A DNA stretch of 64,000 nt. Source: Melaminivora jejuensis. GTDB taxonomy: Bacteria > Pseudomonadota > Gammaproteobacteria > Burkholderiales > Burkholderiaceae_C. Position numbers and translations under genes: made by a program. The notes beneath the pieces are model-generated. The model was not told where the DNA came from. It did no database searches and saw nothing but the letters and a program-made list of their open reading frames with translations. The DNA is taken from assembly GCF_017811175.1 (NCBI RefSeq), contig NZ_JACWIJ010000002.1, positions 1,426,001-1,490,000 on the forward strand. Direction: 5' to 3'. This document shows, piece after piece, positions 1 to 64,000 of the stretch; the stretch's first letter is position 1, and each line of letters begins with the position of its first letter.

Positions 1-1242
1 GCGCGTCCACACGCCCGCCACCAGGCCGTAGCGCGTGCCGTTGGCCAGTTGCACGGCCTGCTCCTCATCGTCAAAGGGCATGGCGGCCAGCACTGGGCCG
101 AAGACCTCCTCCTGCGCCAGCCGGTGGCCAGGCGGCACATCGCGCAAGAGGGCCGGCGCCTGATAGAAGCCGGTGTCGGGCGCCTCCTCGACCACGCTGC
201 CCTGCGCCACCAGCGGGATGCCGGCGACCTGCGCGTCCGACAGGAAATCCCACACGCGCTGCTGCTGGCTCTGGCGGATCAGCGGGCCCAGATCCAGATC
301 CATGGCCGCCGGCCCGACGCGCAGCGCCTCGAAGGCCCGGCCCAGGCGCTCCAGCAGCGGCTCGTAGATCATGGAATCGATCAGCACGCGCGAGCCGGCC
401 GAGCAGGTCTGGCCGGCGTTTTGCACGATGGCATTGACGATGGCCGGTACGGCGGCATCCAGATCGGCATCGGCAAAGACGATCTGCGGGCTCTTGCCGC
501 CCAGCTCCAGCGTGACCGGGCAGTGGCGCTCGGCGGCGGCCTGCTGGATCAGCGTGCCGACCTTCGGGCTGCCAGTGAAGCTCAGGTGCTGGATACCCGG
601 GTGGCGCGCCAGCGCATCGCCCGCCTCGTGGCCATAGCCGGTCACGATGTTCAGCGCCCCGGCTGGAAAGCCCGCCTCGGCGGCCAGCCGGGCCACGCGC
701 AAGAGCGACAGGCAGGCGTCCTCGGCGGGCTTGACCACGCAGACATTGCCCGCCGCCAGCGCCGCGCCGACGCAGCGGCCAAAGATCTGCATGGGATAGT
801 TCCACGGCACGATGTGGCCGGTGACGCCATGCGGCTCGCGCCAGGTCAGCACGCTGAAGCCGTCCTGATAGGGGATGGTCTGGCCGTGCAGTTTGTCACA
901 GGCGCCGGCGTAGAACTCGAAGTAACGCGCCAGCGCCAGCGCATCGGCGCGCGCCTGGCGCGTGGGCTTGCCGCAGTCGCGCTGCTCCAGCGCCGCCAGT
1001 TCCTCGGCGTGCTCGCTGACCAGCACCGACAGGCGCGCCAGCAGGCGGCCACGCTCGGCGGGCGCCATGCGGCTCCAGACGCTGTCAAAGCACTGGCGCG
1101 CGGCATGGACGGCGGCGCCGATGTCCTCGGGCGTGCCGCGCTGGATCTCGTCGAAGGGCTGGCCGTCCGAGGGATCGATCATGGCGATGGTGCGCCCCGA
1201 ACTGGAGGGCACGGCGGCGTTGGCGATGTAGTGCAGTTGCAT
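1..1242 (-). CDS. NAD(P)-dependent aldehyde dehydrogenase (partial, C-terminus off the left edge)
   Basis: Oxidises an aldehyde to the carboxylic acid with NAD(P)+; the substrate cannot be told from sequence. 414 codons are present from an ATG at 1242 and the frame runs open through base 1, so the C-terminus is missing. The family landmarks are readable in order: a PWNYP cofactor-pocket motif, the FTGS turn of the Rossmann fold, LELGGKSP with the general-base Glu, and [12 protein letters not shown] with the catalytic Cys. EEVFGPVL lies near the cut end. It is divergent from the pyrophosphatase gene at 1392. No internal stop or frameshift was seen. Betaine-aldehyde and gamma-aminobutyraldehyde dehydrogenases are equally possible identities. 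Confidence 0.9.
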
Positions 1243-1391
1243 GGCGCGCCATTGTGCGCCGGCGCGGCGCGGCTGCAAGGGTCATGCAAGGGCCAGGGCC
1301 TAGAATCCCGGCCTGCGCCCGGCGCCCCGCACGTCCTGCAACCGCAGCGCTGCGGGGCGCCAGGCATCATTTTTTCTACCTAGCAAACATC

Positions 1392-1928
1392 ATGTCGCTG
1401 AACAAAGTCACGCCCGGCACCAAGCTGCCCGAATCCTTCAACGTCGTGGTCGAGATCCCTGCCGAATCCGACCCCATCAAGTACGAGGTGGACAAGGACT
1501 CCGGCGCGGTGTTCGTGGATCGCTTCCTCACCGTGGCCATGTACTACCCGTGCAACTACGGCTACGTGCCGCAGACCCTGTCGGGCGACGGCGACCCGGT
1601 CGATGTCCTGGTCATCACGCCGTATCCGCTGCTGCCCGGCGTGGTCGTGCCCTGCCGCGCCCTGGGCATCCTTAAGATGGAAGACGAGGCCGGCGTGGAC
1701 GGTAAGGTGCTGGCCGTGCCGACCAGCAAGATCCTGAAGATGTACGACAGCTGGCAGAGCGTCGAGGACGTGAACGCCATGCGCCTGAAATCCATCACCC
1801 ACTTCTTCGAGCACTACAAGGATCTGGAAGAAGGCAAGTGGGTCAAGGTGTTGGGCTGGGACGGCGTCGAGGCCGCGCACAAGGAAATCATGGACGGCGT
1901 GGCCAACTACGCCAAGACACAGGGCTGA
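1392..1928 (+). CDS. ppa: Inorganic pyrophosphatase (family I)
   Basis: Hydrolyses pyrophosphate to two phosphates in the cytoplasm, pulling biosynthetic reactions forward. The 178-residue protein has the usual length for bacterial family I enzymes. It carries the signature DGDPVDVLV, whose acidic residues bind metal, plus [12 protein letters not shown] and the [14 protein letters not shown] segment near the C-terminus. The ATG at 1392 is chosen because homology begins at once (MSLNKVTPG); an upstream extension in the same frame reads as non-conserved Arg/Ala-rich sequence. It is monocistronic, and a dispersed ATAGCTG repeat follows directly after the stop. Confidence 0.97.
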
Positions 1929-1931
1929 TTT

Positions 1932-1985
1932 GCTATAAATAAAATAGCTGTCAACGCTTTCCTAGCAAGGGTTTTCGCCAAAAAT
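1932..1985 (+). repeat. Dispersed ATAGCTG...CGCTTG repeat, copy 1
   Basis: About 54 bases directly 3' of ppa: a T/A-rich lead, ATAGCTGTCAACGCTTTCC, then AGCAAGGGTTTTCGCC. Eleven further copies occur in this window (see the repeat finding). Confidence 0.7.
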
Positions 1986-2102
1986 GGCTCCCGACCCTTG
2001 CAGCGTCGGCTCCTCTGCAAGCCGGCAGTGGCCGGGGCCAATTGTCAGTATTGGTAACGCCGGGCTGCTATGCTGGCACCCTGATTTTTCCGTAGGTTCT
2101 TG

Positions 2103-2108
2103 AAGGAG
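2103..2108 (+). promoter_or_regulatory. Ribosome binding site that fixes the cheW start
   Basis: AAGGAG sits nine bases before the ATG at 2118. This selects that ATG over the in-frame TTG at 2100, which would place the Shine-Dalgarno inside the coding region. Confidence 0.75.
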
Positions 2109-2117
2109 CATTGCGCC

Positions 2118-2627
2118 ATGCTGACCTCGTCCGCCCAGCGTTCCCAGTCTGCCGCAGCGGCTGCCAGCGTTGCCGAATACCTGACCTTCCGCCTGGGCGA
2201 GGAGGAGTACAGCATCGACATCCTGCGCGTGCAGGAAATCCGCTCCTATGAGCAGCCCACCCGGCTGGCGCACGCGCCGGACTTCATCAAGGGCGTGATC
2301 GACCTGCGCGGCGTCATCGTGCCCATCGTCGATCTGCGCCTGAAGCTGGGCTGCGAGAAGGTCGAATACACCGATTTCACGGTGGTCATCATCCTGAACG
2401 TGGGCGGCACCGTGCTGGGCGCAGTGGTCGATGCCGTGGCCGACGTGGTGGCCCTGCCGGCCAATGCCATCAAGGCGGCGCCGCAGTTCCAGGGCCAGGT
2501 GGATGCCTCCTTCGTGCGCGGCATCGCCACGCTGGGCGAGCGCATGTTGATCGTGGTGGACATCGAATCGCTGCTCAGCAGCTCCGAGATGGGGATGCTA
2601 AAGTCGGTCGCGGCCACCGACGCCTGA
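2118..2627 (+). CDS. cheW: Chemotaxis coupling protein, CheW-like
   Basis: Scaffold protein that links chemoreceptors to the CheA kinase under the inner membrane. The 169-residue protein is a single CheW domain (about residues 20-160). Recognisable segments are EYLTFRLGEEEYSIDI, VQEIRSY, FIKGVIDLRGVIVPIVDLR, which is the diagnostic CheW signature, and the late VRGIATLGERMLIVVDIE strand. No other chemotaxis gene is in the window, so this is an isolated copy. It may serve the main chemotaxis cluster or one particular receptor; the sequence does not decide. Confidence 0.93.
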   Translation: MLTSSAQRSQSAAAAASVAEYLTFRLGEEEYSIDILRVQEIRSYEQPTRLAHAPDFIKGVIDLRGVIVPIVDLRLKLGCEKVEYTDFTVVIILNVGGTVLGAVVDAVADVVALPANAIKAAPQFQGQVDASFVRGIATLGERMLIVVDIESLLSSSEMGMLKSVAATDA

Positions 2628-2637
2628 GCCGCTGGCC

Positions 2638-3858
2638 TCAAGGCGCGGCGCGAAACGGGCTGCGCGCCTGCAAGTCCTGCAGGTAGTGCCCGATGGCCTG
2701 ATCCTCGCGCTCCAGGAAACGCTCCACGGCGTCAGCAAAGGCCGGGTGCGCCAGCCAGTGCGCGCTGGCCGTGGGCACCGGCAGCAGGGCGCGCGCCATT
2801 TTGTGCTCGCCCTGGGCGCCGCCCTCGAAGCGCTGCACCCCCTGGGCGATGCACCAGGCCAGCGGCTGGTAGTAGCAGGCCTCGAAATGCAGGCTGTCCA
2901 CGCGCTCCAGCGCGCCCCAGTAGCGGCCATAAGCGGCGCGCTGCGGCGGCTGCACCCCGCCCGGCGCCGGGGTATCCAGGGCCACCAGGCTGGCAGCGAT
3001 GTCCCGGCCCGCGCGCCGTGCAATGAACAGCACCCAGGCCTCGGGCAGGTGCTGCGCCATGCGGGTGAAAAAATCCCGCGCCAGATAGGGCGGGTTGCCG
3101 TGCTCCAGATAGGTGCGCTCGTAGCAGCGGTAGAAGAAATCCCACTCGTCCGGCCCGATGGCCCGGCCCTGCAGCGCACGGAATTCAACGCCGGCATCGC
3201 GCACGCGCCGGCGCTCCTGGCGGATCTTCTTGCGCTTGTCCTGGCTCAGGCTGGCCAGGAAATCCTCGAAATCGGCAAACGGCTGGCCGGTTGCCGGGTG
3301 GACGTTGCACCAGTGGAACTGCACCGTCTGGCGCAGCATCAGGCCGCAGCGCCGGGCGGCGGCCAGGTCATCCTCGGCACCGAACAGCAGGTGCAGCGAC
3401 GACAGGCCCTGGTGCGCCGACCACTGCAGCACAGCCTGCAGCAAGGCCGTGCGCGCCGCTTCGTCCTGCGCCAGCAGGCGCGCGCCGGGCACGGGCGTGA
3501 AGGGCACGGCCAGCACCGCTTTGGGGTAGTAATCCAGGCCGTGGCGCGCATAGGCCTGCGCCCAGGCCCAGTCGAACACGTACTCGCCGCGCGAATGCGT
3601 CTTGACGTAGAGCACGCAGGCCGCACCCAGCTGATGCGGCTGATCTAGCTGATCCGCCTGCGCGAGCGTGAAATAGACCGGCAGCCAGCCCGTGTCCGGC
3701 GTGGCGCTGCCGCTGTCCTCCAGCGCCGCCAGATAGGCATGGCGCATGAAGGGCGTGGGGTGCGCCTGGCGTGCCAGCAGCGCATCCCAGGCGGCGGCAT
3801 CCACCCCGCTGGCCGTAGCGTGCAGGTCAAGCCGCCAGGGGCTGGATGCGTCCTGCAC
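2638..3858 (-). CDS. GNAT-fold acyltransferase, COG3146 / DUF482-type
   Basis: Member of a conserved proteobacterial family with an acetyltransferase-like (GNAT/FemAB-like) fold. Its substrate is not established, so no reaction is claimed. The core starts at LDLHATASGVDAAAWDALL and includes PFMRHAYLAALEDSG, LSSLHLLFGAEDDL, QFHWCN, SLSQDKRKKIRQERRRV and LEHGNPPYL, all typical of the family. Start choice is uncertain: the frame is open back to a TTG at 3972, but the first 38 residues of that version are not family-like, so a GTG at 3858 (406 residues) is preferred. The gene is convergent with cheW, leaving about 10 bases between their stops. Confidence 0.8.
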   Translation of the reverse strand: MQDASSPWRLDLHATASGVDAAAWDALLARQAHPTPFMRHAYLAALEDSGSATPDTGWLPVYFTLAQADQLDQPHQLGAACVLYVKTHSRGEYVFDWAWAQAYARHGLDYYPKAVLAVPFTPVPGARLLAQDEAARTALLQAVLQWSAHQGLSSLHLLFGAEDDLAAARRCGLMLRQTVQFHWCNVHPATGQPFADFEDFLASLSQDKRKKIRQERRRVRDAGVEFRALQGRAIGPDEWDFFYRCYERTYLEHGNPPYLARDFFTRMAQHLPEAWVLFIARRAGRDIAASLVALDTPAPGGVQPPQRAAYGRYWGALERVDSLHFEACYYQPLAWCIAQGVQRFEGGAQGEHKMARALLPVPTASAHWLAHPAFADAVERFLEREDQAIGHYLQDLQARSPFRAAP

Positions 3859-4005
3859 GGGGGGAAGTCCTGGGCCAGCGGCCTCACCGCCTGCCCCCCG
3901 CCAGGCCGCCGGCAGCGCCGGCACGCAACTGCACAAAAAACAGGCAACGCCCAACAAACCCAGATAAATCAATTACTTGCATGGATGATTCAACACTTCC
4001 AGGGA

Positions 4006-4042
4006 CTTATCCACAGGCCTTTCCAATGCCGGTGGGGATAAG
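4006..4042. promoter_or_regulatory. Palindrome with two inverted DnaA-box-like sites upstream of the P-II gene
   Basis: The top strand has TTATCCACA (4007-4015), a perfect DnaA-box consensus match. The bottom strand has TTATCCCCA (4033-4041), one base off. Together they make an inverted repeat (CTTATCC ... GGATAAG) in the divergent intergenic region. The pattern is seen directly; a DnaA role is inference. Confidence 0.4.
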
Positions 4043-4064
4043 CCAGGGCGCGACATGCGCATAA

Positions 4065-4442
<378 letters not shown>

Positions 4443-4469
4443 CGTCAGTTCCGCCACCCTGCGGCACTA

Positions 4470-4522
4470 TTTAATTGATAGCTGCAAGCGCTTGATGGAC
4501 AACGGTTTCAGCCGGTTTTAGT
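4470..4522 (+). repeat. Dispersed ATAGCTG repeat, copy 2
   Basis: Begins about 30 bases after the P-II stop: TTGATAGCTGCAAGCGCTTG followed by the degenerate second half ending in GCCGGTTTTAG. Confidence 0.75.
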
Positions 4523-4524
4523 GT

Positions 4525-5175
4525 TTATTTCACCGCCTGTTCAGGGCCGGCCAGGCAGCCAGCCCCGGCGCGGCGCAGCAACTCGGCGGTCTCGAACAGC
4601 GGCAGGCCCATGATGCCCGAGTAGCTGCCCTCGATGCGCTCGATATGCGCCGCAGCATGGCCCTGGATGCCATAGGCGCCGGCCTTGCCCAGCGGCTCGC
4701 CAGTGGCGACGTAGGCTGCTATCTGCGCCGGCGTCAGGGCGGCAAAGCACACCTGCGAGACCGACAGCGCAGCCAGCCTGCGGCCATCGGGCAGCGCCAG
4801 GGCCACAGCTGTGAGCACCTGATGCCGGCGCCCGACCAGCAGGGCCAGGATGCGCGCGGCGTCATCCGCATCCTCGGGCTTGCCCAGGATCAGCGCATCC
4901 AGGGCCACGGTGGTGTCGGCGCACAGGATGGGCGCCACCGGCAGCGCCCGGCGCCGGTGGCGGGCCACGGCGGCGTCCAGCTTGAGGGCCGTGACGCGCT
5001 GCACGTAGTCGGCAGGCAGCTCCTGCGGCAGCACAGCCTCGATGGCCTCGGCATCCTCGGGCGCATCACCTGCGGCGTTGGCCAGCAGCAGTTCGTGGCG
5101 CACGCCGATCTGCTCCAGCAGCTGGCTGCGGCGCGGGCTTTGCGAGGCGAGGTAGAGAAAATCCAGCTTTTTCAT
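4525..5175 (-). CDS. maf: Maf-family nucleotide pyrophosphatase
   Basis: House-cleaning enzyme that hydrolyses nucleoside triphosphates (dTTP/UTP or modified pyrimidines, depending on subgroup) to monophosphate and pyrophosphate. The 216-residue protein opens with the Maf signature [16 protein letters not shown]. It also has [18 protein letters not shown], with the catalytic Asp, and [14 protein letters not shown], the conserved C-terminal substrate-loop region. It follows rlmH on the minus strand with a dispersed repeat between. Ribonuclease G, commonly next in relatives, is not here; glnB on the opposite strand follows instead. Confidence 0.92.
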
Positions 5176-5177
5176 GA

Positions 5178-5232
5178 TGAAAACAGCCGCAAACCCTTGC
5201 CCAGCAAGCGCTGACAGCTATCAATCTTGAGA
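5178..5232 (-). repeat. Dispersed ATAGCTG repeat, copy 3
   Basis: Reads on the minus strand as TTGATAGCTGTCAGCGCTTG, followed by CTGGGCAAGGGTTTGCGGC, and abuts the maf start codon. It lies in the rlmH-maf gap, in the direction of transcription. Confidence 0.78.
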
Positions 5233-5282
5233 ATGAACACAGGCTGGCGCAGACGCCCTGCCGGGCCTACGAGCCTACGGGC

Positions 5283-5762
5283 TTACTCGCGGTGGTAGGG
5301 GTGGCCGGCGTTGACCGACCAGGCGCGGTAGAGCTGCTCGATCAGCAGCACGCGCACCATGGCGTGCGGCAGCGTCAGGTCAGACAGGCGGATGCGCTCG
5401 TGCGCGGCCTGGCGAAAGGCCGGCTGCAGGCCGTCCGGGCCGCCGATGACCAGGGCCACGTCGTCGCCCTGCCATTGCCAGCCCTGCAGCCGCTCGGCCA
5501 AAGCCTTGGTCGTCAGGCTGGTGCCGCGCTCGTCCAGCGCCACGATGCGCGCGCCGCGCCCGGCGCCCGAGGCGATGGCCGCCTCGATGCGCTCGCGCTC
5601 GGCGGCATGGAGCGTCTCCAGCGACTTGGAGCCGCGCGGCTCGGTCTTGACGGCGCGCAGCTCGACCTTGAGCTCGGGCGGGAAGCGCTTGGCATAGTCC
5701 TCGTAGGCCGTGGCGGCCCACTCGGGCACGCGCTGGCCGACGGCGACGATCAGCAGCTTCAT
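5283..5762 (-). CDS. rlmH: 23S rRNA (pseudouridine-1915-N3) methyltransferase
   Basis: SPOUT-class enzyme that methylates pseudouridine 1915 in helix 69 of 23S rRNA using S-adenosylmethionine. The 159 residues match the family's usual length. The knot region is clear: [33 protein letters not shown] and the C-terminal GHPYHRE. The start [10 protein letters not shown] is typical. It lies about 36 bases downstream of rsfS on the same strand, the standard gene pair in proteobacteria, so the two are probably cotranscribed as ribosome-maturation genes. Confidence 0.97.
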
Positions 5763-5798
5763 GGTGGCGGTTGTGGCTCAGCGCCGCGCCCGGGCCGC

Positions 5799-6746
5799 TC
5801 AGGCCTTGCGTGCGGCGGCCCGGGCCGTGGTCTTGGTGGCGGCCTTTTTGGCAGGCGTCTTGGCGGCCGTCCTGGTCGCCGTTTTTGCGGCGGTCTTGGC
5901 GGCCGTCCTGGCCGGGGCCTTCTTGGCTGCCGGCTCGTTGACGACCACGGTCTTGACGGCTGCCGGCTTGGCTGCCGGCCTCTTCACTGCCGATTTCCCT
6001 GCGGCGCTGGCCGGCGCCTCGGCCTTGGCTGCGCCAGCGCCGGTCTTTCGGGCGGCGGGCTTTTTCGCTGCGGGGGATGGGCTGTCGGCAGCAGTCTTGG
6101 CAGCGGTTTTGCGGGGAGCGGCACTCTTGCGGCTGGGCGTGCGGGCCGGGGCCGGCGCCACGTCTGCCCCACTCACCGCCGCCTCGGCCTGCGCTGTATC
6201 CGCAGTTTCGGGCTGCTGTGCGCCATCCGCCGCTTCGGCAGACACCTGGGCAGCCGCCTTGGCCGGGGCGGCCTTGCGCGCCGCCTTCCTGGCGGCAGGT
6301 TTGGCGGGCTGCTCTGCCGAAGCATCCTCGGACGCCATGGTCTTGCGCGGCTTGGCGGCGCCCAGTTTCAGGCGCACGGGCTTTTCGCCCCAGATTTCCT
6401 CCAGCCGGTAGTACTGGCGGATAGCCGGCTGCATGATGTGTACCACCGCCTGGCCGCAGTCCACGATGATCCACTCGCCGTTTTCCTCGCCCTCGGTGCG
6501 GGGCTTGGCAAAGCCGGCTTCGCGCACGGCGTCGCGCACGCTGGCGGCCAGCGCCTTGGTCTGGCGGTTGGACGAGCCGGTGGCCACCATGACGCGCTCG
6601 AACAGCGGCGACAGGTGCTCGGTGTCAAAGACCTGGATGTCCTGCGCCTTGACGTCCTCCAGGCCATCGACGATGGCGCGCTGGAGTTTGGTGACGTCGC
6701 GCTTGGCGGCGGTTGCCGATTTTTCCGACTTGGGAGATGTGCTCAT
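5799..6746 (-). CDS. rsfS: Ribosome silencing factor RsfS with long Ala/Lys/Pro-rich C-terminal tail
   Basis: RsfS binds ribosomal protein uL14 and blocks joining of the subunits when nutrients are scarce. The conserved core is about residues 18-125 of 315, with VVATGSSNRQTKALA-type and EWIIVDCGQAVVHIMQP segments followed by RQYYRLEEIWG. The remaining roughly 190 residues are low-complexity, with repeated AAKTAAKT, KPAARK and PAAKKAPA blocks resembling histone H1-like or AlgP tails. Ordinary RsfS proteins are about 105-130 residues. The ATG at 6746 is used because the upstream in-frame sequence is proline-rich and unconserved. No frameshift explains the tail: it stays in frame to the TGA beside rlmH. 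Confidence 0.9.
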   Translation of the reverse strand: MSTSPKSEKSATAAKRDVTKLQRAIVDGLEDVKAQDIQVFDTEHLSPLFERVMVATGSSNRQTKALAASVRDAVREAGFAKPRTEGEENGEWIIVDCGQAVVHIMQPAIRQYYRLEEIWGEKPVRLKLGAAKPRKTMASEDASAEQPAKPAARKAARKAAPAKAAAQVSAEAADGAQQPETADTAQAEAAVSGADVAPAPARTPSRKSAAPRKTAAKTAADSPSPAAKKPAARKTGAGAAKAEAPASAAGKSAVKRPAAKPAAVKTVVVNEPAAKKAPARTAAKTAAKTATRTAAKTPAKKAATKTTARAAARKA

Positions 6747-6850
6747 CGGGCGTGGAGGTGTGTGGGGGATGATGGGTGGCACTATAGCCATGCGGGTGGC
6801 GGGCGGCTGTAGTCGGCATCCTGCAGAGGCAGGGCGTCAGAAGTGGGCGC

Positions 6851-7804
6851 TCAAAGCCAGTCGCGCCGCACCAGAAAGCGCGTGGTCAACTCGGCCTCGG
6901 GCGTGCCGGGCGGGTCTTCGCGACGATAGCTCCAGCCGGCCAGCGGCGGCATGGACAGCAAGATGGATTCGGTGCGCCCGCCCGACTGCAGGCCGAAGTG
7001 CGTGCCCCGATCCCAGACCAGGTTGAATTCGACGTAGCGGCTGCGCCGGTAGAGCTGGAAATCGCGCTCGCGCGCGCCAAAGGGCGTGTCCAGGCGCCGC
7101 TGCACGATGGGCAGGTAGGCGTCCAGAAAGGCGTCCCCCACGCTTTGCGTCAGGGCCAGGCTGCGCGCAAAGCCCAGCTCGGAAAAATCGTCGAAGAAGA
7201 TGCCGCCCACGCCGCGCTGCTCATCACGGTGCTTGAGATAGAAATACTCGTCGCACCACTGCTTGAAGCGCGGGTACAGGTCGGCTCCGAAGGGCGCCAG
7301 GGCGTCCCGGCAGGCGCGGTGGAAATGCACGGCGTCGTCCTCGAAGCCGTAGTAGGGCGTCAAATCCATGCCGCCGCCAAACCAGCACACCGGCTCGCCG
7401 CCCGGCTGCCCGGCGGCGATCATGCGCACGTTCATATGTACCGTAGGCACATAGGGGTTGCGCGGGTGGAAGACCAGCGACACGCCCATGGCCTCGAACG
7501 GGGCGCCGGCCAGCTCGGGCCGGTGCTGTGTGGCCGAGGGCGGCAGCTGCGGCCCGCTGACGTGCGAGAAGCCGCAGCCGGCGCGCTCGAACACGCGCCC
7601 GCCCTCCAGGATGCGCGTGATGCCCTCGCCTTGCAGCGGGGACTCGGGCGGGCGCTGCCAGGGGTCGCTGCGAAAGCGCGCGCCGCCCTGCTGCGCCGGG
7701 CCTTCGACGGCCTCCAGGGCATCGGTGATGCGTGCCTGCAACTGCTGCAGGTAGCCGCGCACCTGGGCCACGGCGGGGTTGGCGGCGAGGATGGAGGAAG
7801 CCAT
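6851..7804 (-). CDS. hemF: Oxygen-dependent coproporphyrinogen III oxidase
   Basis: Aerobic haem-pathway enzyme that decarboxylates two propionates of coproporphyrinogen III to vinyl groups, giving protoporphyrinogen IX. The 317-residue protein has [49 protein letters not shown] and [14 protein letters not shown], all hallmarks of the family. The ATG at 7804 overlaps the purD stop codon (TGATG), indicating translational coupling. Downstream there are only 104 bases before rsfS. The nadD gene that often lies here in relatives is absent. Confidence 0.97.
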
Positions 7805-9087
7805 CAGCTCTTGACCGCCCGGTGGCCGATGTCGCTGCGCCACTGCGCGCCGTCGAAATGGATGGCGCGCACCACGTCGTAGGCGCGCTGCTGGGCCTGG
7901 CGCACGTTGTCGGCCAGCGCGGTCACACACAGCACGCGCCCGCCGCTGGCGCGCAGCGTGCCGCCCTCATCGAGCTGCGTGCCGGCATGGAAGACCATGG
8001 CGTCGTCGGACTCGGGCGGGATGCCGGTGATGGCGTCGCCCTTGCGCGGCGCCTCGGGGTAGCCGTGCGCGGCCATGACCACGCCCAGCGCGGTGCGGCG
8101 ATCCCACTGCAGCTCGACCTCGGCCAGCTTGCCATCGACGCCAGCACCCAGCAGCTCCACCAGGTCGGATTTGAGGCGCACCAGGATGGGCTGGGTTTCC
8201 GGGTCGCCCATGCGGCAGTTGAACTCCAGCGTCTTGAGCTGGCCGGCCGCGTCGATCATCAGGCCGGCATACAGGAAGCCGGTGTAGGGAATGCCGTCCT
8301 TTTCCATGCCGCGCACGGTGGGCAGGATGACTTCGCGCATGGCGCGCGCGTGGACATCGGCGGTGACCACCGGCGCCGGCGAGTACGCGCCCATGCCGCC
8401 GGTGTTGGGGCCGGCGTCGCCATCCTTCAGGCGCTTGTGATCCTGGCTGGTGGCCAGGGCGACTACGCCCTTGCCGTCGGACAGCACGATGAAGCTGGCC
8501 TCCTCACCCTCCAGGAACTGCTCGATGACCACGCGCGCGCCGCCCTCGTTGTGTGCCACGCCCAGGGTGTTGGCCTGCAGCATGTCGTCGATGGCGGCGT
8601 GCGCCTCCTCCAGCGTCATGGCCACGACCACGCCCTTGCCGGCAGCCAGGCCGTCGGCCTTGACGACGATGGGCGCGCCCAGGCGATTGACGAAGGCGTG
8701 CGCGGCGTCCGGGTCGGTGAAGGTGTCGTAGTCCGCCGTGGGGATGCCGTGGCGGCGCATGAAGGCCTTGGAAAAAGCCTTGGAGCTTTCCAGCTGCGCG
8801 GCGGCCCGGGTGGGGCCGAAGATGCGCAGGCCGTGGGCGCGGAATTCATCGACCACGCCGGCAGCCAGCGGCGCCTCGGGGCCGACCACGGTCAGGCCGA
8901 TCTTTTCTTCCTGCGCCCACTCGCGCAGGGCCACCACGTCGGTGATGGCGATGTTTTCCAGCTTGGGGCTGAGGGCCGTGCCGCCGTTGCCCGGCGCCAC
9001 ATAGACCCGGGTGGCGCGGGGCGACTGGGCGATCTTCCAGGCCAGCGCGTGCTCGCGGCCGCCGCCGCCGATGACGAGAATCTTCAT
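7804..9087 (-). CDS. purD: Phosphoribosylamine-glycine ligase (GAR synthetase)
   Basis: Second step of purine synthesis: joins glycine to 5-phosphoribosylamine with ATP. The 427-residue ATP-grasp enzyme starts with the typical [17 protein letters not shown]. It contains [36 protein letters not shown] in the ATP-grasp domain, [20 protein letters not shown] and the metal-binding [12 protein letters not shown]. Its stop overlaps the start of hemF, and yebC lies four bases upstream, so yebC-purD-hemF form one minus-strand unit. Confidence 0.97.
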
Positions 9088-9091
9088 GGGG

Positions 9092-9811
9092 TCAAAGCTC
9101 GGCGTTGTGATAGACCTCCTGCACGTCGTCGAGGTCTTCGAGCACGTCCAGGAGCTTTTGCATACGCGCGGCGTCGTCGCCCTCCAGGGCGATGGTGTTG
9201 TCGGCGCGCATGGTGACCTCGGCCAGGTCGGGCTGCAGCCCGGCGGCCACCAGCGCGTCCTTGACGGCCTCGAAATCGCCCGGCGCCGTCAGCACCTCGA
9301 TGGCGCCGTCGTCGCCGGTCACCACGTCCTCGGCGCCGGCCTCCAGCGCCACCTCCATGACGCGCTCCTCATCGGTGCCGGGGGCGAAGATGAGCTGGCC
9401 GACGTGCTGGAACTGGAAGGCCACCGAGCCTTCCGTGCCCAGGTTGCCGCCGTGCTTGGAAAACGCATGGCGCACCTCGGCCACGGTGCGCACGCGGTTG
9501 TCGGTCATGGTGTCCACGATGATGGCCGCGCCGGCGATGCCATAGCCCTCGTAGCGGATTTCCTCGTAGCTCACGCCTTCGAGGTTGCCGGTGGCCTTGT
9601 CGATGTTGCGCTTGATGTTGTCGGCCGGCATGTTGGCCGCACGCGCCTTGTCCACGGCCAGGCGCAAGCGCGGATTGGCGGCGATGTCGCCCCCACCCTG
9701 GCGCGCTGCCACCATGATTTCACGAATGATGCGGGTCCAGACCTTGCCGCGCTTTTCGTCCTGGCGGCCCTTCCTGTGCTGGATGTTGGCCCATTTGCTG
9801 TGTCCTGCCAC
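9092..9811 (-). CDS. YebC/PmpR (TACO1) family protein
   Basis: Member of a universal family described both as DNA-binding regulators (PmpR, YebC) and as translation factors that help ribosomes through proline stretches; which applies here is not visible. The 239 residues begin with the invariant [18 protein letters not shown] and include [35 protein letters not shown] and [16 protein letters not shown]. It is the first gene of the minus-strand yebC-purD-hemF group and is divergent from the HerA-like gene across 86 bases that must hold both promoters. Confidence 0.94.
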
Positions 9812-9897
9812 TGCAAAACGTCCTTATGTTTATGTTCTCGGGATTGAATTAACCTAGCGTTCGATTCTACGTTTGACTACAGAGACCTTTGCCCGCC

Positions 9898-11412
9898 ATG
9901 GCCCCACCGCTGCTCATCGCCCGCAACGCCCAGACCGAATGCCATCTGCTGCCCGGCCTGGCCAACCGCCACGGCCTCATCACCGGCGCCACCGGCACCG
10001 GCAAGACCGTGACCCTGCAGACCCTGGCCGAGCAGTTCTCGCGCATCGGCGTGCCGGTGTTCATGGCCGACGTCAAGGGCGACCTCACGGGCATCAGCCA
10101 GCGCGGGCGCATCGAAGGCAAGCTGGCCGCCGTGCTGGCCGAGCGCGGCGTGCCGGCCCCCGAACCCATGGCCTGCCCGACCACGCTGTGGGACGTGTTC
10201 GGCCAGCAGGGCCACCCGGTGCGCGCCACCATCTCGGACATGGGGCCGCTCTTGCTGGGACGGATGCTGGCGCTCAACGACACGCAGCTGGGCGTGCTCA
10301 ATCTGGTGTTCAAGATTGCCGACGACCAAGGCCTGCTGCTGCTGGATCTGAAAGACCTGCGCACCATGGTGCAGCACGTGGGCGACAACGCCAAGCAGTT
10401 CACCACCGAGTACGGCAACGTCAGCAGCGCCAGCATCGGCGCCATCCAGCGCGCGCTGCTGACCATAGAGCAACAGGGCGGCGACCAGTTCTTTGGCGAA
10501 CCCATGCTGGACATCGACGACCTGCTGCAGACCGAGGACGGCCTGGGCGTGGTCAACATCCTGGCCGCCGACCGGCTGATGAACGCACCGCGCCTGTATG
10601 CGACGTTTTTGCTGTGGCTGCTGTCGGAGCTGTTCGAGCGCCTGCCCGAGATCGGCGACCCGGAAAAACCCAAGCTGGTGTTCTTCTTCGACGAGGCGCA
10701 CCTGCTGTTTGCCGACGCGCCCAAGGTGCTCATCGAGCGCATCGAACTCGTGGTGCGTCTGGTGCGCTCCAAGGGCGTGGGCGTGTACTTCGTGACGCAA
10801 AACCCGATGGACATCCCCGACAGCGTGCTGGCGCAACTGGGCAACCGGGTGCAGCACGCGCTGCGCGCCTTCACCCCGCGCGACCAGAAGGCCGTGAAGG
10901 CCACGGCCAGCACCATGCGGCCCAAGGCCGGGCTGAACGTCGAGGCCGCCATCACCGAGCTGGCCGTGGGCGAGGCGCTGGTCAGCTTGCTGGACGCCAA
11001 GGGCCGCCCCAGCGAGACCGAGCGCGCCTGGGTCATCCCGCCGGGCAGCCAGATCGGGCCGATCAGCGATGAGCAGCGGCGCGCGCTGCTGGCCGGCTCG
11101 CTGGTGGCCGGGCGCTACGACACGGCCATCGACCGCGAATCGGCCTATGAAGTCCTGCGGGCGCGGGCGGGCCATCCGGGCAATCCGGGCAGTGCTGTCG
11201 GCGCAGCGCCGGCAGCAGCCCCGGCTGGCGGCCTGAGTGCTGGCCTGAACGACCTGCTGTTCGGCAGCACCGGCCCACGCGGCGGCAAGAAGGACGGGCT
11301 GGTGCAGACCGTGGCCAAGTCCGCCATGCGCACCGTGGGCACCGGCCTGGGCCGCGAGATCCTGCGCGGCGTGCTCGGCGGCCTGCTGGGCGGGGGCGGC
11401 AAGCGGCGCTGA
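9898..11412 (+). CDS. HerA-like/DUF853 ATPase
   Basis: P-loop NTPase of the HerA/FtsK superfamily, a group linked to DNA pumping. This DUF853 branch is widespread, but its cellular role is unproven. In the 504-residue protein the Walker A GATGTGKT lies near residue 30 and the Walker [13 protein letters not shown] near residue 265, followed by the sensor-like [20 protein letters not shown]. The C-terminus is Gly/Ala-rich and ends [11 protein letters not shown]. The ATG at 9898 is chosen over a TTG three codons earlier because [10 protein letters not shown] is family-like. No nurA or other repair partner is adjacent. Confidence 0.88.
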
Positions 11413-11457
11413 GGAGACGGTTGTGCGACATGAACAGGCCCCAAGTCCTGTATTCAG

Positions 11458-11513
11458 CATCAAATCGGCCCCAAACCCAATACTGACAAGCGCTGGCAGC
11501 TATGAATTTTGAT
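11458..11513 (-). repeat. Dispersed ATAGCTG repeat, copy 4
   Basis: Minus-strand orientation, CATAGCTGCCAGCGCTTGTC followed by AGTATTGGGTTTGGGGCCGA, between the HerA-like and crotonase genes. Confidence 0.75.
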
Positions 11514-11565
11514 GATTGACTGCTGCTTTCACCTCTTTTTTTCTTCAACCCTGGCAACCTCACCC

Positions 11566-12411
11566 ATGACCGACCTGACTTACTTTCGCCTCGACATCAC
11601 CGACCATGTGGCCCACTTGGTATTGAACCGTCCGCAGGAGCTCAACACCATGAACCCGACGTTCTGGCGCGAGCTCGATCAGGTGCTGCAGCAACTGCAC
11701 CGGGGCAGCGAGGCCCGGGCGCTGGTGATCAGCAGCACCGGCAAGCATTTCAGCGCCGGCATGGCGCTGGACACCTTTGGCGGCGCCATCACGCTGGACG
11801 ACCGCAGCCCCGAGGGGCGCGCCGCCGTGTTCGACCTGCTGGGCGGGATGCAGGCCACCTTCAGCCGGCTGGAGGAGCTGCGCATCCCGGTCGTCGCCGC
11901 CATCCACGGCGGCTGCATCGGCGGCGCGCTGGACATGGTGGCCGCAGCCTGCATCCGCTATGCCACGCGCGACGCTTTCTTTTGCATCCAGGAGATCAAC
12001 ATCGGCATGGTGGCCGATGTCGGCTCGCTGCAGCGCCTGCCGGGACTCATGCCCATGGGCCTGCTCAAGGAGCTGGCCTACACCGGGCGACGCCTGGGCG
12101 CCGAGCGCGCGCTGGCCAGCGGCCTGGTGACCGAGCTGTTCGACACGCACGAGGCACTGGTGCAGGGCGCGCTCGCGTGCGCCCGCGAGATGGCCACCAA
12201 GCCGCCCGTGGCCCTGTGGGGCAGCAAGCAGGCGCTGAACTACGCGCGCGACCACAGCACCGAGGACAGCCTGCGCCAGATGGGCTGGCTGCAGGGCGCC
12301 ATCTGGAGCAACCGCCATGTCCACGAGGCCGTCACCGCCCAGCAGCAGCGGCGCAGCCCCGAGTTCCCGCCGCTGGCGCCGCTGACACCTTTTGCGGAAG
12401 TGCAAAAATAA
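11566..12411 (+). CDS. Crotonase-fold protein resembling dienoyl-CoA isomerase (ECH1 type)
   Basis: Enoyl-CoA hydratase/isomerase superfamily, acting on acyl-CoA thioesters. The 281 residues include ISSTGKHFSAGMAL (oxyanion hole), HGGCIGGALDMV, and IQEINIGMVADVGSLQRLP, which closely resembles the ECH1 segment with its catalytic Glu and Asp. In mitochondrial ECH1 a third acidic residue lies in the ACDIRY motif; here that stretch reads AACIRY, so the Asp is replaced by Cys. The reaction may therefore differ from delta3,5-delta2,4 isomerisation. The ATG at 11566 is where homology starts. It is followed by a dispersed repeat and the dehydratase gene. Confidence 0.85.
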   Translation: MTDLTYFRLDITDHVAHLVLNRPQELNTMNPTFWRELDQVLQQLHRGSEARALVISSTGKHFSAGMALDTFGGAITLDDRSPEGRAAVFDLLGGMQATFSRLEELRIPVVAAIHGGCIGGALDMVAAACIRYATRDAFFCIQEINIGMVADVGSLQRLPGLMPMGLLKELAYTGRRLGAERALASGLVTELFDTHEALVQGALACAREMATKPPVALWGSKQALNYARDHSTEDSLRQMGWLQGAIWSNRHVHEAVTAQQQRRSPEFPPLAPLTPFAEVQK

Positions 12412-12455
12412 TAGCTGCTATCGCTTGACTGGCAAGGCAAAAAGCCGTTTTCACC
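12404..12455 (+). repeat. Dispersed ATAGCTG repeat, copy 5
   Basis: AATAATAGCTGCTATCGCTT, followed by GACTGGCAAGGC and AAAAAGCCGTTTTCACC. It overlaps the last codons of the crotonase gene. Confidence 0.75.
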
Positions 12456-12513
12456 CTCTTTCATGGGGCTGGCCAGCCCCAGCCCTGCCCTGCTTTTCCT
12501 ACAGGAACCCGCC

Positions 12514-13488
12514 ATGCACGCCGCCAACCTGCCCGCCCCCACCCCGCAAGATGTCCTGGACGCCGCCCAGCGCCTGCAGGGCATGGTGCATCGCACGCCG
12601 GTGCTGCGCTCGGGCATGGCTGACCGGCTGCTGGGCGCGCAGGTGCATTTCAAGTGCGAGAGCCTGCAGCGCACCGGCTCGTTCAAGTTCCGCGGTGCCT
12701 GCAACGCGCTGGCCCTGCTGGAGCCCGAGGCGCGCGAGCGCGGCGCCCTCACCTTTTCCGCCGGCAACCACGCCCAGGCCATCGCTCTGGCCGGGCGGCT
12801 GCACGACGCGCCCACGCTGGTGCTGATGCCCGAGGACGGCTCAGCCTCCAAGATGGCGGCGGCGCGCCAGTACGGCGCCCAGGTGGTGACCTACGACCGC
12901 CAGCGCGAAGACCGCGAGGCGCTGGCGCTGCAACTGGCCGAGCAGCGCGGCATGACGCTGATCCCGCCGTCCGAGCATCCGCACGTCATCGCCGGCCAGG
13001 GCACGGCGGCGCTGGAGCTGCTGCAGGAGGTGCCGCGCCTGGACTACCTGTTCGTGCCCGTGGGCGGCGGCGGCCTGCTGTCGGGCAGCCTGCTGGCGGC
13101 GCAGGCGCTGGGCGCGCAGTGCGAGATCCACGGCGTCGAGCCGGAGACGGCCAACGACGCCCAGCAATCGCTGCGCGCCGGCCATATCGTGCGCATCGAC
13201 AACCCGCGCACCATCGCTGACGGCGCGCAGGCCAACGCCCTGGGGCCGCTCACGTTCGACATCATCCGCCAGCACGCCGAGGGCATCCTCACGGCCAGCG
13301 ACCTGCAGCTGATGCAGGCGCTACGCTTCATGGCCGAGCGCATGAAGATCGTCGTCGAGCCCACCGGCGCGCTGGGCTTTGCCGGCGCGCAGCACGGCGG
13401 CGTGGACATCCGGGGCAAGCGCGTGGGCATCGTCATCAGCGGCGGCAACGTGGACTTGCCGCGCTACGCACGCTTTCTGGCAGACTGA
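12514..13488 (+). CDS. PLP-dependent threonine/serine dehydratase (fold type II)
   Basis: Deaminates threonine or serine, or related beta-hydroxy amino acids, to a 2-oxo acid and ammonia. The 324-residue protein lacks the C-terminal ACT regulatory domain of biosynthetic IlvA, so it is of the catabolic or serine-racemase-like type. [10 protein letters not shown] holds the Schiff-base Lys, [10 protein letters not shown] binds the substrate carboxylate, and [11 protein letters not shown] cradles the PLP phosphate. An AGGAA-type site precedes the ATG at 12514. Serine racemase or 3-hydroxyaspartate ammonia-lyase activity cannot be excluded. upp follows 34 bases later. Confidence 0.88.
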
Positions 13489-13522
13489 AAACCTCTTTTC
13501 GATACCCCCGCAGACATCTCCC

Positions 13523-14152
13523 ATGAGCAACGTCCACCTCATCGACCACCCCCTGGTGCAGCACAAACTGACGCTGATGCGCAGAAAGGATGCCAGCACC
13601 AACAGCTTCCGGCGCCTGCTGGGCGAGCTGTCCACCCTGATGGCCTACGAAGTGACGCGCGACATGCCGCTGCAGGAGGTGCAGGTGGAGACGCCCCTGG
13701 AGGTCATGACCGCCAAGGTCATCGACGGCAAGAAGCTGGTGCTGGTGTCCATCCTGCGCGCCGGCAACGGCTTTCTGGACGGGATGCTCAACGTCGTGCC
13801 CGGCGCGCGCATCGGCCACATCGGCCTGTACCGCGACCCCGAGACGCTGCAGCCCGTCGAGTACTACTTCAAGATGCCGTCCGAGATGCACGAGCGCGAC
13901 ATCATCGTGGTCGATCCCATGCTGGCCACGGGCAACTCGGCCGCCGCTGCCGTGGCGCGCCTCAAACAGCTGCAGCCGCGCTCGATCAAGTTCGTCTGCC
14001 TGCTGGCCGCGCCCGAAGGCATCGCCACGCTGCAGGGCGCACATCCCGACGTGCCCATCTACACCGCCGCCATCGACCGCGAGCTCAACGAGCACGGCTA
14101 CATCCTGCCTGGCCTGGGGGACGCGGGCGACCGCATCTTCGGCACCAAGTAG
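13523..14152 (+). CDS. upp: Uracil phosphoribosyltransferase
   Basis: Pyrimidine salvage: converts uracil and PRPP to UMP. At 209 residues it matches E. coli Upp in length. Landmarks are [18 protein letters not shown] at the N-terminus, [14 protein letters not shown], the PRPP loop [12 protein letters not shown] and the uracil-binding [17 protein letters not shown] at the C-terminus. The ATG at 13523 starts exactly where homology does. A GC-rich inverted repeat of family 2 lies immediately 3'. Confidence 0.97.
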
Positions 14153-14231
14153 GCGTTGGGCGTTGGGCGTTGGGCGCTTGGCGTCTTGTGTGCAGCATCC
14201 TTGTTCGCTAAACACCAAACGCACAACGCCG
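14153..14231. repeat. Family-2 inverted repeat (GCGTTGGGC type), copy 1
   Basis: Tandem GCGTTGGGC units after upp, with a complementary right arm CCAAACGCACAACGCC about 50 bases on. Related structures occur near 19870, 39050 and 48800. Confidence 0.6.
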
Positions 14232-14232
14232 A

Positions 14233-16845
14233 TCAAGGCATGACCTGCCCCACCGTGGCCGAGGCCGGAGGCTCGGGTGGCTGCGGCACCGGTGCTGGCG
14301 CCGGGGCAGCGCCAGTCTCGCGCCAGTTGCCCGCCAGATCATCGGCCAGGGCCTGCAGCAGGCGCAGCTCGCGCGCATCGAAAGTGCGTGGCCGCGTGTC
14401 CAGCAGGCACAGCGCGCCCAGCACATGCTTGCCCGCATCGCGCAGCGGTGCGCCGGCATAAAAGCGCACGCCGCGTTCGCGCAGCGCCGGGTTGCCGGCA
14501 AAGCGCGCATCGCGGGCGATGTCGGGCACCACCAGCGCCTGGCGCAGCGCCACCACGTGGGCGCACAGCGACAGCCGGCGCGGCATCCGCTGCTGGTGGA
14601 CGGCGCTGGTGGCAGCCACGGGCACCGGCACGCTCTCCTGGGGCGCATCGTCCGGGGCCAGCGCGCCGTGGCTGCACAGGACGACCTGGTGCTCGCCGTC
14701 GATCAGCGTGACCAGGGCCTGCGGCATGTCGAAGATGTCGGCAGCGCGCTTGGCAGCGTGCAGACAGATCTGGCGCGCGCCGTCGCCGTCCAGCAAGCCG
14801 CTGGCCAGCAGAGCCTGCACGCGCAAGGCGTCGCCCTCGGGTACGGGCGCCTCCTCGAAGGTGCTGTCCACGCTCACACCCTGCAATTCGCCCACGCGCG
14901 CCACGGTCTCGGCCAGCGACAGCGCTACGGCGTCGGCGCCCAAGGCCTGCGCGGCATCTGCCCCGCTGAGCGGCTCCAGCGGCTCGCCCCACAGCGCCAG
15001 CACGATGCGCACATGCGGCCAGCGCCGGTGCAGGCGGCGGCAGAAATGGCGTGCCGCCGCCACTGGGTCGCTGGCCAGCCAGACCGCGCACACCACCTGC
15101 ACATCATCGAGCGCCAGCTCGTCGAGGTGCCCGGCGCTGAAGGTGCCCAGCGAGCGCGTCTGCGCCGGCCAGCCCTGCAACGTTAAGGCGTGCGCCGCCA
15201 TGCGTGCGGCAATGTGATCGAGTTCCCACTTGCCGCCCAGGCAGACGATGGGCTGGCCCTGGTGCGCGCCGGCGATCACCGTCGCTGCGGGCGGCGGATA
15301 TTGCTCCTGCAGATCGTCGAGCAGCGCATCCAAGCCCTCGAACAGCCGCAGGCGATGCTCGGGCGTGGCCACGCGCAGATGGTCGCCCATGGCCATGCGC
15401 AGCACCGGCAGCGCCACCTGGCCGTAGAAGGCCGGCACCGAACCCTTGAAGGCCTCGATCTGCGTCACGCTCAGCTCGATGGCTTCTTCAGGGTCGCCGG
15501 CCAGCAGGCGCTGGTAGATGCGCGTGGGCTCGTCGAGCACCGGCTGGCTGCCCAGCAGCACGTCCAGGAAAGCCAGCTGCGGCAGGTAGCGGCCAATGAC
15601 CAGCAGGCACACCGTGAGCGGCGTGGACATGATCAGCCCCACCGGCCCCCACAGCGCGGCCCAGAAGGTGGCGGCAACGATCAGCGACAGGATGGACAGC
15701 CCGGTGCTGGCGCCGTACAGCCAGGGCTCGATGACGTTGTTGCTGATCAGCTCCAGCACCACGATCAGGGCGAGCGTCCACAGCACCAGGCTCCAGCCCG
15801 GGTGTACGGCAAAGGCCAGCGTGACCGGAAACAGCGCCGCCACAAAAGCGCCGACGTAGGGCACAAAGCGCATCAGCCCGGCCAGCGCGCCCCACAGAAA
15901 CGCCCCCGGCACGCCGATGGCCCACAGGCCCAGCGCCATTGGAATGCCGTAGCTGACGTTGACCATGAGCTGCATGGTCAGGTAGCGCGAGATGCGCTCG
16001 CCGGCCTCGTCCATGGCGTCGGTGGCGCGGTGCAACTCGCCGCCGAGCAGGCGCAGCAGCCGGTCGCGCAAGTCCACCCGATCCAGCAGGATGAAGATCA
16101 CGAAGACCAGCACCAGGCCGGCATCGGTCAGGGGCCGCTTGAGCGCATCGAAGGCCGCCAGCGCCTGTTGCGCGGGCGACAGCTTGGCCTCTTGCACCTG
16201 CACCTTCTGCACGCTGGCGCTGCGGCTGCCGGAGCCGCTGCTGCTGGCCGGCGGCGTGGCCGCCTCGACCTCGCTTTGCACGATGTCCAGGGTGCGCTTG
16301 GCGCCCTCGAACATGCCGGGGGCGCGCAGTTGCTGGCCCAGCGAGCGCAGCTTCTTGCGGATGGTGTGCTGGTACTGCGGCAGTTGCTCGCTGAGCACGC
16401 GCGCCTCGTTGGCCACAAAAACCGCCGTCACCCCCAGCACCGACAGCGTCAGCAGCACCACCAGCAGCACCGAGGGCAGGCGCGGCAGGCCCAGGCGCTT
16501 GCAGCGCACCACCAGCGGATCGAGCACGAAGCTGAGCAGGAAGGCCAGCGCCAGCGGCACCAGGATGGTGCGCCCGGCGTACAGGCCGGCAATGATCAGC
16601 GCGGCGATGACCAGGCCGACCATGAAGCGCAGGCTGGGCGCCAGCACAAGCAGGCTGGCAGCCTCGCGGGCGCTGGCGCCTACCGGAAACGCTGGGGCGG
16701 GTTGGTGCCGTTCGGGTGGTCGCTGCGGGACATGGAGGGCGGGCCAGAAGTTATCGCGCGATTGTTGGCCAGCAGCCTGCCGCCCGGGTGTAGGCCAGGG
16801 CGCCAGGGGAGGCTGCGCGTCTGGCGCTCCACGCACAGCGCTCAA
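14233..16845 (-). CDS. AI-2E-family permease fused to a C-terminal GAF domain
   Basis: Large inner-membrane protein of the AI-2E/PerM transporter family; the cargo is unknown and autoinducer-2 export is shown only for some members. From a TTG at 16845 (GTG at 16836 is also possible) it has 870 residues. Hydrophobic helices run from about 74 to 450 in family order, including VFVIFILLDRVDLRDRLLRL, RFVPYVGAFVAALFPVTLAF and ISNNVIEPWLYGASTGLSIL. A soluble B12-binding-like alpha/beta segment follows (about 560-660), then a GAF domain (about 700-845) with CAHVVALRQALVVPDIARDA and GVRFYAGAPLRD. Ordinary members are 350-400 residues. It lies seven bases downstream of sbcB. Confidence 0.85.
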   Translation of the reverse strand: MSAVRGAPDAQPPLAPWPTPGRQAAGQQSRDNFWPALHVPQRPPERHQPAPAFPVGASAREAASLLVLAPSLRFMVGLVIAALIIAGLYAGRTILVPLALAFLLSFVLDPLVVRCKRLGLPRLPSVLLVVLLTLSVLGVTAVFVANEARVLSEQLPQYQHTIRKKLRSLGQQLRAPGMFEGAKRTLDIVQSEVEAATPPASSSGSGSRSASVQKVQVQEAKLSPAQQALAAFDALKRPLTDAGLVLVFVIFILLDRVDLRDRLLRLLGGELHRATDAMDEAGERISRYLTMQLMVNVSYGIPMALGLWAIGVPGAFLWGALAGLMRFVPYVGAFVAALFPVTLAFAVHPGWSLVLWTLALIVVLELISNNVIEPWLYGASTGLSILSLIVAATFWAALWGPVGLIMSTPLTVCLLVIGRYLPQLAFLDVLLGSQPVLDEPTRIYQRLLAGDPEEAIELSVTQIEAFKGSVPAFYGQVALPVLRMAMGDHLRVATPEHRLRLFEGLDALLDDLQEQYPPPAATVIAGAHQGQPIVCLGGKWELDHIAARMAAHALTLQGWPAQTRSLGTFSAGHLDELALDDVQVVCAVWLASDPVAAARHFCRRLHRRWPHVRIVLALWGEPLEPLSGADAAQALGADAVALSLAETVARVGELQGVSVDSTFEEAPVPEGDALRVQALLASGLLDGDGARQICLHAAKRAADIFDMPQALVTLIDGEHQVVLCSHGALAPDDAPQESVPVPVAATSAVHQQRMPRRLSLCAHVVALRQALVVPDIARDARFAGNPALRERGVRFYAGAPLRDAGKHVLGALCLLDTRPRTFDARELRLLQALADDLAGNWRETGAAPAPAPVPQPPEPPASATVGQVMP

Positions 16846-16852
16846 TACGCTG

Positions 16853-18289
16853 TCAGACAGGCTCGGGCGCGATGCTCTCGGCCCACTCGTGCAGCGCCTC
16901 CAGGATGGCCATGCCGCGCTCGTCGGCCTGCTCGCTCAGGCTGTCCAGACGGGCGAACAGCTCGTCGAAGGTCAGGCCGCCGCCCTGCCCGTCCAGTAGC
17001 ACGGCGGCGCAGTGCGCCTGCCAGCGCTGCTGCTCGGCCTCGCTGAGCGTGTGCGGGAAATTGCGCGCTCGGTAGCGCCACAGCAGCTCGGCCAGGCGCG
17101 GATCATCAAAACCGGCGCGCTCCAGCGCCAGCTCCTCGGGCGACAAGGCGCGCAGGCGCTGCAGGCGACGGCGATCCTCATGGCCGAGGAAGCCGCCGTA
17201 CAAGTCCTGCTCGGGATCGCAGGCCGGCTGCGGGCGGTCGTACACCTCGGCCCAGATGGCATCCATGTTGGGCAGGGCGCGGGCGGCCTCGGCGTGGCGG
17301 GCGGCCTGTTCCAGGTCGATCTGCCAGCGCGCAGCCAGCTCGGGCGTGAGCGTTCTGAGGTTGCTCACCACCATGGGGGAGCGGTTCAGATGCACGCTCT
17401 TGATTGGCAATCGCATCATGCCCTCGGGCAGCTCGGCGCTGCGGGTGAACAGGCGCTGGCGCAGCTCGGCCACGCCCAGGCCGGCCAGCACGGACGGGTC
17501 GTGCGCCAGATCCCAGGCCAGGAGCTCGTTGCGGTTGCTCGGGTGGTTGGCCAGCGGCCACATCAGCGCCAGGCAGCCGCGCTCGGCGGGGAACATGCCC
17601 GAGACATGCAAAAAGGGCCGCGCCACCTCGGGCAGGGTCGGCAGGCGCAGCTCGGCGGCCACGCCATCCTTTTTGTGCAGCGACAGGGCGAAGTCGAACA
17701 GGCGCGGCTGGCGCTCGCGGATCAGCCGCGCCAGGGCGATGGTGGCGCGCACGTCGGACAGGGCGTCGTGCGCGGCCTCGTGCGCCAGGCCGTTGGCGTG
17801 CGTGAGCGCCTCCAGCCTGAAGCTGGGCCGGCCTTCGGCATCGATCGGCCACTGGATGCCCTGCGGACGCAGCGCGTAGGCCAGACGCACGACATCGAGC
17901 AGATCCCAGCGCCCGCACTGATTCTGCCACTCGCGCGCATACGGATCCATCAGGTTGCGCCAGAGCATGAAGCGCGTGACCTCGTCGTCGAAGCGGATGG
18001 TGTTGTAGCCCACGCCAATGGTGCCGGGCCGCGCCAGCTCGGCCTCGATGCGGCGGGCGAATTCGTGCTCGGGCAGGCCGCGCTGCTGGCACAGCTGCGG
18101 GGTGATGCCGGTCAACAGGCAGGACGCCGGGTCGGGCAGATAGTCCGGCGGCGGCTGGCAGTACAGCATCAGGGGTTCACCGATCTCGTTGAGCTCGGCG
18201 TCGGTGCGGATGGCGGCGAACTGCGCCGGTCGGTCGCGGCGCGGCTCGACGCCGAAAGTCTCGTAGTCGTGCCAGAGGAAGGTGTGCAT
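16853..18289 (-). CDS. sbcB: Exodeoxyribonuclease I
   Basis: Processive 3'-5' single-strand DNA exonuclease used in mismatch repair and RecF-pathway recombination. The 478 residues start with MHTFLWHDYETFGVEP, where the acidic pair of the DEDDh exonuclease (DxE) lies. GYNTIRFDDEV and AHDALSDVRAT supply the remaining exonuclease motifs. The C-terminal SH3-like and helical parts are intact, with RNFPHTLSEAEQQRW near the end. The ATG at 18289 is used because a much longer open frame upstream is antisense to mltB. It is divergent from mltB across 75 bases. Confidence 0.96.
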   Translation of the reverse strand: MHTFLWHDYETFGVEPRRDRPAQFAAIRTDAELNEIGEPLMLYCQPPPDYLPDPASCLLTGITPQLCQQRGLPEHEFARRIEAELARPGTIGVGYNTIRFDDEVTRFMLWRNLMDPYAREWQNQCGRWDLLDVVRLAYALRPQGIQWPIDAEGRPSFRLEALTHANGLAHEAAHDALSDVRATIALARLIRERQPRLFDFALSLHKKDGVAAELRLPTLPEVARPFLHVSGMFPAERGCLALMWPLANHPSNRNELLAWDLAHDPSVLAGLGVAELRQRLFTRSAELPEGMMRLPIKSVHLNRSPMVVSNLRTLTPELAARWQIDLEQAARHAEAARALPNMDAIWAEVYDRPQPACDPEQDLYGGFLGHEDRRRLQRLRALSPEELALERAGFDDPRLAELLWRYRARNFPHTLSEAEQQRWQAHCAAVLLDGQGGGLTFDELFARLDSLSEQADERGMAILEALHEWAESIAPEPV

Positions 18290-18364
18290 GGCGGGTGTGG
18301 ATGGGTGCGCCGGAAGCGGGCCGCCCGAAGTATGCCCGCCCTGGCAGCGGCACAATCTGGCGCC

Positions 18365-19864
18365 ATGCACTGTCCTCGTTCCACGTCTGTCCGCACTGCG
18401 TCCTGCGCCCCCAGCCCTGCCGCGCGCCTCTCCCCTTCCCTGCGCCCGCAGCCGCTGCGCCTGGCGCGCCTGACGCATCTGGCCGTAGCCCTGGCCGGCC
18501 TGAGCGCTGCCCTGGGCTGCACCCAGGTGCCGGCCCGGGGCGATGCCATGCCGATGGCGGCGGTGGTCATGCCGGCAGCGGGTGCCGCTGCACAGCTGCA
18601 GCCGCCCGCTGCCCTGCCAGCCCCCCGGCCCGCTGCCCTGCCAGCCGCTGCGCCAGCGCCGGACAGCCGCACACTCGTCCGGACAGCCGCACAAGGCGCC
18701 CCCGGGCCAGCAGCGCAGCACTCGCCCAGCACCCCGCCCGATGCCGCCGGCTTTCGCGCCTGGGTCGAGGCCTTCATGCCCGAAGCCGCTGCTGCCGGCA
18801 TCAGCGCAGCCACGCTGCAGGCCACGCTGGGCCGGGCGCAGTTTCTGCCGCAGGTGCTGCAGCTCGACCGCGCGCAGCCCGAGTTCACCCGCCCGCCCTG
18901 GGTCTATCTGGACGGCGCGCTGTCGCGCGAGCGCGTTGCCGAGGGCCGCACGCGCCAGCGCACCAACGCCAGCGCGCTCAACGCTGCGGCTGCGCGCTAC
19001 GGTGTACCGGCCAGCATCGTGGTCGCCATCTGGGGCATGGAGAGCGACTTTGGCCGCAACTTCGGCAACTTCCGCACCATCGATGCCCTGGCCACGCTGG
19101 CCTACGAGGGCCGGCGTGCCGAGTGGGCGCGCAAGGAGTTGCTGGCGGCACTGCGCATCGCCCAGACCGGCGAGATCCGCCCGGATGCTCTGAAAGGCTC
19201 CTGGGCCGGCGCCATGGGGCATACGCAGTTTCTGCCATCGGTGTTCCTGGAGCACGCCGTCGATGCCGATGGCGATGCCCGGCGCGACATCTGGGCCAGC
19301 GTGCCGGACGTGGTGGCCTCGACGGCCAATTTTCTGGCGCATTCGGGCTGGGCGAAGGGCCAGCCCTGGGGCGTGGAAGTGCGCCTGCCGGCAGACTTCG
19401 ACTACGCCCGCGCCGAGCTGACCACGCGCCAGGACAGCAGCGCCTGGGCCGCCGAGGGCGTGCGCGCCTGGGATGGCTCAGCCTTGCCGTCCCTGCCGGG
19501 CGCCTCCATCCTGGCGCCCGCCGGGGCGCGCGGGCCGGCGGTACTGGTCGGGCCGAATTTCCGCGCCCTGCTGCGCTACAACAACTCGGTCAGCTACGCC
19601 CTGGCCGTAGCCTTGCTGGCGCAGCAGATCGATGGCGGCACCGGCTTGCAGGCGCCTTGGCCGCGCGACCTCAAGCCGCTGTCGCGCAGCGAGGTGCTGG
19701 AGCTGCAGCAGGGCCTGAATGCCCGTGGCCTGGATGCCGGCGTGGCCGATGGCGTGCTGGGGCCGGCCACGCGCGCCGGCGTGCGCCGCCTGCAGCAAAG
19801 CCTGGGCCTGCCGGCGGACGGCTACGCCACGGGCGAACTGCTGCGCCGGCTGCAGGGGCTCTGA
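18365..19864 (+). CDS. mltB: Lytic murein transglycosylase, MltB type, lipoprotein with peptidoglycan-binding domain
   Basis: Cleaves the MurNAc-GlcNAc bond in the cell wall to form 1,6-anhydro ends. The 499-residue protein has a signal segment ending in a lipobox-like LSAALGC near residue 46, then an Ala/Pro-rich linker. The MltB catalytic domain (about 125-420) has the active-site Glu in WGMESDFGRNFGNF and a later KGSWAGAMGHTQFLPSVF. A C-terminal peptidoglycan-binding-1 domain (about 440-497) follows, LQQGLNARGLDAGVADGVLG. The ATG at 18365 is the first that gives an export signal. A strong terminator lies downstream. Confidence 0.93.
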   Translation: MHCPRSTSVRTASCAPSPAARLSPSLRPQPLRLARLTHLAVALAGLSAALGCTQVPARGDAMPMAAVVMPAAGAAAQLQPPAALPAPRPAALPAAAPAPDSRTLVRTAAQGAPGPAAQHSPSTPPDAAGFRAWVEAFMPEAAAAGISAATLQATLGRAQFLPQVLQLDRAQPEFTRPPWVYLDGALSRERVAEGRTRQRTNASALNAAAARYGVPASIVVAIWGMESDFGRNFGNFRTIDALATLAYEGRRAEWARKELLAALRIAQTGEIRPDALKGSWAGAMGHTQFLPSVFLEHAVDADGDARRDIWASVPDVVASTANFLAHSGWAKGQPWGVEVRLPADFDYARAELTTRQDSSAWAAEGVRAWDGSALPSLPGASILAPAGARGPAVLVGPNFRALLRYNNSVSYALAVALLAQQIDGGTGLQAPWPRDLKPLSRSEVLELQQGLNARGLDAGVADGVLGPATRAGVRRLQQSLGLPADGYATGELLRRLQGL

Positions 19865-19865
19865 A

Positions 19866-19918
19866 CGTTGGGCGTTGGGCGTGATGCTCACGCAGAACGC
19901 TCATCGCTCATCCCTCAT
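19866..19918. repeat. Family-2 repeat, copy 2 (partial)
   Basis: ACGTTGGGCGTTGGGCGTGA and an imperfect complementary arm AGAACGCTCATCGC directly after mltB. It is shorter and less symmetrical than the other copies. Confidence 0.45.
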
Positions 19919-19937
19919 CGCCCCCGGGATTCGCTCT

Positions 19938-19996
19938 TTTTATGATAGCTGCCATCGCTTGCCTGTATTGGCTTTGAGGCAGATTTGATGCTCAAA
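19938..19996 (+). repeat. Dispersed ATAGCTG repeat, copy 6
   Basis: TATGATAGCTGCCATCGCTTG, then CCTGTATTGGCTTTGAGGC, in the convergent mltB-clpA gap just before the terminator. Confidence 0.75.
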
Positions 19997-20004
19997 ATGT
20001 CACA

Positions 20005-20032
20005 AAAAACCGCAGCCGGGGCTGCGGTTTTT
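20005..20032. terminator. Bidirectional Rho-independent terminator between mltB and clpA
   Basis: A perfect 12-bp stem, AAAAACCGCAGC and GCTGCGGTTTTT, around the loop CGGG. The A and T tracts make it function-like on both strands, matching the convergent genes on either side. Confidence 0.92.
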
Positions 20033-20051
20033 GCTGGTCTCGGCGCCGGTC

Positions 20052-22412
20052 TCAGTCGGCGGTGGCTTCCTCCGGCTCGGCCGGCTCGGCCTTGACGCCG
20101 CGCTCCTTCTTGGGCAGGGGCTGGATGTCCAGCCTGATCTCGGGCGCCGGGGCGTCCTTGCCATCGTCCTCGCCCACCGGGTTGTCGATGTCCACCGTCA
20201 GGCGCCCGCCATCGGTGAGGCGACCGAACAGCAGCTCGTCGGCCAGCGCCTTGCGGATCAAGTCCTGGATCAGGCGCTGCATGGGGCGCGCGCCCATCAG
20301 CGGATCGAAGCCCTTCTTGGCCAGGTGTTTGCGCAGGGTGTCGGTGAAGGTGACCTCGACCTTCTTCTCGGCCAGCTGGGTTTCGAGCTGCAGCAGGAAC
20401 TTGTCCACCACGCGCAGGATGATCTGCTCATCGAGCGGCTTGAAGCTGACCACGGCGTCCAGGCGGTTCCTGAACTCGGGCGTGAACAGGCGCTTGATGT
20501 CGGCCATCTCGTCGCCTGCCTGGCGCGGGTTGGTGAAGCCAATCGTCGCCTTGTTCATGGTCTCAGCGCCCGCGTTGGTCGTCATGATGATGATGACGTT
20601 GCGGAAGTCGGCCTTGCGTCCGTTGTTGTCCGTCAGCGTGCCGTGATCCATGACCTGCAGCAGCACGTTGAAAATGTCCGGGTGCGCTTTTTCGATTTCG
20701 TCGAGCAGCAGCACGCAGTGCGGCTTCTTGGTCACGGCCTCGGTCAAGAGACCGCCCTGGTCGAAGCCGACATAGCCTGGGGGCGCGCCGATCAGGCGGC
20801 TCACGGCGTGGCGCTCCATGTACTCGGACATGTCGAAGCGCACCAGATCGACGCCCATGATGTAGGCCAGCTGCTTAGCCGCTTCGGTCTTGCCGACGCC
20901 AGTGGGGCCGGAGAACAAAAAGCTGCCGATGGGCTTGTCGCCCTTGCCCAGCCCTGAGCGTGCCATCTTGACGCTGGCAGCCAGCACCTCCAGCGCCTTG
21001 TCCTGGCCGAAGACCACGCTCTTCAAGTCACGCTCCAGCGTCTGCAGCTTGCTGCGGTCGTCGTTGCTGACGTTGGCGGGCGGGATGCGGGCGATCTTCG
21101 CCACGATCTCCTCGATCTCGGTCTTGCCGATGGTCTTCTTGCGCTTGGAGGGCGTCAGGATGCGCTGCGCCGCGCCGGCCTCGTCGATCACGTCGATGGC
21201 CTTGTCGGGCAGATGCCGATCGTTGATGTACTTGGCCGACAGCTCGGCTGCAGCCTGCAGGGCGGCAGCGGCGTACTTGACGCTGTGGTGCTCCTCGAAG
21301 CGCGACTTCAGGCCCTTGAGGATGTCGATGGTCTCGGCCACCGTCGGCTCGACCACATCCACCTTCTGGAAGCGCCGCGACAGCGCTGCATCCTTTTCGA
21401 AGATGCCGCGGTACTCGGTGAAGGTCGTCGCGCCGATGCACTTGAGCTGGCCCGACGACAGTGCGGGCTTGAGCAGGTTGCTGGCATCAAGCGTCCCGCC
21501 CGAGGCGGCACCGGCGCCGATCAGCGTGTGGATCTCGTCGATGAACAGCACGGCATTGGGCTTGTCCTTGAGGCTTTTCAGCACGCCCTTGAGGCGCTGC
21601 TCGAAGTCGCCCCGGTACTTGGTGCCCGCCAGCAGCGCGCCCATGTCCAGCGAATACACCGTGGCCTCGGCCAGGATCTCCGGCACGTCGCCCTGGGTGA
21701 TGCGCCAGGCCAGGCCCTCGGCAATGGCCGTCTTGCCCACGCCGGCCTCGCCCACCAGCAGCGGGTTGTTCTTGCGCCGGCGGCACAGGATCTGGATGGT
21801 GCGCTCGACCTCGTAGTTGCGGCCGATCAGCGGATCGATCTTGCCGTCCTTGGCGGACTGGTTGAGGTTTTGCGTGTACTGCTCCAGCGGCGAGGCCTTT
21901 TCGTTCCTCTCGCCCTGGGCGCTGCCCTCTTCGGCTTCGGCCTGGCCTTCCTGCTTGGCCGGCTCCTGGGGCTCGCCCTTTCTGATGCCGTGGGCGATGA
22001 AATTCACCACGTCCAGGCGCGTCACGCCCTGCTGATGCAGGTAATAGACGGCGTGCGAATCCTTCTCGCCATAGATGGCCACCAGCACGTTGGCGCCGGT
22101 GACTTCCTTCTTGCCGTTGCCGGTGGACTGCACGTGCATGATGGCACGCTGGATCACGCGCTGGAAGCCCAGCGTGGGCTGGGTGTCAACCTCGCCCTCG
22201 CCAGCGACCTGGGGCGTGTTGTCCTTGATGAAATGCGTCAGCGAGGCGCGCAGGTCGTCAATGTGGGCGGCGCAGGCGCGCAGCACCTCGGCGGCGCTGG
22301 GGTTGTCCAGCAAAGCCAGCAGCAGGTGCTCCACGGTGATGAACTCGTGGCGCTGCTGGCGGGCCTCGACGAAGGCCATGTGCAAGCTGACTTCCAGTTC
22401 CTGGGCAATCAT
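20052..22412 (-). CDS. clpA: ATP-dependent Clp protease ATP-binding subunit ClpA
   Basis: Hexameric AAA+ unfoldase that feeds substrates, including N-end-rule proteins from ClpS, to ClpP. In the 786-residue protein the N-terminal Clp-N repeats come first, then D1 with Walker A GEAGVGKT, and D2 with GPTGVGKT and [15 protein letters not shown]. The ClpP-docking IGF loop is visible as ATIGFTNP. The C-terminal tail after residue 750 is charged. AGGAG upstream supports the ATG at 22412. clpS lies 58 bases upstream on the same strand, the classic clpS-clpA order. Confidence 0.97.
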
Positions 22413-22470
22413 GTGAGAACTCCTTTGTGCTTGCGTGTGGAAACAACTGTATTTCAGGGACGAAGACCTG

Positions 22471-22755
22471 TTATTCAACAGGCTCGCTCAGGCATTGCAG
22501 CGGGTGGCCGGCGTGGCGTGCCGCGTCCAGCACCTGCTCGACCTTGGTGGCCGCCACGTCGCGGCTGTACACCCCGCACACGCCCTTACCTTCGAGATGA
22601 ATCTTGAGCATGATCTGTGTAGCGGCCTCGCGATCCTTGTGGAAGAACTCCTGTAGGACGACCACCACGAACTCCATGGGGGTGTAGTCGTCATTGAGCA
22701 TGACCACCTGATGCATCTGCGGCGGTGTGGTTTTTTGCGCTCGGCGCTCGACCAC
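22471..22755 (-). CDS. clpS: ClpS adaptor (apparent one-base deletion near its N-terminus)
   Basis: Adaptor that delivers N-degron proteins to ClpA. The open frame from a GTG at 22755 gives 94 residues and contains the whole core: [36 protein letters not shown] and [15 protein letters not shown]. In-frame codons continue upstream as [19 protein letters not shown], a plausible ClpS leader, but reach a TAG without an ATG. An ATG at 22826 sits one frame away. One extra base in its ACCAT would join them (MATHPSP...). True start is therefore probably 22826; GTG at 22755 is the literal alternative. Confidence 0.88.
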
Positions 22756-22904
22756 GGCTGCTCCGCCGGTGTCGGGCGGTGCAATCGAAGGCCTGGTGGG
22801 CGCCTTGGGGGACGGATGGTTGCCATGTTGAAATTCATTCTATCGAGCCGCGCCCGGGCACGGTCTTGGGGAAACTGGCAGCTTGGCGGCTTATTTCAAG
22901 CCGC

Positions 22905-25900
22905 TCACGCCATCTCGTAGATCACGCTGAGGCTGCCGGCGCCGACTTGCTGCGCCCACGCGGCCAGAGCCTGGTCGCAGGGAAAGAAGCGGCTGGCGTC
23001 GCCCAGCTGCAGCTCGGCCAGCGCCGGTGCGCCGCCCGCTGGGTCGCTGCAGCGCACGGCCAGGCGCACGCGCAGGCCATGCAGCAGCGGCTCGCCCTGT
23101 CCGCTCTCCTCGCGCTGCGGCGGGTAGGCGCGCACGATGGCCGCCACGTCCGGCTGCACGCTGCTGTCCACGTGCAGATAGCGACCAAAGCGCGCGCGCG
23201 CGCCGGCCAGGCTCCACAACTGCTGCACCTTCAGGCGCAGGCCGCCGCTGAAGTGATCCAGCTGCAGCCGACCGCTGGCGACCACGAACTCATCATCGCG
23301 CAGCAGACCGGCGCTGGCAGCGATCACGGCCTCGTCGGCCGAGGCCTCGATAGCGCCCGATCTGTCATCCAGCTTGAACAGCGCCAGCTTGCCGCGCTGG
23401 CCATTGATGACGCGGCAGTCGCTCAGGATGCCGGCCATGAGCTGGGGCTCGCGGCTGTCGGCCAGCTCGGCGATGGGTGTGCGCACGAAGCGGCGCACCT
23501 CGGCCTCGACCTCGTCGAACAGGTGGCCCGACAGGTAAAAGCCCACGGCGGTCTTTTCCTGCGTCAGCCGCTCCTTGACGCCCCACTCGGGCACATCGGC
23601 CAGGGCCGGCTCCTCGGTGCTGGCGCCGATGGCGTCCTCGCCCATCATGTCGAACAGCCCGCCCTGGTTGGCGTTGGCCAGTTGCGCGGCGGCGTAGTCG
23701 AAGGCCCGGTCGATGGACGCCACCAGCGCCGCCCGGTTCGGCTCGACGGCATCGAAGGCGCCGGCCTTGATCAGCGCCTCCACGGTGCGCTTGTTCAGGC
23801 GCGTGCGATCGACGCGCACGCAAAAATCGAACAGGCTCTTGAACGGCCCGCACACGTCGCCCTGCGGCCCCGTGCCCCGGCCCTCGCGCGCAGCAATGAT
23901 GGCCTCGATAGCCTGTTGGCCCGTGCCCTTGACGGCGCCCAGGCCGTAGCGGATGACCTGATCCGTCACCGGCTCGAAGCGGTACAGCCCCGGTTGATGT
24001 CCGGCGGCTCGAAGCGGATGCCGAAATGCTTGACGGCATCCTCGTACAGCACCTTGAGCTTGTCCGTGTCGTCCATCTCCACGGTCATGTTGGCGCAGTA
24101 GAACTCGGCCGTGTAATGCACCTTGAGCCAGCCGGTGTGATAGGCCAGCAGCGAGTAGGCGGCGGCGTGCGACTTGTTGAAGCCATAGCCGGCGAACTTT
24201 TCCATCAGGTCGAAGACCTCGTCGGCCTGGGCCTCGGGGATGCCTTTCTCGGCAGCGCCCTTCCTGAAGATGATGCGGTGCTCGGCCATCTCCTCGGGCT
24301 TTTTCTTGCCCATGGCACGGCGCAGCATGTCGGCGCCGCCCAGCGAGTAGCCACCCAGCACCTGCGCAGTCTGCATGACCTGCTCCTGATAGACCATGAT
24401 GCCGTAGGTTTCGGCCAGCACCGGTTCGACCAGCGGGTGCGGGTACTCGACCACCTCCTTGCCGTGCTTGCGGTTCACGAAGCTGGGGATCAGATCCATC
24501 GGCCCGGGGCGGTACAGGGCGTTGAGGGCGATCAGGTCTTCCAGCCGGCTGGGGCGGGCTTCCTTCAACATGCCCTGCATTCCGCGGCTTTCGAACTGGA
24601 ACACGGCCTCGGTCTTGCCCTCGGAAAACAGCCGGTAGGTGCGCGCATCATCGAGCGGCACTTGCTCGAAGGCGAAATTCTCCTGGCCCTTGTGGCGCTG
24701 CTGGATCAGCTCGCGGGCAATCTCCAGGATGGTCAGCGTGGCCAGGCCCAGGAAGTCGAACTTGACCAGGCCGATGGCCTCCACGTCATCCTTGTCGTAC
24801 TGGCTGACTGCCGACTCGCTGCCCGGCTGTTGGTACAGCGGGCAAAAATCCGTCAATTTGCCCGGCGCGATCAGCACGCCGCCGGCGTGCATGCCGATGT
24901 TGCGCGTCATGCCTTCGAGCTTTTGCGCCATCTCGATCACGGTGCGCACGTCCTCCTCGCTGCGCACGCGCTCGTACAGCAGCGGCTCCAGCTCCAGGGC
25001 GTAGTTGTTCTTGTCACCCTCCTTCCTCGGCTCGGGCGGATAGGCCAGGGTGTAGGTCTGGCCGGGCTTGCCGGGCACCAGCTTGGAGATGCCGTCGCAG
25101 AAGTTGTAGCTCAGATCCATGACCCGGCCCACGTCGCGGATCGCCGCCTTGGCCGCCATGGTGCCGAAGGTGGCGATCTGGCTGACGGCCTGCCGGCCAT
25201 ACTTGTCCTTGACGTATTCGATGACCCGGTCGCGGTTGGATTGGCAGAAATCGATGTCGAAGTCGGGCATGGACACCCGCTCCGGGTTCAGGAAACGCTC
25301 GAACAGCAGGTTGTACTGCAGCGGATCGAGGTCGGTGATCTTGAGCGCATAGGCCACCAGCGAGCCAGCCCCCGAACCCCGGCCCGGCCCCACCGGGCAA
25401 CCATTGGCCTTGGCCCACTGGATGAAGTCGCCCACGATCAGGAAGTAGCCCGGGAAGCCCATCTTCAGGATGGTGCCCAGCTCGAACTCCAGGCGCTCCT
25501 CGTAGCGTGGGCGCTGGCGCTCGCGCTCGGCAGCATCGGGGTACAGCTGCGCCAAGCGCTCCTTCAGGCCCTCGTGCGAGGCCAGGCGGAAGTACTCGTC
25601 GATGGGCATACCGCCCGGCGTCGGGAAGTCCGGCAATTGCGGCTTGCCCAGCACCAGCGTCAGGCTGCAGCGGCGGGCGATCTCGACACTATTGGCCAAC
25701 GCCGAAGGCAGGTCGGCAAAGAGCTCGTGCATCTGCGCAGCGCTCTTGAAATGCTGCTCGCGCGTGAAGCGGCGCACCCGGCGCGGATTGGCCAGGATTT
25801 CGCCCTCGGCGATGCACACACGCGCCTCGTGCGCCTCATGGTCGTCCGGCGTGGCGAACTGGATGGGGTGCGTGGCGACCACCGGCAGGCCCAGCCGGGC

Positions 25901-26452
25901 GGCCAGTTGCGCAGCAGCGGCGACATGCGCCTCATCGTCGGGCCGGCCTGCGCGCTGCAGCTCCAGGTAAAAGCGCTGCGGATAGATCTGCGCCAGGCGC
26001 TGCGCCAGCTCCTGGGCGACGTCGTCGGCACCCTTCATCAGCGCCTGGCCAACCGGGCCGGCCTGCGCGCCGGACAGGGCGATCAGGCCAGCGTTCAACT
26101 CTTGCAGCCACGCCCAGGTACACAGCGGCAGATTCTTGACCACGTTGCCTGTCCAGGCCCGGGCCAGCAGTTCGCACAGGTTCAGGTAGCCCTGGCGATT
26201 CTGTGCCAGCAGCAGCAGGCGTGCCGGGGCCGGGCCGGTGTCGCCTTCGAGCATGACCTCGACGCCGATGATGGGCTTGACTCCTTTGCTGCGGCCCTCG
26301 CGGTAGAACTTGACGGCGCCAAACAGGTTGTTCAGATCAGTGATCGCCAGGGCCGGCTGGGCGTCGCGGGCCGCCGCGCGCATGGCCTCGCCGATGCGGA
26401 TGGTGCCGTCAACGACGGAAAATTCGGTGTGCAGGCGCAAGTGGACAAACAT
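22905..26452 (-). CDS. dnaE: DNA polymerase III alpha subunit (apparent frameshift at 23988-23991)
   Basis: Catalytic subunit of the replicative polymerase. From the ATG at 26452 the PHP domain begins MFVHLRLHTEFSVVDG; catalytic aspartates are in MPDFDIDFCQSNRDRVIEY, and the fingers, tandem HhH and OB-fold parts follow. Residue alignment is continuous until ...PPDINRG, where the frame jumps and stops as CTASSR. The other frame resumes LYRFEPVTDQVIRYGLGAV and runs to 22905. One extra G in the GGGG run (bottom strand of 23988-23991) restores a full-length protein of 1182 residues. An essential gene should not be broken, so a base-call error is most likely. Confidence 0.94.
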
Positions 26453-26583
26453 CCGCGCATTGTAAAAACCGGGCCATGCCCGCGCCCGGCGCCGGGCACC
26501 GCTACATACAATCGCGCTTCGACGCCGCCACCCTCCCATGCAGGCCGCACCTGCCGCCGCCTGCCACCTCACCCCCGAAAGCC

Positions 26584-27378
26584 ATGCCACGTTTACTGCC
26601 TGTTGTTCTGCCCCTGGTGCTGGCCGGCACCCTGGCCGCCTGTTCCAGCACCAATGAAGACAAGACCGCTGGCTGGAGTCCCGACAAGATCTATGCCGAG
26701 GCGCGCGACGAGATGAACAGCAACGCCTACGACAAGGCCGTGCCGCTGCTGGAAAAGCTCGAAGGCCGCGCCGCCGGCACGCCGCTGGCACAGCAGGCGC
26801 AGCTGGAAAAAGCCTACGCCCAGTACAAGGGCGGCGACAAGGCCCAGGCCGTGGCCACGCTGGATCGTTTCATGAAGCTGCACCCGGCCAGCCCCGCCTA
26901 CGACTACGCGCTGTACCTCAAGGGCCTGGTCAATTTCAACGACGACCTGGGGCTGTTTTCCTGGGTCTCGCGCCAGGATCTGTCCGAGCGCGACCAGCGC
27001 GCCGCCAAGGATTCCTTCGAGGCTTTCCGGGAGTTGAGCACGCGCTTTCCCGATTCGCGCTACACGCCGGACGCGCGCCAGCGCATGACCTACATCGTCA
27101 ACTCGCTGGCGCAGTACGAGGTACACGTGGCGCGCTACTACTTCGAGCGCGGCGCCTACGTGGCTGCCGTCAGCCGGGCGCAGAACGCCATTGCCGAATA
27201 CAAGGACGTGCCCGCCACCGAGGAGGCGCTGTACATCCTGGTGCGCTCCTACGACGCGCTGGACATGCCGCAGCTGCGCGACGACGCACGCCGCGTGCTG
27301 CTGGCCAGCTATCCGCAGACCACCTTGCTGAACCAGGGCTTCCGTGCCAAGTCCGACCCCTGGTGGAAGCTGTGGTGA
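26584..27378 (+). CDS. bamD: Outer-membrane assembly lipoprotein BamD
   Basis: Essential TPR lipoprotein of the BAM complex that inserts beta-barrels in the outer membrane. In the 264-residue protein the signal peptide ends in a lipobox, LVLAGTLAACSS. TPR helices cover residues 30-250, with AEARDEMNSNAYDKAVPLLE, ALYLKGLVNFND and ARYYFERGAYVAAVSRAQN. The C-terminus is KSDPWWKLW. The ATG at 26584 is chosen because it yields the proper signal peptide. The gene is divergent from dnaE. Confidence 0.95.
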   Translation: MPRLLPVVLPLVLAGTLAACSSTNEDKTAGWSPDKIYAEARDEMNSNAYDKAVPLLEKLEGRAAGTPLAQQAQLEKAYAQYKGGDKAQAVATLDRFMKLHPASPAYDYALYLKGLVNFNDDLGLFSWVSRQDLSERDQRAAKDSFEAFRELSTRFPDSRYTPDARQRMTYIVNSLAQYEVHVARYYFERGAYVAAVSRAQNAIAEYKDVPATEEALYILVRSYDALDMPQLRDDARRVLLASYPQTTLLNQGFRAKSDPWWKLW

Positions 27379-27441
27379 CATGCTGACCCACTCCCACCTG
27401 TTCTTGGCCACCAGACACAGGACGCAATCGGTGCATCAGAC

Positions 27442-28200
27442 ATGAGCAAGGCCTATCGTCTGCTCGCCTCGACGGGCATCCACCGGGGCGACCGGGAATA
27501 CCAGCAGGATCAGGTGGCCCTGCTGTCGCACGCACGCACCAATGGCTGCCTGCTGGCCGTCCTGGCCGACGGCATGGGCGGGCGCAGCGGCGGGCGCAAG
27601 GCCTCCGACCAGGTCATGCTGACGGCGCGCCAGCTGTTCGAGCGCTACAGCGTGGACGGCGACGACCCGGCCAGCCTGCTGACCCACCTGGCGCAGGAGG
27701 CGCACATGGTAATCCGCCTGACGGCCATTGCCGCCGAGCAGGAGCCGCACAGCACCCTGGCGGCGTTCTTGCTGAACCCGCGCGGCGACTGCCACTGGGT
27801 ACACGCGGGCGACTCGCGCATCTACCACTTGCGCAACGGGCAGCTGATCCACCGCACCAAGGATCATTCCTACGTGCAAGGCCTGGTCGATCGCGGCCAG
27901 CTCACCGAGGAGCAGGCCCTGACGCATCCCCAGTCCAACATCCTGGTGGGCTGCCTGGGCACGGAAAACGACCCGCCGGTCACGCTGCACTTCATCCCGC
28001 AGATACAGCCCGGCGATGTGCTGATGGCCTGCAGCGATGGCGTGTGGCACTACTTCTCGACAGAAGAGCTGGCCGCCGTGCTGACCCGGCTGACGCCGCG
28101 CGAGGCCAGCGAATTCCTGATCGACAAGGCCCGCATCCGCGCCCAGGGCGGGGGCGACAACCTATCGCTGGCCATCGTCAAGGTCGAGGCCCTGAGCTGA
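27442..28200 (+). CDS. PP2C-family serine/threonine protein phosphatase
   Basis: Metal-dependent phosphatase, cytoplasmic, 252 residues with no transmembrane or accessory domain. Metal-binding motifs are present in order: GDREYQQDQ, LADGMGGRSGG, HAGDSRIY, CSDGVWHYF and GGGDNLSLAIV. Stand-alone PP2Cs often pair with Hanks-type kinases in type VI secretion or stress signalling, but no kinase gene is nearby, so the partner is unknown. It starts 63 bases after bamD on the same strand. Confidence 0.9.
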   Translation: MSKAYRLLASTGIHRGDREYQQDQVALLSHARTNGCLLAVLADGMGGRSGGRKASDQVMLTARQLFERYSVDGDDPASLLTHLAQEAHMVIRLTAIAAEQEPHSTLAAFLLNPRGDCHWVHAGDSRIYHLRNGQLIHRTKDHSYVQGLVDRGQLTEEQALTHPQSNILVGCLGTENDPPVTLHFIPQIQPGDVLMACSDGVWHYFSTEELAAVLTRLTPREASEFLIDKARIRAQGGGDNLSLAIVKVEALS

Positions 28201-28320
28201 ACGGCTCCTGAACTGCACGCACTTGAGGCGTGCCGGGCCTCGACCCCATCCCTTTCAAAGGCTTGGCATTTGGCACATGAAAGGCTTGTTCGCCGCAACA
28301 CCTCTTGAAAGAGATGAGCC

Positions 28321-29013
28321 TCAATCCCCCAGCGAGGGCAGCGGGCGCGCTGCCGGGCGGCCCTCGGCAGCGTCCTGGGCGCGCTGGCGCTCATGTTCGG
28401 CACGCCTTTCGCGCGCCTTTTGCTGGCGCGCCTCGTAGCGCTGGCGCGACTGCTCCAGCCGCTCGGCCTGCTGCTGCGCCCGCTGCTGCTGCGCCGCCTC
28501 GTGCGCCTGCTGGCGCTGGCGCGCCTGGCTGGCGCGTTCGCTGGCCTGGCGCGCGCGCAATTGTGCTTCGGCCTCATGTCCGCCAGGCCCGCCGGGAGGC
28601 GGCAACCGCCCTTCTGGCGCCGCAGCGGGCGGCTCCTGGCTGCCGCTGCGCTCCTCGATGGCGCGCAGGCGCTGCGCGGCCCGGTCGCGGCGTTCGGCTT
28701 CGTCGAGTTCCAGCTCCTGGCGCCACAGCAGGTTGTCCTGCGCCCGGGCGGCACTGCGCGCCTTGCGCAGACAGTCCTCCACGGCAAAGCGCTGGCGGCA
28801 GGCTGCCTCCTGCTGCTGCAGTTGCGCCTGCACGGCCTGGCGCTGCTGCTGGATGCGCGCGCGGGCCGGCAGCTCGCCTGTTGATGTGGCGGGCATCGCT
28901 GGCGTGGCCGGTGGCTCCTGGGCGAGTGCGCCAGCGCAGGCACAGGCGCAGGCGACAAGCAGGGCCAGCGTCCGGTTACAGCACGGGATGAGTGGCGGCA
29001 TCGGCAGGGGCAT
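28321..29013 (-). CDS. Exported Gln/Arg/Ala-rich coiled-coil protein of unknown function
   Basis: Not recognised as a named family. The 230-residue protein has a probable signal peptide (LALLVACACACAGALAQ, cleavage near residue 32). After that come long charged helices with heptad-like Gln/Arg/Glu repeats, such as QQAERLEQSRQRYEARQQKA. Two Cys (EAACRQRF and VEDCLRKA, about residues 71 and 80) could form a disulphide. Its ATG overlaps the zapE stop (TGATG), so it is likely translationally coupled to the cell-division ATPase. A periplasmic role is inference from the signal peptide. Confidence 0.7.
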   Translation of the reverse strand: MPLPMPPLIPCCNRTLALLVACACACAGALAQEPPATPAMPATSTGELPARARIQQQRQAVQAQLQQQEAACRQRFAVEDCLRKARSAARAQDNLLWRQELELDEAERRDRAAQRLRAIEERSGSQEPPAAAPEGRLPPPGGPGGHEAEAQLRARQASERASQARQRQQAHEAAQQQRAQQQAERLEQSRQRYEARQQKARERRAEHERQRAQDAAEGRPAARPLPSLGD

Positions 29014-30110
29014 CAGGTCAGCGAGGTATCCACCACCCGGCGCTCCAGCGCCAGGAATTCCCTGGACTGCATCTCGTTGAGGCGCGAGACCGTGCGCGGG
29101 AATTCATGCGCCAGCGGCCCTTCGGTGTAGAGCTGCTCGGGCGGCACGGCAGCCGACAGGATCAGCTTGACGCGCCGGTCGTATAGCACATCCACCAGCC
29201 AGGTGAAGCGCCGCGCGGGCGAGGCCATGTTGACCGGCATGTGCGGCACGTTGGACAGCAGCACGGTGTGGAACTGCGAGGCAATCTCCAGGTAGTCGTT
29301 CTGCGAGCGCGGGCCCATGCACAACTCGCGAAAGTCGAACCAGACCACGCCGCCGGCGCGGCGGATGGCGCGGATCTCGCGCGCCTCGATGTGCAGCACC
29401 GGGTCTTCGTCGCGGCTGGCGGCCAGCAGCTCGAAGGTCTCGGCCATGGCAGCCTCGGCCTCGGGGCCGAGCGGGCAGTGGTACAGCCGGGCGTTTTCCA
29501 GCGCGCGCGAGCGGTAGTCGGTGCCGTTGTCCACGTTCACCACTTCCATGCGCTCATTGAGCAGCGCGATGGCCGGCAGGATGCGGTCGCGGTGCAGGCC
29601 ATCCGGGTACAGCTCGTCGGGCTTGAAGTTGGAGGTGGTCACGAAGCCCACCCCGTTGTCCCACAGCGCCACCAGCAGGCGGTGCAGGATCATGGCGTCG
29701 GTGATGTCGGCGACGTGGAACTCGTCGAAGCAGATCAGCTTGTAGCGCCGTGCAATGCGCGCGCCCAGCACATCCAGCGGGTTTTGCTGCCCCTGCAAGC
29801 CGGCCAGCTCGCGATGCACCTCGCGCATGAACTCGTGAAAGTGCAGGCGCGTCTTGCGCTTGAGCGGCACGGCGTTGAAGAAGCAGTCCATGAGAAAGCT
29901 CTTGCCGCGCCCCACGCCGCCGTACATATAGACGCCCCGGGGGATGTCCGGGCGGTTGATGAGTTTTTTCAGCGCATTGGAGCGGCGCTGCTTGTAGGCA
30001 CCCCACTCCTGCGCGCAGCGCTCCAGAGCCTGAACGGCGCGCAGTTGCGCCGGATCGCTCGAAAAGCCCTTGGCGGCGAGTTCCGCCTCATAGGCCTGCC
30101 TGACTTTCAC
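29013..30110 (-). CDS. zapE: Cell division protein ZapE (AFG1-like ATPase)
   Basis: ATPase of the AFG1/ZapE family that associates with FtsZ during late constriction in E. coli. The 365-residue protein has Walker A GGVGRGKSFLMD near residue 65, followed by RLHFHEFMREVH, Walker B KLICFDEFHVADITDAMIL, FVTTSNFKPDELYPDGL and RRFTWLVDVLYDRRVKL. The start MKVRQAYEAELAAKGF is typical. It is cotranscribed with the exported coiled-coil gene downstream. Confidence 0.94.
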   Translation of the reverse strand: MKVRQAYEAELAAKGFSSDPAQLRAVQALERCAQEWGAYKQRRSNALKKLINRPDIPRGVYMYGGVGRGKSFLMDCFFNAVPLKRKTRLHFHEFMREVHRELAGLQGQQNPLDVLGARIARRYKLICFDEFHVADITDAMILHRLLVALWDNGVGFVTTSNFKPDELYPDGLHRDRILPAIALLNERMEVVNVDNGTDYRSRALENARLYHCPLGPEAEAAMAETFELLAASRDEDPVLHIEAREIRAIRRAGGVVWFDFRELCMGPRSQNDYLEIASQFHTVLLSNVPHMPVNMASPARRFTWLVDVLYDRRVKLILSAAVPPEQLYTEGPLAHEFPRTVSRLNEMQSREFLALERRVVDTSLT

Positions 30111-30120
30111 CGGAAATCCT

Positions 30121-30184
30121 TACTATCAGTTTGATAGCTGTCAGCGCTTGCCTGACAAGCGTTTGAGCCTGATTTGGCTTATAA
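30121..30184 (+). repeat. Dispersed ATAGCTG repeat, copy 7
   Basis: One of the best copies: TTTGATAGCTGTCAGCGCTT, then GCCTGACAAGCGTTTGAGCC and TGATTTGGC. It lies in the lpdA-zapE gap on the strand opposite to both genes. Confidence 0.8.
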
Positions 30185-30221
30185 AAATGGACGAAACAGC
30201 CTGTGCGGCACCATCCTGCGG

Positions 30222-30251
30222 CCTGCCCGCTGGCGGCGCTGCACGGGCAGG
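30222..30251 (-). terminator. Terminator-like hairpin after lpdA
   Basis: CCTGCCCG and CGGGCAGG form an 8-bp stem a few bases after the lpdA stop on the minus strand. No T-run follows, so termination is only suggested. Confidence 0.4.
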
Positions 30252-30255
30252 CAGG

Positions 30256-31695
30256 TCAGAAGTTCAGCGTGCGCTTGTCCACGGCCAGCGCGGCTTCCTT
30301 GGTCGCCTCGGACAGCGAGGGGTGGGCGTGGCAGATGCGCGCGATGTCCTCGCTGCTGGCCTTGAACTCCATGGCCACCACGGCCTCGGCGATCAGCTCG
30401 CTGACCAGCGGGCCGACCATGTGCACGCCCAGGATCTCGTCGGTCTCGGTATCGGCCAGGAACTTGACCATGCCGGTGGTGTCGCCCAGGGCGCGCGCGC
30501 GGCCATTGGCCATGAAGGGGAAGCTGCCGGCCTTGTACTTGACGCCATCGGCTTTCAACTGCTGCTCGGTGCGGCCCACCCAGGCGATCTCCGGGCTGGT
30601 GTAGATGACCCAGGGGATGGTGTTGAAGTTGACGTGCCCATGCTGGCCGGCAATGCGCTCGGCCACGGCCACGCCTTCTTCCTCAGCCTTGTGCGCCAGC
30701 ATGGGGCCGCGCACCACGTCGCCCACGGCCCAGACGCCGGGCAGGTTGGTGCGGCACTGCTCATCGACCACCACGGCGCCGCGCTCGTCGAGCTGCAGGC
30801 CGACGTTCTCCGGGTTCAGGCCGATGGTGTTGGGCACGCGGCCAATGGAGACGATGAGCTTGTCCACTTCGAGCTTCTGCTCTTCGCCCTTGGCATTGGC
30901 GTAGGCCACGCTGATGCGCGTCTCCTTGCCCTTCTTGGCGCTCTTGACTTCGCTGATCTTCACGCCTAGCTCGACCTTCAGGCCCTGCTTGTCGAAGGCT
31001 TTCTTGGCCTCCTTGGCGATCTGCTCATCGACGGCGCCCAGGAAAGTGGGCAGGCCCTCCAGCACCGTCACCTGGGAGCCCAGGCGGCGCCAGACGCTGC
31101 CCATCTCCAGCCCGATCACCCCCGAGCCGATCACGCCCAGGCGCTTGGGCACGGTCTCCAGCGCCAGCGCACCGTCGTTGGACAGGATGTTGATCTCGTC
31201 GAAGTCCACGCCCGGCAGCGCGCGCGCATTGGAGCCAGTGGCCACCACGACCTGCTTGCCGATCAGCGTCTCGTTGCTGGCGCCCTGCACCTGGATCTCG
31301 TAGCCGCCCTCCACCGCCTTGGCAAACGAGCCGCGCCCGTGGAAGAAGCTGACCTTGTTCTTCTTGAACAGGTACAGGATGCCGTCATTGTTTTGCTTCA
31401 CCACCGTGTCCTTGCGGCCAATCATGGTGGGCACGTCCATGCTGACCTTGCCGGTGCTGATGCCGTGCTCGGCAAAGTGCTTGTTGGCGTGCTCGAAGTA
31501 TTCGGACGACTGCAACAGCGCCTTGGACGGGATGCAGCCCACGTTGGTGCAGGTGCCGCCGGGTGCGGGGCCGCCCTTGTCATTAGTCCAGGCGTCGATG
31601 CAGGCGACCTGCATCCCGAGTTGCGCTGCGCGGATGGCCGCGATGTAGCCGCCGGGGCCGGCGCCGATGACGATGACGTCGAATTGCTTGCTCAT
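30256..31695 (-). CDS. lpdA: Dihydrolipoyl dehydrogenase (E3)
   Basis: FAD enzyme that reoxidises dihydrolipoamide for 2-oxoacid dehydrogenase complexes. In the 479-residue protein the FAD motif [18 protein letters not shown] is followed by the redox-active disulphide [16 protein letters not shown], the NAD motif [15 protein letters not shown], and the C-terminal catalytic [15 protein letters not shown] with the His-Glu pair. An insertion ([12 protein letters not shown]) before the disulphide is typical of the betaproteobacterial oxoglutarate-dehydrogenase type. It is third in odhA-odhB-lpdA. Confidence 0.97.
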
Positions 31696-31724
31696 GGTGT
31701 GTTCGGGAATTTCTTGTTGGAATG

Positions 31725-31770
31725 AAAAACCCACCGCAGGGCCGGGCCAAGGGTGGGTTCTGTGGGTTTT
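31725..31770 (-). terminator. Hairpin with T-run between odhB and lpdA (possible attenuator)
   Basis: On the minus strand AACCCACC pairs with GGTGGGTT, followed by TTT. An alternative, longer pairing uses AAAACCCAC with GTGGGTTTT. Its position inside the operon suggests partial termination before lpdA. Confidence 0.6.
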
Positions 31771-31799
31771 ACGGCAGAAAAGCGCAGCCCTGTCGCGGC

Positions 31800-33062
<1,263 letters not shown>

Positions 33063-33125
33063 TTGTGAATGCTTTCCAAAAAGGGTTTTGTCGGTGCTTG
33101 ACGTGTAGAGCGTGGGTTTGCGGCC

Positions 33126-36005
33126 TTACTTGGTCAGGACAAAGCCCTTGAGCTTGGCAAAGGCCGCTTCGACCAGCGACTTCTGCTGCTCCTGGTGCAG
33201 GTGGGCATAGCCCACGGCGGGCGAGGCCGAGGCGGCGCGGCCGGCGTAGCCGAGTTTCTGGCCATCAGCCATGTTCTCGTGGATGTTGTGCTGGATGAAG
33301 AACCAGGCGCCCTGGTTCTGCGGCTCGTCCTGGCACCAGACGATTTCCGTGAGCTTTGGGTACTTCTTCAGCTCGGCGGCGAAGGCCTTGTGCGGGAAGG
33401 GGTAGAGCTGCTCGACACGGATGATGGCCACATCGCCCCGCTCGGCCTCAGCACGCTTCTTGACCAGGTCGTAATAGACCTTGCCGGAGCAGGCAATCAC
33501 GCGCTTGACCTTGGCGGCATTCTTGGCGATTGCCTCGCTTTGTTCGCCCAGCACGGTGCGGAAGGCCCCTTCGGTGAACTCGGCCACCGGCGAGGTCGCG
33601 TCCTTGTTCCGCAAGAGCGACTTCGGGGTCATGATGACCAGGGGCTTTCGCAGGTTGCGCACCATCTGGCGACGCAGCACGTGGAAGATCTGGCTGGCCG
33701 TGGTCGGCTGCACGATCTGCATGTTGGCCTCGGCGGCCAGCTGCATGAAGCGCTCCAGACGCGCCGAGCTGTGCTCCGGGCCCTGGCCCTCGTAGCCGTG
33801 CGGCAGCATCAGCGTCAGGCCGTTGACGCGGCCCCATTTCACCTCGCCCGAGGCGATGAACTGGTCGATGACCACCTGCGCGCCGTTGGCGAAGTCGCCG
33901 AACTGCGCCTCCCAGATGACCAGTGTATTGGGGTCGTTGGAGGCGTAGCCGTATTCGAAGGCCAGCACGGCCTCCTCGGACAGGATGGAGTCGATGACGA
34001 CGAACGGCGCCTGGTTCTCGGCGACGTTTTGCAGCGGCACATAGGTGCCCTCGTCCCACTTCTCGCGCTTTTGGTCATGGATGACGGCATGGCGGTGCGT
34101 GAAGGTGCCGCGCCCGCTGTCCTCGCCCGACAGGCGGATCGGGTAGCCCGAGGCCACCAGCGAGGCGAACGCCATGTGCTCGCCCATGCCCCAGTCCACG
34201 TTCAGCTCGCCCCGGCCCATGGCGGCGCGGTCGTCCAGCACCTTCTTGACCAGCATGTGCGGCGTCACGCCCTCGGGCAGCGTGGTGATGCGCTCGGCCA
34301 GGCGGCGCCATTCGGCCAGCGGGATGGCAGTGTCGGCGGCGTCCGTCCAGGTCTTGCCCAGGAAGGGACTCCAATCGACCGCGTACTTGCCCTTGAAGTT
34401 GGTCAGCACCGGATCGACCGTGTGCTTGCCCTCCTCCAGCGCTGCGCGGTAGGCCTTGGCCATGTCGTCGCCCAGGCTCTCGCCCAGGCCCTGCGCAGCC
34501 AGCTTGTCGGCGTAGAGCTTGCGCGTGCCCGGGTGCTGGGCAATCTTCTTGTACATCAGCGGCTGGGTGAGCATGGGCGTGTCCTGCTCGTTGTGGCCCA
34601 GCTTGCGGTAGCAGATGATGTCCACCACCACGTCGCGCGCGAACTCCATGCGGTACTCCAGCGCCAGCTGCATGGCCAGGCACACGGCTTCCGGGTCGTC
34701 GCCGTTCACGTGCAGCACGGGCGACTCGATCATCTTCACGATGTCGGTGCAGTACAGCGTCGAGCGCAGGTCGCGCGGATCGCTGGTCGTGAAGCCGATC
34801 TGGTTGTTGATGATGATGTGGACGGTGCCGCCGGTGGTGTAGCCGCGCGTCTCCGACAGCGCCAGCGTCTCCTGGTTCACGCCCTGGCCGGCAAAGGCCG
34901 CGTCGCCATGCACCAGCACTGCCAGCACCTGCTTGCCCTTGGGGTCGCCGCGCCGATCCATGCGCGAGCGCACCGAACCCTCGACCACCGGGTTGACGAT
35001 CTCCAGGTGCGAGGGGTTGAAGGCCAGTGCCAGATGCACCGGGCCGCCGGGAGTGGACACATCGGAGGAAAAGCCGGCGTGGTACTTCACGTCGCCGGCC
35101 GGCAGGTCTTCGGGGGCGGTGTGCTCGAACTCGGCAAACAAGTCCTTGGGACTCTTGCCCAGGGTATTGACCAGCACGTTCAGGCGGCCACGGTGCGCCA
35201 TGCCGATGACCAGCTCCTGGATGCCGACGCTGCCAGCGGAGTTGATCAGCTCGTCCATGGCGGCGATGAAGCTCTCGCCGCCTTCCAGCGAGAAGCGCTT
35301 CTGGCCGACGTACTTGGTATGCAGGAAGCGCTCCAGGCCCTCGGCGGCCGTCAGGCGCTCCAGGATGCGCTTTTTCTTCTCGGCGTCGAACTGCGGCTTG
35401 GCGCGGATCGATTCGAGCTTTTGCTGCCACCAGCGCTTTTGGTTCTGATCGGAGGCGTACATGTACTCGGCGCCGATGGTGCCGCAGTAGGTCTCGCGCA
35501 GCGCGTTGATCAACTCGCGCAGCGGCATGCTCTCCTTGCCGAAGAAGGTGTTGCCGACGTTGAAGACGGTTTCCTGGTCGGCGTCGGTGAAACCGTAGAA
35601 GGACGGCTCCAGCTCGGGAATGCCCGGGCGCTCCTGGCGCTTGAGCGGATCGAGGTCGGCCCAGCGCTGGCCGACGTTGCGGTATGCGGCAATGATCTGC
35701 TGCACGCCCACGCGCTTCCTGCCCAGCTCGGAGTCGGCGCCGGTGGCGATGACGACCTGGGTGCCGCCCTGCTTGGCACGCTCGGCAAAGGCGTTGATGA
35801 CGGGCTGGTGCGGGATGTCGCGCGCCTCGCTGCCATCGACGGCGGGGACGTGCTGCAGGGCATCGAAGTACTCGCGCCACGAGTCCGGCACGCTACCGGG
35901 GTTGGCGAGATAGCTCTCGTACATCTCCTCGACATAGGGGGCGTTGCCGCCGAAGAGATAGGTATTGCCCTGGTAGGCCTGATAGACGGACGTGGGTTCA
36001 CTCAT
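33126..36005 (-). CDS. odhA: 2-oxoglutarate dehydrogenase E1 component
   Basis: Thiamine-diphosphate enzyme that decarboxylates 2-oxoglutarate and succinylates the lipoyl group of OdhB in the TCA cycle. The 959-residue protein has family-typical length. Landmarks are the N-terminal YLFGGNAPYVEEMYESYL, GMAHRGRLNVLVNTLGKSP, NGDDPEAVCLAMQLALEYR with the ThDP/Mg region, and LPHGYEGQGPEHSSARLERF in the transketolase-like half. It is first gene of the operon; the 197-base gap to the divergent permease must hold its promoter. Confidence 0.98.
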   Translation of the reverse strand: MSEPTSVYQAYQGNTYLFGGNAPYVEEMYESYLANPGSVPDSWREYFDALQHVPAVDGSEARDIPHQPVINAFAERAKQGGTQVVIATGADSELGRKRVGVQQIIAAYRNVGQRWADLDPLKRQERPGIPELEPSFYGFTDADQETVFNVGNTFFGKESMPLRELINALRETYCGTIGAEYMYASDQNQKRWWQQKLESIRAKPQFDAEKKKRILERLTAAEGLERFLHTKYVGQKRFSLEGGESFIAAMDELINSAGSVGIQELVIGMAHRGRLNVLVNTLGKSPKDLFAEFEHTAPEDLPAGDVKYHAGFSSDVSTPGGPVHLALAFNPSHLEIVNPVVEGSVRSRMDRRGDPKGKQVLAVLVHGDAAFAGQGVNQETLALSETRGYTTGGTVHIIINNQIGFTTSDPRDLRSTLYCTDIVKMIESPVLHVNGDDPEAVCLAMQLALEYRMEFARDVVVDIICYRKLGHNEQDTPMLTQPLMYKKIAQHPGTRKLYADKLAAQGLGESLGDDMAKAYRAALEEGKHTVDPVLTNFKGKYAVDWSPFLGKTWTDAADTAIPLAEWRRLAERITTLPEGVTPHMLVKKVLDDRAAMGRGELNVDWGMGEHMAFASLVASGYPIRLSGEDSGRGTFTHRHAVIHDQKREKWDEGTYVPLQNVAENQAPFVVIDSILSEEAVLAFEYGYASNDPNTLVIWEAQFGDFANGAQVVIDQFIASGEVKWGRVNGLTLMLPHGYEGQGPEHSSARLERFMQLAAEANMQIVQPTTASQIFHVLRRQMVRNLRKPLVIMTPKSLLRNKDATSPVAEFTEGAFRTVLGEQSEAIAKNAAKVKRVIACSGKVYYDLVKKRAEAERGDVAIIRVEQLYPFPHKAFAAELKKYPKLTEIVWCQDEPQNQGAWFFIQHNIHENMADGQKLGYAGRAASASPAVGYAHLHQEQQKSLVEAAFAKLKGFVLTK

Positions 36006-36202
36006 TGCTGCGCTGACCTCCGCTTCCCTCAGGGAAGCTTTAGCTGGTTATCTGGAAACCTTCCGCGTCACGGCTGAACCGGTTGGCGGATGCGACTGTG
36101 GCAGGGGAAGGGCCGGGGTTGCGGGCGCCATTGTGCCACCGATGCCTGCGGCGTCCCGCACGCGACTGGCTTACAGTTGCCGGGTCGCATACGGGCTGTC
36201 CC

Positions 36203-37276
36203 ATGAATCCCTCCTCCTTGCAAAGCCGCACGCTGCTGTTCCTGCTGATCGCCGTGACCCTGGCCTTCGGCGCCATCCTGTGGCCCTTTGCCGGAGCAGT
36301 TTTCTGGGGCGTGGTGCTGGCCATCCTGTTCACCCCGCTGCACCGGCGCCTGCTGGCGCACATGCCGCGCCGGCGCAATCTGGCGGCCTTTCTGACGCTG
36401 TGCCTGTGCCTGCTGATCGTCATCATCCCGACGGCGCTGATCGCCGCCTCGGTGGTGCAGGAGGCCGGCGCCACCTACGCGCGGCTGCGCTCGGGCCAGG
36501 CCAATTTCGGCGAGTACGTGCGCCAGGTGCTCGATGCACTGCCGCCCTGGGCGCTGTCGCTGCTGGAGCGCTTTCACCTCACCTCGATGAGCGAGGTGCA
36601 GGAGCGCCTGACCGAGCTGGGCACGCAGGCCAGCAAGGTACTGGCCACGCGTGCGCTGGACATGGGCCAGAACACCCTGCAGTTCATCGTCGCCCTGGGC
36701 GTCATGCTGTATCTGCTGTTCTTTCTGCTGCGCGACGGCGTGGCGCTGGTGGCGCGCATCCGCAACGCCATCCCGCTGGACGCCGGCCACAAGCGCCAGC
36801 TGGCGGAGAAATTCACCACCGTGATCCGCGCCACCGTCAAGGGCAACCTGGTGGTGGCTGCCGTGCAGGGCGCCCTGGGCGGGCTGATCTTCTGGATCCT
36901 GGGCATCCAGGGGCCAATCATGTGGGGTGTGCTGATGGCCTTTCTATCGCTGCTGCCCGCCGTGGGCGCCAGCCTGATCTGGGGGCCGGTGGCCATCTAC
37001 TTCCTTGCCACCGGCGCCATCTGGCAGGCCGTGGTGCTGACGGCCTTCGGCGTCGGCGTGATCGGCCTGGTGGACAACCTGCTGCGCCCGCTGCTGGTGG
37101 GCAAGGACACCAAGATGCCCGACTACATCGTGCTGATTTCCACCCTGGGCGGCATGGCGCTGTTCGGCCTGACGGGCTTCGTCATCGGCCCGGCCATCGC
37201 TGCCCTGTTCATGGCGGTGTGGGATCTGTTCGCTCCGCCGCGCACCGTCGAGCTACAAGGGAGCCACCATGAATGA
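36203..37276 (+). CDS. AI-2E-family permease
   Basis: Inner-membrane protein of the AI-2E/PerM family, 357 residues with seven or eight hydrophobic helices. Typical segments are FAGAVFWGVVLAILFTPLHR, LYLLFFLLRDG, ALGGLIFWILGIQGPIMWGV, LLPAVGASLIWGPVAIYF and VDNLLRPLLVGKDTKMPDY. Substrate is unknown. It is the normal-length paralogue of the GAF-fused protein at 14233. The ATG at 36203 follows a Gly-rich leader that is not conserved. Its last eight bases overlap the start of the universal stress gene, implying coupled translation. Confidence 0.9.
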   Translation: MNPSSLQSRTLLFLLIAVTLAFGAILWPFAGAVFWGVVLAILFTPLHRRLLAHMPRRRNLAAFLTLCLCLLIVIIPTALIAASVVQEAGATYARLRSGQANFGEYVRQVLDALPPWALSLLERFHLTSMSEVQERLTELGTQASKVLATRALDMGQNTLQFIVALGVMLYLLFFLLRDGVALVARIRNAIPLDAGHKRQLAEKFTTVIRATVKGNLVVAAVQGALGGLIFWILGIQGPIMWGVLMAFLSLLPAVGASLIWGPVAIYFLATGAIWQAVVLTAFGVGVIGLVDNLLRPLLVGKDTKMPDYIVLISTLGGMALFGLTGFVIGPAIAALFMAVWDLFAPPRTVELQGSHHE

Positions 37277-38167
37277 CCAAAGCACGCCTGAAGCGGTCCA
37301 GCCGATCAGGCCCGACACCGTTTTTGCCTGCATCGACGGCCTGGCCACCACGCCCGCCGTGGTCGATGGCGCAGCCTGGGCGGCGCAGCGCCTGGGCGCC
37401 CCGCTGGCGCTGCTGCACACTCTGCAGCAGCCCGAGCCGCTGCCGCCCGTGGGCGACTACAGCGGCGTGATCGGCATGGGCGCGCAGGACTTGCTGCTGG
37501 AGCGCCTGAACGCCCTGGACGAGGAGCGCACCCAGCTGGCGCACGAGGCCGCGCGGCGCATGTTGGATGCCGCCCACGCCCGCCTGGCCAACCCGCAGGG
37601 CGAGCAGCTACAGCTGCTGCTGCGCCACGGCGAGCTGACCGACGTGCTGCTGGAGCACGAGCCGCAGGCGCGGCTGTTCGTGCTGGGCAGCAACCGCCGC
37701 CCCAGCAGCGCGCGCAAGCTGCGCCTGGATCACCACGTCGAGAGCGTGGTGCGCTCGGTGCGCCAGCCGGTGATGGTCATGCCGGGGCCGCAGTTCACAC
37801 CCCCACGGGCTTTGTCCTCGCCTACGACGGCAGCGCCACGGCGCAGCAGGCGCTGCGCACCGTGGGCCGCAGCCCGCTGCTGCGCGGCCTGCCGGGCCTG
37901 CTGGCGCTGGCCGGCGAGCCTGGCGAGCAGGCGCAGCAATGCCTGCACGAGGCGCAGGCCCAGCTGCGCGCCGCCGGCTTCGAGGTGGCCACGCGCATCA
38001 TCCCCGGGGCGCCGGAGGAGGCGCTGCCGGCGCTGATGGACGAACGCCCCGACGACATGCTGGTGTTGGGCGCCTATGGCCACTCGCGCATCCGCCAGCT
38101 CATCGTGGGCAGCACGACCACGGCGCTGCTGCGCCTGAGCAACGTGCCGGTGGTGGTGCTGCGCTGA
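37269..38167 (+). CDS. Tandem universal stress protein (apparent frameshift at 37800-37804)
   Basis: Two Usp domains in one chain. The first (about 15-175) includes VFACIDGLATTPAVVDGA and RLFVLGSNRRPSSARKL; the second (about 180-298) includes FVLAYDGSATAQQALRTVG and the ATP-binding-like LVLGAYGHSRIRQLIVGSTT. The halves lie in different frames: after PGPQFTPP the literal frame gives RALSSPT..., while one extra C in the CCCCC run yields PPTGFVLAYDG and a 299-residue protein. It overlaps the permease stop by eight bases. A sequencing undercall is likelier than a true null. Confidence 0.85.
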
Positions 38168-38179
38168 ACCCGAACCCAA

Positions 38180-38240
38180 AACTATCTTATTGATAGCTGG
38201 AAGCGCTTGCCCAGCAAGGGCAAAAGCCGTTTTTCATTCA
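38180..38240 (+). repeat. Dispersed ATAGCTG repeat, copy 8
   Basis: TATTGATAGCTGGAAGCGCT, then TGCCCAGCAAGGGC and AAAAGCCGTTTTTC, filling the gap between the convergent universal stress and hydroxypyruvate isomerase genes. Confidence 0.8.
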
Positions 38241-39041
38241 AATTCTGCGCAGCCAATCCAGGCCCCGCGAGGTGCCCCCGGGCGCGCTGTCGCGTGGCCG
38301 GTACTCGCAGCCCACCCAGCCATCCCAGCCGCAGTCCTGCGCCAGCTCGTCGATGACGCCCAGCAGGTAGGGGCCGTTCAATTCGCCCTGGTCAGGCTCG
38401 CCCCGGTCGGGCACACCGGCGATCTGCAGGTGGCCGACGCGGCCCGTGGGCAGGTCGCGGCGCAGCGTCATGGCCACGTCGCCCTCCATGATCTGCAGAT
38501 GGTACAGATCGAGCTGCACCTGCACGTTGGGCGCGCCGATGTCGGCCAGCAGGGCGTGGGCCAGTCTTTGTCCCTGCAGGAAGTAGCCCGGCATGTCACG
38601 GCCATTGATGGGCTCGATCATCAGGCGCACGCCCTGCCCTGCCGCCTGCGCCGCCGCCCAGCGCAGGCGCTGCACGTAGCACTCCAGCAGGGCCTGCGGC
38701 GCCACGCCCTCCGGGGCGATGCCGGCCATGACGTGGATGCGCGGACATTGCAGCACCCGGGCATATTCCAGCGCCCGGCCCAGGCCGTCCTGGAATTCGG
38801 CCTCGCGCCCCGGCAGGCAGGCCAGGCCGCGCTCGCCAGCCGCCCAGTCGCCCGGCGGCGCGTTGAACAGCACCTGCTCCAGGCCGTGCTCGGCCAGCCG
38901 CTGGGCGATGTCCGCCGCCGTCCAGTCGTAGGGGAACAGGTATTCGACCCCGGCAAAACCGTCCCCGGCAGCGGCGGCAAAGCGGTCGAGGAAGGCGTGC
39001 TCCGGGTAGAGCATGGACAGGTTGGCAGCGAAACGGGGCAT
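38238..39041 (-). CDS. hyi: Hydroxypyruvate isomerase family protein (TIM barrel)
   Basis: Interconverts hydroxypyruvate and tartronate semialdehyde, or performs the related 2-oxo-tetronate isomerisation (OtnI). The 267-residue protein carries the AP-endonuclease-2-like TIM-barrel signatures: [20 protein letters not shown] at the start, [26 protein letters not shown] with a metal-binding Glu, [14 protein letters not shown] with a metal-binding Asp/His, and GCEYRP near the end. It is the last gene downstream of yejF, 85 bases away and possibly separately transcribed. Glyoxylate-pathway partners (gcl, glxR) are not in the window. Confidence 0.87.
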
Positions 39042-39047
39042 GGTGGG

Positions 39048-39119
39048 GGACGTTGTGGGTTGTGGGTTGTGCGTTGACGGTCGCAATACGCTCAACGCCA
39101 GACGCACAACCTTCAGATT
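39048..39119. repeat. Family-2 inverted repeat, copy 3
   Basis: GGTTGTGCGTTGA and its near-complement TCAACGCCAGACGCACAACC, separated by about 12 bases, between yejF and hyi. The most symmetrical copy of the family. Confidence 0.65.
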
Positions 39120-39126
39120 CGTGGCC

Positions 39127-40764
39127 TCACGAAGCAGCATCCGGCAGCGCCGCAGCCGCCACGAGCTGCCGGGTATAGGCCTGGCGCGGCGCGCGCAGCA
39201 CCTGTGCCACCGGGCCGGACTCCACCACCGCGCCATCCTTCATGACCAGCACCTCGTGTGCTATGGCCGCCACCACGGCCACGTCGTGTGTGATGAGTAG
39301 ATAGGACAGGCCGCGCTCGCGCTGCAAGCGCTGCAGCAGCGCCAGCACCTGCTGCTGGATGGTCACGTCCAGCGCACTGGTCGGCTCGTCGAGCACCAGC
39401 AGCTGCGGCTGCACGATGAGGGCGCGGGCAATGGCCAGGCGCTGGCGCTGGCCACCGGAAAACTCGTGCGGGTAGCGATCGAGCAGGCCGGGGAACTGGG
39501 CTTCGGTCAGGCCAACCTCGGCCAGCATGGCGGCCACGCGCGCGCGTTGCGCCTGGGGCGCCAGTTGCGGCTCGTGTACGCGCAGGCCCTCGCCGACGAT
39601 CTGGGCCACCGTCAGGCGCGGCGACAGCGAGGAAAACGGATCCTGAAACACCACCTGCACCCGCCGGCGCAGCACCTGGTTGTGTGCGCTGTTGCGCTGC
39701 GCGGGCTGCTGCCAGGCCTGGCCGGCCACCGCCAGCTCGCCCCGGCTGGGCAGCAGGCCCAGCAGCGCCTGCGCCAGCGTGGACTTGCCCGAGCCCGACT
39801 CGCCCACCACGCCCAGAGTGCGGCCCTGCGGCAGGGAGAAGGCCGCGTCGCGCACAGCGACGAACTCGCCGCGCGCAAACCAGCCGCGCACGCCCGGCAG
39901 CGCCACCGGATAGGCCACGCGCAGGCCCTGCGCCCGGGCCGCCGGCACCCCGGGCGGCAGGGGCGCATCGAGCACATCGCGCTGCGGCGCACTGTGGATC
40001 AGCCGGCGCGTATAGGCGTGCTGCGGCGCGGCAAAGACCTGCGCCACCGCGCCCTGCTCGACCAGATGGCCGTGCTCCATGACGGCCACGCGGTCGGCAA
40101 AGCGGCGCACCAATTGCAGGTCATGGGTGATGAGCAGCACCGCCATGCCGGTCTGGCGCTGCAGATCGGACAGCAGCTCAAGGATCTGCCCACGCAGCGT
40201 GACATCCAGCGCCGTGGTCGGCTCGTCGGCCAGCAGCAGGCGCGGGCGGCTGGCCAGCGCCATGGCGATCATGGCGCGCTGGCGCTGCCCGCCCGAGAGC
40301 TGATGCGGAAAGCTTTGCGCGCGCCGCGCTGGCTCGGGGATGCCCGTTATCGCTAGCAATTCAATAGCTGCTTGCGCTGACTGGGAGCGGCTCAGCGCCT
40401 GTTTCAGCACCAAAACCTCGGCCACTTGATCACCCACGCTCATGAGCGGGTTGAGCGCCGTCATGGGCTCCTGGAAGATCATGGCGATATCGCCGCCGCG
40501 CACGCCGCGCAGTTCGCGCTCGGGCAGGGCCAGCAGGTCGCCACGCCCCTGCAGCAGCGCCCGGCCCTGCACCTGGGCGTCGCCCGCCAGGCGCAGCAGC
40601 GCCAGCGCCGTGACCGTCTTGCCTGAGCCGGACTCGCCGACCAGGGCAAGTTTTTCGCCGGTGCGGATGTCCAGGCTCACGCCATGCACCACCGGCTTGG
40701 CGCCAAAGGCCACGCGCAAGTCCTGCACCTGCAGCAGGGGCTGGTCGTTTGCAATAGCAGTCAT
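39127..40764 (-). CDS. yejF: Dual-ATPase subunit of a YejABEF-type peptide ABC importer
   Basis: Powers uptake through YejB/YejE. The 545 residues contain two complete nucleotide-binding domains. NBD1 has [31 protein letters not shown] and [15 protein letters not shown]2 has [32 protein letters not shown] and [12 protein letters not shown]. Its first base pairs overlap the yejE stop (ATGA). In E. coli and Rhizobium YejABEF takes up microcin C and peptides; that function here is inferred. Bases 40354-40416, inside NBD1, resemble the dispersed intergenic repeat although the protein is not longer than E. coli YejF there. Confidence 0.94.
40354..40416 (+). repeat. Dispersed ATAGCTG repeat, copy 9, inside yejF coding sequence
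   Basis: AATTCAATAGCTGCTTGCGC, then TGACTGGGAGCGGC and TCAGCGCCTGTTTC. Read antisense, it encodes part of NBD1 between [12 protein letters not shown] and TGIPEPARR. Confidence 0.5.
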
Positions 40765-41819
40765 TGAGCGGCCTTACGCGGGTCGAGCGCGTCGCGCAGT
40801 GCGTCGCCCATGAAGGTGAGCAGCAGCAGCGTGCCGACCAGCACGGCAAAGGTGGACAGCGAAATCCACCAGGCATCGATGTTGTTCTTGCCCTGGCTGA
40901 GCAATTCCCCCAGGCTGGGCGTGCCCGGCGGCACCCCAAGGCCGAGAAAATCCAGCGAAGTCAGCGCCAGGATGGCCGCGCCCATGCGAAATGGCAGAAA
41001 AGTCACCACCGGCACCATGCTGTTGGGCAGGATGTGGCGCCAGATGAGGGGGCCGTTGGTCACTCCCAGCGCGCGCGCCGCCTTCACGTAGTCGAGCTGG
41101 CGGTTGCGCAAGAACTCGGCGCGCACGTAGTCCGACAAGCCCATCCAGCCAAACAGCGACAGCAGCACCAGCAGCAGCGCCAGGCTGGGCGCGAACACCG
41201 CGCTGAAGATGATGAGCAGGTACAGCTCGGGCATGGAGCCCCAGATTTCGATGAAGCGCTGGAAGGCCAAGTCCACCTTGCCGCCAAAAAAGCCCTGCAC
41301 CGCGCCCGCCGCCACCCCCAGCACCACGCCCACTGCCGTCAGCGCCAGGGCAAACAGCACGCTGACGCGAAAGCCGTAGATCAGCTGCGCCAGCATGTCG
41401 CGGCCCCGGTCGTCCGTGCCCAGCCAGTTCTCGCGCGAGGGCGGCGCGGGATTGGGTTCGGTGGCGAAGTAGTTCAGCGTGCCGGCGCCATAGCGGTTGG
41501 GCGGATACAGCGCCCAGTTGCCGCCTTCGGTGATGCGCTGGCGCACGAAGGGGTCGAGGTAGTCGGCGGGCGTGGGGAAGTCGCCGCCGAAGGTGGTCTC
41601 GGGGTAGTCGCGCAGCAGCGGGAAGTAGAACTCGCCGCCATAGCGCACGACCAGGGGCCGGTCGTTGCTCAGCAGCTCGGCGGCAAGGCTGAGCAGCACC
41701 AGGGTGCAAAACAGCACCAGGCTCCACAGGCCCAGGCGGTTGCGCTTGAAGCGCTGCCAGGCGCGGCGGCGCGGGGAGGCACTGGAGGCGGCAGGCCGTG
41801 GGGCGAATTCAGCGGGCAT
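40761..41819 (-). CDS. yejE: Permease subunit of YejABEF-type importer
   Basis: Inner-membrane subunit of the binding-protein-dependent transport family. Of its 352 residues, the first helix is about 30-55 (WSLVLFCTLVLLSLAAELLS). A long periplasmic segment (EFYFPLLRDYPETTFGGDF) typical of YejE follows, then five helices. The ATPase-contacting EAA-like loop is near DYVKAARALGVTNGPLIWRHILPN. The ATG at 41819 overlaps the end of hepT by 11 bases, so the transporter gene is translationally tied to the toxin gene in front of it. Its stop overlaps the yejF start. Confidence 0.93.
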   Translation of the reverse strand: MPAEFAPRPAASSASPRRRAWQRFKRNRLGLWSLVLFCTLVLLSLAAELLSNDRPLVVRYGGEFYFPLLRDYPETTFGGDFPTPADYLDPFVRQRITEGGNWALYPPNRYGAGTLNYFATEPNPAPPSRENWLGTDDRGRDMLAQLIYGFRVSVLFALALTAVGVVLGVAAGAVQGFFGGKVDLAFQRFIEIWGSMPELYLLIIFSAVFAPSLALLLVLLSLFGWMGLSDYVRAEFLRNRQLDYVKAARALGVTNGPLIWRHILPNSMVPVVTFLPFRMGAAILALTSLDFLGLGVPPGTPSLGELLSQGKNNIDAWWISLSTFAVLVGTLLLLTFMGDALRDALDPRKAAQ

Positions 41820-42225
41820 CGCGCAGCAAAAGGGTCTGGCTGTAGCGCAGAAAGCCATCCAGATGGGTTTTGATGATGGCCACCGTGATGGGCAGTTGCA
41901 GCTTTTGATAATCATGCACGGCGATGTTGCGAAAGCCGACCATGCGCGGCAACTCCTCGGCCAGCCCTGGCGTGATCGCCTCTGCCCGTGCCAGCAGGGC
42001 AAACACATCGCGGTCGCTCTGCGGCACGCCCAGGCGGTCACGGCGCACCAGGTGCTGACCCATGTCCAGCGCAGCTTCGCAGGCACGCTGGATGTTCAGG
42101 ATGGCAGCATCCTGGCGCGTGAAGTCGGTAGCAAAACTGTCCGGGTCACGAAAGTATTCTTCGCGGGCGCGCGCCACACAGCGCTCTATGGTGGCAGCCT
42201 TGTTGAGCAATACGTCGTCAGCCAT
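41809..42225 (-). CDS. hepT: HepT-like RNase toxin (DUF86)
   Basis: Toxin of the MntA/HepT module: a HEPN RNase that is silenced when the antitoxin adds AMP groups to a tyrosine. The 138-residue protein has the active-site motif RX4HXY intact as RNIAVHDY. N-terminal helices match the family (NKAATIERCVARAREEYF), and AAILNIQRACEAALDMGQHL is also typical. The ATG at 42225 overlaps the antitoxin gene by eight bases. Its end overlaps yejE. The context, within a transporter operon, is unusual. Confidence 0.92.
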   Translation of the reverse strand: MADDVLLNKAATIERCVARAREEYFRDPDSFATDFTRQDAAILNIQRACEAALDMGQHLVRRDRLGVPQSDRDVFALLARAEAITPGLAEELPRMVGFRNIAVHDYQKLQLPITVAIIKTHLDGFLRYSQTLLLRDAR

Positions 42226-42637
42226 AGACCTGTCCGCTTCGCAGGATGCCTTCGAGTAGCCCGGAGCGTGCCGCATCGAGATCAGTCTTTTGACTCAGGA
42301 TGGCCGCCTCATACAGAGCAGCCTGACTGTCGCGCGCCCACCAGCGCTGGCCCCGGGTCACGATCTGGTATTGCATGACGGTGGAAGCGGCGCGCAAATC
42401 CAGCAAATCCACGGCAACCCCGGCGACGTCAGCCAGTTCACCGGCCAGATCCCACAGGATCAGGGGATCGGCGTAGCCCTCGACCAGAACAGCCATGTCC
42501 AGGTCGCTGTCGGGTCGAGCGCCCCCCTGCACACGGCTGCCGAAGCCGTACACCCCCAACAGCCCCGGCAGCCTTTGCTGCACCAAAGCGATCAGCCGCG
42601 CTGTCAGGCTCTTGTCCATGGTCGTTGCTTCGTCCAC
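42218..42637 (-). CDS. mntA: MntA-like minimal nucleotidyltransferase antitoxin
   Basis: Antitoxin that transfers AMP from ATP to HepT. The 139-residue protein has the defining GSX10DXD motif in GFGSRVQGGARPDSDLD, with a third acidic residue in VDLLDLRAA. A GTG at 42637 is five bases behind GAGGAG, so it is preferred to the ATG at 42619. It begins nine bases after yejB and overlaps hepT. The order antitoxin then toxin is as in Shewanella MntA-HepT. Confidence 0.92.
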   Translation of the reverse strand: MDEATTMDKSLTARLIALVQQRLPGLLGVYGFGSRVQGGARPDSDLDMAVLVEGYADPLILWDLAGELADVAGVAVDLLDLRAASTVMQYQIVTRGQRWWARDSQAALYEAAILSQKTDLDAARSGLLEGILRSGQVYG

Positions 42638-42646
42638 CTCTTCTCC

Positions 42647-43693
42647 TCAATCAAACTTGACCCGCGGATCGACCCACACGTAACACAGGTCGGAGATCAG
42701 CTTGGTCACCAGCCCGATCAGCGTGAACAGGAACAAAGTGCCCAGCACGACCGGATAGTCGCGCCGGATCACGCTCTCGTAGCTCAGCAGGCCCAGGCCG
42801 TCGAGCGAGAACAGCGTCTCGATCAGGAGCGAGCCGGCGAAGAATGCGCCGATGAAGGCCGACGGAAAGCCGGTCACGATGGGGATCAGGGCGTTGCGAA
42901 AGACATGGCGATACAGCACCTGGCGCTCGGTGAGCCCTTTGGCGCGCGCCGTCAGCACGTACTGCTTGCGGATTTCCTCCAGGAAAGCGTTCTTGGTCAG
43001 CATGGCGGTGACGGCAAAGCTGCCCGCGACCATGGCCGTCACCGGCAGCGCGATGTGCCACAGGTAGTCCACGATGCGCGCGCCCCACGACAGCTCCTCC
43101 CAGTTGGCCGAGGTCAGGCCGCGCAGCGGAAACCATTGGAGCTGCCCGCCAAAAATCACCAGCAGCGCCACGCCCAGCACAAAGCCCGGGATGGCATAGC
43201 CCACCAGGATGATGAGCGTGGTGATGAAGTCGAAGCGCGAGCCGGCGCGCACCGCCTTGGCCACGCCCAGCGGCACGGCAACCAGGTAGCTGATCAAAAA
43301 TGTCCACAGGCCCAGGCTGATGGACACGGGCAACTTCTCCTTGATGAGCTGCCACACGTCCTTGTTCTGGAAGAAGCTGCGCCCCAGGTCGAAGCGCGCG
43401 AACTGGCCCAGCATCTGGATGAAGCGCTCGTGCGCCGGCTTGTCGAAGCCGTAGAGCTGCTTGATCTGCGCCAGGCGCTGCGGATCGACGCCCTGCGCGC
43501 CCCGGTAGGCCATGCCGCCGCCCTCGCCGGCGCCGCCCCCTGCTCCGCCCGCCCCCATGCCGGCCTTGGCCTCGGCCAGATACTGCTCCACCGGCCCGCC
43601 GGGCACGAACTGGATGACGACGAAAGTCAGCAGCAGCACGCCCAGCAGCGTGGGCAGCATGAGCAGCAGGCGCTTGAGGATATAGGCAGGCAT
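42647..43693 (-). CDS. yejB: Permease subunit of YejABEF-type importer
   Basis: Second transmembrane subunit, 348 residues. The first helix is KRLLLMLPTLLGVLLLTFVV, followed by the family FVPGGPVEQYLAEAKAG. A Gly-rich insert (residues about 48-65) follows, then the periplasmic YGFDKPAHERFIQMLGQFARF segment. Five further helices end at DPRVKFD. The ATPase-contact loop is VLTARAKGLTERQVLYRHVF. Only four bases separate it from higA upstream and nine from mntA downstream, so it is sandwiched between two toxin-antitoxin modules. Confidence 0.94.
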   Translation of the reverse strand: MPAYILKRLLLMLPTLLGVLLLTFVVIQFVPGGPVEQYLAEAKAGMGAGGAGGGAGEGGGMAYRGAQGVDPQRLAQIKQLYGFDKPAHERFIQMLGQFARFDLGRSFFQNKDVWQLIKEKLPVSISLGLWTFLISYLVAVPLGVAKAVRAGSRFDFITTLIILVGYAIPGFVLGVALLVIFGGQLQWFPLRGLTSANWEELSWGARIVDYLWHIALPVTAMVAGSFAVTAMLTKNAFLEEIRKQYVLTARAKGLTERQVLYRHVFRNALIPIVTGFPSAFIGAFFAGSLLIETLFSLDGLGLLSYESVIRRDYPVVLGTLFLFTLIGLVTKLISDLCYVWVDPRVKFD

Positions 43694-43697
43694 GGCG

Positions 43698-44006
43698 TCA
43701 GATCATCGGGGCGGGTTGCACCTGCAGGAGACTGTCCTTGAAGCGCTGGGCAGCCTGCCACATGTCGTAGGCGCTTTGCTCGGCCAGCCACAGACGCGCA
43801 TCACCGCCACGCTCCAGGCCCAGCCAGGCCTGCAGGCGCAGTGCCATCTCGGGGGAAATGGCAGCACGGCCATTGAGCACGCGCGACAGGGCCACACGCG
43901 ACACGTCCAGTTGCTGGGCCGCCTGCGTCACCGTCAGGCCCAGGGCAGGCAGCACGTCATCGCGCAGGGTCAGGCCGGGGTGGGGCGGGGCGAACATGGA
44001 GGTCAT
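43698..44006 (-). CDS. higA: HigA-family antitoxin
   Basis: Helix-turn-helix antitoxin that neutralises HigB and represses its own promoter in characterised systems. The 102-residue protein starts with PPHPGLTLRDDVLPALG, the HigA N-terminal signature. The XRE helix-turn-helix is LTVTQAAQQLDVSRVALSRVLNG, shown here by its parts: TQAAQQLDVS and RVALSRVLNG. It starts 13 bases after higB. Four bases downstream lies yejB, so HigA autoregulation would be expected to influence yejBEF unless another promoter intervenes. Confidence 0.94.
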   Translation of the reverse strand: MTSMFAPPHPGLTLRDDVLPALGLTVTQAAQQLDVSRVALSRVLNGRAAISPEMALRLQAWLGLERGGDARLWLAEQSAYDMWQAAQRFKDSLLQVQPAPMI

Positions 44007-44019
44007 GGGTCTGCTCCTC

Positions 44020-44298
44020 TCAGTGGTAATCCTGGTAATCCACCAATATGGCGTCCACTCCGTCGAAAAGGAAAGTCATGCGCCAATTGCCATTGACGGT
44101 CACCGACCAGTGTCCGGCAAGATCGCCCTGCAGGCTGTGCAGCCTCCAGCCCGGCAGATTCATGTCCTGGGGCTGCGCTGCTTGATCCAGGCGTGCCAGT
44201 TGACGTGCCAACCTGGGGGCGTGCGACGCCTGAATGCCAGCCTTGCTGCCGTGTTCGAAGAACGCCTGCAGGCCCTTGTGACGGAAAGACTTGATCAC
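44020..44298 (-). CDS. higB: HigB-family toxin (RelE superfamily, ribosome-dependent mRNA interferase)
   Basis: Cleaves mRNA on translating ribosomes in characterised members. From a GTG at 44298 it has 92 residues, the standard length. Strong family markers are VIKSFRHKGLQAFFEHGSKA, LDQAAQPQDMNLPGWRLH, GHWSVTVNGNWRMTF and the C-terminal ILVDYQDYH. An open frame continues upstream to 44340 but runs through a palindrome that is probably the operator, so the shorter start is preferred. It is followed by higA in the usual toxin-first order. Confidence 0.93.
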   Translation of the reverse strand: MIKSFRHKGLQAFFEHGSKAGIQASHAPRLARQLARLDQAAQPQDMNLPGWRLHSLQGDLAGHWSVTVNGNWRMTFLFDGVDAILVDYQDYH

Positions 44299-44303
44299 AG
44301 GTG

Positions 44304-44325
44304 ATTGTATCCCCACGCGATACAA
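44304..44325 (-). promoter_or_regulatory. Probable HigA operator and -10 element for higBA
   Basis: Perfect inverted repeat TTGTATC ... GATACAA with a 7-base spacer ends six bases before the higB GTG. The minus strand also reads TACAAT at 44304-44309, a good -10. Position and symmetry fit a HigA autoregulatory site; no binding data. Confidence 0.6.
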
Positions 44326-44346
44326 ACAGGAGTCTTTCACTCGATC

Positions 44347-44808
44347 TCACACCCAGCGCCGCACCCGCCGCCGGTAGTCCTCATAGGCCGCCCCGAAGCG
44401 CCCGGCCAGCGCGTGCTCCTCGGGCACGATCTGAAAGCGCGTGATGTAGCCGACGAACGCCGCCAGCGCCAGCAACGCTGCGGCGTTGCCCAGCCACAGG
44501 CACCAGGCCAGCAGGATCAGCGCCATGCCCAGGTACATGGGGTTGCGCGTGAAGCGGTACGGCCCGGCGATCACCAGACTGCCGGCGCGCGCCGGTGCCA
44601 GCGGGTTGACCGTAGTGCGCTGGCGACGGAAGTTCCACAGGCTCCAGCCATCAAGCGCCGCGCCCGCCAGCAGGCACAGCACAGCCAGCGGCAAGCGCAG
44701 GGCAAAGTCCAGCCGCGCCGCCGGCCAGGCGCCATCGAGCGCCCAGGCCAGCAGCGCGCACAGCAGGCCGATCAGCGGCGGGGGGATGCGGTGCTCCAGC
44801 AGTTTCAT
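44347..44808 (-). CDS. Isoprenylcysteine carboxyl methyltransferase-like membrane protein
   Basis: Small integral membrane protein, 153 residues, four to five helices. The ICMT/PEMT-family C-terminal signature is complete: AGPYRFTRNPMYLGMALILL, then VPEEHALAGRFGAAYEDYRRRVRRW. Bacterial members methylate varied lipidic or small substrates, mostly unknown, so no substrate is assigned. It stands between yejA and higBA on the same strand, 48 bases before higB. It is not part of Yej systems elsewhere as far as I know, so it probably arrived with, or before, the higBA insertion. Confidence 0.86.
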   Translation of the reverse strand: MKLLEHRIPPPLIGLLCALLAWALDGAWPAARLDFALRLPLAVLCLLAGAALDGWSLWNFRRQRTTVNPLAPARAGSLVIAGPYRFTRNPMYLGMALILLAWCLWLGNAAALLALAAFVGYITRFQIVPEEHALAGRFGAAYEDYRRRVRRWV

Positions 44809-44842
44809 GCGGATGGTGGCGTGTTGCAGGTCATGAAATATT

Positions 44843-44898
44843 GGTCAAAATGGCTGTAAACCCAATGCAGTCAAGCGCTGACAGCTATCATTTTTTTG
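44843..44898 (-). repeat. Dispersed ATAGCTG repeat, copy 10
   Basis: Minus strand: ATGATAGCTGTCAGCGCTTG, then ACTGCATTGGGTTTACAGCC. It overlaps the last codons of yejA and lies in the yejA-methyltransferase gap. Confidence 0.78.
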
Positions 44899-46716
44899 CC
44901 CACCAGGTTTCCACCGCCCACATCTCGCCGGGCGAATATGGCGGCACCGCTTCGGGTCGGGCCAGGCGCCAGGCGTTGTAGGCCATGCGGTGCGTGCCGG
45001 CTGACCACTGCGGGATCAGGTAGTGCTCGTGGGCAATGATGCGTTCCAGCGCATGGCAGGCGGGCAGCATCTGCCCAAGCGTCCGGGCGCTGACCATGGC
45101 ATTGATGGCTGCATCCACCGCCGGATTCTTCACGCCGGGGAAGTTGCCCGAATCCTCCTGATCGGCCGCCGCGCTGCCGAACAGGTCGGCAAACTCCTGC
45201 CCCGGGTTGTTCGTGCCCTGGTAGGCGATTGTTGTGATGTCGAAGTCGAACTTCTGCAGCCGCTGCTGGTACAGCGCAAAGTCCACCGAGCGGAACCTCA
45301 AGGTGATGCCCAGCTTTTGCAGGTTGTGCAGCCACGACGACAGCGTGCGCATTCCGCCCTCGCTGCTGTCCATGTACTCCAGCACCAGCGCCTGGCCCTG
45401 GGCGTTGCGCAGCAGCCCGCCCTCGCCCACCTGCCAGCCGGCATCCTTGAGCAGACCTTGCGCGCGGCGCAGATTGGCGCGCAGTTCGGCGGCGTCCTGC
45501 GGCTCGGGCGGCACGAACATGGGGCCGAAGACGCTGGCCGGCAACTGCGCGCGGTACGGCGCCAGCAGCGCCAGCTCCTCGGGCGTGGGCACGCCGCGGG
45601 TTTCGCACATCGTATTGCCGAACAGGCCATGCACGCGCTGATAGGCGCCGTAGAACAGGCGCCGGCTCAGCCACTCGAAATCGAACGCCAGGCCCAGCGC
45701 CTCGCGCACGCGCCGATCCTGCAAGAAAGGCCGGCGCGTGTTCAGCACATAGCTCTGGAAGCCCGAGGGCAGCCGGTTGGCGAATTCGCCCTTGACCAGC
45801 TCGCCGCTGTCGAACTTCCTGCCGTTGACGCGCCGCGCCCAGTCGCCGGCGCTGAAAAAGCGCATCAGGTCGAACTCGCCCGCCTTGAGCGCCTCCAGCC
45901 GCGCCGTGCTGTCCTTGTAGATCTTGACCAGCACCCGGTCGAAGTTGGCCGTGCCCCGGCGCACCGGCAGGTCGCGCGCCCAGTACCCGGGGTCGCGCAC
46001 ATAGGTGATGTCCTTGCCGAAGTTGACCGGCCCGATGCGGTACGGCCCGCTGCCGATGGGCACGTCCATGACCACCTGATCAAAGGGCTTGGGCTGGCCG
46101 GCCTCGTCCAGCCCCCAGTCGCGGCTGAACACCGGCAAGCCGCCCACAGTGAGCGGCAGCTCGCGGTTGGGCTTGTGGAAGCGGTAGCGCACGCTGCGCG
46201 CGTCCAGCACATCGACGCCGGCCACCTCGATCAGCAGCGTCTTGTAGCCGGGTGAGGTGTGCGGGCCGACCAGCGTGTCGAAACTGTGCTTGACGTCCTG
46301 CGCCGTGACCGGCTTGCCGTTGTGAAAGCGCGCCTCGGGGCGCAGGCGGAAAGTGGCCGACAGGCCGTCCGGCGCCACGCTCACGTCCTCGGCCAGCAGG
46401 CCGTAGCCGGTGGCGGTCTCATCGAGCGAGCCGGCCAGCAGCGTGTCGAACATCAGCGCCGCCAGGTAGGCCGGCGCGCTGCCGCGAATGGTGAAGGGTT
46501 GTACTTGTCGAAAGTGGAGGTGCGCAGGTTGCTGACCAAGCGCAACTCGCCGCCCTTGGGCGCCTGCGGGTTGACATAGGGCAGGTGCGTGAAGTCGGCC
46601 GGCAGCGCCGGATCGCCCCACAGGGCATAGGCGTGCGCGGCCAGCGCAGCGGGGCTGGCCAGGGCCAGGCACAGGGAGACGGGCAAGGAGAGGGCGCGGG
46701 TCAGCCAGGAGCACAT
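44888..46716 (-). CDS. yejA: Periplasmic peptide-binding protein of YejABEF-type importer (apparent frameshift at 46496-46498)
   Basis: Substrate-binding lipid-free periplasmic protein, SBP_bac_5 family. From the ATG at 46716 a signal peptide ([20 protein letters not shown]) is followed by [20 protein letters not shown] and [20 protein letters not shown]. There the literal frame breaks: one extra C in the CCC of AACCCTTCACC gives [20 protein letters not shown] and runs to 44888. The corrected length is 609 residues, normal for YejA. Later segments include [20 protein letters not shown] and [18 protein letters not shown]. It is first gene of the transporter operon, and divergent from fabI. Confidence 0.92.
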
Positions 46717-46819
46717 GCGACAATTCTGCCCCACTGCAGCAGCGCGTTTTTCGCGCTGTTTTGCTGTCAACCTCCTTGTCAATCGGCCCTTGCGCCATCG
46801 TTTTTCAGAAAGCACCACC

Positions 46820-47620
46820 ATGGGTTTCCTCGCCGGCAAGAAGCTGCTCGTCACGGGCGTTTTGTCCAACCGCTCCATCGCCTACGGCATCGCCCGCGCC
46901 TGCCACGAGCAGGGGGCGGAGCTGGCCTTCAGCTATGTCGGCGAACGTTTCAAAGGGCGCATCACCGAGTTTGCCGCCGAGTTCGGCTCTGAGCTGGTCT
47001 TTGACTGCGACGTGGCCGAGGACGCGCAGATCGAGCGCATGATGGCCGGCCTGCACGAGGCCTGGGGGACGTTCGACGGCTTCGTGCATAGCATCGGCTT
47101 TGCGCCGCGCGAGGCCATTGCCGGCAACTTCCTCGATGGCCTGAGCCGCGAGGCTTTCCGCGTCGCGCACGACATCAGCGCCTACAGCTTCCCGGCCATG
47201 GCCAAGGCGGCCCTGCCGCACCTGAACGACAAGTCCGCGCTGCTGACGCTGTCGTACCTGGGCGCGCTGCGCTCGATACCCAACTACAACACCATGGGCC
47301 TGGCCAAGGCCAGCCTGGAGGCGTCCGTGCGCTATCTCGCCGAAGCCGTGGGCCGCACCGAGGACGGGCGCGCCATCCGCGTCAACGGCATTTCCGCCGG
47401 CCCCATCAAGACGCTGGCCGCCAGCGGCATCAAGGACTTCGGCAAGCTGCTGGGCCGCGTGGCCGACGCCGCCCCGCTGCGCCGCAACGTGACCATCGAG
47501 GACGTGGGCAACGTCGCCGCCTTCTTGCTGTCCAACCTCGCCAGCGGCGTGACGGCGGAGATCACCTATGTCGATGGCGGCTTCAGCCAGACGGCCGGGC
47601 TGTCGGCGGATCAGGTCTGA
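46820..47620 (+). CDS. fabI: Enoyl-[acyl-carrier-protein] reductase (NADH)
   Basis: Last step of each fatty-acid elongation cycle. The 266-residue SDR protein has the FabI version of the cofactor motif ([17 protein letters not shown]) and the active-site region [19 protein letters not shown] with Tyr-X6-Lys. It also has [17 protein letters not shown]. The ATG at 46820 follows an in-frame extension that is antisense to yejA's leader and is not FabI-like. It is not preceded by other fab genes. Confidence 0.97.
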
Positions 47621-47650
47621 GCCTTGGCCCGCCCCTGCCAGGGAGTGCCG

Positions 47651-47690
47651 CTCCCTCTCCCGCGTGCGGGAAAGGGTTGGGGTGAGGGGG
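47651..47690 (+). repeat. CCCTCTCCC...GGGAAAGGG hairpin repeat after fabI
   Basis: CCCTCTCCCGC pairs with GCGGGAAAGGG (one G-T pair), followed by TTGGGGTGAGGGGG. This sequence type is common between genes in proteobacteria; one copy seen here. Confidence 0.65.
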
Positions 47691-47782
47691 CCTGCAATAG
47701 GCGTCGCGTCTGAACCACCCCCTGTGCGGTGCGCGAAAGCAGCAACCCAATGGCCGATTTCGACAGCAAACCCTCGCCAGCC

Positions 47783-48741
47783 ATGCGTGAGCAGCTCTGT
47801 TTTCTGATGCGGCCTGGTGGGGCGTCGGTCGGCCTCATCCTCGCCGCCCTGCTTGGCTCCGTCCTGCCGGCTTGCAGCGCCCTCGCCCAGCCCGCCCCAC
47901 CCCCGCCCTGGCGCAGTCCTACCAGCGCGGCATCGACCTGCCGGCCTACTGGGTCAGCGAGAAATACGACGGCGTGCGCGCCCTGTGGGACGGCCAGCAG
48001 CTGCACACGCGCCAGGGCCTGCCCATCCGTGCGCCCGGCTGGTTCACGGCAGGCTGGCCGGCCACGCCCATGGATGGCGAACTGTGGGCCGGGCGCGGGC
48101 AGTTTGCCGCCGCGCAGGCCGCCGTGGCCCAGACGCAGCCGGTCGATGCCCAGTGGCGCGCCCTGCGCTACATGGTCTTCGACCTGCCGGCGCATGGCGG
48201 CGACTTCGACGCCCGTCTGCCTGCCCTGCAGGCCCACGTCGCCCGCCTGGGCCAGCCCTGGGTACAGGCCGTGGCGCAGTGGCGCGTGGCCGGCCATGAC
48301 GAGCTGATGGCGCAGTTGCGCCAGCACGAAAAAGCCGGCGCCGAAGGCCTGATGCTGCGCCGCGGCGACGCGCTGCACCGCAGTGGCCGCAGCGCCGACT
48401 TGCTGAAAGTCAAATCCTTCGACGACGCCGAGGCCGTGGTCGTCGCCCACCTGCCCGGCCAGGGCAAATACGTTGGCCTGACCGGCGCGCTGCTGGTGGC
48501 CCTGCCCGATGGCCGCCGCCTGCGCCTGGGCAGCGGCCTGAGCGACGAGCAGCGCCGCACGCCGCCACCGCTGGGCAGCACCGTCACCTACCGCTACAAC
48601 GGCACGCACGCCGGCGGCCTGCCGCGCTTTGCCCGCTTGTGGCGGGTGCGCGCCGATGCGCCGCGCGCGCCAGATACCGTGCCGGACGTGCCAGGCATGT
48701 CCGATGCCCGGCAGACACCCGCAGCAGCCCCCGGAAATTGA
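47783..48741 (+). CDS. Secreted minimal ATP-dependent DNA ligase, LigE type (apparent frameshift near 47900-47908)
   Basis: Small ATP-dependent ligase; LigE homologues are exported and implicated in handling extracellular or incoming DNA. From ATG 47783 (47750 and 47807 also possible) a signal-like segment (GLILAALLGSVLPACSALA) is followed by a Pro run. There one extra C is needed to join it to ALAQSYQRGIDLPAYWVSEKYDGVRALWDG. That contains ligase motif I with the adenylated Lys (EKYDG). MDGELW, YMVFDLP, EGLMLRR and LLKVKSFDD are the remaining nucleotidyltransferase motifs. There are no extra DNA-binding domains. Confidence 0.85.
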
Positions 48742-48797
48742 GCCAAATCGGCCTCAAACCCTTTGCTGGCAAGCGCTGGCAGCTATCAAAAAAAACG
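48737..48797 (-). repeat. Dispersed ATAGCTG repeat, copy 11
   Basis: Minus strand: TTTGATAGCTGCCAGCGCTT, then GCCAGCAAAGGGTTTGAGGC and CGATTTGGC. It overlaps the ligase stop codon. Confidence 0.8.
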
Positions 48798-48884
48798 TCG
48801 GGCGTTGTGTTGGGCGTCGCGCGTTTTTCGGAAGTTCATGCCAAGCGATCAACGCTCGACGCACAACCGCCCGGCAGCGCACGC
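48797..48884. repeat. Family-2 inverted repeat, copy 4
   Basis: GGGCGTTGTGTTGGGCGTCG and, about 35 bases on, ATCAACGCTCGACGCACAAC. It follows dispersed repeat copy 11 directly, between the convergent ligase and decarboxylase genes. Confidence 0.6.
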
Positions 48885-48944
48885 AAGGCTGGCGCACCGC
48901 CCCCCTTGCAAGGGGCGGGCGGCCAGCGGCACAGCGCGCGCGCC

Positions 48945-51317
48945 TCAGATGATGCGGCTGTAGGCTCCGTCGTCGCCCACCTGCACCAGCTTCTTGCCCT
49001 TGCCGGCGTTGCTGCGCGACTTCGGGATGTCCGTGACTTCGGCAGTCACGCAGTCGGCGTAGTAGCGCACCACGCCGTCCTCGTCCTCGATCTCCACCAG
49101 CCCGTGGATGTCGGTCTCGAAGCCCGGGCACAGCTTGGAGAACTCGCGCGAGAACTTCAGGTAGTCCACGATCTTCTTGTTGAAGACCTCGCCCGGGATC
49201 AGCAGCGGGATGCCCGGCGGGTAGGGCGTGATCAGGCTGGTCGTGATGCGCCCCTCCAGCTCGTCGATGGGCACGCGCTCGGTGCGGCGCTGGGCAATGT
49301 GGGCGTAGGCGTCGCTGGGCTTCATGGCCGGCGTCAAGTCCGACAGGTACATCTCGGTGGTCAGGCGCGCCACGTCGAACCTTGCATACAGCTCATGGAC
49401 GTGCTGGCACAAGTCCTGCAGGCCCATGCGCTCGTAGCGTTTGTGCTGCGCGCAGAACTCCGGAAGGATGCGCCACATGGGCTGGTTCTTCTCGTAGTCG
49501 TCCTTGAACTGCTGCAGCGCCGCCAGCAGCGTGTTCCAGCGGCCCTTGGTGATGCCGATGGTGAACATGATGAAGAAGCTGTACAGGCCGGTCTTCTCAA
49601 CCACCACGCCATGCTCGGCCAGGTACTTGGTGACGATGGACGCCGGGATGCCGGTCTTGTCGAACTTGCCGTCCAGGTTCAGGCCCGGCGTGACGATGGT
49701 GGACTTGATCGGATCGAGCATGTTGAAGCCATCGGCCAGCTGGCCGAAGCCGTGCCAGCGGCCCTTGCCCTTCTTGCCCTTGGCGTCGCTGCGCAAAATC
49801 CAGCTGTCGGCGCGGCCAATGCCCTCCTCGACCAGACCATCCGGCCCCCAGACCTTGAACCACCAGTCATCCTTGCCGAAGTCTTCCTCGACTTCGCGCA
49901 TGGCGCGGCGGAAGTCCAGCGCCTCCAGGATGGATTCCTCCACCAGCGCCGTGCCGCCGGGCGGCTCCATCATGGCGGCGGCCACGTCGCAGCTGGCGAT
50001 GATGCTGTATTGCGGCGAGGTACTGGTGTGCATCAGGTACGCCTCGTTGAACAGGTGCCGATCCAGCTTGGTGGTCTGGCTGTCCTGCACCAGCACATGC
50101 GACGCCTGGCTGATGCCGGCCAGCAGCTTGTGGATGGACTGCGTCGAATAGACCACCGACTGCTGCGGGCGCGCGCGCTTCTTGCCCATGGCGTGGAAGC
50201 TGCCGTAGAACGGGTGGAAGGCCGCGTGCGGCAGCCAGGCCTCGTCGAAATGCAGGTTGTCCACGTAGCCGTCGAGCATCTGCTTGATGGTCTCGGTGTT
50301 GTAGAGCACGCCGTCATAGGTGGACTGCGTGAGTGTCAGCACGCGCGGCTTCACCTTCTTGGCATCCACGCCCTTGAGCAGCGGGTTGGCGCGGATCTTG
50401 GCCTGGATGGTGGCCGGCTCGAATTCGCTTTGCGGAATCGGGCCGATGATGCCGAAGTGGTTGCGCGTGGGCTTCAAAAACACCGGCACCGCGCCCGTCA
50501 TGATGATGGCGTGCAGGATGGATTTGTGGCAGTTGCGATCCACGACGACCACATCGCCCGGGGCCACCGTGTGATGCCAGACGATCTTGTTGCTGGTGCT
50601 GGTGCCGTTGGTGACGAAGAAGCAGTGGTCGGCGTTGAAGATGCGCGCCGCATTGCGCTCGGACTCACCAATGGCGCCGTTGTGGTCGAGCAGCTGGCCG
50701 AGCTCCTCCACCGCGTTGCACACGTCGGCGCGCAGCATGTTCTCGCCATAGAACTGGTGGTACATCTGGCCCACCGGGCTTTTCAGGAAGGCCACGCCGC
50801 CCGAGTGGCCCGGGCAGTGCCAGGAGTACGAGCCGTCCTCGGCATAGTCCAGCAGCGCCTTGAAGAACGGCGGCTGCACGCCCTCCAGGTAGCTCTTGGC
50901 CTCGCGGATGATGTGGCGCGCGACAAACTCCGGCGTGTCCTCGAACATGTGGATGAAGCCGTGCAGCTCGCGCAGGATGTCGTTGGGCAGGTGGCGCGCG
51001 GTCTTGGTCTCGCCATGCACGTAGATCGGCACGTCGGCATTCTTCCTGCGCACTTCGCTGATGAAATTGCGCAAGCTGTGTACCACCGGGTCATGGCCCG
51101 TACCCAGGGTGAATTCCTCGTCGTCGATGGACAGGATGAAGGCGCTGGCGCGGCTTTGCTGCTGGGCGAACTGCGTCAGGTCGCCGTAGCTGGTCACCCC
51201 CAGCACCTCGAAGCCCTCGGCCTCGATGGCCTGCGCCAGGGCGCGGATGCCCAGGCCGGACGTGTTGTCCGAGCGATAGTCCTCGTCGATGATGACGATG
51301 GGAAAGCGGAATTTCAT
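48945..51317 (-). CDS. Orn/Lys/Arg decarboxylase (PLP, fold type I, wing-domain class)
   Basis: Decarboxylates a basic amino acid to a polyamine, in acid resistance or polyamine synthesis. The 790-residue protein has the N-terminal response-regulator-like wing (FPIVIIDEDYRSDNTSGLG), the PLP domain with HCPGHSGGVAFLKSPVG, HFDEAWLPHAAFHPFYG, and the Schiff-base Lys in YSTQSIHKLLAG. The C-terminal domain ends in YADCVTAEVTDI. Ornithine, lysine or arginine specificity cannot be read safely. The ATG at 51317 starts exactly at the wing domain. No antiporter gene is adjacent, unlike enteric acid-resistance loci. Confidence 0.93.
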   Translation of the reverse strand: MKFRFPIVIIDEDYRSDNTSGLGIRALAQAIEAEGFEVLGVTSYGDLTQFAQQQSRASAFILSIDDEEFTLGTGHDPVVHSLRNFISEVRRKNADVPIYVHGETKTARHLPNDILRELHGFIHMFEDTPEFVARHIIREAKSYLEGVQPPFFKALLDYAEDGSYSWHCPGHSGGVAFLKSPVGQMYHQFYGENMLRADVCNAVEELGQLLDHNGAIGESERNAARIFNADHCFFVTNGTSTSNKIVWHHTVAPGDVVVVDRNCHKSILHAIIMTGAVPVFLKPTRNHFGIIGPIPQSEFEPATIQAKIRANPLLKGVDAKKVKPRVLTLTQSTYDGVLYNTETIKQMLDGYVDNLHFDEAWLPHAAFHPFYGSFHAMGKKRARPQQSVVYSTQSIHKLLAGISQASHVLVQDSQTTKLDRHLFNEAYLMHTSTSPQYSIIASCDVAAAMMEPPGGTALVEESILEALDFRRAMREVEEDFGKDDWWFKVWGPDGLVEEGIGRADSWILRSDAKGKKGKGRWHGFGQLADGFNMLDPIKSTIVTPGLNLDGKFDKTGIPASIVTKYLAEHGVVVEKTGLYSFFIMFTIGITKGRWNTLLAALQQFKDDYEKNQPMWRILPEFCAQHKRYERMGLQDLCQHVHELYARFDVARLTTEMYLSDLTPAMKPSDAYAHIAQRRTERVPIDELEGRITTSLITPYPPGIPLLIPGEVFNKKIVDYLKFSREFSKLCPGFETDIHGLVEIEDEDGVVRYYADCVTAEVTDIPKSRSNAGKGKKLVQVGDDGAYSRII

Positions 51318-51455
51318 GCGCTGCCTCCCTGGCTGCGGGTGGAGAAACGGGAAAGGGGCGAAGTGTACGGAATATGCTGCACTGCAGCGGGCCGGCAGCG
51401 CCATACTGCACGAAATGGCTGCAGCGCTGGCCCCCACCAGATTGCCCCTCGATAC

Positions 51456-51461
51456 AAGGAG
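51456..51461 (+). promoter_or_regulatory. Ribosome binding site that fixes the nfeD start
   Basis: AAGGAG lies seven bases before a GTG at 51469, supporting that start over in-frame ATGs further upstream, which lie against the decarboxylase gene's 5' region. Confidence 0.75.
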
Positions 51462-51468
51462 CCCTCAA

Positions 51469-51900
51469 GTGATACTGGAAGCCTCGACCCTGTGGTGGCT
51501 GATGGCCGGCGTGGCCGTCGTGGCCGAGCTGCTCACGGGCACTTTCTATCTGCTGATGCTGGCCGCCGGTCTGGCGGCGGGTGCGCTGGCGGCCCATGCC
51601 GGCCTGGGCGCTGCGGCGCAGATACTGGCTGCTGCCGTGGTCGGCTCGGCCACCGTGCTGGCCGCCTACCTGCGCCGGCGCCAGCGGCCCGGCGACCCCT
51701 CGGCACGCGCCGATCGCAGCGTCAACCTGGACGTGGGCGAGGTCATCCAGATCGACGCCTGGCAGGCCGACGGCACGGCCAGCGTGCGCTACCGGGGCGC
51801 CAACTGGACAGCCATCTACCGCCCTGGCGCCCATCCGCTGCCCGGCCCGCACCGCGTGGCTGAACTGGTCGGCAACCGCCTGCTGGTCGAGCCGCTGTAA
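51469..51900 (+). CDS. nfeD: NfeD family membrane protein (short form)
   Basis: Partner of stomatin-like proteins. The 143-residue protein has two or three transmembrane helices (WWLMAGVAVVAELLTGTFYL, AAGLAAGALAAHAGLGAAAQ onward). A C-terminal OB-fold follows with DRSVNLDVGEVIQIDAW and GANWTAIYRPGAHPL. It lacks the protease domain of long NfeD proteins. The SPFH gene follows 48 bases later, the standard nfeD-stomatin pair. Confidence 0.92.
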   Translation: MILEASTLWWLMAGVAVVAELLTGTFYLLMLAAGLAAGALAAHAGLGAAAQILAAAVVGSATVLAAYLRRRQRPGDPSARADRSVNLDVGEVIQIDAWQADGTASVRYRGANWTAIYRPGAHPLPGPHRVAELVGNRLLVEPL

Positions 51901-51948
51901 CACCCTGCCCCGCCACCGCATCCACTGCTTCAACCAAAGAGCCCCGCC

Positions 51949-52866
51949 ATGGAAATCGCCATCGTCCTGTTCGTCATCGCCGTGATCTTCATCGTGCGCG
52001 CCGTGAAGATCGTGCCCCAGCAGCACGCCTGGGTGAAGGAGCGCCTGGGCAAATACGCCGGCACCCTCTCGCCCGGGCCAAGATTCATCATCCCCTTCAT
52101 CGACCGCGTCGCCTACAAGCACAGCTTGAAGGAGATCCCGCTGGATGTGCCCAGCCAGGTCTGCATCACCAAGGACAACACCCAGCTGCAGGTGGACGGC
52201 ATCCTGTACTTCCAGGTCACCGACCCCATGCGCGCCAGCTACGGCTCGTCCAACTACATCATGGCGGTGACGCAACTGGCGCAGACCTCGCTGCGCAGCG
52301 TCATCGGCAAGCTCGAACTCGACAAGACCTTCGAGGAACGCGACATGATCAACGCCCAGGTGGTATCGGCCATCGACGAGGCGGCGCTCAACTGGGGCGT
52401 CAAGGTGCTGCGCTACGAGATCAAGGACTTGACCCCGCCCGCCGAAATCCTGCGCGCCATGCAGGCGCAGATCACCGCCGAGCGGGAAAAGCGCGCGCTG
52501 ATCGCCGCCTCCGAAGGCCGGCGCCAGGAGCAGATCAACATCGCCACCGGCGAGCGCGAGGCCTTCATCGCCCGCTCCGAAGGCGAAAAACAGGCCGCCA
52601 TCAACAAGGCGCAGGGCGAGGCCACGGCGCTGCTGACCGTCGCCTCGGCCTCGGCCCAGGCCATCGAGCGCGTGGCCGGTGCCATCCGCCAGCCCGGCGG
52701 CGAGCAGGCCGTGCAGCTGCGCGTCGCAGAAAAAGCCGTCGAGGCCTACAGCCATGTGGCAGCGGACGCCACGACCACGCTCATCGTGCCCAGCAACATG
52801 AGCGAGGTCTCGGCCCTGATCGGCTCGGCCATGCAGATGGTCAAGACCGGGCAGAAGGCGGGTTGA
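51949..52866 (+). CDS. SPFH/stomatin-like membrane protein (slipin, QmcA-like)
   Basis: Membrane-anchored SPFH protein, thought to organise microdomains and membrane protein quality control with NfeD. The 305 residues open with one N-terminal helix (MEIAIVLFVIAVIFIVRAV). The SPFH domain includes IVPQQHAWVKERLGKY and SLKEIPLDVPSQVCITKDN. A coiled-coil helix then carries AEREKRALIAASEGRRQEQ and NKAQGEATALLTVA. The C-terminus ends KTGQKAG. It is the second gene of the nfeD pair. Confidence 0.94.
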   Translation: MEIAIVLFVIAVIFIVRAVKIVPQQHAWVKERLGKYAGTLSPGPRFIIPFIDRVAYKHSLKEIPLDVPSQVCITKDNTQLQVDGILYFQVTDPMRASYGSSNYIMAVTQLAQTSLRSVIGKLELDKTFEERDMINAQVVSAIDEAALNWGVKVLRYEIKDLTPPAEILRAMQAQITAEREKRALIAASEGRRQEQINIATGEREAFIARSEGEKQAAINKAQGEATALLTVASASAQAIERVAGAIRQPGGEQAVQLRVAEKAVEAYSHVAADATTTLIVPSNMSEVSALIGSAMQMVKTGQKAG

Positions 52867-52886
52867 AGCGCCGCTCGCCAATCGGC

Positions 52887-53242
52887 TCAACTGCCCCGGA
52901 TCTCACGCCGGTCGGGCTCGTCGCTGGGTTCCACCCGGTCGGACATGATTTCCGCCGGGGGGCAATGGCGCCGCTGTCGCTGCCCGCAGCGTCCCAGGTG
53001 CCGTCCATGCGCTGGGTGTCGCTGCGCGGGCGCTCCATGCTGCCGTCGTCGAAGTCCAGCGGGCCATCCTGCGGGATGTCGTCGAAGGCGTGCGCGGTGA
53101 TGTCGTCCATGCCGTCGGAGACATCCGTCTCGGCGCTCAGCACGGTGTTGGCTTCGGCGGCGGTGTCGGCCTGGGAGGTGGCTTGCTCCGGCGTATCGGC
53201 GTCGAGCGAGCCGGGAATGCTCTGCGGTGGCTTCGGTTGCAT
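52887..53242 (-). CDS. Small acidic protein of unknown function (apparent frameshift at 52957-52962)
   Basis: Not recognised. The ATG at 53242 is preceded by AGGAG at good spacing. About 90 acidic, low-complexity residues follow (SLDADTPEQATSQADTAAEA, then DGMDDITAHAFDDIPQDG). At GAIAP the literal frame turns basic (RRKSCPTGW) and overlaps the slipin gene. One extra C in the CCCCCC run continues instead as PAEIMSDRVEPSDEPDRREI and stops at 52887, giving 118 residues that stay acidic and clear of slipin. No signal peptide, no helix-rich domain; probably disordered and cytoplasmic. Confidence 0.6.
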
Positions 53243-53482
53243 GTGTCATCTCCTGCTGAATGGCAATGCTGCGCAGCTTGGCCGCAGCCAGCGCCTGCCG
53301 CAGTGGGGACAGGGCCAGCAAACAGGTAGGAAGGGGCCGGCAGCCGGATGCTTGCGCCGGCGGCGTACCCGGCCAATGAGGCTAGGACTACAGGGCGGGG
53401 CGGCATAGTTGCCTAAATTGCCCTTGTCAGTTGCCCTTGTCCGCAGCATCGCCCCGCCGCCTTTTTTTCCGGAACCTCCACC

Positions 53483-54115
53483 ATGAGCAAGATCCAGGCC
53501 GCCGTCCTTGGCGTCATGAAGGACATCGCCACCACCGGCATCGCCAAGCTGCAGCGCAACGTGCAGCAGGGCTACACCTTCCGCGGCATTGAATCGGCGA
53601 TGAACGAGCTGTCGCCGCTGCTGGTCAAGCACGGCATCACGGTCACGCCCAGCTACTCCGAGCTGCTCGTCCACGAGCGCTTGCGGGGCGATCCCAAGGA
53701 CGGGCGCGCCATCCGCTTCTGCACCCTCAAGGGCACTTTCAGATTCACTGCCGAGGATGGCTCCTTCGTGAGCAGCGAGTGCTACGGCGAGGCCATGGAC
53801 AGTGGCGACAAGGCCGTGACCAAGGCGCAGTCGATCGCCTTTCGCACGGCCCTGTTCCAGCAGTTCGTCGTGCCCACCATGGCCATGGATCCCGAGTCCT
53901 ACATTGACCCCAACGACGAGGAGCTGCCCATAGGCCCGGCCCCCTCCTCCGACCTGCTGGAGGCGGCCACCACGGCAGCCAGCGCCGGCCTGGACGCCTA
54001 CCGCAGCTTCTGGCAAAGCTCCATGCCCGACGAGCGCATGGCCCTGGCCAGCCGCCACGCCGAGCTGAAAGCCCTGGCGCAGCGTGTCACGGATGGCCGG
54101 AATGCGGGTCAGTGA
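53483..54115 (+). CDS. ERF-family single-strand annealing protein (phage type)
   Basis: Recombinase that anneals complementary single strands, found in phages and prophages. The 210-residue protein has the ERF signature: VQQGYTFRGIESAMNELSPL followed by LVKHGITVTP, and later ECYGEAMDSGDKAVTKAQSI and AFRTALFQQF. The tail beyond residue 150 is variable, as usual. It overlaps the YqaJ nuclease gene by 14 bases, so the two are a translationally coupled pair. No phage structural genes are nearby. Confidence 0.92.
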   Translation: MSKIQAAVLGVMKDIATTGIAKLQRNVQQGYTFRGIESAMNELSPLLVKHGITVTPSYSELLVHERLRGDPKDGRAIRFCTLKGTFRFTAEDGSFVSSECYGEAMDSGDKAVTKAQSIAFRTALFQQFVVPTMAMDPESYIDPNDEELPIGPAPSSDLLEAATTAASAGLDAYRSFWQSSMPDERMALASRHAELKALAQRVTDGRNAGQ

Positions 54116-54737
54116 TGCTCCGCAGGGCAGCGCCGAATGGTTTGCCCTGCGCCTGGGTAAGGCTACGGGCAGCCGCTTTGCCGATGTGCTGGCAGGCGGG
54201 CGTGGCCTGACCCGCCGCGCCTATGCCACGCAACTGGCCCTGGAGATCATCACCGGCCGGCCGACCGAAACCTGCACCACGCCCGCCATGGAGCTGGGCA
54301 TCGAGCGCGAACCCATCGCCCGGTCGGAATATGAAGTGCTGACGGGCAATTTCGTCACCGAAGTGGGCTTTTGTCTGCACGACAGCCTGCCCTGCGGCGT
54401 CTCGCCCGACGGGCTGGTCGATGCGGACGGCGGCCTGGAGATCAAGTGCCCGCGCGAGCGCACGCACGCCGAATACCTGACCCTGCCCGCCGAGCCACCG
54501 GCCTACACCGCGCAGATCCAGGGCTGCCTGTGGATCACAGGCCGCGCCTGGTGGGATTTCGTCAGCTTCAACCCGGCCTTTCCGGCCAACGCCCGGCTGA
54601 TCGTGCGGCGCATCGGGCGCGATGAGGCCTACATAGAACAATTGGCCCGGGCCGTGGCGCTGTTTGGCGCGGAGGTCGAGGGCCTGGTCGAATCCATCCG
54701 CAGCTACCGCAACCCACCACTGCCCAGGCAGCGCTGA
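54102..54737 (+). CDS. YqaJ/lambda-exonuclease-like viral recombinase nuclease
   Basis: PD-(D/E)XK nuclease expected to resect double-strand ends for the ERF annealer, as Exo does with Bet in lambda. The 211-residue protein starts with PQGSAEWFALRLGKATGSRF, the YqaJ N-terminal motif. CGVSPDGLVDADGGLEIKCP carries the nuclease Asp and Glu-X-Lys. PPAYTAQIQGCLWITGRAWW holds the conserved Gln. ATG 54102 is preferred; GTG 54084 and ATG 54093 are in frame. The gene appears intact, unlike its right-hand neighbour. Confidence 0.9.
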   Translation: MRVSDAPQGSAEWFALRLGKATGSRFADVLAGGRGLTRRAYATQLALEIITGRPTETCTTPAMELGIEREPIARSEYEVLTGNFVTEVGFCLHDSLPCGVSPDGLVDADGGLEIKCPRERTHAEYLTLPAEPPAYTAQIQGCLWITGRAWWDFVSFNPAFPANARLIVRRIGRDEAYIEQLARAVALFGAEVEGLVESIRSYRNPPLPRQR

Positions 54738-54784
54738 CCCTCGATGCCTGGCGCCGGCACCGCTGCAGGCGCTGCAGCAGACGC

Positions 54785-55704
54785 TTGTTGACTGTTTCGC
54801 CAGATCCTGCTGTCCATCGGCGCGGTTTTTTGCATGGTGGCCGTGCTCAATGTCTGGCGCGGCCTGTGACTGAACATTGCCATCAACCTCGGCTGCGTCG
54901 CCCTGCTGGGGCTGGCCCAGGCGTGCAACCGCCGTGGCCAGATCTCCCGAAGCAGCCCTTCAGGCTTGCCAGCATCGACGTCATGGTCACGGCCTCGATG
55001 GGCATCGCCGTGGCACCACGCGATGGCACCGATCCGACCGAACTTTTCAAGAACGCCCACCGCGCCATGTACCGTGCCAAGGAAACCGGGCGCAACAACT
55101 TTCGCTTCTTCACCCCCGACAGGGACGCCAGCGTGCTGGAGTACCTGCAACTGTCTGCCGGGTTGCGCGTGGCCATCCAGGAAGGCCAGCTGCAACTGCA
55201 CTACCAGCCGCAGATCGACCTGGCCAGCGGTCTCGTGGTCGGCGCCGAAGCCCTGATGCGCTGGCACCATCCCACACTGGGCGCGGTGGCGCCGCAGCGC
55301 TTCATCGCGATTGCCGAGCAAAGCGGCCTGATCAATGAGCTGGGCGCATGGGCCTTGCGCCAAGCCTGCCGGGACGCCCGGCACTGGCTGGATCAGGGCT
55401 TTGCCGGGGTGCCGGTGTCGGTGAATGTCTCGTCCATGCAGCTCCAGTGCGGCACCATCGAGCGCGACATCGCCACCGCCCTGGCCGAAAGCGGCCTGCC
55501 GGCCAGCGCCCTGGAGCTGGAGCTGACCGAGTCGCTGCTGCTAGCGGACACACTGCACTTTGCCGAAGTGCTGCAGCGCCTGTGCGCGCGGCATCCGCAT
55601 CGCCATCGACGACTTCGGCACCGGCTACTCCAGCCTGGTGTACTTGCGCCGCTTCATCGCCCACCGCCTGAAAATCGACAAATCCTTCGTGCTGGGCATG
55701 TGTA
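54785..55704 (+). pseudogene. Decayed GGDEF-EAL cyclic-di-GMP protein fragment
   Basis: Remnant of a membrane-bound diguanylate cyclase/phosphodiesterase. A hydrophobic stretch in another frame (54795-54930) looks like old transmembrane helices. The GGDEF domain is present only as its C-terminal third (ASIDVMVTASMGIAVAPRDG, then AHRAMYRAKETGRNNFRFF); the GGDEF motif itself is gone. The EAL domain has VGAEALMRWHHP and LELTESLLL. It then shifts frame near 55590 (needing a one-base skip) to [20 protein letters not shown] and KIDKSFV before an IS element cuts it. Beyond the IS a stop follows within a few codons, so an earlier deletion had already truncated it. Confidence 0.85.
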
Positions 55705-55708
55705 CTAG
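55705..55708. repeat. CTAG target-site duplication, left copy, of outer IS
   Basis: CTAG at 55705-55708 matches 57525-57528 on the other side of the outer insertion sequence. Confidence 0.75.
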
Positions 55709-55754
55709 GGCGTGTCATCAATCAATCCCGAGAGCATGGCAGGGTTGCTACCGC

Positions 55755-56507
55755 TCACGCCAGCCACACCATGGATGCGGCCAGGTGAATGGCCCCCAGG
55801 AAGTTGCGCGCGGTCTTGTCGTAGCGCGTAGCGATGGCGCGGTACTGCTTCAAGCGTGCGAAGAAGTTTTCGATCAGATGGCGCGCCTTGTACAAGTCTC
55901 GGTCATATGCACGCGGCTGTCTGTTGGTCGCCCGAGGCGGAATGACAACCGCTTTTCCCTTGTCCAGCAGCGGCCCGATCAGTCGGGCCTGGGCGTCATA
56001 GGCCTTGTCGGCGAGGATGGTCTGTGCGGGCGTGTCCTTGAGCAGGACATCGGCGCCCTTGAGGTCATGCGCCTGCCCAGGGGTGAGGACAAATCCTGTC
56101 GGGTTGCCCAGCGCATCGACCGTCGCATGGATCTTGGTGCTCAGGCCTCCTCGGCTGCGCCCAAGAGCCTGCTGATCCGGATCCCCCCTTTTGCACCAGC
56201 GCTGTGCTGATGGGCCCGCACGATGGTGGCGTCGATCATCGCGTACTCATCGTCCGCGTCCTGCGCCAAGGCCTCCAACACCCGTTGCCAAACACCTTTG
56301 TCGCTCCAGCGAGAGTGACGGGTATGCACGACACGAAAGTCGCCAAAGCGCGTCGACAGATCTCGCCAAGCAATCCCTGCTCGGTAGCGGTATAGCACCG
56401 CGTCCACGAACAGCCGGTTGTCTTTTGCCGTGGCTCCGGAATGTCCTGCCTGACCCGGTAGCAGGTCTTTGATGCGCGCCCACTGCACATCACTGAGGGC
56501 ATATCTC
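55755..56507 (-). pseudogene. Transposase of outer IS5-family element (orfA/orfB, 5' end displaced by inner IS)
   Basis: DDE transposase, originally starting ATG AGT AAG at 57447 and continuing KRYALSDVQWARIKDLLPGQ. The inner IS sits in its fourth codon. orfA runs to [17 protein letters not shown] and would end at 56141. The catalytic continuation [19 protein letters not shown], then [14 protein letters not shown] and [20 protein letters not shown], is in the -1 frame and stops at 55755 (SMVWLA). orfB has no start codon, so fusion by frameshifting was needed. The inner insertion has disabled it. Confidence 0.88.
56183..56192 (-). promoter_or_regulatory. Programmed -1 ribosomal frameshift site of outer transposase
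   Basis: Minus strand AAAAGGGGGG lies exactly where orfA must pass to orfB. A -1 slip gives [15 protein letters not shown], the family continuation. Confidence 0.7.
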
Positions 56508-56510
56508 TTA
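56508..56510. repeat. TTA target-site duplication, left copy, of inner IS
   Basis: TTA is repeated at 57440-57442. Three-base TNA duplications are typical of some IS5 subgroups. Confidence 0.7.
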
Positions 56511-57439
56511 GGATTTGTCCGTAAATTAAAATTCTCCCGAGTCGCCCGTGATGCGACGAAGGAGCGATAAATGGCCAAGGCGCATGCCAATTCGTGGGAG
56601 GTAACGGACGAGTTCTGGAAACTGGTAGAGCCGCTGGTGCCACAGCCAGTGCGCGATCCAGGCAAGCACTACGAACGCGCAGCCGGGGCGGGCCGCCCCG
56701 CAAAACCGCCACGGCTGGTGTTCGAGGCCATCATGTATGTGCTGCGCACAGGCTGCCAGTGGAAGGCGCTGCCGGCTGAACGCTTTGGCAGCGCCAGCGC
56801 GATCCATCACAAGTTCATGCTGTGGTCCAAGGCCGGGTTCTTCGAGAACCTGTGGAAGGCAGGGCTGGCCGAATACGACGACTGTGAAGGCATCGCCTGG
56901 CGCTGGCAGAGCATCGACGGCGCCATGTTCAAGGCGCCCTTGGCGCAGGAAGCTGTGGGGCGCAACCCGACGGATCGGGGAAAAAAAAGGCAGCAAGCGT
57001 CACCTGCTGGTGGACGGGCGTGGCGTCCCGTTGTCGCTCGTCGTGACCGGGGCGAACGCGCACGACGTGACGCAACTTGAGGCCGTGTTGTCTTGCTGCA
57101 TGGTCAAACGCCCCACGCCCAAGCAGCGGCGCAGCAAGCACCTATGTGCTGATGCGGGCTACCCGGGCAAGAACGCCATGAAGATCATTCTGGCCCACGG
57201 CTATATCCCGCATGTGGTGGGCCGCAAAAGCGAGGCAGAGCACAAAAAGCGTGATCCGAAGAAAAAAGCGCGCCGTTGGGTTGTGCAGGCTTGCCATGGC
57301 TGGTTCAACCGGTTCAGGAAATTACTGGTGCGCTACGAGAAGCTGGAGCACACGTTCCTCGCACTCAACCATCTCGCCGCCGCCATCATCGCGCTGCGGA
57401 AAATCCACCTGCCCGTTAATATTATTTACGGATAAATCC
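56511..57439 (+). mobile_element. IS5-family insertion sequence (inner), nested in the outer element
   Basis: 929 bases with imperfect terminal inverted repeats: GGATTTGTCCGTAAAT at the left and GGATTTATCCGTAAAT read inward from the right. It is flanked by TTA duplications and inserted in codon 4 of the outer transposase. It carries one transposase gene on the plus strand. Confidence 0.88.
56571..57435 (+). CDS. Transposase of inner IS5-family element (two overlapping frames joined at an A8 run)
   Basis: IS5-family DDE transposase. The first frame starts MAKAHANSWEVTDEFWKLVE and includes LVFEAIMYVLRTGCQWKALP and the first catalytic Asp in WQSIDGAMFKAP. At GGGGAAAAAAAAGG (A run 56981-56988) the frame must move by one base. 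The second frame continues KKGSKRHLLVDGRGVPLSLV, then HLCADAGYPGKNA with the second Asp and a C-terminal Glu helix, ending at NIIYG. Seven As would make one continuous gene. The A8 could be transcriptional slippage, a +1 site, or an inserted base. Confidence 0.87.
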
Positions 57440-57524
57440 TTACTCATCGCCTTTACTTGCATCGCCTTTACTTGCCGCCGGGGCCGTAGCTTTCAACTGT
57501 AGCGGCGTTGATTGATGACACGCC

Positions 57525-57528
57525 CTAG
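57525..57528. repeat. CTAG target-site duplication, right copy, of outer IS
   Basis: Right-hand CTAG beside the outer IS terminus. From here to the tRNA terminator (57529-57649) I see no gene or clear signal. Confidence 0.75.
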
Positions 57529-57649
57529 TCAGTAATGATTAGATTTGCGTAGGTATTGCAGAACGGTTGATAGACACCTGCCGGGCCACAACCCAGCCCC
57601 AGGCCGTGGCGAAAGTGCCTACAAAATTGCCTACAAGCTGCCGGCAAAC

Positions 57650-57676
57650 AAAAAGGCCAGTCCCGAAGAACTGGCC
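57650..57676 (-). terminator. Rho-independent terminator of tRNA-Lys
   Basis: Minus strand: GGCCAGT, an 8-base loop (TCTTCGGG), ACTGGCC, then TTTTTG, about 18 bases after the tRNA 3' end. Confidence 0.85.
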
Positions 57677-57693
57677 CAAGTGCTTGATTTCAT

Positions 57694-57769
57694 TGGTGGG
57701 TCGTGCAGGATTCGAACCTGCGACCAACGGATTAAAAGTCCGCTGCTCTACCGGCTGAGCTAACGACCC
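57694..57769 (-). tRNA. tRNA-Lys (anticodon UUU)
   Basis: 76 bases reading GGGTCGTTAGCTCAGCCGGT at the 5' end, CTTTTAA in the anticodon loop (anticodon UUU), GGTTCGAATCC in the T arm, and ACGACCC closing the acceptor stem. The discriminator A and CCA are encoded. All four arms pair. The accessory DNA on the left ends here, making it a likely island boundary, though no second copy of the tRNA 3' end was found in the window. Confidence 0.97.
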
Positions 57770-57830
57770 ACGGCCTTCATGAAAAGGCTCGCTGCAGCTC
57801 CAGCGAAGCCACAGAGTATAGCAATATTTT

Positions 57831-58661
57831 TTACGCGCTCGGGGCAGCAGCGCGGGCGATGCGATCGAGCAGCCAGCCGGCAGCGCACAAGCCGAAAGTC
57901 GCCGTCACCGCCACGCTGGAGCCATAGCCATGGCAGTTCAGCGTGCCATCGGCGCCTTCCAACTCGCAGGAGGCATGGGGCGGCGCCACCGCCTCGCGGC
58001 TGAAGACGCAGGGCAGACCGATGCGCTTGCCGCCCTGCGCAGCGCTGTGCTCGCGCCGCAGGCGGTAGCGCAACTGCGCCAGCAACGGGTCGTGCGTGGC
58101 GTGCGCCAGGTCGTCCACTTCCACCAGATGGCCCTGACGCTTGCCGCCGGCAGCCCCGGCGCTGATGAAGGGCAGGCGCGTGCGCAGCGCCCAGGCGGCC
58201 ATGGCCGTCTTGGCGCGAATCTGGTCGCAGGCGTCGATCACGGCCTGCACGCCCGGCGGCAGGATTTGCGGCCAGTTGCCCGGCTCGACGAATTCCTCCA
58301 CGCCATGCACCCGGCATTGCGGGTGAATCAGGGCGATGCGCTCGGCCATGGCCTGCACCTTGGACTGGCCCAGCGTGGGTGTCAGGGCGTGGATCTGCCG
58401 GTTGACGTTGGACTCGGCCACATGATCCAGGTCGATCAGCGTCAGTTGCCCGACACCGCTGCGCGCCAGCGCCTCGGCGGCCCAGGAGCCGACCCCGCCT
58501 ATGCCCACCACCGCCACATGGGCGGCGCGGATGGCAGTCGCCCCCGCCACGCCGTACAGGCGCGCTAGGCCGCCGAAGCGGCGCTCCAAGTCCGTCTTGC
58601 CAGCCAGTGGAGGCAGCGATGGCGCGGGATCGGCACGACCGGCGTCACTCAAGCGGGTCAC
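57831..58661 (-). CDS. tcdA: tRNA threonylcarbamoyladenosine dehydratase
   Basis: E1-like enzyme that cyclises t6A37 to ct6A in tRNAs decoding ANN codons, using ATP. The 276-residue protein has RRFGGLARLYGVAGATAIRA, the nucleotide motif VAVVGIGGVGSWAAEALARSG, IDLDHVAESNVNRQIHAL, DACDQIRAKTAM and a C-terminal FSREAVAPP region. Its ATG overlaps the cpoB stop (ATGA), so it is the last gene of the tolB-pal-cpoB unit. It lies next to tRNA-Lys(UUU), which is itself a t6A-bearing tRNA in bacteria generally. Confidence 0.95.
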   Translation of the reverse strand: MTRLSDAGRADPAPSLPPLAGKTDLERRFGGLARLYGVAGATAIRAAHVAVVGIGGVGSWAAEALARSGVGQLTLIDLDHVAESNVNRQIHALTPTLGQSKVQAMAERIALIHPQCRVHGVEEFVEPGNWPQILPPGVQAVIDACDQIRAKTAMAAWALRTRLPFISAGAAGGKRQGHLVEVDDLAHATHDPLLAQLRYRLRREHSAAQGGKRIGLPCVFSREAVAPPHASCELEGADGTLNCHGYGSSVAVTATFGLCAAGWLLDRIARAAAPSA

Positions 58662-59461
58662 TTCAGGCGCGCCAGGCGCTCCTTGGCCGCAGTGGCGGCT
58701 TCGGAGTTCGGATAGGTGCGCACCAGGTCTTCCAGCGTCTTGCGGGCAGCGCGCGTGTCCTTGAGCTCGATCTGGCAGTTAGCAATCGACAGCGCGGCCT
58801 CGGGCGCGCGCGCATGGCTGGGCGCGGCCGCCAGCAGGGCCTTGAAATTGTTGATGGCTTCCTTGTAGTCGCGCGTGGCGTATTGGGCATTGCCCAGCCA
58901 GAACAGCGCCGATGGCTGGTAGCCCGACTGCGGGTACTGCTTGATGAAGGCGCTGAAAGCCGTGCCGGCCTCGGCGAAGCGGCCCGAGCGGAACACCGCC
59001 AGGGCAGCCTCGAAGTCGCGCTTTTCTGCCGGGTCGGCCTGGAACTCGCGCCCGTCGAGGCTGACCTTGACTGGCTCGAACTGGCGCAGCCGCTCGTCCA
59101 CGCCCTGGGCGATGTCCTTTTGCCGGCGCTGTAGCTCGGCCACCTCGCGCTGCAGCTGCTCGTTTTGCCCGCGCAGCATGGCCTGCTCGGTACGCAGCGC
59201 CTCGATCTGCGTCTGCAGATCCAGCAGGCTGCGGCGCAGTTGCGAGACTTCGTCGCCCGAACGCTCGCCGGCACGCTGGCTGGCCTGGCCCAGGCTGTCC
59301 ATGCGCTGGCGCAGCTCCAGGATGGCGCGGCGCGCCTCGGAGTCCTCGAACAGTGCATGGCTGGGCGCCGACCACGACAGGGCGGCCACGAACATGGCGG
59401 CCAGCACGGCAGTGCGTTGCCGCGCTGCAGTCAATGCAGGAGTCAAGGCGGGACTTGCCAT
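58658..59461 (-). CDS. cpoB: Cell division coordinator CpoB (YbgF)
   Basis: Periplasmic protein that couples the Tol-Pal machine to septal peptidoglycan synthesis. In the 267-residue protein a signal peptide ending SAPSHA is followed by FEDSEARRAILELRQRMD and a trimerising coiled coil (about 40-125). Three TPRs (about 140-265) follow, with FEAALAVFRSGRFAEAGTAF, SALFWLGNAQYATRDYKEAI and KTLEDLVRTYPNSEAATAA. The start overlaps the pal stop (TGATG) and its stop overlaps tcdA. Confidence 0.95.
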   Translation of the reverse strand: MASPALTPALTAARQRTAVLAAMFVAALSWSAPSHALFEDSEARRAILELRQRMDSLGQASQRAGERSGDEVSQLRRSLLDLQTQIEALRTEQAMLRGQNEQLQREVAELQRRQKDIAQGVDERLRQFEPVKVSLDGREFQADPAEKRDFEAALAVFRSGRFAEAGTAFSAFIKQYPQSGYQPSALFWLGNAQYATRDYKEAINNFKALLAAAPSHARAPEAALSIANCQIELKDTRAARKTLEDLVRTYPNSEAATAAKERLARLK

Positions 59462-60012
59462 CAGCGGTACGACAGCTCGGCGCGGCGGTTCTGCGAGTAG
59501 GCGTCCTCATTGAAGCCGGACACGGCGGGCTTTTCCTTGCCGAAGCTCACGGCCTCCATCTGGACATCGGTCACGCCCAGCAGCGCCAGTGAGCGGCGCA
59601 CGGCCTCGGCGCGCTTTTGGCCCAGTGCCAAGTTGTACTCGCGGCCACCGCGCTCGTCAGTGTGGCCTTCGATCATGACCTTGCGCCCGGGCGCAGCCTT
59701 GAGGAAACGCGCGTGGCCTTCCAGCACCGACTGGTACTCGGGCCTGACGGCATAGCTGTCGAAGTCGAAGTAGATGATGCGCGCCACCCCCACCGGGCCG
59801 CCATCGCCCTGGCCCGCTTGCGTCAGATCGACCGGAGCGACACCGCTTTGGCCCATGCTGCCGGCATCGGCGCCAGGGGCGGCGGGCATGGTGGAGGTCG
59901 CGCCGCGATCTTCGACCGGAACATCGTCGAGCTTGACGCCGGAGCTGCAACCGGCCACCAAGGCCACAATCGCTAGCGCAGCACCGGTACGCTTGAGGGA
60001 AAACTGGATCAT
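59461..60012 (-). CDS. pal: Peptidoglycan-associated lipoprotein Pal
   Basis: Outer-membrane lipoprotein that binds peptidoglycan and TolB. In the 183-residue protein the lipobox is IVALVAGCSS (Cys at residue 22), followed by a linker of about 50 residues. The OmpA-like domain carries IIYFDFDSYAVRPEYQSVLE and KVMIEGHTDERGGREYN, with the DAP-binding Asp and Arg, and QNRRAELSYR at the end. It lies about 80 bases after tolB. Confidence 0.97.
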   Translation of the reverse strand: MIQFSLKRTGAALAIVALVAGCSSGVKLDDVPVEDRGATSTMPAAPGADAGSMGQSGVAPVDLTQAGQGDGGPVGVARIIYFDFDSYAVRPEYQSVLEGHARFLKAAPGRKVMIEGHTDERGGREYNLALGQKRAEAVRRSLALLGVTDVQMEAVSFGKEKPAVSGFNEDAYSQNRRAELSYR

Positions 60013-60093
60013 CTGGATGCTCCTGGGAATGAAAGGAAAACAGGTTCGTGGAAAAGGATGCGGTGGCCTGGCGGCACTGGTCGCTGCTGCGGA

Positions 60094-61446
60094 TCACTGA
60101 CGGGGGAAAGGCCCCCAGTCGGGTTCGCGGATGTCCCCGCCCTGCCCGGCCAGACGCGCCTTGATCTTGCCGTCCAGCGTGGTGGTCATCAGGGCATCGC
60201 GGCCCTGCTGCTGGGTGGCATAGACGATCAGGCGGCTATTGGGGGCGAAGCTGGGGCTTTCGTCCGCCGCCGTGTCGGTGACTGCAGCCACGGTGCCAGA
60301 TTTCAAGTCCATGACGTGCAGTTTGTAGCCGCCGCCGACGCGCGAGATGTAGGCCAGCCACTGACCATCGGGGCTGATGGCCGGAGAAATGTTGTAGGAA
60401 CCCTGGAAGGTCACGCGCTCGGCGCCGCCGCCGCTGGCAGCCACGCGGTAGATTTGCGGCGAGCCGCCCCGGTCGCTGACGAAGTAGATGCTGCGCCCGT
60501 CGCTGGAGAAAGCCGGCTCGGTGTCGATGCCGCTGCTTTGCATCAGGCGGCGCGGCTCGCCGCCGCCGGCGTCGATGGTGTAGAGCTGCGAGCCACCGTC
60601 GCGGCTCAGCGTCACGGCCAGCTGGCGGCCATCGGGCGACCAGGCCGGGGCGCTGTTGGAGCCGCGGAAGTTGGCGATCAGGCGCCGCCGGCCGCTGGCC
60701 ACGTCGTGTACATAGACCACGGGCTTGCGCGACTCGAAGGACACATAGGCCAGTTGCGCGCCGGTGGGCGACCAGGCCGGCGAGATGATGGGCTCAGGGC
60801 TGGACAGGGCCGACTGGGCGTTCTCGCCGTCCGAGTCGGCCACCCACAGGCTGTAGCGTCCGCCCACCTTGGTGACGTAGGCGATGCGCGTGGAGAACAC
60901 GCCGCGCTCGCCCGTCAGCTTTTCATAGATGTAGTCGGCGATGCGGTGCGCCACCAGGCGCAGGTCGGCCTGGGTGACGGTGAAGCTCTGCCCGCCCAGA
61001 TCCTGGCCCTTGACCACGTCCCACAGGCGAAAGCGCACGTCGAAGCGCCCATCGGCCAGCCGCGTGATGCTGCCCGATGCCAGCGCATCGGCGCGGCGCT
61101 GGCGCCACAGGGCCAGGTCGGGGCGCGAGGTCTCATCCAGCGCCACGCCGGCGGCATCCACGCCGACGAAGCGACCGCTGCGCTCCAGGTCGGCCTGCAC
61201 GATGGCGGAAATCTTCTGCGGCGACTGTGCCTCGCCGCGAAACGGCGCCAGGGCAATGGGCAGCTGCGTCAGCCCGACACCGGTGATCTCCACGCGGAAC
61301 TGCGCCAGCGCCGGCAGGGCGCAGCCGGCAGCCAAGGCCAGCGCCGCGCCGCGCCGCGACAGAGCTGGCAGGGAGCAAGGGCGAGAGTCCACGGCAGAGG
61401 AGACAGGCGAAGATGGGAAAGAGAGAGGGGAGCGGACGGTACGCAT
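60094..61446 (-). CDS. tolB: Tol-Pal system protein TolB
   Basis: Periplasmic beta-propeller that shuttles between TolA and Pal. From the ATG at 61446 (61464 and 61473 are possible) it has 450 residues. A signal peptide ends near ALPALA; QFRVEITGVGLTQLPIALAP is the TolB N-terminal domain. Five or six WD-like blades follow, each with a SPAWSPTGAQLAYVSFES-like core (also APAWSPDGRQLA, EPAFSSDGRSIYF, SPAISPDGQWLAY). tolQRA are not in the window; pal and cpoB follow. Confidence 0.96.
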   Translation of the reverse strand: MRTVRSPLSFPSSPVSSAVDSRPCSLPALSRRGAALALAAGCALPALAQFRVEITGVGLTQLPIALAPFRGEAQSPQKISAIVQADLERSGRFVGVDAAGVALDETSRPDLALWRQRRADALASGSITRLADGRFDVRFRLWDVVKGQDLGGQSFTVTQADLRLVAHRIADYIYEKLTGERGVFSTRIAYVTKVGGRYSLWVADSDGENAQSALSSPEPIISPAWSPTGAQLAYVSFESRKPVVYVHDVASGRRRLIANFRGSNSAPAWSPDGRQLAVTLSRDGGSQLYTIDAGGGEPRRLMQSSGIDTEPAFSSDGRSIYFVSDRGGSPQIYRVAASGGGAERVTFQGSYNISPAISPDGQWLAYISRVGGGYKLHVMDLKSGTVAAVTDTAADESPSFAPNSRLIVYATQQQGRDALMTTTLDGKIKARLAGQGGDIREPDWGPFPRQ

Positions 61447-61606
61447 GGGCGTCTGTGAATCCATGGAGTGCAAGACCTTCGAAGCAGGGCGACAGAGAGG
61501 ACGACAGAGCCGTGCATGTTACACATCGCGCTGCCCGGCCCGTGCCAGACTGCGCCGCTTTGTCGCCCCGCTGAAGCCATTTGTGCGTCCGTAGAATCCG
61601 CCCCTC

Positions 61607-63391
61607 ATGCAAGAAAAGAATCATAGCGCCGCGCCAGCCCCCGGAGCGCCGCCGCTGCCCCTGCTGCAGCGCCTCAGGCGCCTGCACGCCTACTTCGGCC
61701 ACCAGCGCCTGGCCTGGGGCCTGGCCCTGCTGGCCACCCTGGTGGGCGCGGCCACCGAGCCGCTGATCCCGGCGCTGCTCAAGCCGCTGCTCGACCAGGG
61801 CTTCACCGATGGCTCGCTGCAGCTGTGGATGGTGCCGGTGACCATCATCGGGGTGTTCTTCATCCGCGGGCTGGCGCAGTTCTCCGGCCAGTACGCGCTG
61901 GCGCGCATCGCCAACGAGGGCATGTTGCGCCTGCGCACCGCGCTGTTCGAGCGGCTGATGGTGGCGCAGATGGAGCTGTTTGCCCGCCAGTCGGCCAGCA
62001 CGCTGTCCAACACCGTGGTCTATGAGGTGCAGACCGGCTTCACCGCTCTGGTGCAGGCGCTGATGGGCCTGTCGCGCGACGGCTTCACGCTGGTGGCGCT
62101 GCTGGGTTATCTGATCTACCTGAACTGGCAGCTCACCCTGATCGTCGCCATCATGGTGCCGGGCGTGGCCTGGATCATGAAGACGCTGTCGCGCCGGCTC
62201 TACCGCATCACCAAGACCAGCCAGCAGGCCACCGACGACCTGGCCTACGTGGTCGAGGAAAACGTGCTGGCGCATCGTATGGTGCGCCTGCACGGCGCGC
62301 AGGCGCAGCAGGCCGAGCGCTTCGGCGCCTTGAGCCAGCAGCTGCGCCGCCTGGCCATCAAGTCCACCATCGCCTCGGCGGCCATGACGCCGACCACCCA
62401 GCTGCTGGCCGCCGGCGCCCTGTCGGCGGTCATCGTGATTGCGCTGTGGCAAAGCCACGGCAGCGCCGGCAGCGCCAGCGAGGTCACGGTGGGCGGCTTT
62501 GCCTCCTTCATCGCCGCCATGCTGATGCTGATCGCGCCCATCCGCCGCCTGGCCGACGTGGCCAACCCGATCACGCGCGGCGTGGCTGCGCTCGAACGCG
62601 GCCTGCTGCTCATCAGCCAGACCCAGCCCGAGGACAGCGGCACGTACCAGGTGCAGCGCGCGTGCGGGGCCATCGAGCTGCAGGGCGTATCCGTCCACTT
62701 CGAAGGCAGCGAGGCGCGCGCTCTGCACGGGGTGTCGCTGGCCATCGCGCCGGGCGAGGTGGTGGCGCTGGTCGGCCCTTCTGGCGCGGGCAAGACCACG
62801 CTGGTCAACCTGCTGCCGCGCTTCATCGTGCCGTCGGGTGGCCGTGTGCTGCTCGACGGCGTGGCGCTGCAGGACTGGCGGCTCGATGCGCTGCGCGCGC
62901 AGTTCGCGCTGGTCAGCCAGGATGTGGTCATGTTCAACGACAGCATCGCCGCCAACGTGGCGCTGGGCGCGGCCATCGACGAGCAGCGCGTGCAGCAGTG
63001 CCTGGCGGCGGCCAATCTGGCCGAGCACGTCGCCGCCCTGCCCCAGGGGATGCACACCGTGGTCGGGCACAACGCCACGCAGCTGTCGGGCGGCCAGCGC
63101 CAGCGCCTGGCCATTGCCCGGGCACTGTACCGCGATGCGCCCATCCTGATCCTGGACGAGGCCACCTCGGCGCTGGACACCGAGTCCGAGCGCCTGGTGC
63201 AGGACGCCCTGCAGCAGCTGATGCGCGGGCGCACCACACTGGTCATCGCGCACCGGCTGTCCACCATCGAGCACGCCGACCGCGTGGTCGTCATGGAGCG
63301 CGGCCAGATCGCCGAGCAGGGCACGCACGCCGAATTGCTGGCGCTGGGCGGGCTGTATGCGCGGCTGCAGGTGCGCCCGACAGGTGCCTGA
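61607..63391 (+). CDS. msbA: Lipid A export ATP-binding/permease protein MsbA
   Basis: Flips lipid A-core across the inner membrane. The 594-residue half-transporter has six helices in the first 330 residues, with GATEPLIPALLKPLLDQGF replaced here by AATEPLIPALLKPLLDQGFT-type sequence (read AATEPLIPALLKPLLDQ), FFIRGLAQFSGQYALARIAN and the NTVVYEVQTG intracellular loop. The ATPase domain has Walker [37 protein letters not shown], Walker B LILDEATSALDTESE and the switch His in VIAHRLSTIEHAD. It is divergent from tolB. Confidence 0.93.
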   Translation: MQEKNHSAAPAPGAPPLPLLQRLRRLHAYFGHQRLAWGLALLATLVGAATEPLIPALLKPLLDQGFTDGSLQLWMVPVTIIGVFFIRGLAQFSGQYALARIANEGMLRLRTALFERLMVAQMELFARQSASTLSNTVVYEVQTGFTALVQALMGLSRDGFTLVALLGYLIYLNWQLTLIVAIMVPGVAWIMKTLSRRLYRITKTSQQATDDLAYVVEENVLAHRMVRLHGAQAQQAERFGALSQQLRRLAIKSTIASAAMTPTTQLLAAGALSAVIVIALWQSHGSAGSASEVTVGGFASFIAAMLMLIAPIRRLADVANPITRGVAALERGLLLISQTQPEDSGTYQVQRACGAIELQGVSVHFEGSEARALHGVSLAIAPGEVVALVGPSGAGKTTLVNLLPRFIVPSGGRVLLDGVALQDWRLDALRAQFALVSQDVVMFNDSIAANVALGAAIDEQRVQQCLAAANLAEHVAALPQGMHTVVGHNATQLSGGQRQRLAIARALYRDAPILILDEATSALDTESERLVQDALQQLMRGRTTLVIAHRLSTIEHADRVVVMERGQIAEQGTHAELLALGGLYARLQVRPTGA

Positions 63392-63401
63392 CAAGCCTTT
63401 T

Positions 63402-63466
63402 TTGCTACTTTAATAATAGCTGTCAGCGCTTGCCTGGAGCGGATTTCAAGCACTTTTCATATAAAT
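63402..63466 (+). repeat. Dispersed ATAGCTG repeat, copy 12
   Basis: TTTAATAATAGCTGTCAGCG, then CTTGCCTGGAGCGGATTTCA and AGCACTTTTCATA, ten bases after the msbA stop. Confidence 0.8.
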
Positions 63467-63497
63467 TCTGGTGGTGCTGACCTGGCCTTGCCTGGCG

Positions 63498-64000
63498 CTA
63501 CCAGCGCCCGCGCTGGGGCTGGCGTCGGCGCAGGCTTTGCGCCACCAGCTCGACCATGTCGTCGCGTCCAGCCTGGCGGGCGAAGTCCAGTGCCGTCAGA
63601 CGCAAGTCATTGCGGGTGGTCGGATCCGCCCCCTCCTGCACCAGCAGCCGCGCTGCTGGCGCACTGCCGTAGCGCACGGCCATCATCAGCGGCGTCGTGC
63701 CATTGGGCGAGGCAGCGTCGATGTAGGCATGGTGGCCCAGCAACAGCGCCACCATGGCGGACGCATCGTCGCTAGTGGACGAGGCGGCGTAGTGCAGCGG
63801 CGTCCAGCCCTCCTGGTTCACGTCGGCGCCGCGTGCCAATAAGGCGCGGGCGCTGGGCAGATGGCCGCGCAGCGCCGCCATCATCAGCGGCGTCTCGCCC
63901 TTGGCATTGCGCGCATTCACGTCCAGGCGCGGCGCCTGCAGCAGGGCGGCCGCTGCCTGGTAGGACTCGCCGTGCAGGGCCAGCACCAGTGCCGGCTCGC
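63498..64000 (-). CDS. Ankyrin-repeat protein (partial, N-terminus off the right edge)
   Basis: The frame is open to base 64000, so the true start lies beyond. The visible 167 codons hold four ankyrin repeats, with family positions filled in GETPLMMAALRGHLPSARAL, LLARGADVNQEGWTPLHYAA, GTTPLMMAVRYGSAPAARLL and ALDFARQAGRDDMVELV. The C-terminus is basic (QSLRRRQPQRGRW). Short exported ankyrin proteins are common near catalase or cell-envelope genes in this group, but the signal peptide region is not visible, so location is unknown. Confidence 0.88.
   Translation of the reverse strand, partial: EPALVLALHGESYQAAAALLQAPRLDVNARNAKGETPLMMAALRGHLPSARALLARGADVNQEGWTPLHYAASSTSDDASAMVALLLGHHAYIDAASPNGTTPLMMAVRYGSAPAARLLVQEGADPTTRNDLRLTALDFARQAGRDDMVELVAQSLRRRQPQRGRW

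Follow-up and report, generated by a model that had tools for sequence, protein, structure and literature searches.

Predicted toxin–antitoxin modules between the permease genes of a YejABEF-type importer operon in Melaminivora jejuensis and its relatives

In type VII MntA-HepT toxin–antitoxin (TA) systems, adenylylation of a HepT tyrosine blocks RNase toxicity. TA pairs that lie inside other operons are described for Escherichia coli and Salmonella in the portion of a review that deals with them (PMC7167474), which names relA-mazEF-mazG, dinB-yafNO-yafP, parDE in relA-mazG and ccd between folA and apaH. The YejABEF importer of E. coli is described as importing microcin C. The window analysed here, a stretch of 64,000 nucleotides from Melaminivora jejuensis, contains an operon related to this importer into which two TA modules are packed; its features, in window coordinates, are as follows.

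44888..46716, minus strand, yejA, solute-binding protein gene (PF00496 on the 3' 528 residues; frame broken near 46495)
44347..44808, minus strand, PEMT-like methyltransferase gene at the yejA|yejB border (PF04191, E 5e-13)
44305..44325, minus strand, inverted repeat TTGTATC-N7-GATACAA upstream of higB, a HigA operator/promoter predicted from sequence
44020..44298, minus strand, higB toxin gene with GTG start (PF05015, E 7e-21)
43698..44006, minus strand, higA antitoxin gene (TIGR02607, 88.7 bits, cut-off 47.7)
42647..43693, minus strand, yejB permease gene (NF011712, 451.9 bits, cut-off 445)
42218..42637, minus strand, mntA antitoxin gene with GTG start and GSX10DXD (NF047752, 94.7 bits, cut-off 60)
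41809..42225, minus strand, hepT toxin gene with RX4HXY (NF047751, 151.9 bits, cut-off 60)
41809..41819, minus strand, 11 bases shared by the end of hepT and the start of yejE, ATGCCCGCTGA
40761..41819, minus strand, yejE permease gene (PF00528 and PF12911; NF011596, 409 bits against a cut-off of 439)
39127..40764, minus strand, yejF ATPase gene (two ABC_tran stretches; NF011713, 590 bits against a cut-off of 834)

The gene order proposed by the sequence-only reading (yejA, methyltransferase, higB, higA, yejB, mntA, hepT, yejE and yejF on the minus strand) agrees with the sequence and the family matches, and its spacings are borne out (higA/yejB 4 bases, yejB/mntA 9, mntA/hepT −8, hepT/yejE −11 and yejE/yejF −4). 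Its central observation of two unrelated TA modules at two different borders also stands, both modules being co-directional and tightly packed, with mntA-hepT overlapping yejE. Its assumption of a single open frame for yejA fails, as the sequence contains two. The N-terminal part begins at 46716 with a signal peptide, continues up to STFDKYNP and stops at 46453; the remaining 528 residues (44888–46474) are read in a different frame, with the switch near 46495. The frame is uninterrupted across this point in three genomes of the same genus (G002, G003 and G004); the switch in the window may be either a real mutation or a sequencing error. YejB scores above the cut-off of its importer model; YejE and YejF score under the NCBIfam microcin C transporter cut-offs, and the term 'microcin importer' is therefore a name by homology. 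Compared with YejABEF importers as outlined in the sources available, the window likewise has yejA, yejB, yejE and yejF in that order on one strand, but differs in the inserts that separate these genes, in the broken yejA frame and in the sub-cut-off scores of YejE and YejF. Scanning found no terminator-like sites between the operon genes of the window and no sigma-70-like sites. GC3 is 0.73–0.74 in higB, mntA and hepT versus 0.86–0.91 in the yej genes, and the methyltransferase gene occupies the same yejA|yejB position in 11 of 225 loci.

The module between yejB and yejE is a predicted type VII pair: the MntA and HepT models both score above cut-off, and the motifs were correctly described as intact, with RNIAVHDY in HepT matching RX4HXY and GSRVQGGARPDSDLD in MntA matching GSX10DXD. 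It shares models, motifs, antitoxin-first order and overlapping genes with the MntA-HepT (HEPN/MNT) systems presented in the accessible part of PMC7641770, and differs from them in being embedded between two permease genes and in overlapping yejE. The 9 bases that separate it from yejB in the window leave no space for a separate promoter. The pair is found at yejB|yejE in four of the five genomes of the genus, which are all four of the testable ones; in the fifth (G002) the contig stops 55 bases past yejB, and no HepT is found elsewhere in that genome. The hepT-yejE overlap is equally long (11 bases) in G001, G003 and G004, and the layout of this border is conserved within the genus. We infer that mntA-hepT is a resident module of the window, without a visible operator of its own. 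Its presence in all four testable genomes rules out chance or artefact as the source of the placement, and rules out a one-strain insertion as well. A scan of viral contigs with HepT confirmed no relative.

At the yejA|yejB border a HigB-like toxin gene (PF05015) comes first and a HigA antitoxin gene (TIGR02607) follows, the type II HigBA arrangement. The hexamer TACAAT overlaps the inverted repeat upstream of higB in the window and lies no more than 25 bases from higB in 10 of 20 loci, the window among them, and a repeat with identical arms and spacing precedes a HigB relative at another place (L368). The repeat and TACAAT are predicted, from sequence, to be a HigA operator and promoter brought by the module. 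HigBA occurs at this border in two of 225 loci and in one genome of the window's genus, and is probably a newcomer in the window, one gene upstream of the resident mntA-hepT. The nearest plasmid relatives of HigB are up to 73% identical and those of HepT and yej-type VapC less than 60%, so that only HigBA could plausibly have come from a plasmid pool. A strict one-strain insertion is retained for higBA within its genus. The outcome that the sequence-only reading had set against itself, a chance insertion in a single strain whose yej is broken, half fits HigBA (one strain of its genus, yejA broken) and does not fit MntA-HepT.

The yej loci surveyed were taken from among the YejB matches listed (150), together with other known matches and G113; the long stretches retrieved do not include G297 (listed, at a contig end) or G010, G018 and G042 (from the other known matches). 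There were 236 distinct loci, 13 of them unscored with yejE absent from the retrieved stretch, and the 223 scored comprise 6 from other families and the rest from Comamonadaceae or close kin. Complete predicted TA modules are present at yejB|yejE in 24 of the 223 loci, in 11 genera; the 27 modules are 14 Phd-VapC, 8 MntA-HepT and 4 and 1 of two further PIN-toxin kinds, and three loci hold modules two deep. TA remnants lie beside yejE in five further loci, and 188 loci have no recognised insert at this border. The two occupied borders of the window are therefore not alike, yejB|yejE being a recurrent TA site and HigBA at yejA|yejB being rare. All 24 filled loci come from 148 genomes of one set, and none is among the 75 scored named-genome loci; one of them (L341) was sampled via a VapC search, and excluding it gives 23 of 222. 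TA presence changes a minimum of 15 times on the yej tree, and Fisher tests on these counts ignore the shared ancestry of loci.

The yejE ATG overlaps the upstream stop in 18 of the 24 filled loci, where it is the toxin stop, versus 25 of the 188 empty ones; when TTG starts are counted as well, the figures become 21 of 24 versus 86 of 188 (yejB stop). The overlap lengths are −11 and −8 for MntA-HepT, −4 for Phd-VapC and −8 for the PIN2 kind, and in L147 the usual toxin stop is missing and reading continues into the yejE region. Because most toxin stops overlap the yejE start, the cassettes would be co-expressed with yejE-yejF; because yejE takes its start codon from the end of the toxin gene, careless deletion of a cassette would damage yejE.

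Inserts of at least 450 bases are found at yejB|yejE in 32 of 223 loci, 25 with TA genes (one being the remnant L075), all of which are co-directional with the operon. At yejA|yejB there are 22 in 225 loci, two with TA genes, and at yejE|yejF four in 218 loci, none of the 218 having TA genes; a control permease-pair border has no such insert in 27 borders (30 loci retrieved, three discarded when no partner permease was found). The yejB|yejE border could be simply a tolerated landing spot where small co-directional inserts cost little. TA modules would then persist there selfishly, and their overlap with yejE would simply follow from the close spacing, with no tie to transport. It also receives other genes, namely an opposite-strand DUF2127 gene in seven loci (L019 and six scored ones) and, in four loci, an acetyl-CoA hydrolase/transferase gene, and the remnants attest to TA loss without yej loss; the review (PMC7167474), in its treatment of the relA-mazG and dinB-yafP pairs, takes a similar position. 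The excess of TA genes among the large inserts, every one reading with the operon, their absence from yejE|yejF and the recurrence of the ATG overlap with unrelated toxins at three lengths argue against this explanation, to which we give slightly less than an even chance.

The sequence-only reading had proposed that the modules could lock the importer into the genome, or else place the uptake of peptides or microcin C under toxin control. Genes that overlap and are packed this closely would be expressed in a coupled way, the palindromes present in HigBA, Phd-VapC and PIN2 modules could put downstream yej genes under TA feedback, and the E. coli system is described as importing microcin C. Against this, most yej loci (188 of 223) carry no recognised insert, five have remnants beside yejE, which indicates that TA loss is tolerated, yejA is broken in the window, and a YejB match at E 1e-100 is lacking in 154 of the 399 family genomes. 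A lock is not supported by these observations, and the proposal as a whole is very unlikely; the importer probably holds the TA modules in place rather than the reverse.

The Phd-VapC pair that was scanned (L137) matches PF02604, PF01850 and TIGR01552, and the other 13 were recognised by tblastn. Toxins of the minor PIN kinds (labelled RHH-PIN2 and RHHb-PINb) match PF01850; the partner genes upstream of them have no Pfam or NCBIfam match, and we presume the RHH in their label. The palindrome TGGACA-N15/16-TGTCCA is present in 11 of 14 Phd leaders, in none of 188 empty borders and in three of 2800 shuffles. The best nine VapC matches among 250 family genomes are all at yej, and the 20 next-ranked matches with DNA retrieved are all elsewhere; in an order-wide VapC search of 300 genomes, three had a match at 1e-28, none adjoining yejB or yejE. 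Of 250 genomes searched for PIN2, 15 gave 16 matches in all, with that in G238 at yej and that in G050 ∼2 kb downstream of yejF. The conserved Phd-VapC ends may also reflect constraint.

If each TA kind had entered an ancestral yej operon once and been inherited, often lost and never exchanged, module and flanks should share a history. This is nearly the case for MntA-HepT, the identity of which tracks that of the flanks reasonably closely (rho 0.69 over 28 pairs), making exchange weaker for this kind; yej-resident MntA also forms one clade (75/78), a single clade is unrejected for HepT (AU 0.33) and VapC (0.18), and remnants exist. Phd-VapC behaves differently. VapC and flank identity are uncorrelated (rho −0.004, 91 pairs; YejB versus YejE 0.79), and the central block, the limits of which (codons 45 and 90) were picked after the identity profile had been inspected, rejects the monophyly of two genera (AU p 0.00016 and 0.0004), the first of which the YejB+YejE tree supports as a clade (100/99). 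In one genus dS is near 1 for VapC codons 1–90 versus about 0.3 for YejB; in the pair L138/L146 the TA value is lower than that of YejB. The central part of Phd-VapC has thus likely been swapped between lineages, with the flanking genes following the genus, and inheritance without exchange appears doubtful.

The explanation that we favour, with reasonable though far from full confidence, is that the window is one filled copy of a recurrent TA site, the cassettes of which would be exchanged in place and expressed together with yejE-yejF. Entry of each TA kind into the operon would have happened just once or on a few occasions, and later movement between yej loci would proceed by recombination in conserved ends, one comprising the operator and the N-terminus of the antitoxin, the other the C-terminus of the toxin together with yejE. 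A stronger version, which we advance only tentatively, has yejB|yejE as a dedicated exchange site where fixed-end cassettes swap recognition cores between species and the importer start codon anchors the TA module. The left end would then be the operator and the DNA-binding half of the antitoxin and the right end the C-terminus of the toxin, joined to yejE through the overlap; homologous recombination would swap the toxin–antitoxin core, and an essential-looking importer start codon would serve as the anchor, allowing chromosomal TA modules both to move and to persist.

Searches of one open-licence library yielded no report of TA modules in yej operons. The yejB|yejE border in Comamonadaceae could serve as a natural test bed for TA module movement: the site is small and has a fixed chromosomal position, its natural alleles are many (empty, filled, stacked or decayed) and have junctions that are comparable base by base, and it lies in a non-essential importer. 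It also cautions that membership of an operon is no guarantee of common function. TA insertion within operons is already known, and it is the density, the stacking, the start-codon overlap and the apparent exchange in place that seem to be new. As in the E. coli and Salmonella examples, to the extent that the review covers them (PMC7167474), a pair lies between the genes of an unrelated operon, varies among strains and shares its site with differing elements. The yej operons differ from the examples given there in that yejB|yejE has four TA kinds in 11 genera, some of them stacked, in that the toxin stop overlaps the next start, and in the signs of core exchange.

The minus-strand gene order, spacings and motifs described for the yej importer operon in the sequence-only reading were confirmed from the sequence, and family searches upheld the gene families it named. 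It missed that yejA occupies two frames, switching near 46495.

46453-46716, minus strand, yejA, one frame
44888-46474, minus strand, yejA, other frame
46715-47620, plus strand, fabI-like gene (enoyl-ACP reductase, by eye), running away from yejA, their 5' ends overlapping

The yejA frame is unbroken across this point in three congeners (G002, G003 and G004), and the split in the assembled window sequence could be either a mutation or a sequencing error. Named near relatives of the window yejB are Comamonadaceae. Comparison of five genomes of the genus (that of the window, G000, 3.75 Mb, and G001-G004) places mntA-hepT between yejB and yejE in G000, G001, G003 and G004; the G002 contig stops 55 bases past yejB. 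A methyltransferase gene separates yejA from yejB in G000, G002, G003 and G004. In the G001 locus yejA and an adjoining methyltransferase relative lie on a separate contig, with yejB-mntA-hepT-yejE-yejF still together (loci L412 and L117). Only G000 carries higBA at the operon. Among 150 family genomes, the nearest HigB relative shares 76% identity with it and lies away from yej, and plasmid relatives reach 73%, which indicates by sequence comparison that HigB is a newcomer to the operon.

The yejB|yejE border was surveyed in 236 loci (80 named and 151 others, minus 14 with identical yejB, plus 19 added later), 223 being scorable with yejE on the stretch; toxin-antitoxin (TA) genes were detected by tblastn with seeds of each kind drawn from inserts. 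Complete modules (14 Phd-VapC, eight MntA-HepT, four of the PIN2 kind and one of the PINb kind, both minor PIN-toxin kinds) fill 24 loci spread over 11 genera, with Phd-VapC followed by MntA-HepT in G324 and G394 and by a PIN2-kind module in G311. Excluding the locus from G113, which entered through a VapC search match, the count is 23 of 222. The filled loci represent 24 of 148 outside the named-species list versus none of 75 named loci, probably because the filled genera are missing from that list. TA remnants occur at L075, L160, L163, L165 and L256, and odd gene lengths were found in five of 63 TA genes checked (four of the remnants and the L147 toxin). On the yej tree, TA presence requires at least 15 changes (Phd-VapC 11, MntA-HepT five, PIN2 kind two).

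Inserts of 450 bases or more occur at 32 of 223 yejB|yejE, 22 of 225 yejA|yejB and four of 218 yejE|yejF borders, and 25, two and none of these, respectively, carry TA genes (Fisher p = 8e-7 among these inserts for yejB|yejE versus yejA|yejB, ignoring shared ancestry of loci). HigBA accounts for both TA inserts at yejA|yejB, one in the window and one in G394 (58% and 42% identical). In a small control, none of the 27 borders of a different permease pair held a large insert. The yejB|yejE border is special. Other genes also lie there: an opposite-strand DUF2127 membrane-protein gene (L019, L022, L040, L124, L148, L179 and L197) and an acetyl-CoA hydrolase/transferase gene ahead of TA genes or a TA remnant (L075, L123, L155 and L200). 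Three further loci show individual features.

L138, about 4315-4555, long inverted repeat between stacked Phd-VapC and MntA-HepT, resembling a small mobile element
L335, 8493-9166, PIN2-kind pair about 2 kb downstream of yejF, outside the operon
L177 (G382), 3893-7328, island behind yejB with a modification-methylase-like gene and, by eye, HEPN- and MNT-type genes; stretch without yejE

The best nine VapC matches in 250 family genomes are all at yej, and neither YejB nor YejE was found beside the other VapC loci examined (20 with clean frames and the interrupted L303). For HepT, the top four of 28 matches are at yej and the remaining 24 elsewhere. Yej-resident MntA forms one clade (75/78), and a single resident clade is not rejected for HepT or VapC. 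Phd-VapC identity bears no relation to flank identity. In the genus of G185, G395 and G268, YejB and YejE are 96-97% identical (YejB dS 0.28-0.36) versus 57-64% for VapC, with dN 0.53-0.70 and dS 0.93-1.25 in VapC codons 1-90 and dN 0.07-0.09 and dS 0.44-0.53 from codon 91 on. YejB and YejE together support this genus (100/99). The Phd-VapC central block, its limits chosen after the identity profile was seen, rejects it as a clade (p = 0.00016), as it does a second genus (0.0004) but not a third (0.11); the ends reject no genus. The yejB|yejE site is most plausibly interpreted as a place within the importer operon where TA modules dock and are exchanged.

The yejE ATG overlaps the stop codon of the last toxin in 18 of 24 filled loci and that of yejB in 25 of 188 empty borders; counting TTG as a start gives 21 of 24 versus 86 of 188. 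Most overlaps are -11 or -8 for MntA-HepT, -4 for Phd-VapC and -8 for the PIN2 kind. Scanning the window revealed no terminator-like site between operon genes, with five such sites inside or outside genes versus 4.6 expected. We infer that yejE translation would depend on the toxin.

TTGTATC-N7-GATACAA precedes higB in the window, with the same arms and spacing at a HigB relative in L368, and ten of 20 loci, the window among them, have TACAAT no more than 25 bases from higB. TGGACA-N15/16-TGTCCA occurs in 11 of 14 Phd leaders, none of 188 empty borders and three of 2800 shuffles, and TTGTCAT-N7-ATGACAA is exact in two of four PIN2 leaders. No palindrome was seen by eye in MntA leaders, and a sigma-70 scan found no site. 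The palindromes suggest that Phd-VapC, PIN2 and HigBA modules may bring a predicted TA-controlled promoter into the operon.

The modules had been proposed to lock the importer in the genome. The direction is likely to be reversed: since the yejE start is carried by the toxin end, the operon most likely tends to keep the TA cassette rather than the cassette the importer. Close precedents have been described for operons of E. coli and Salmonella (PMC7167474); the kind of phenomenon is therefore already known, and the variant appears new.
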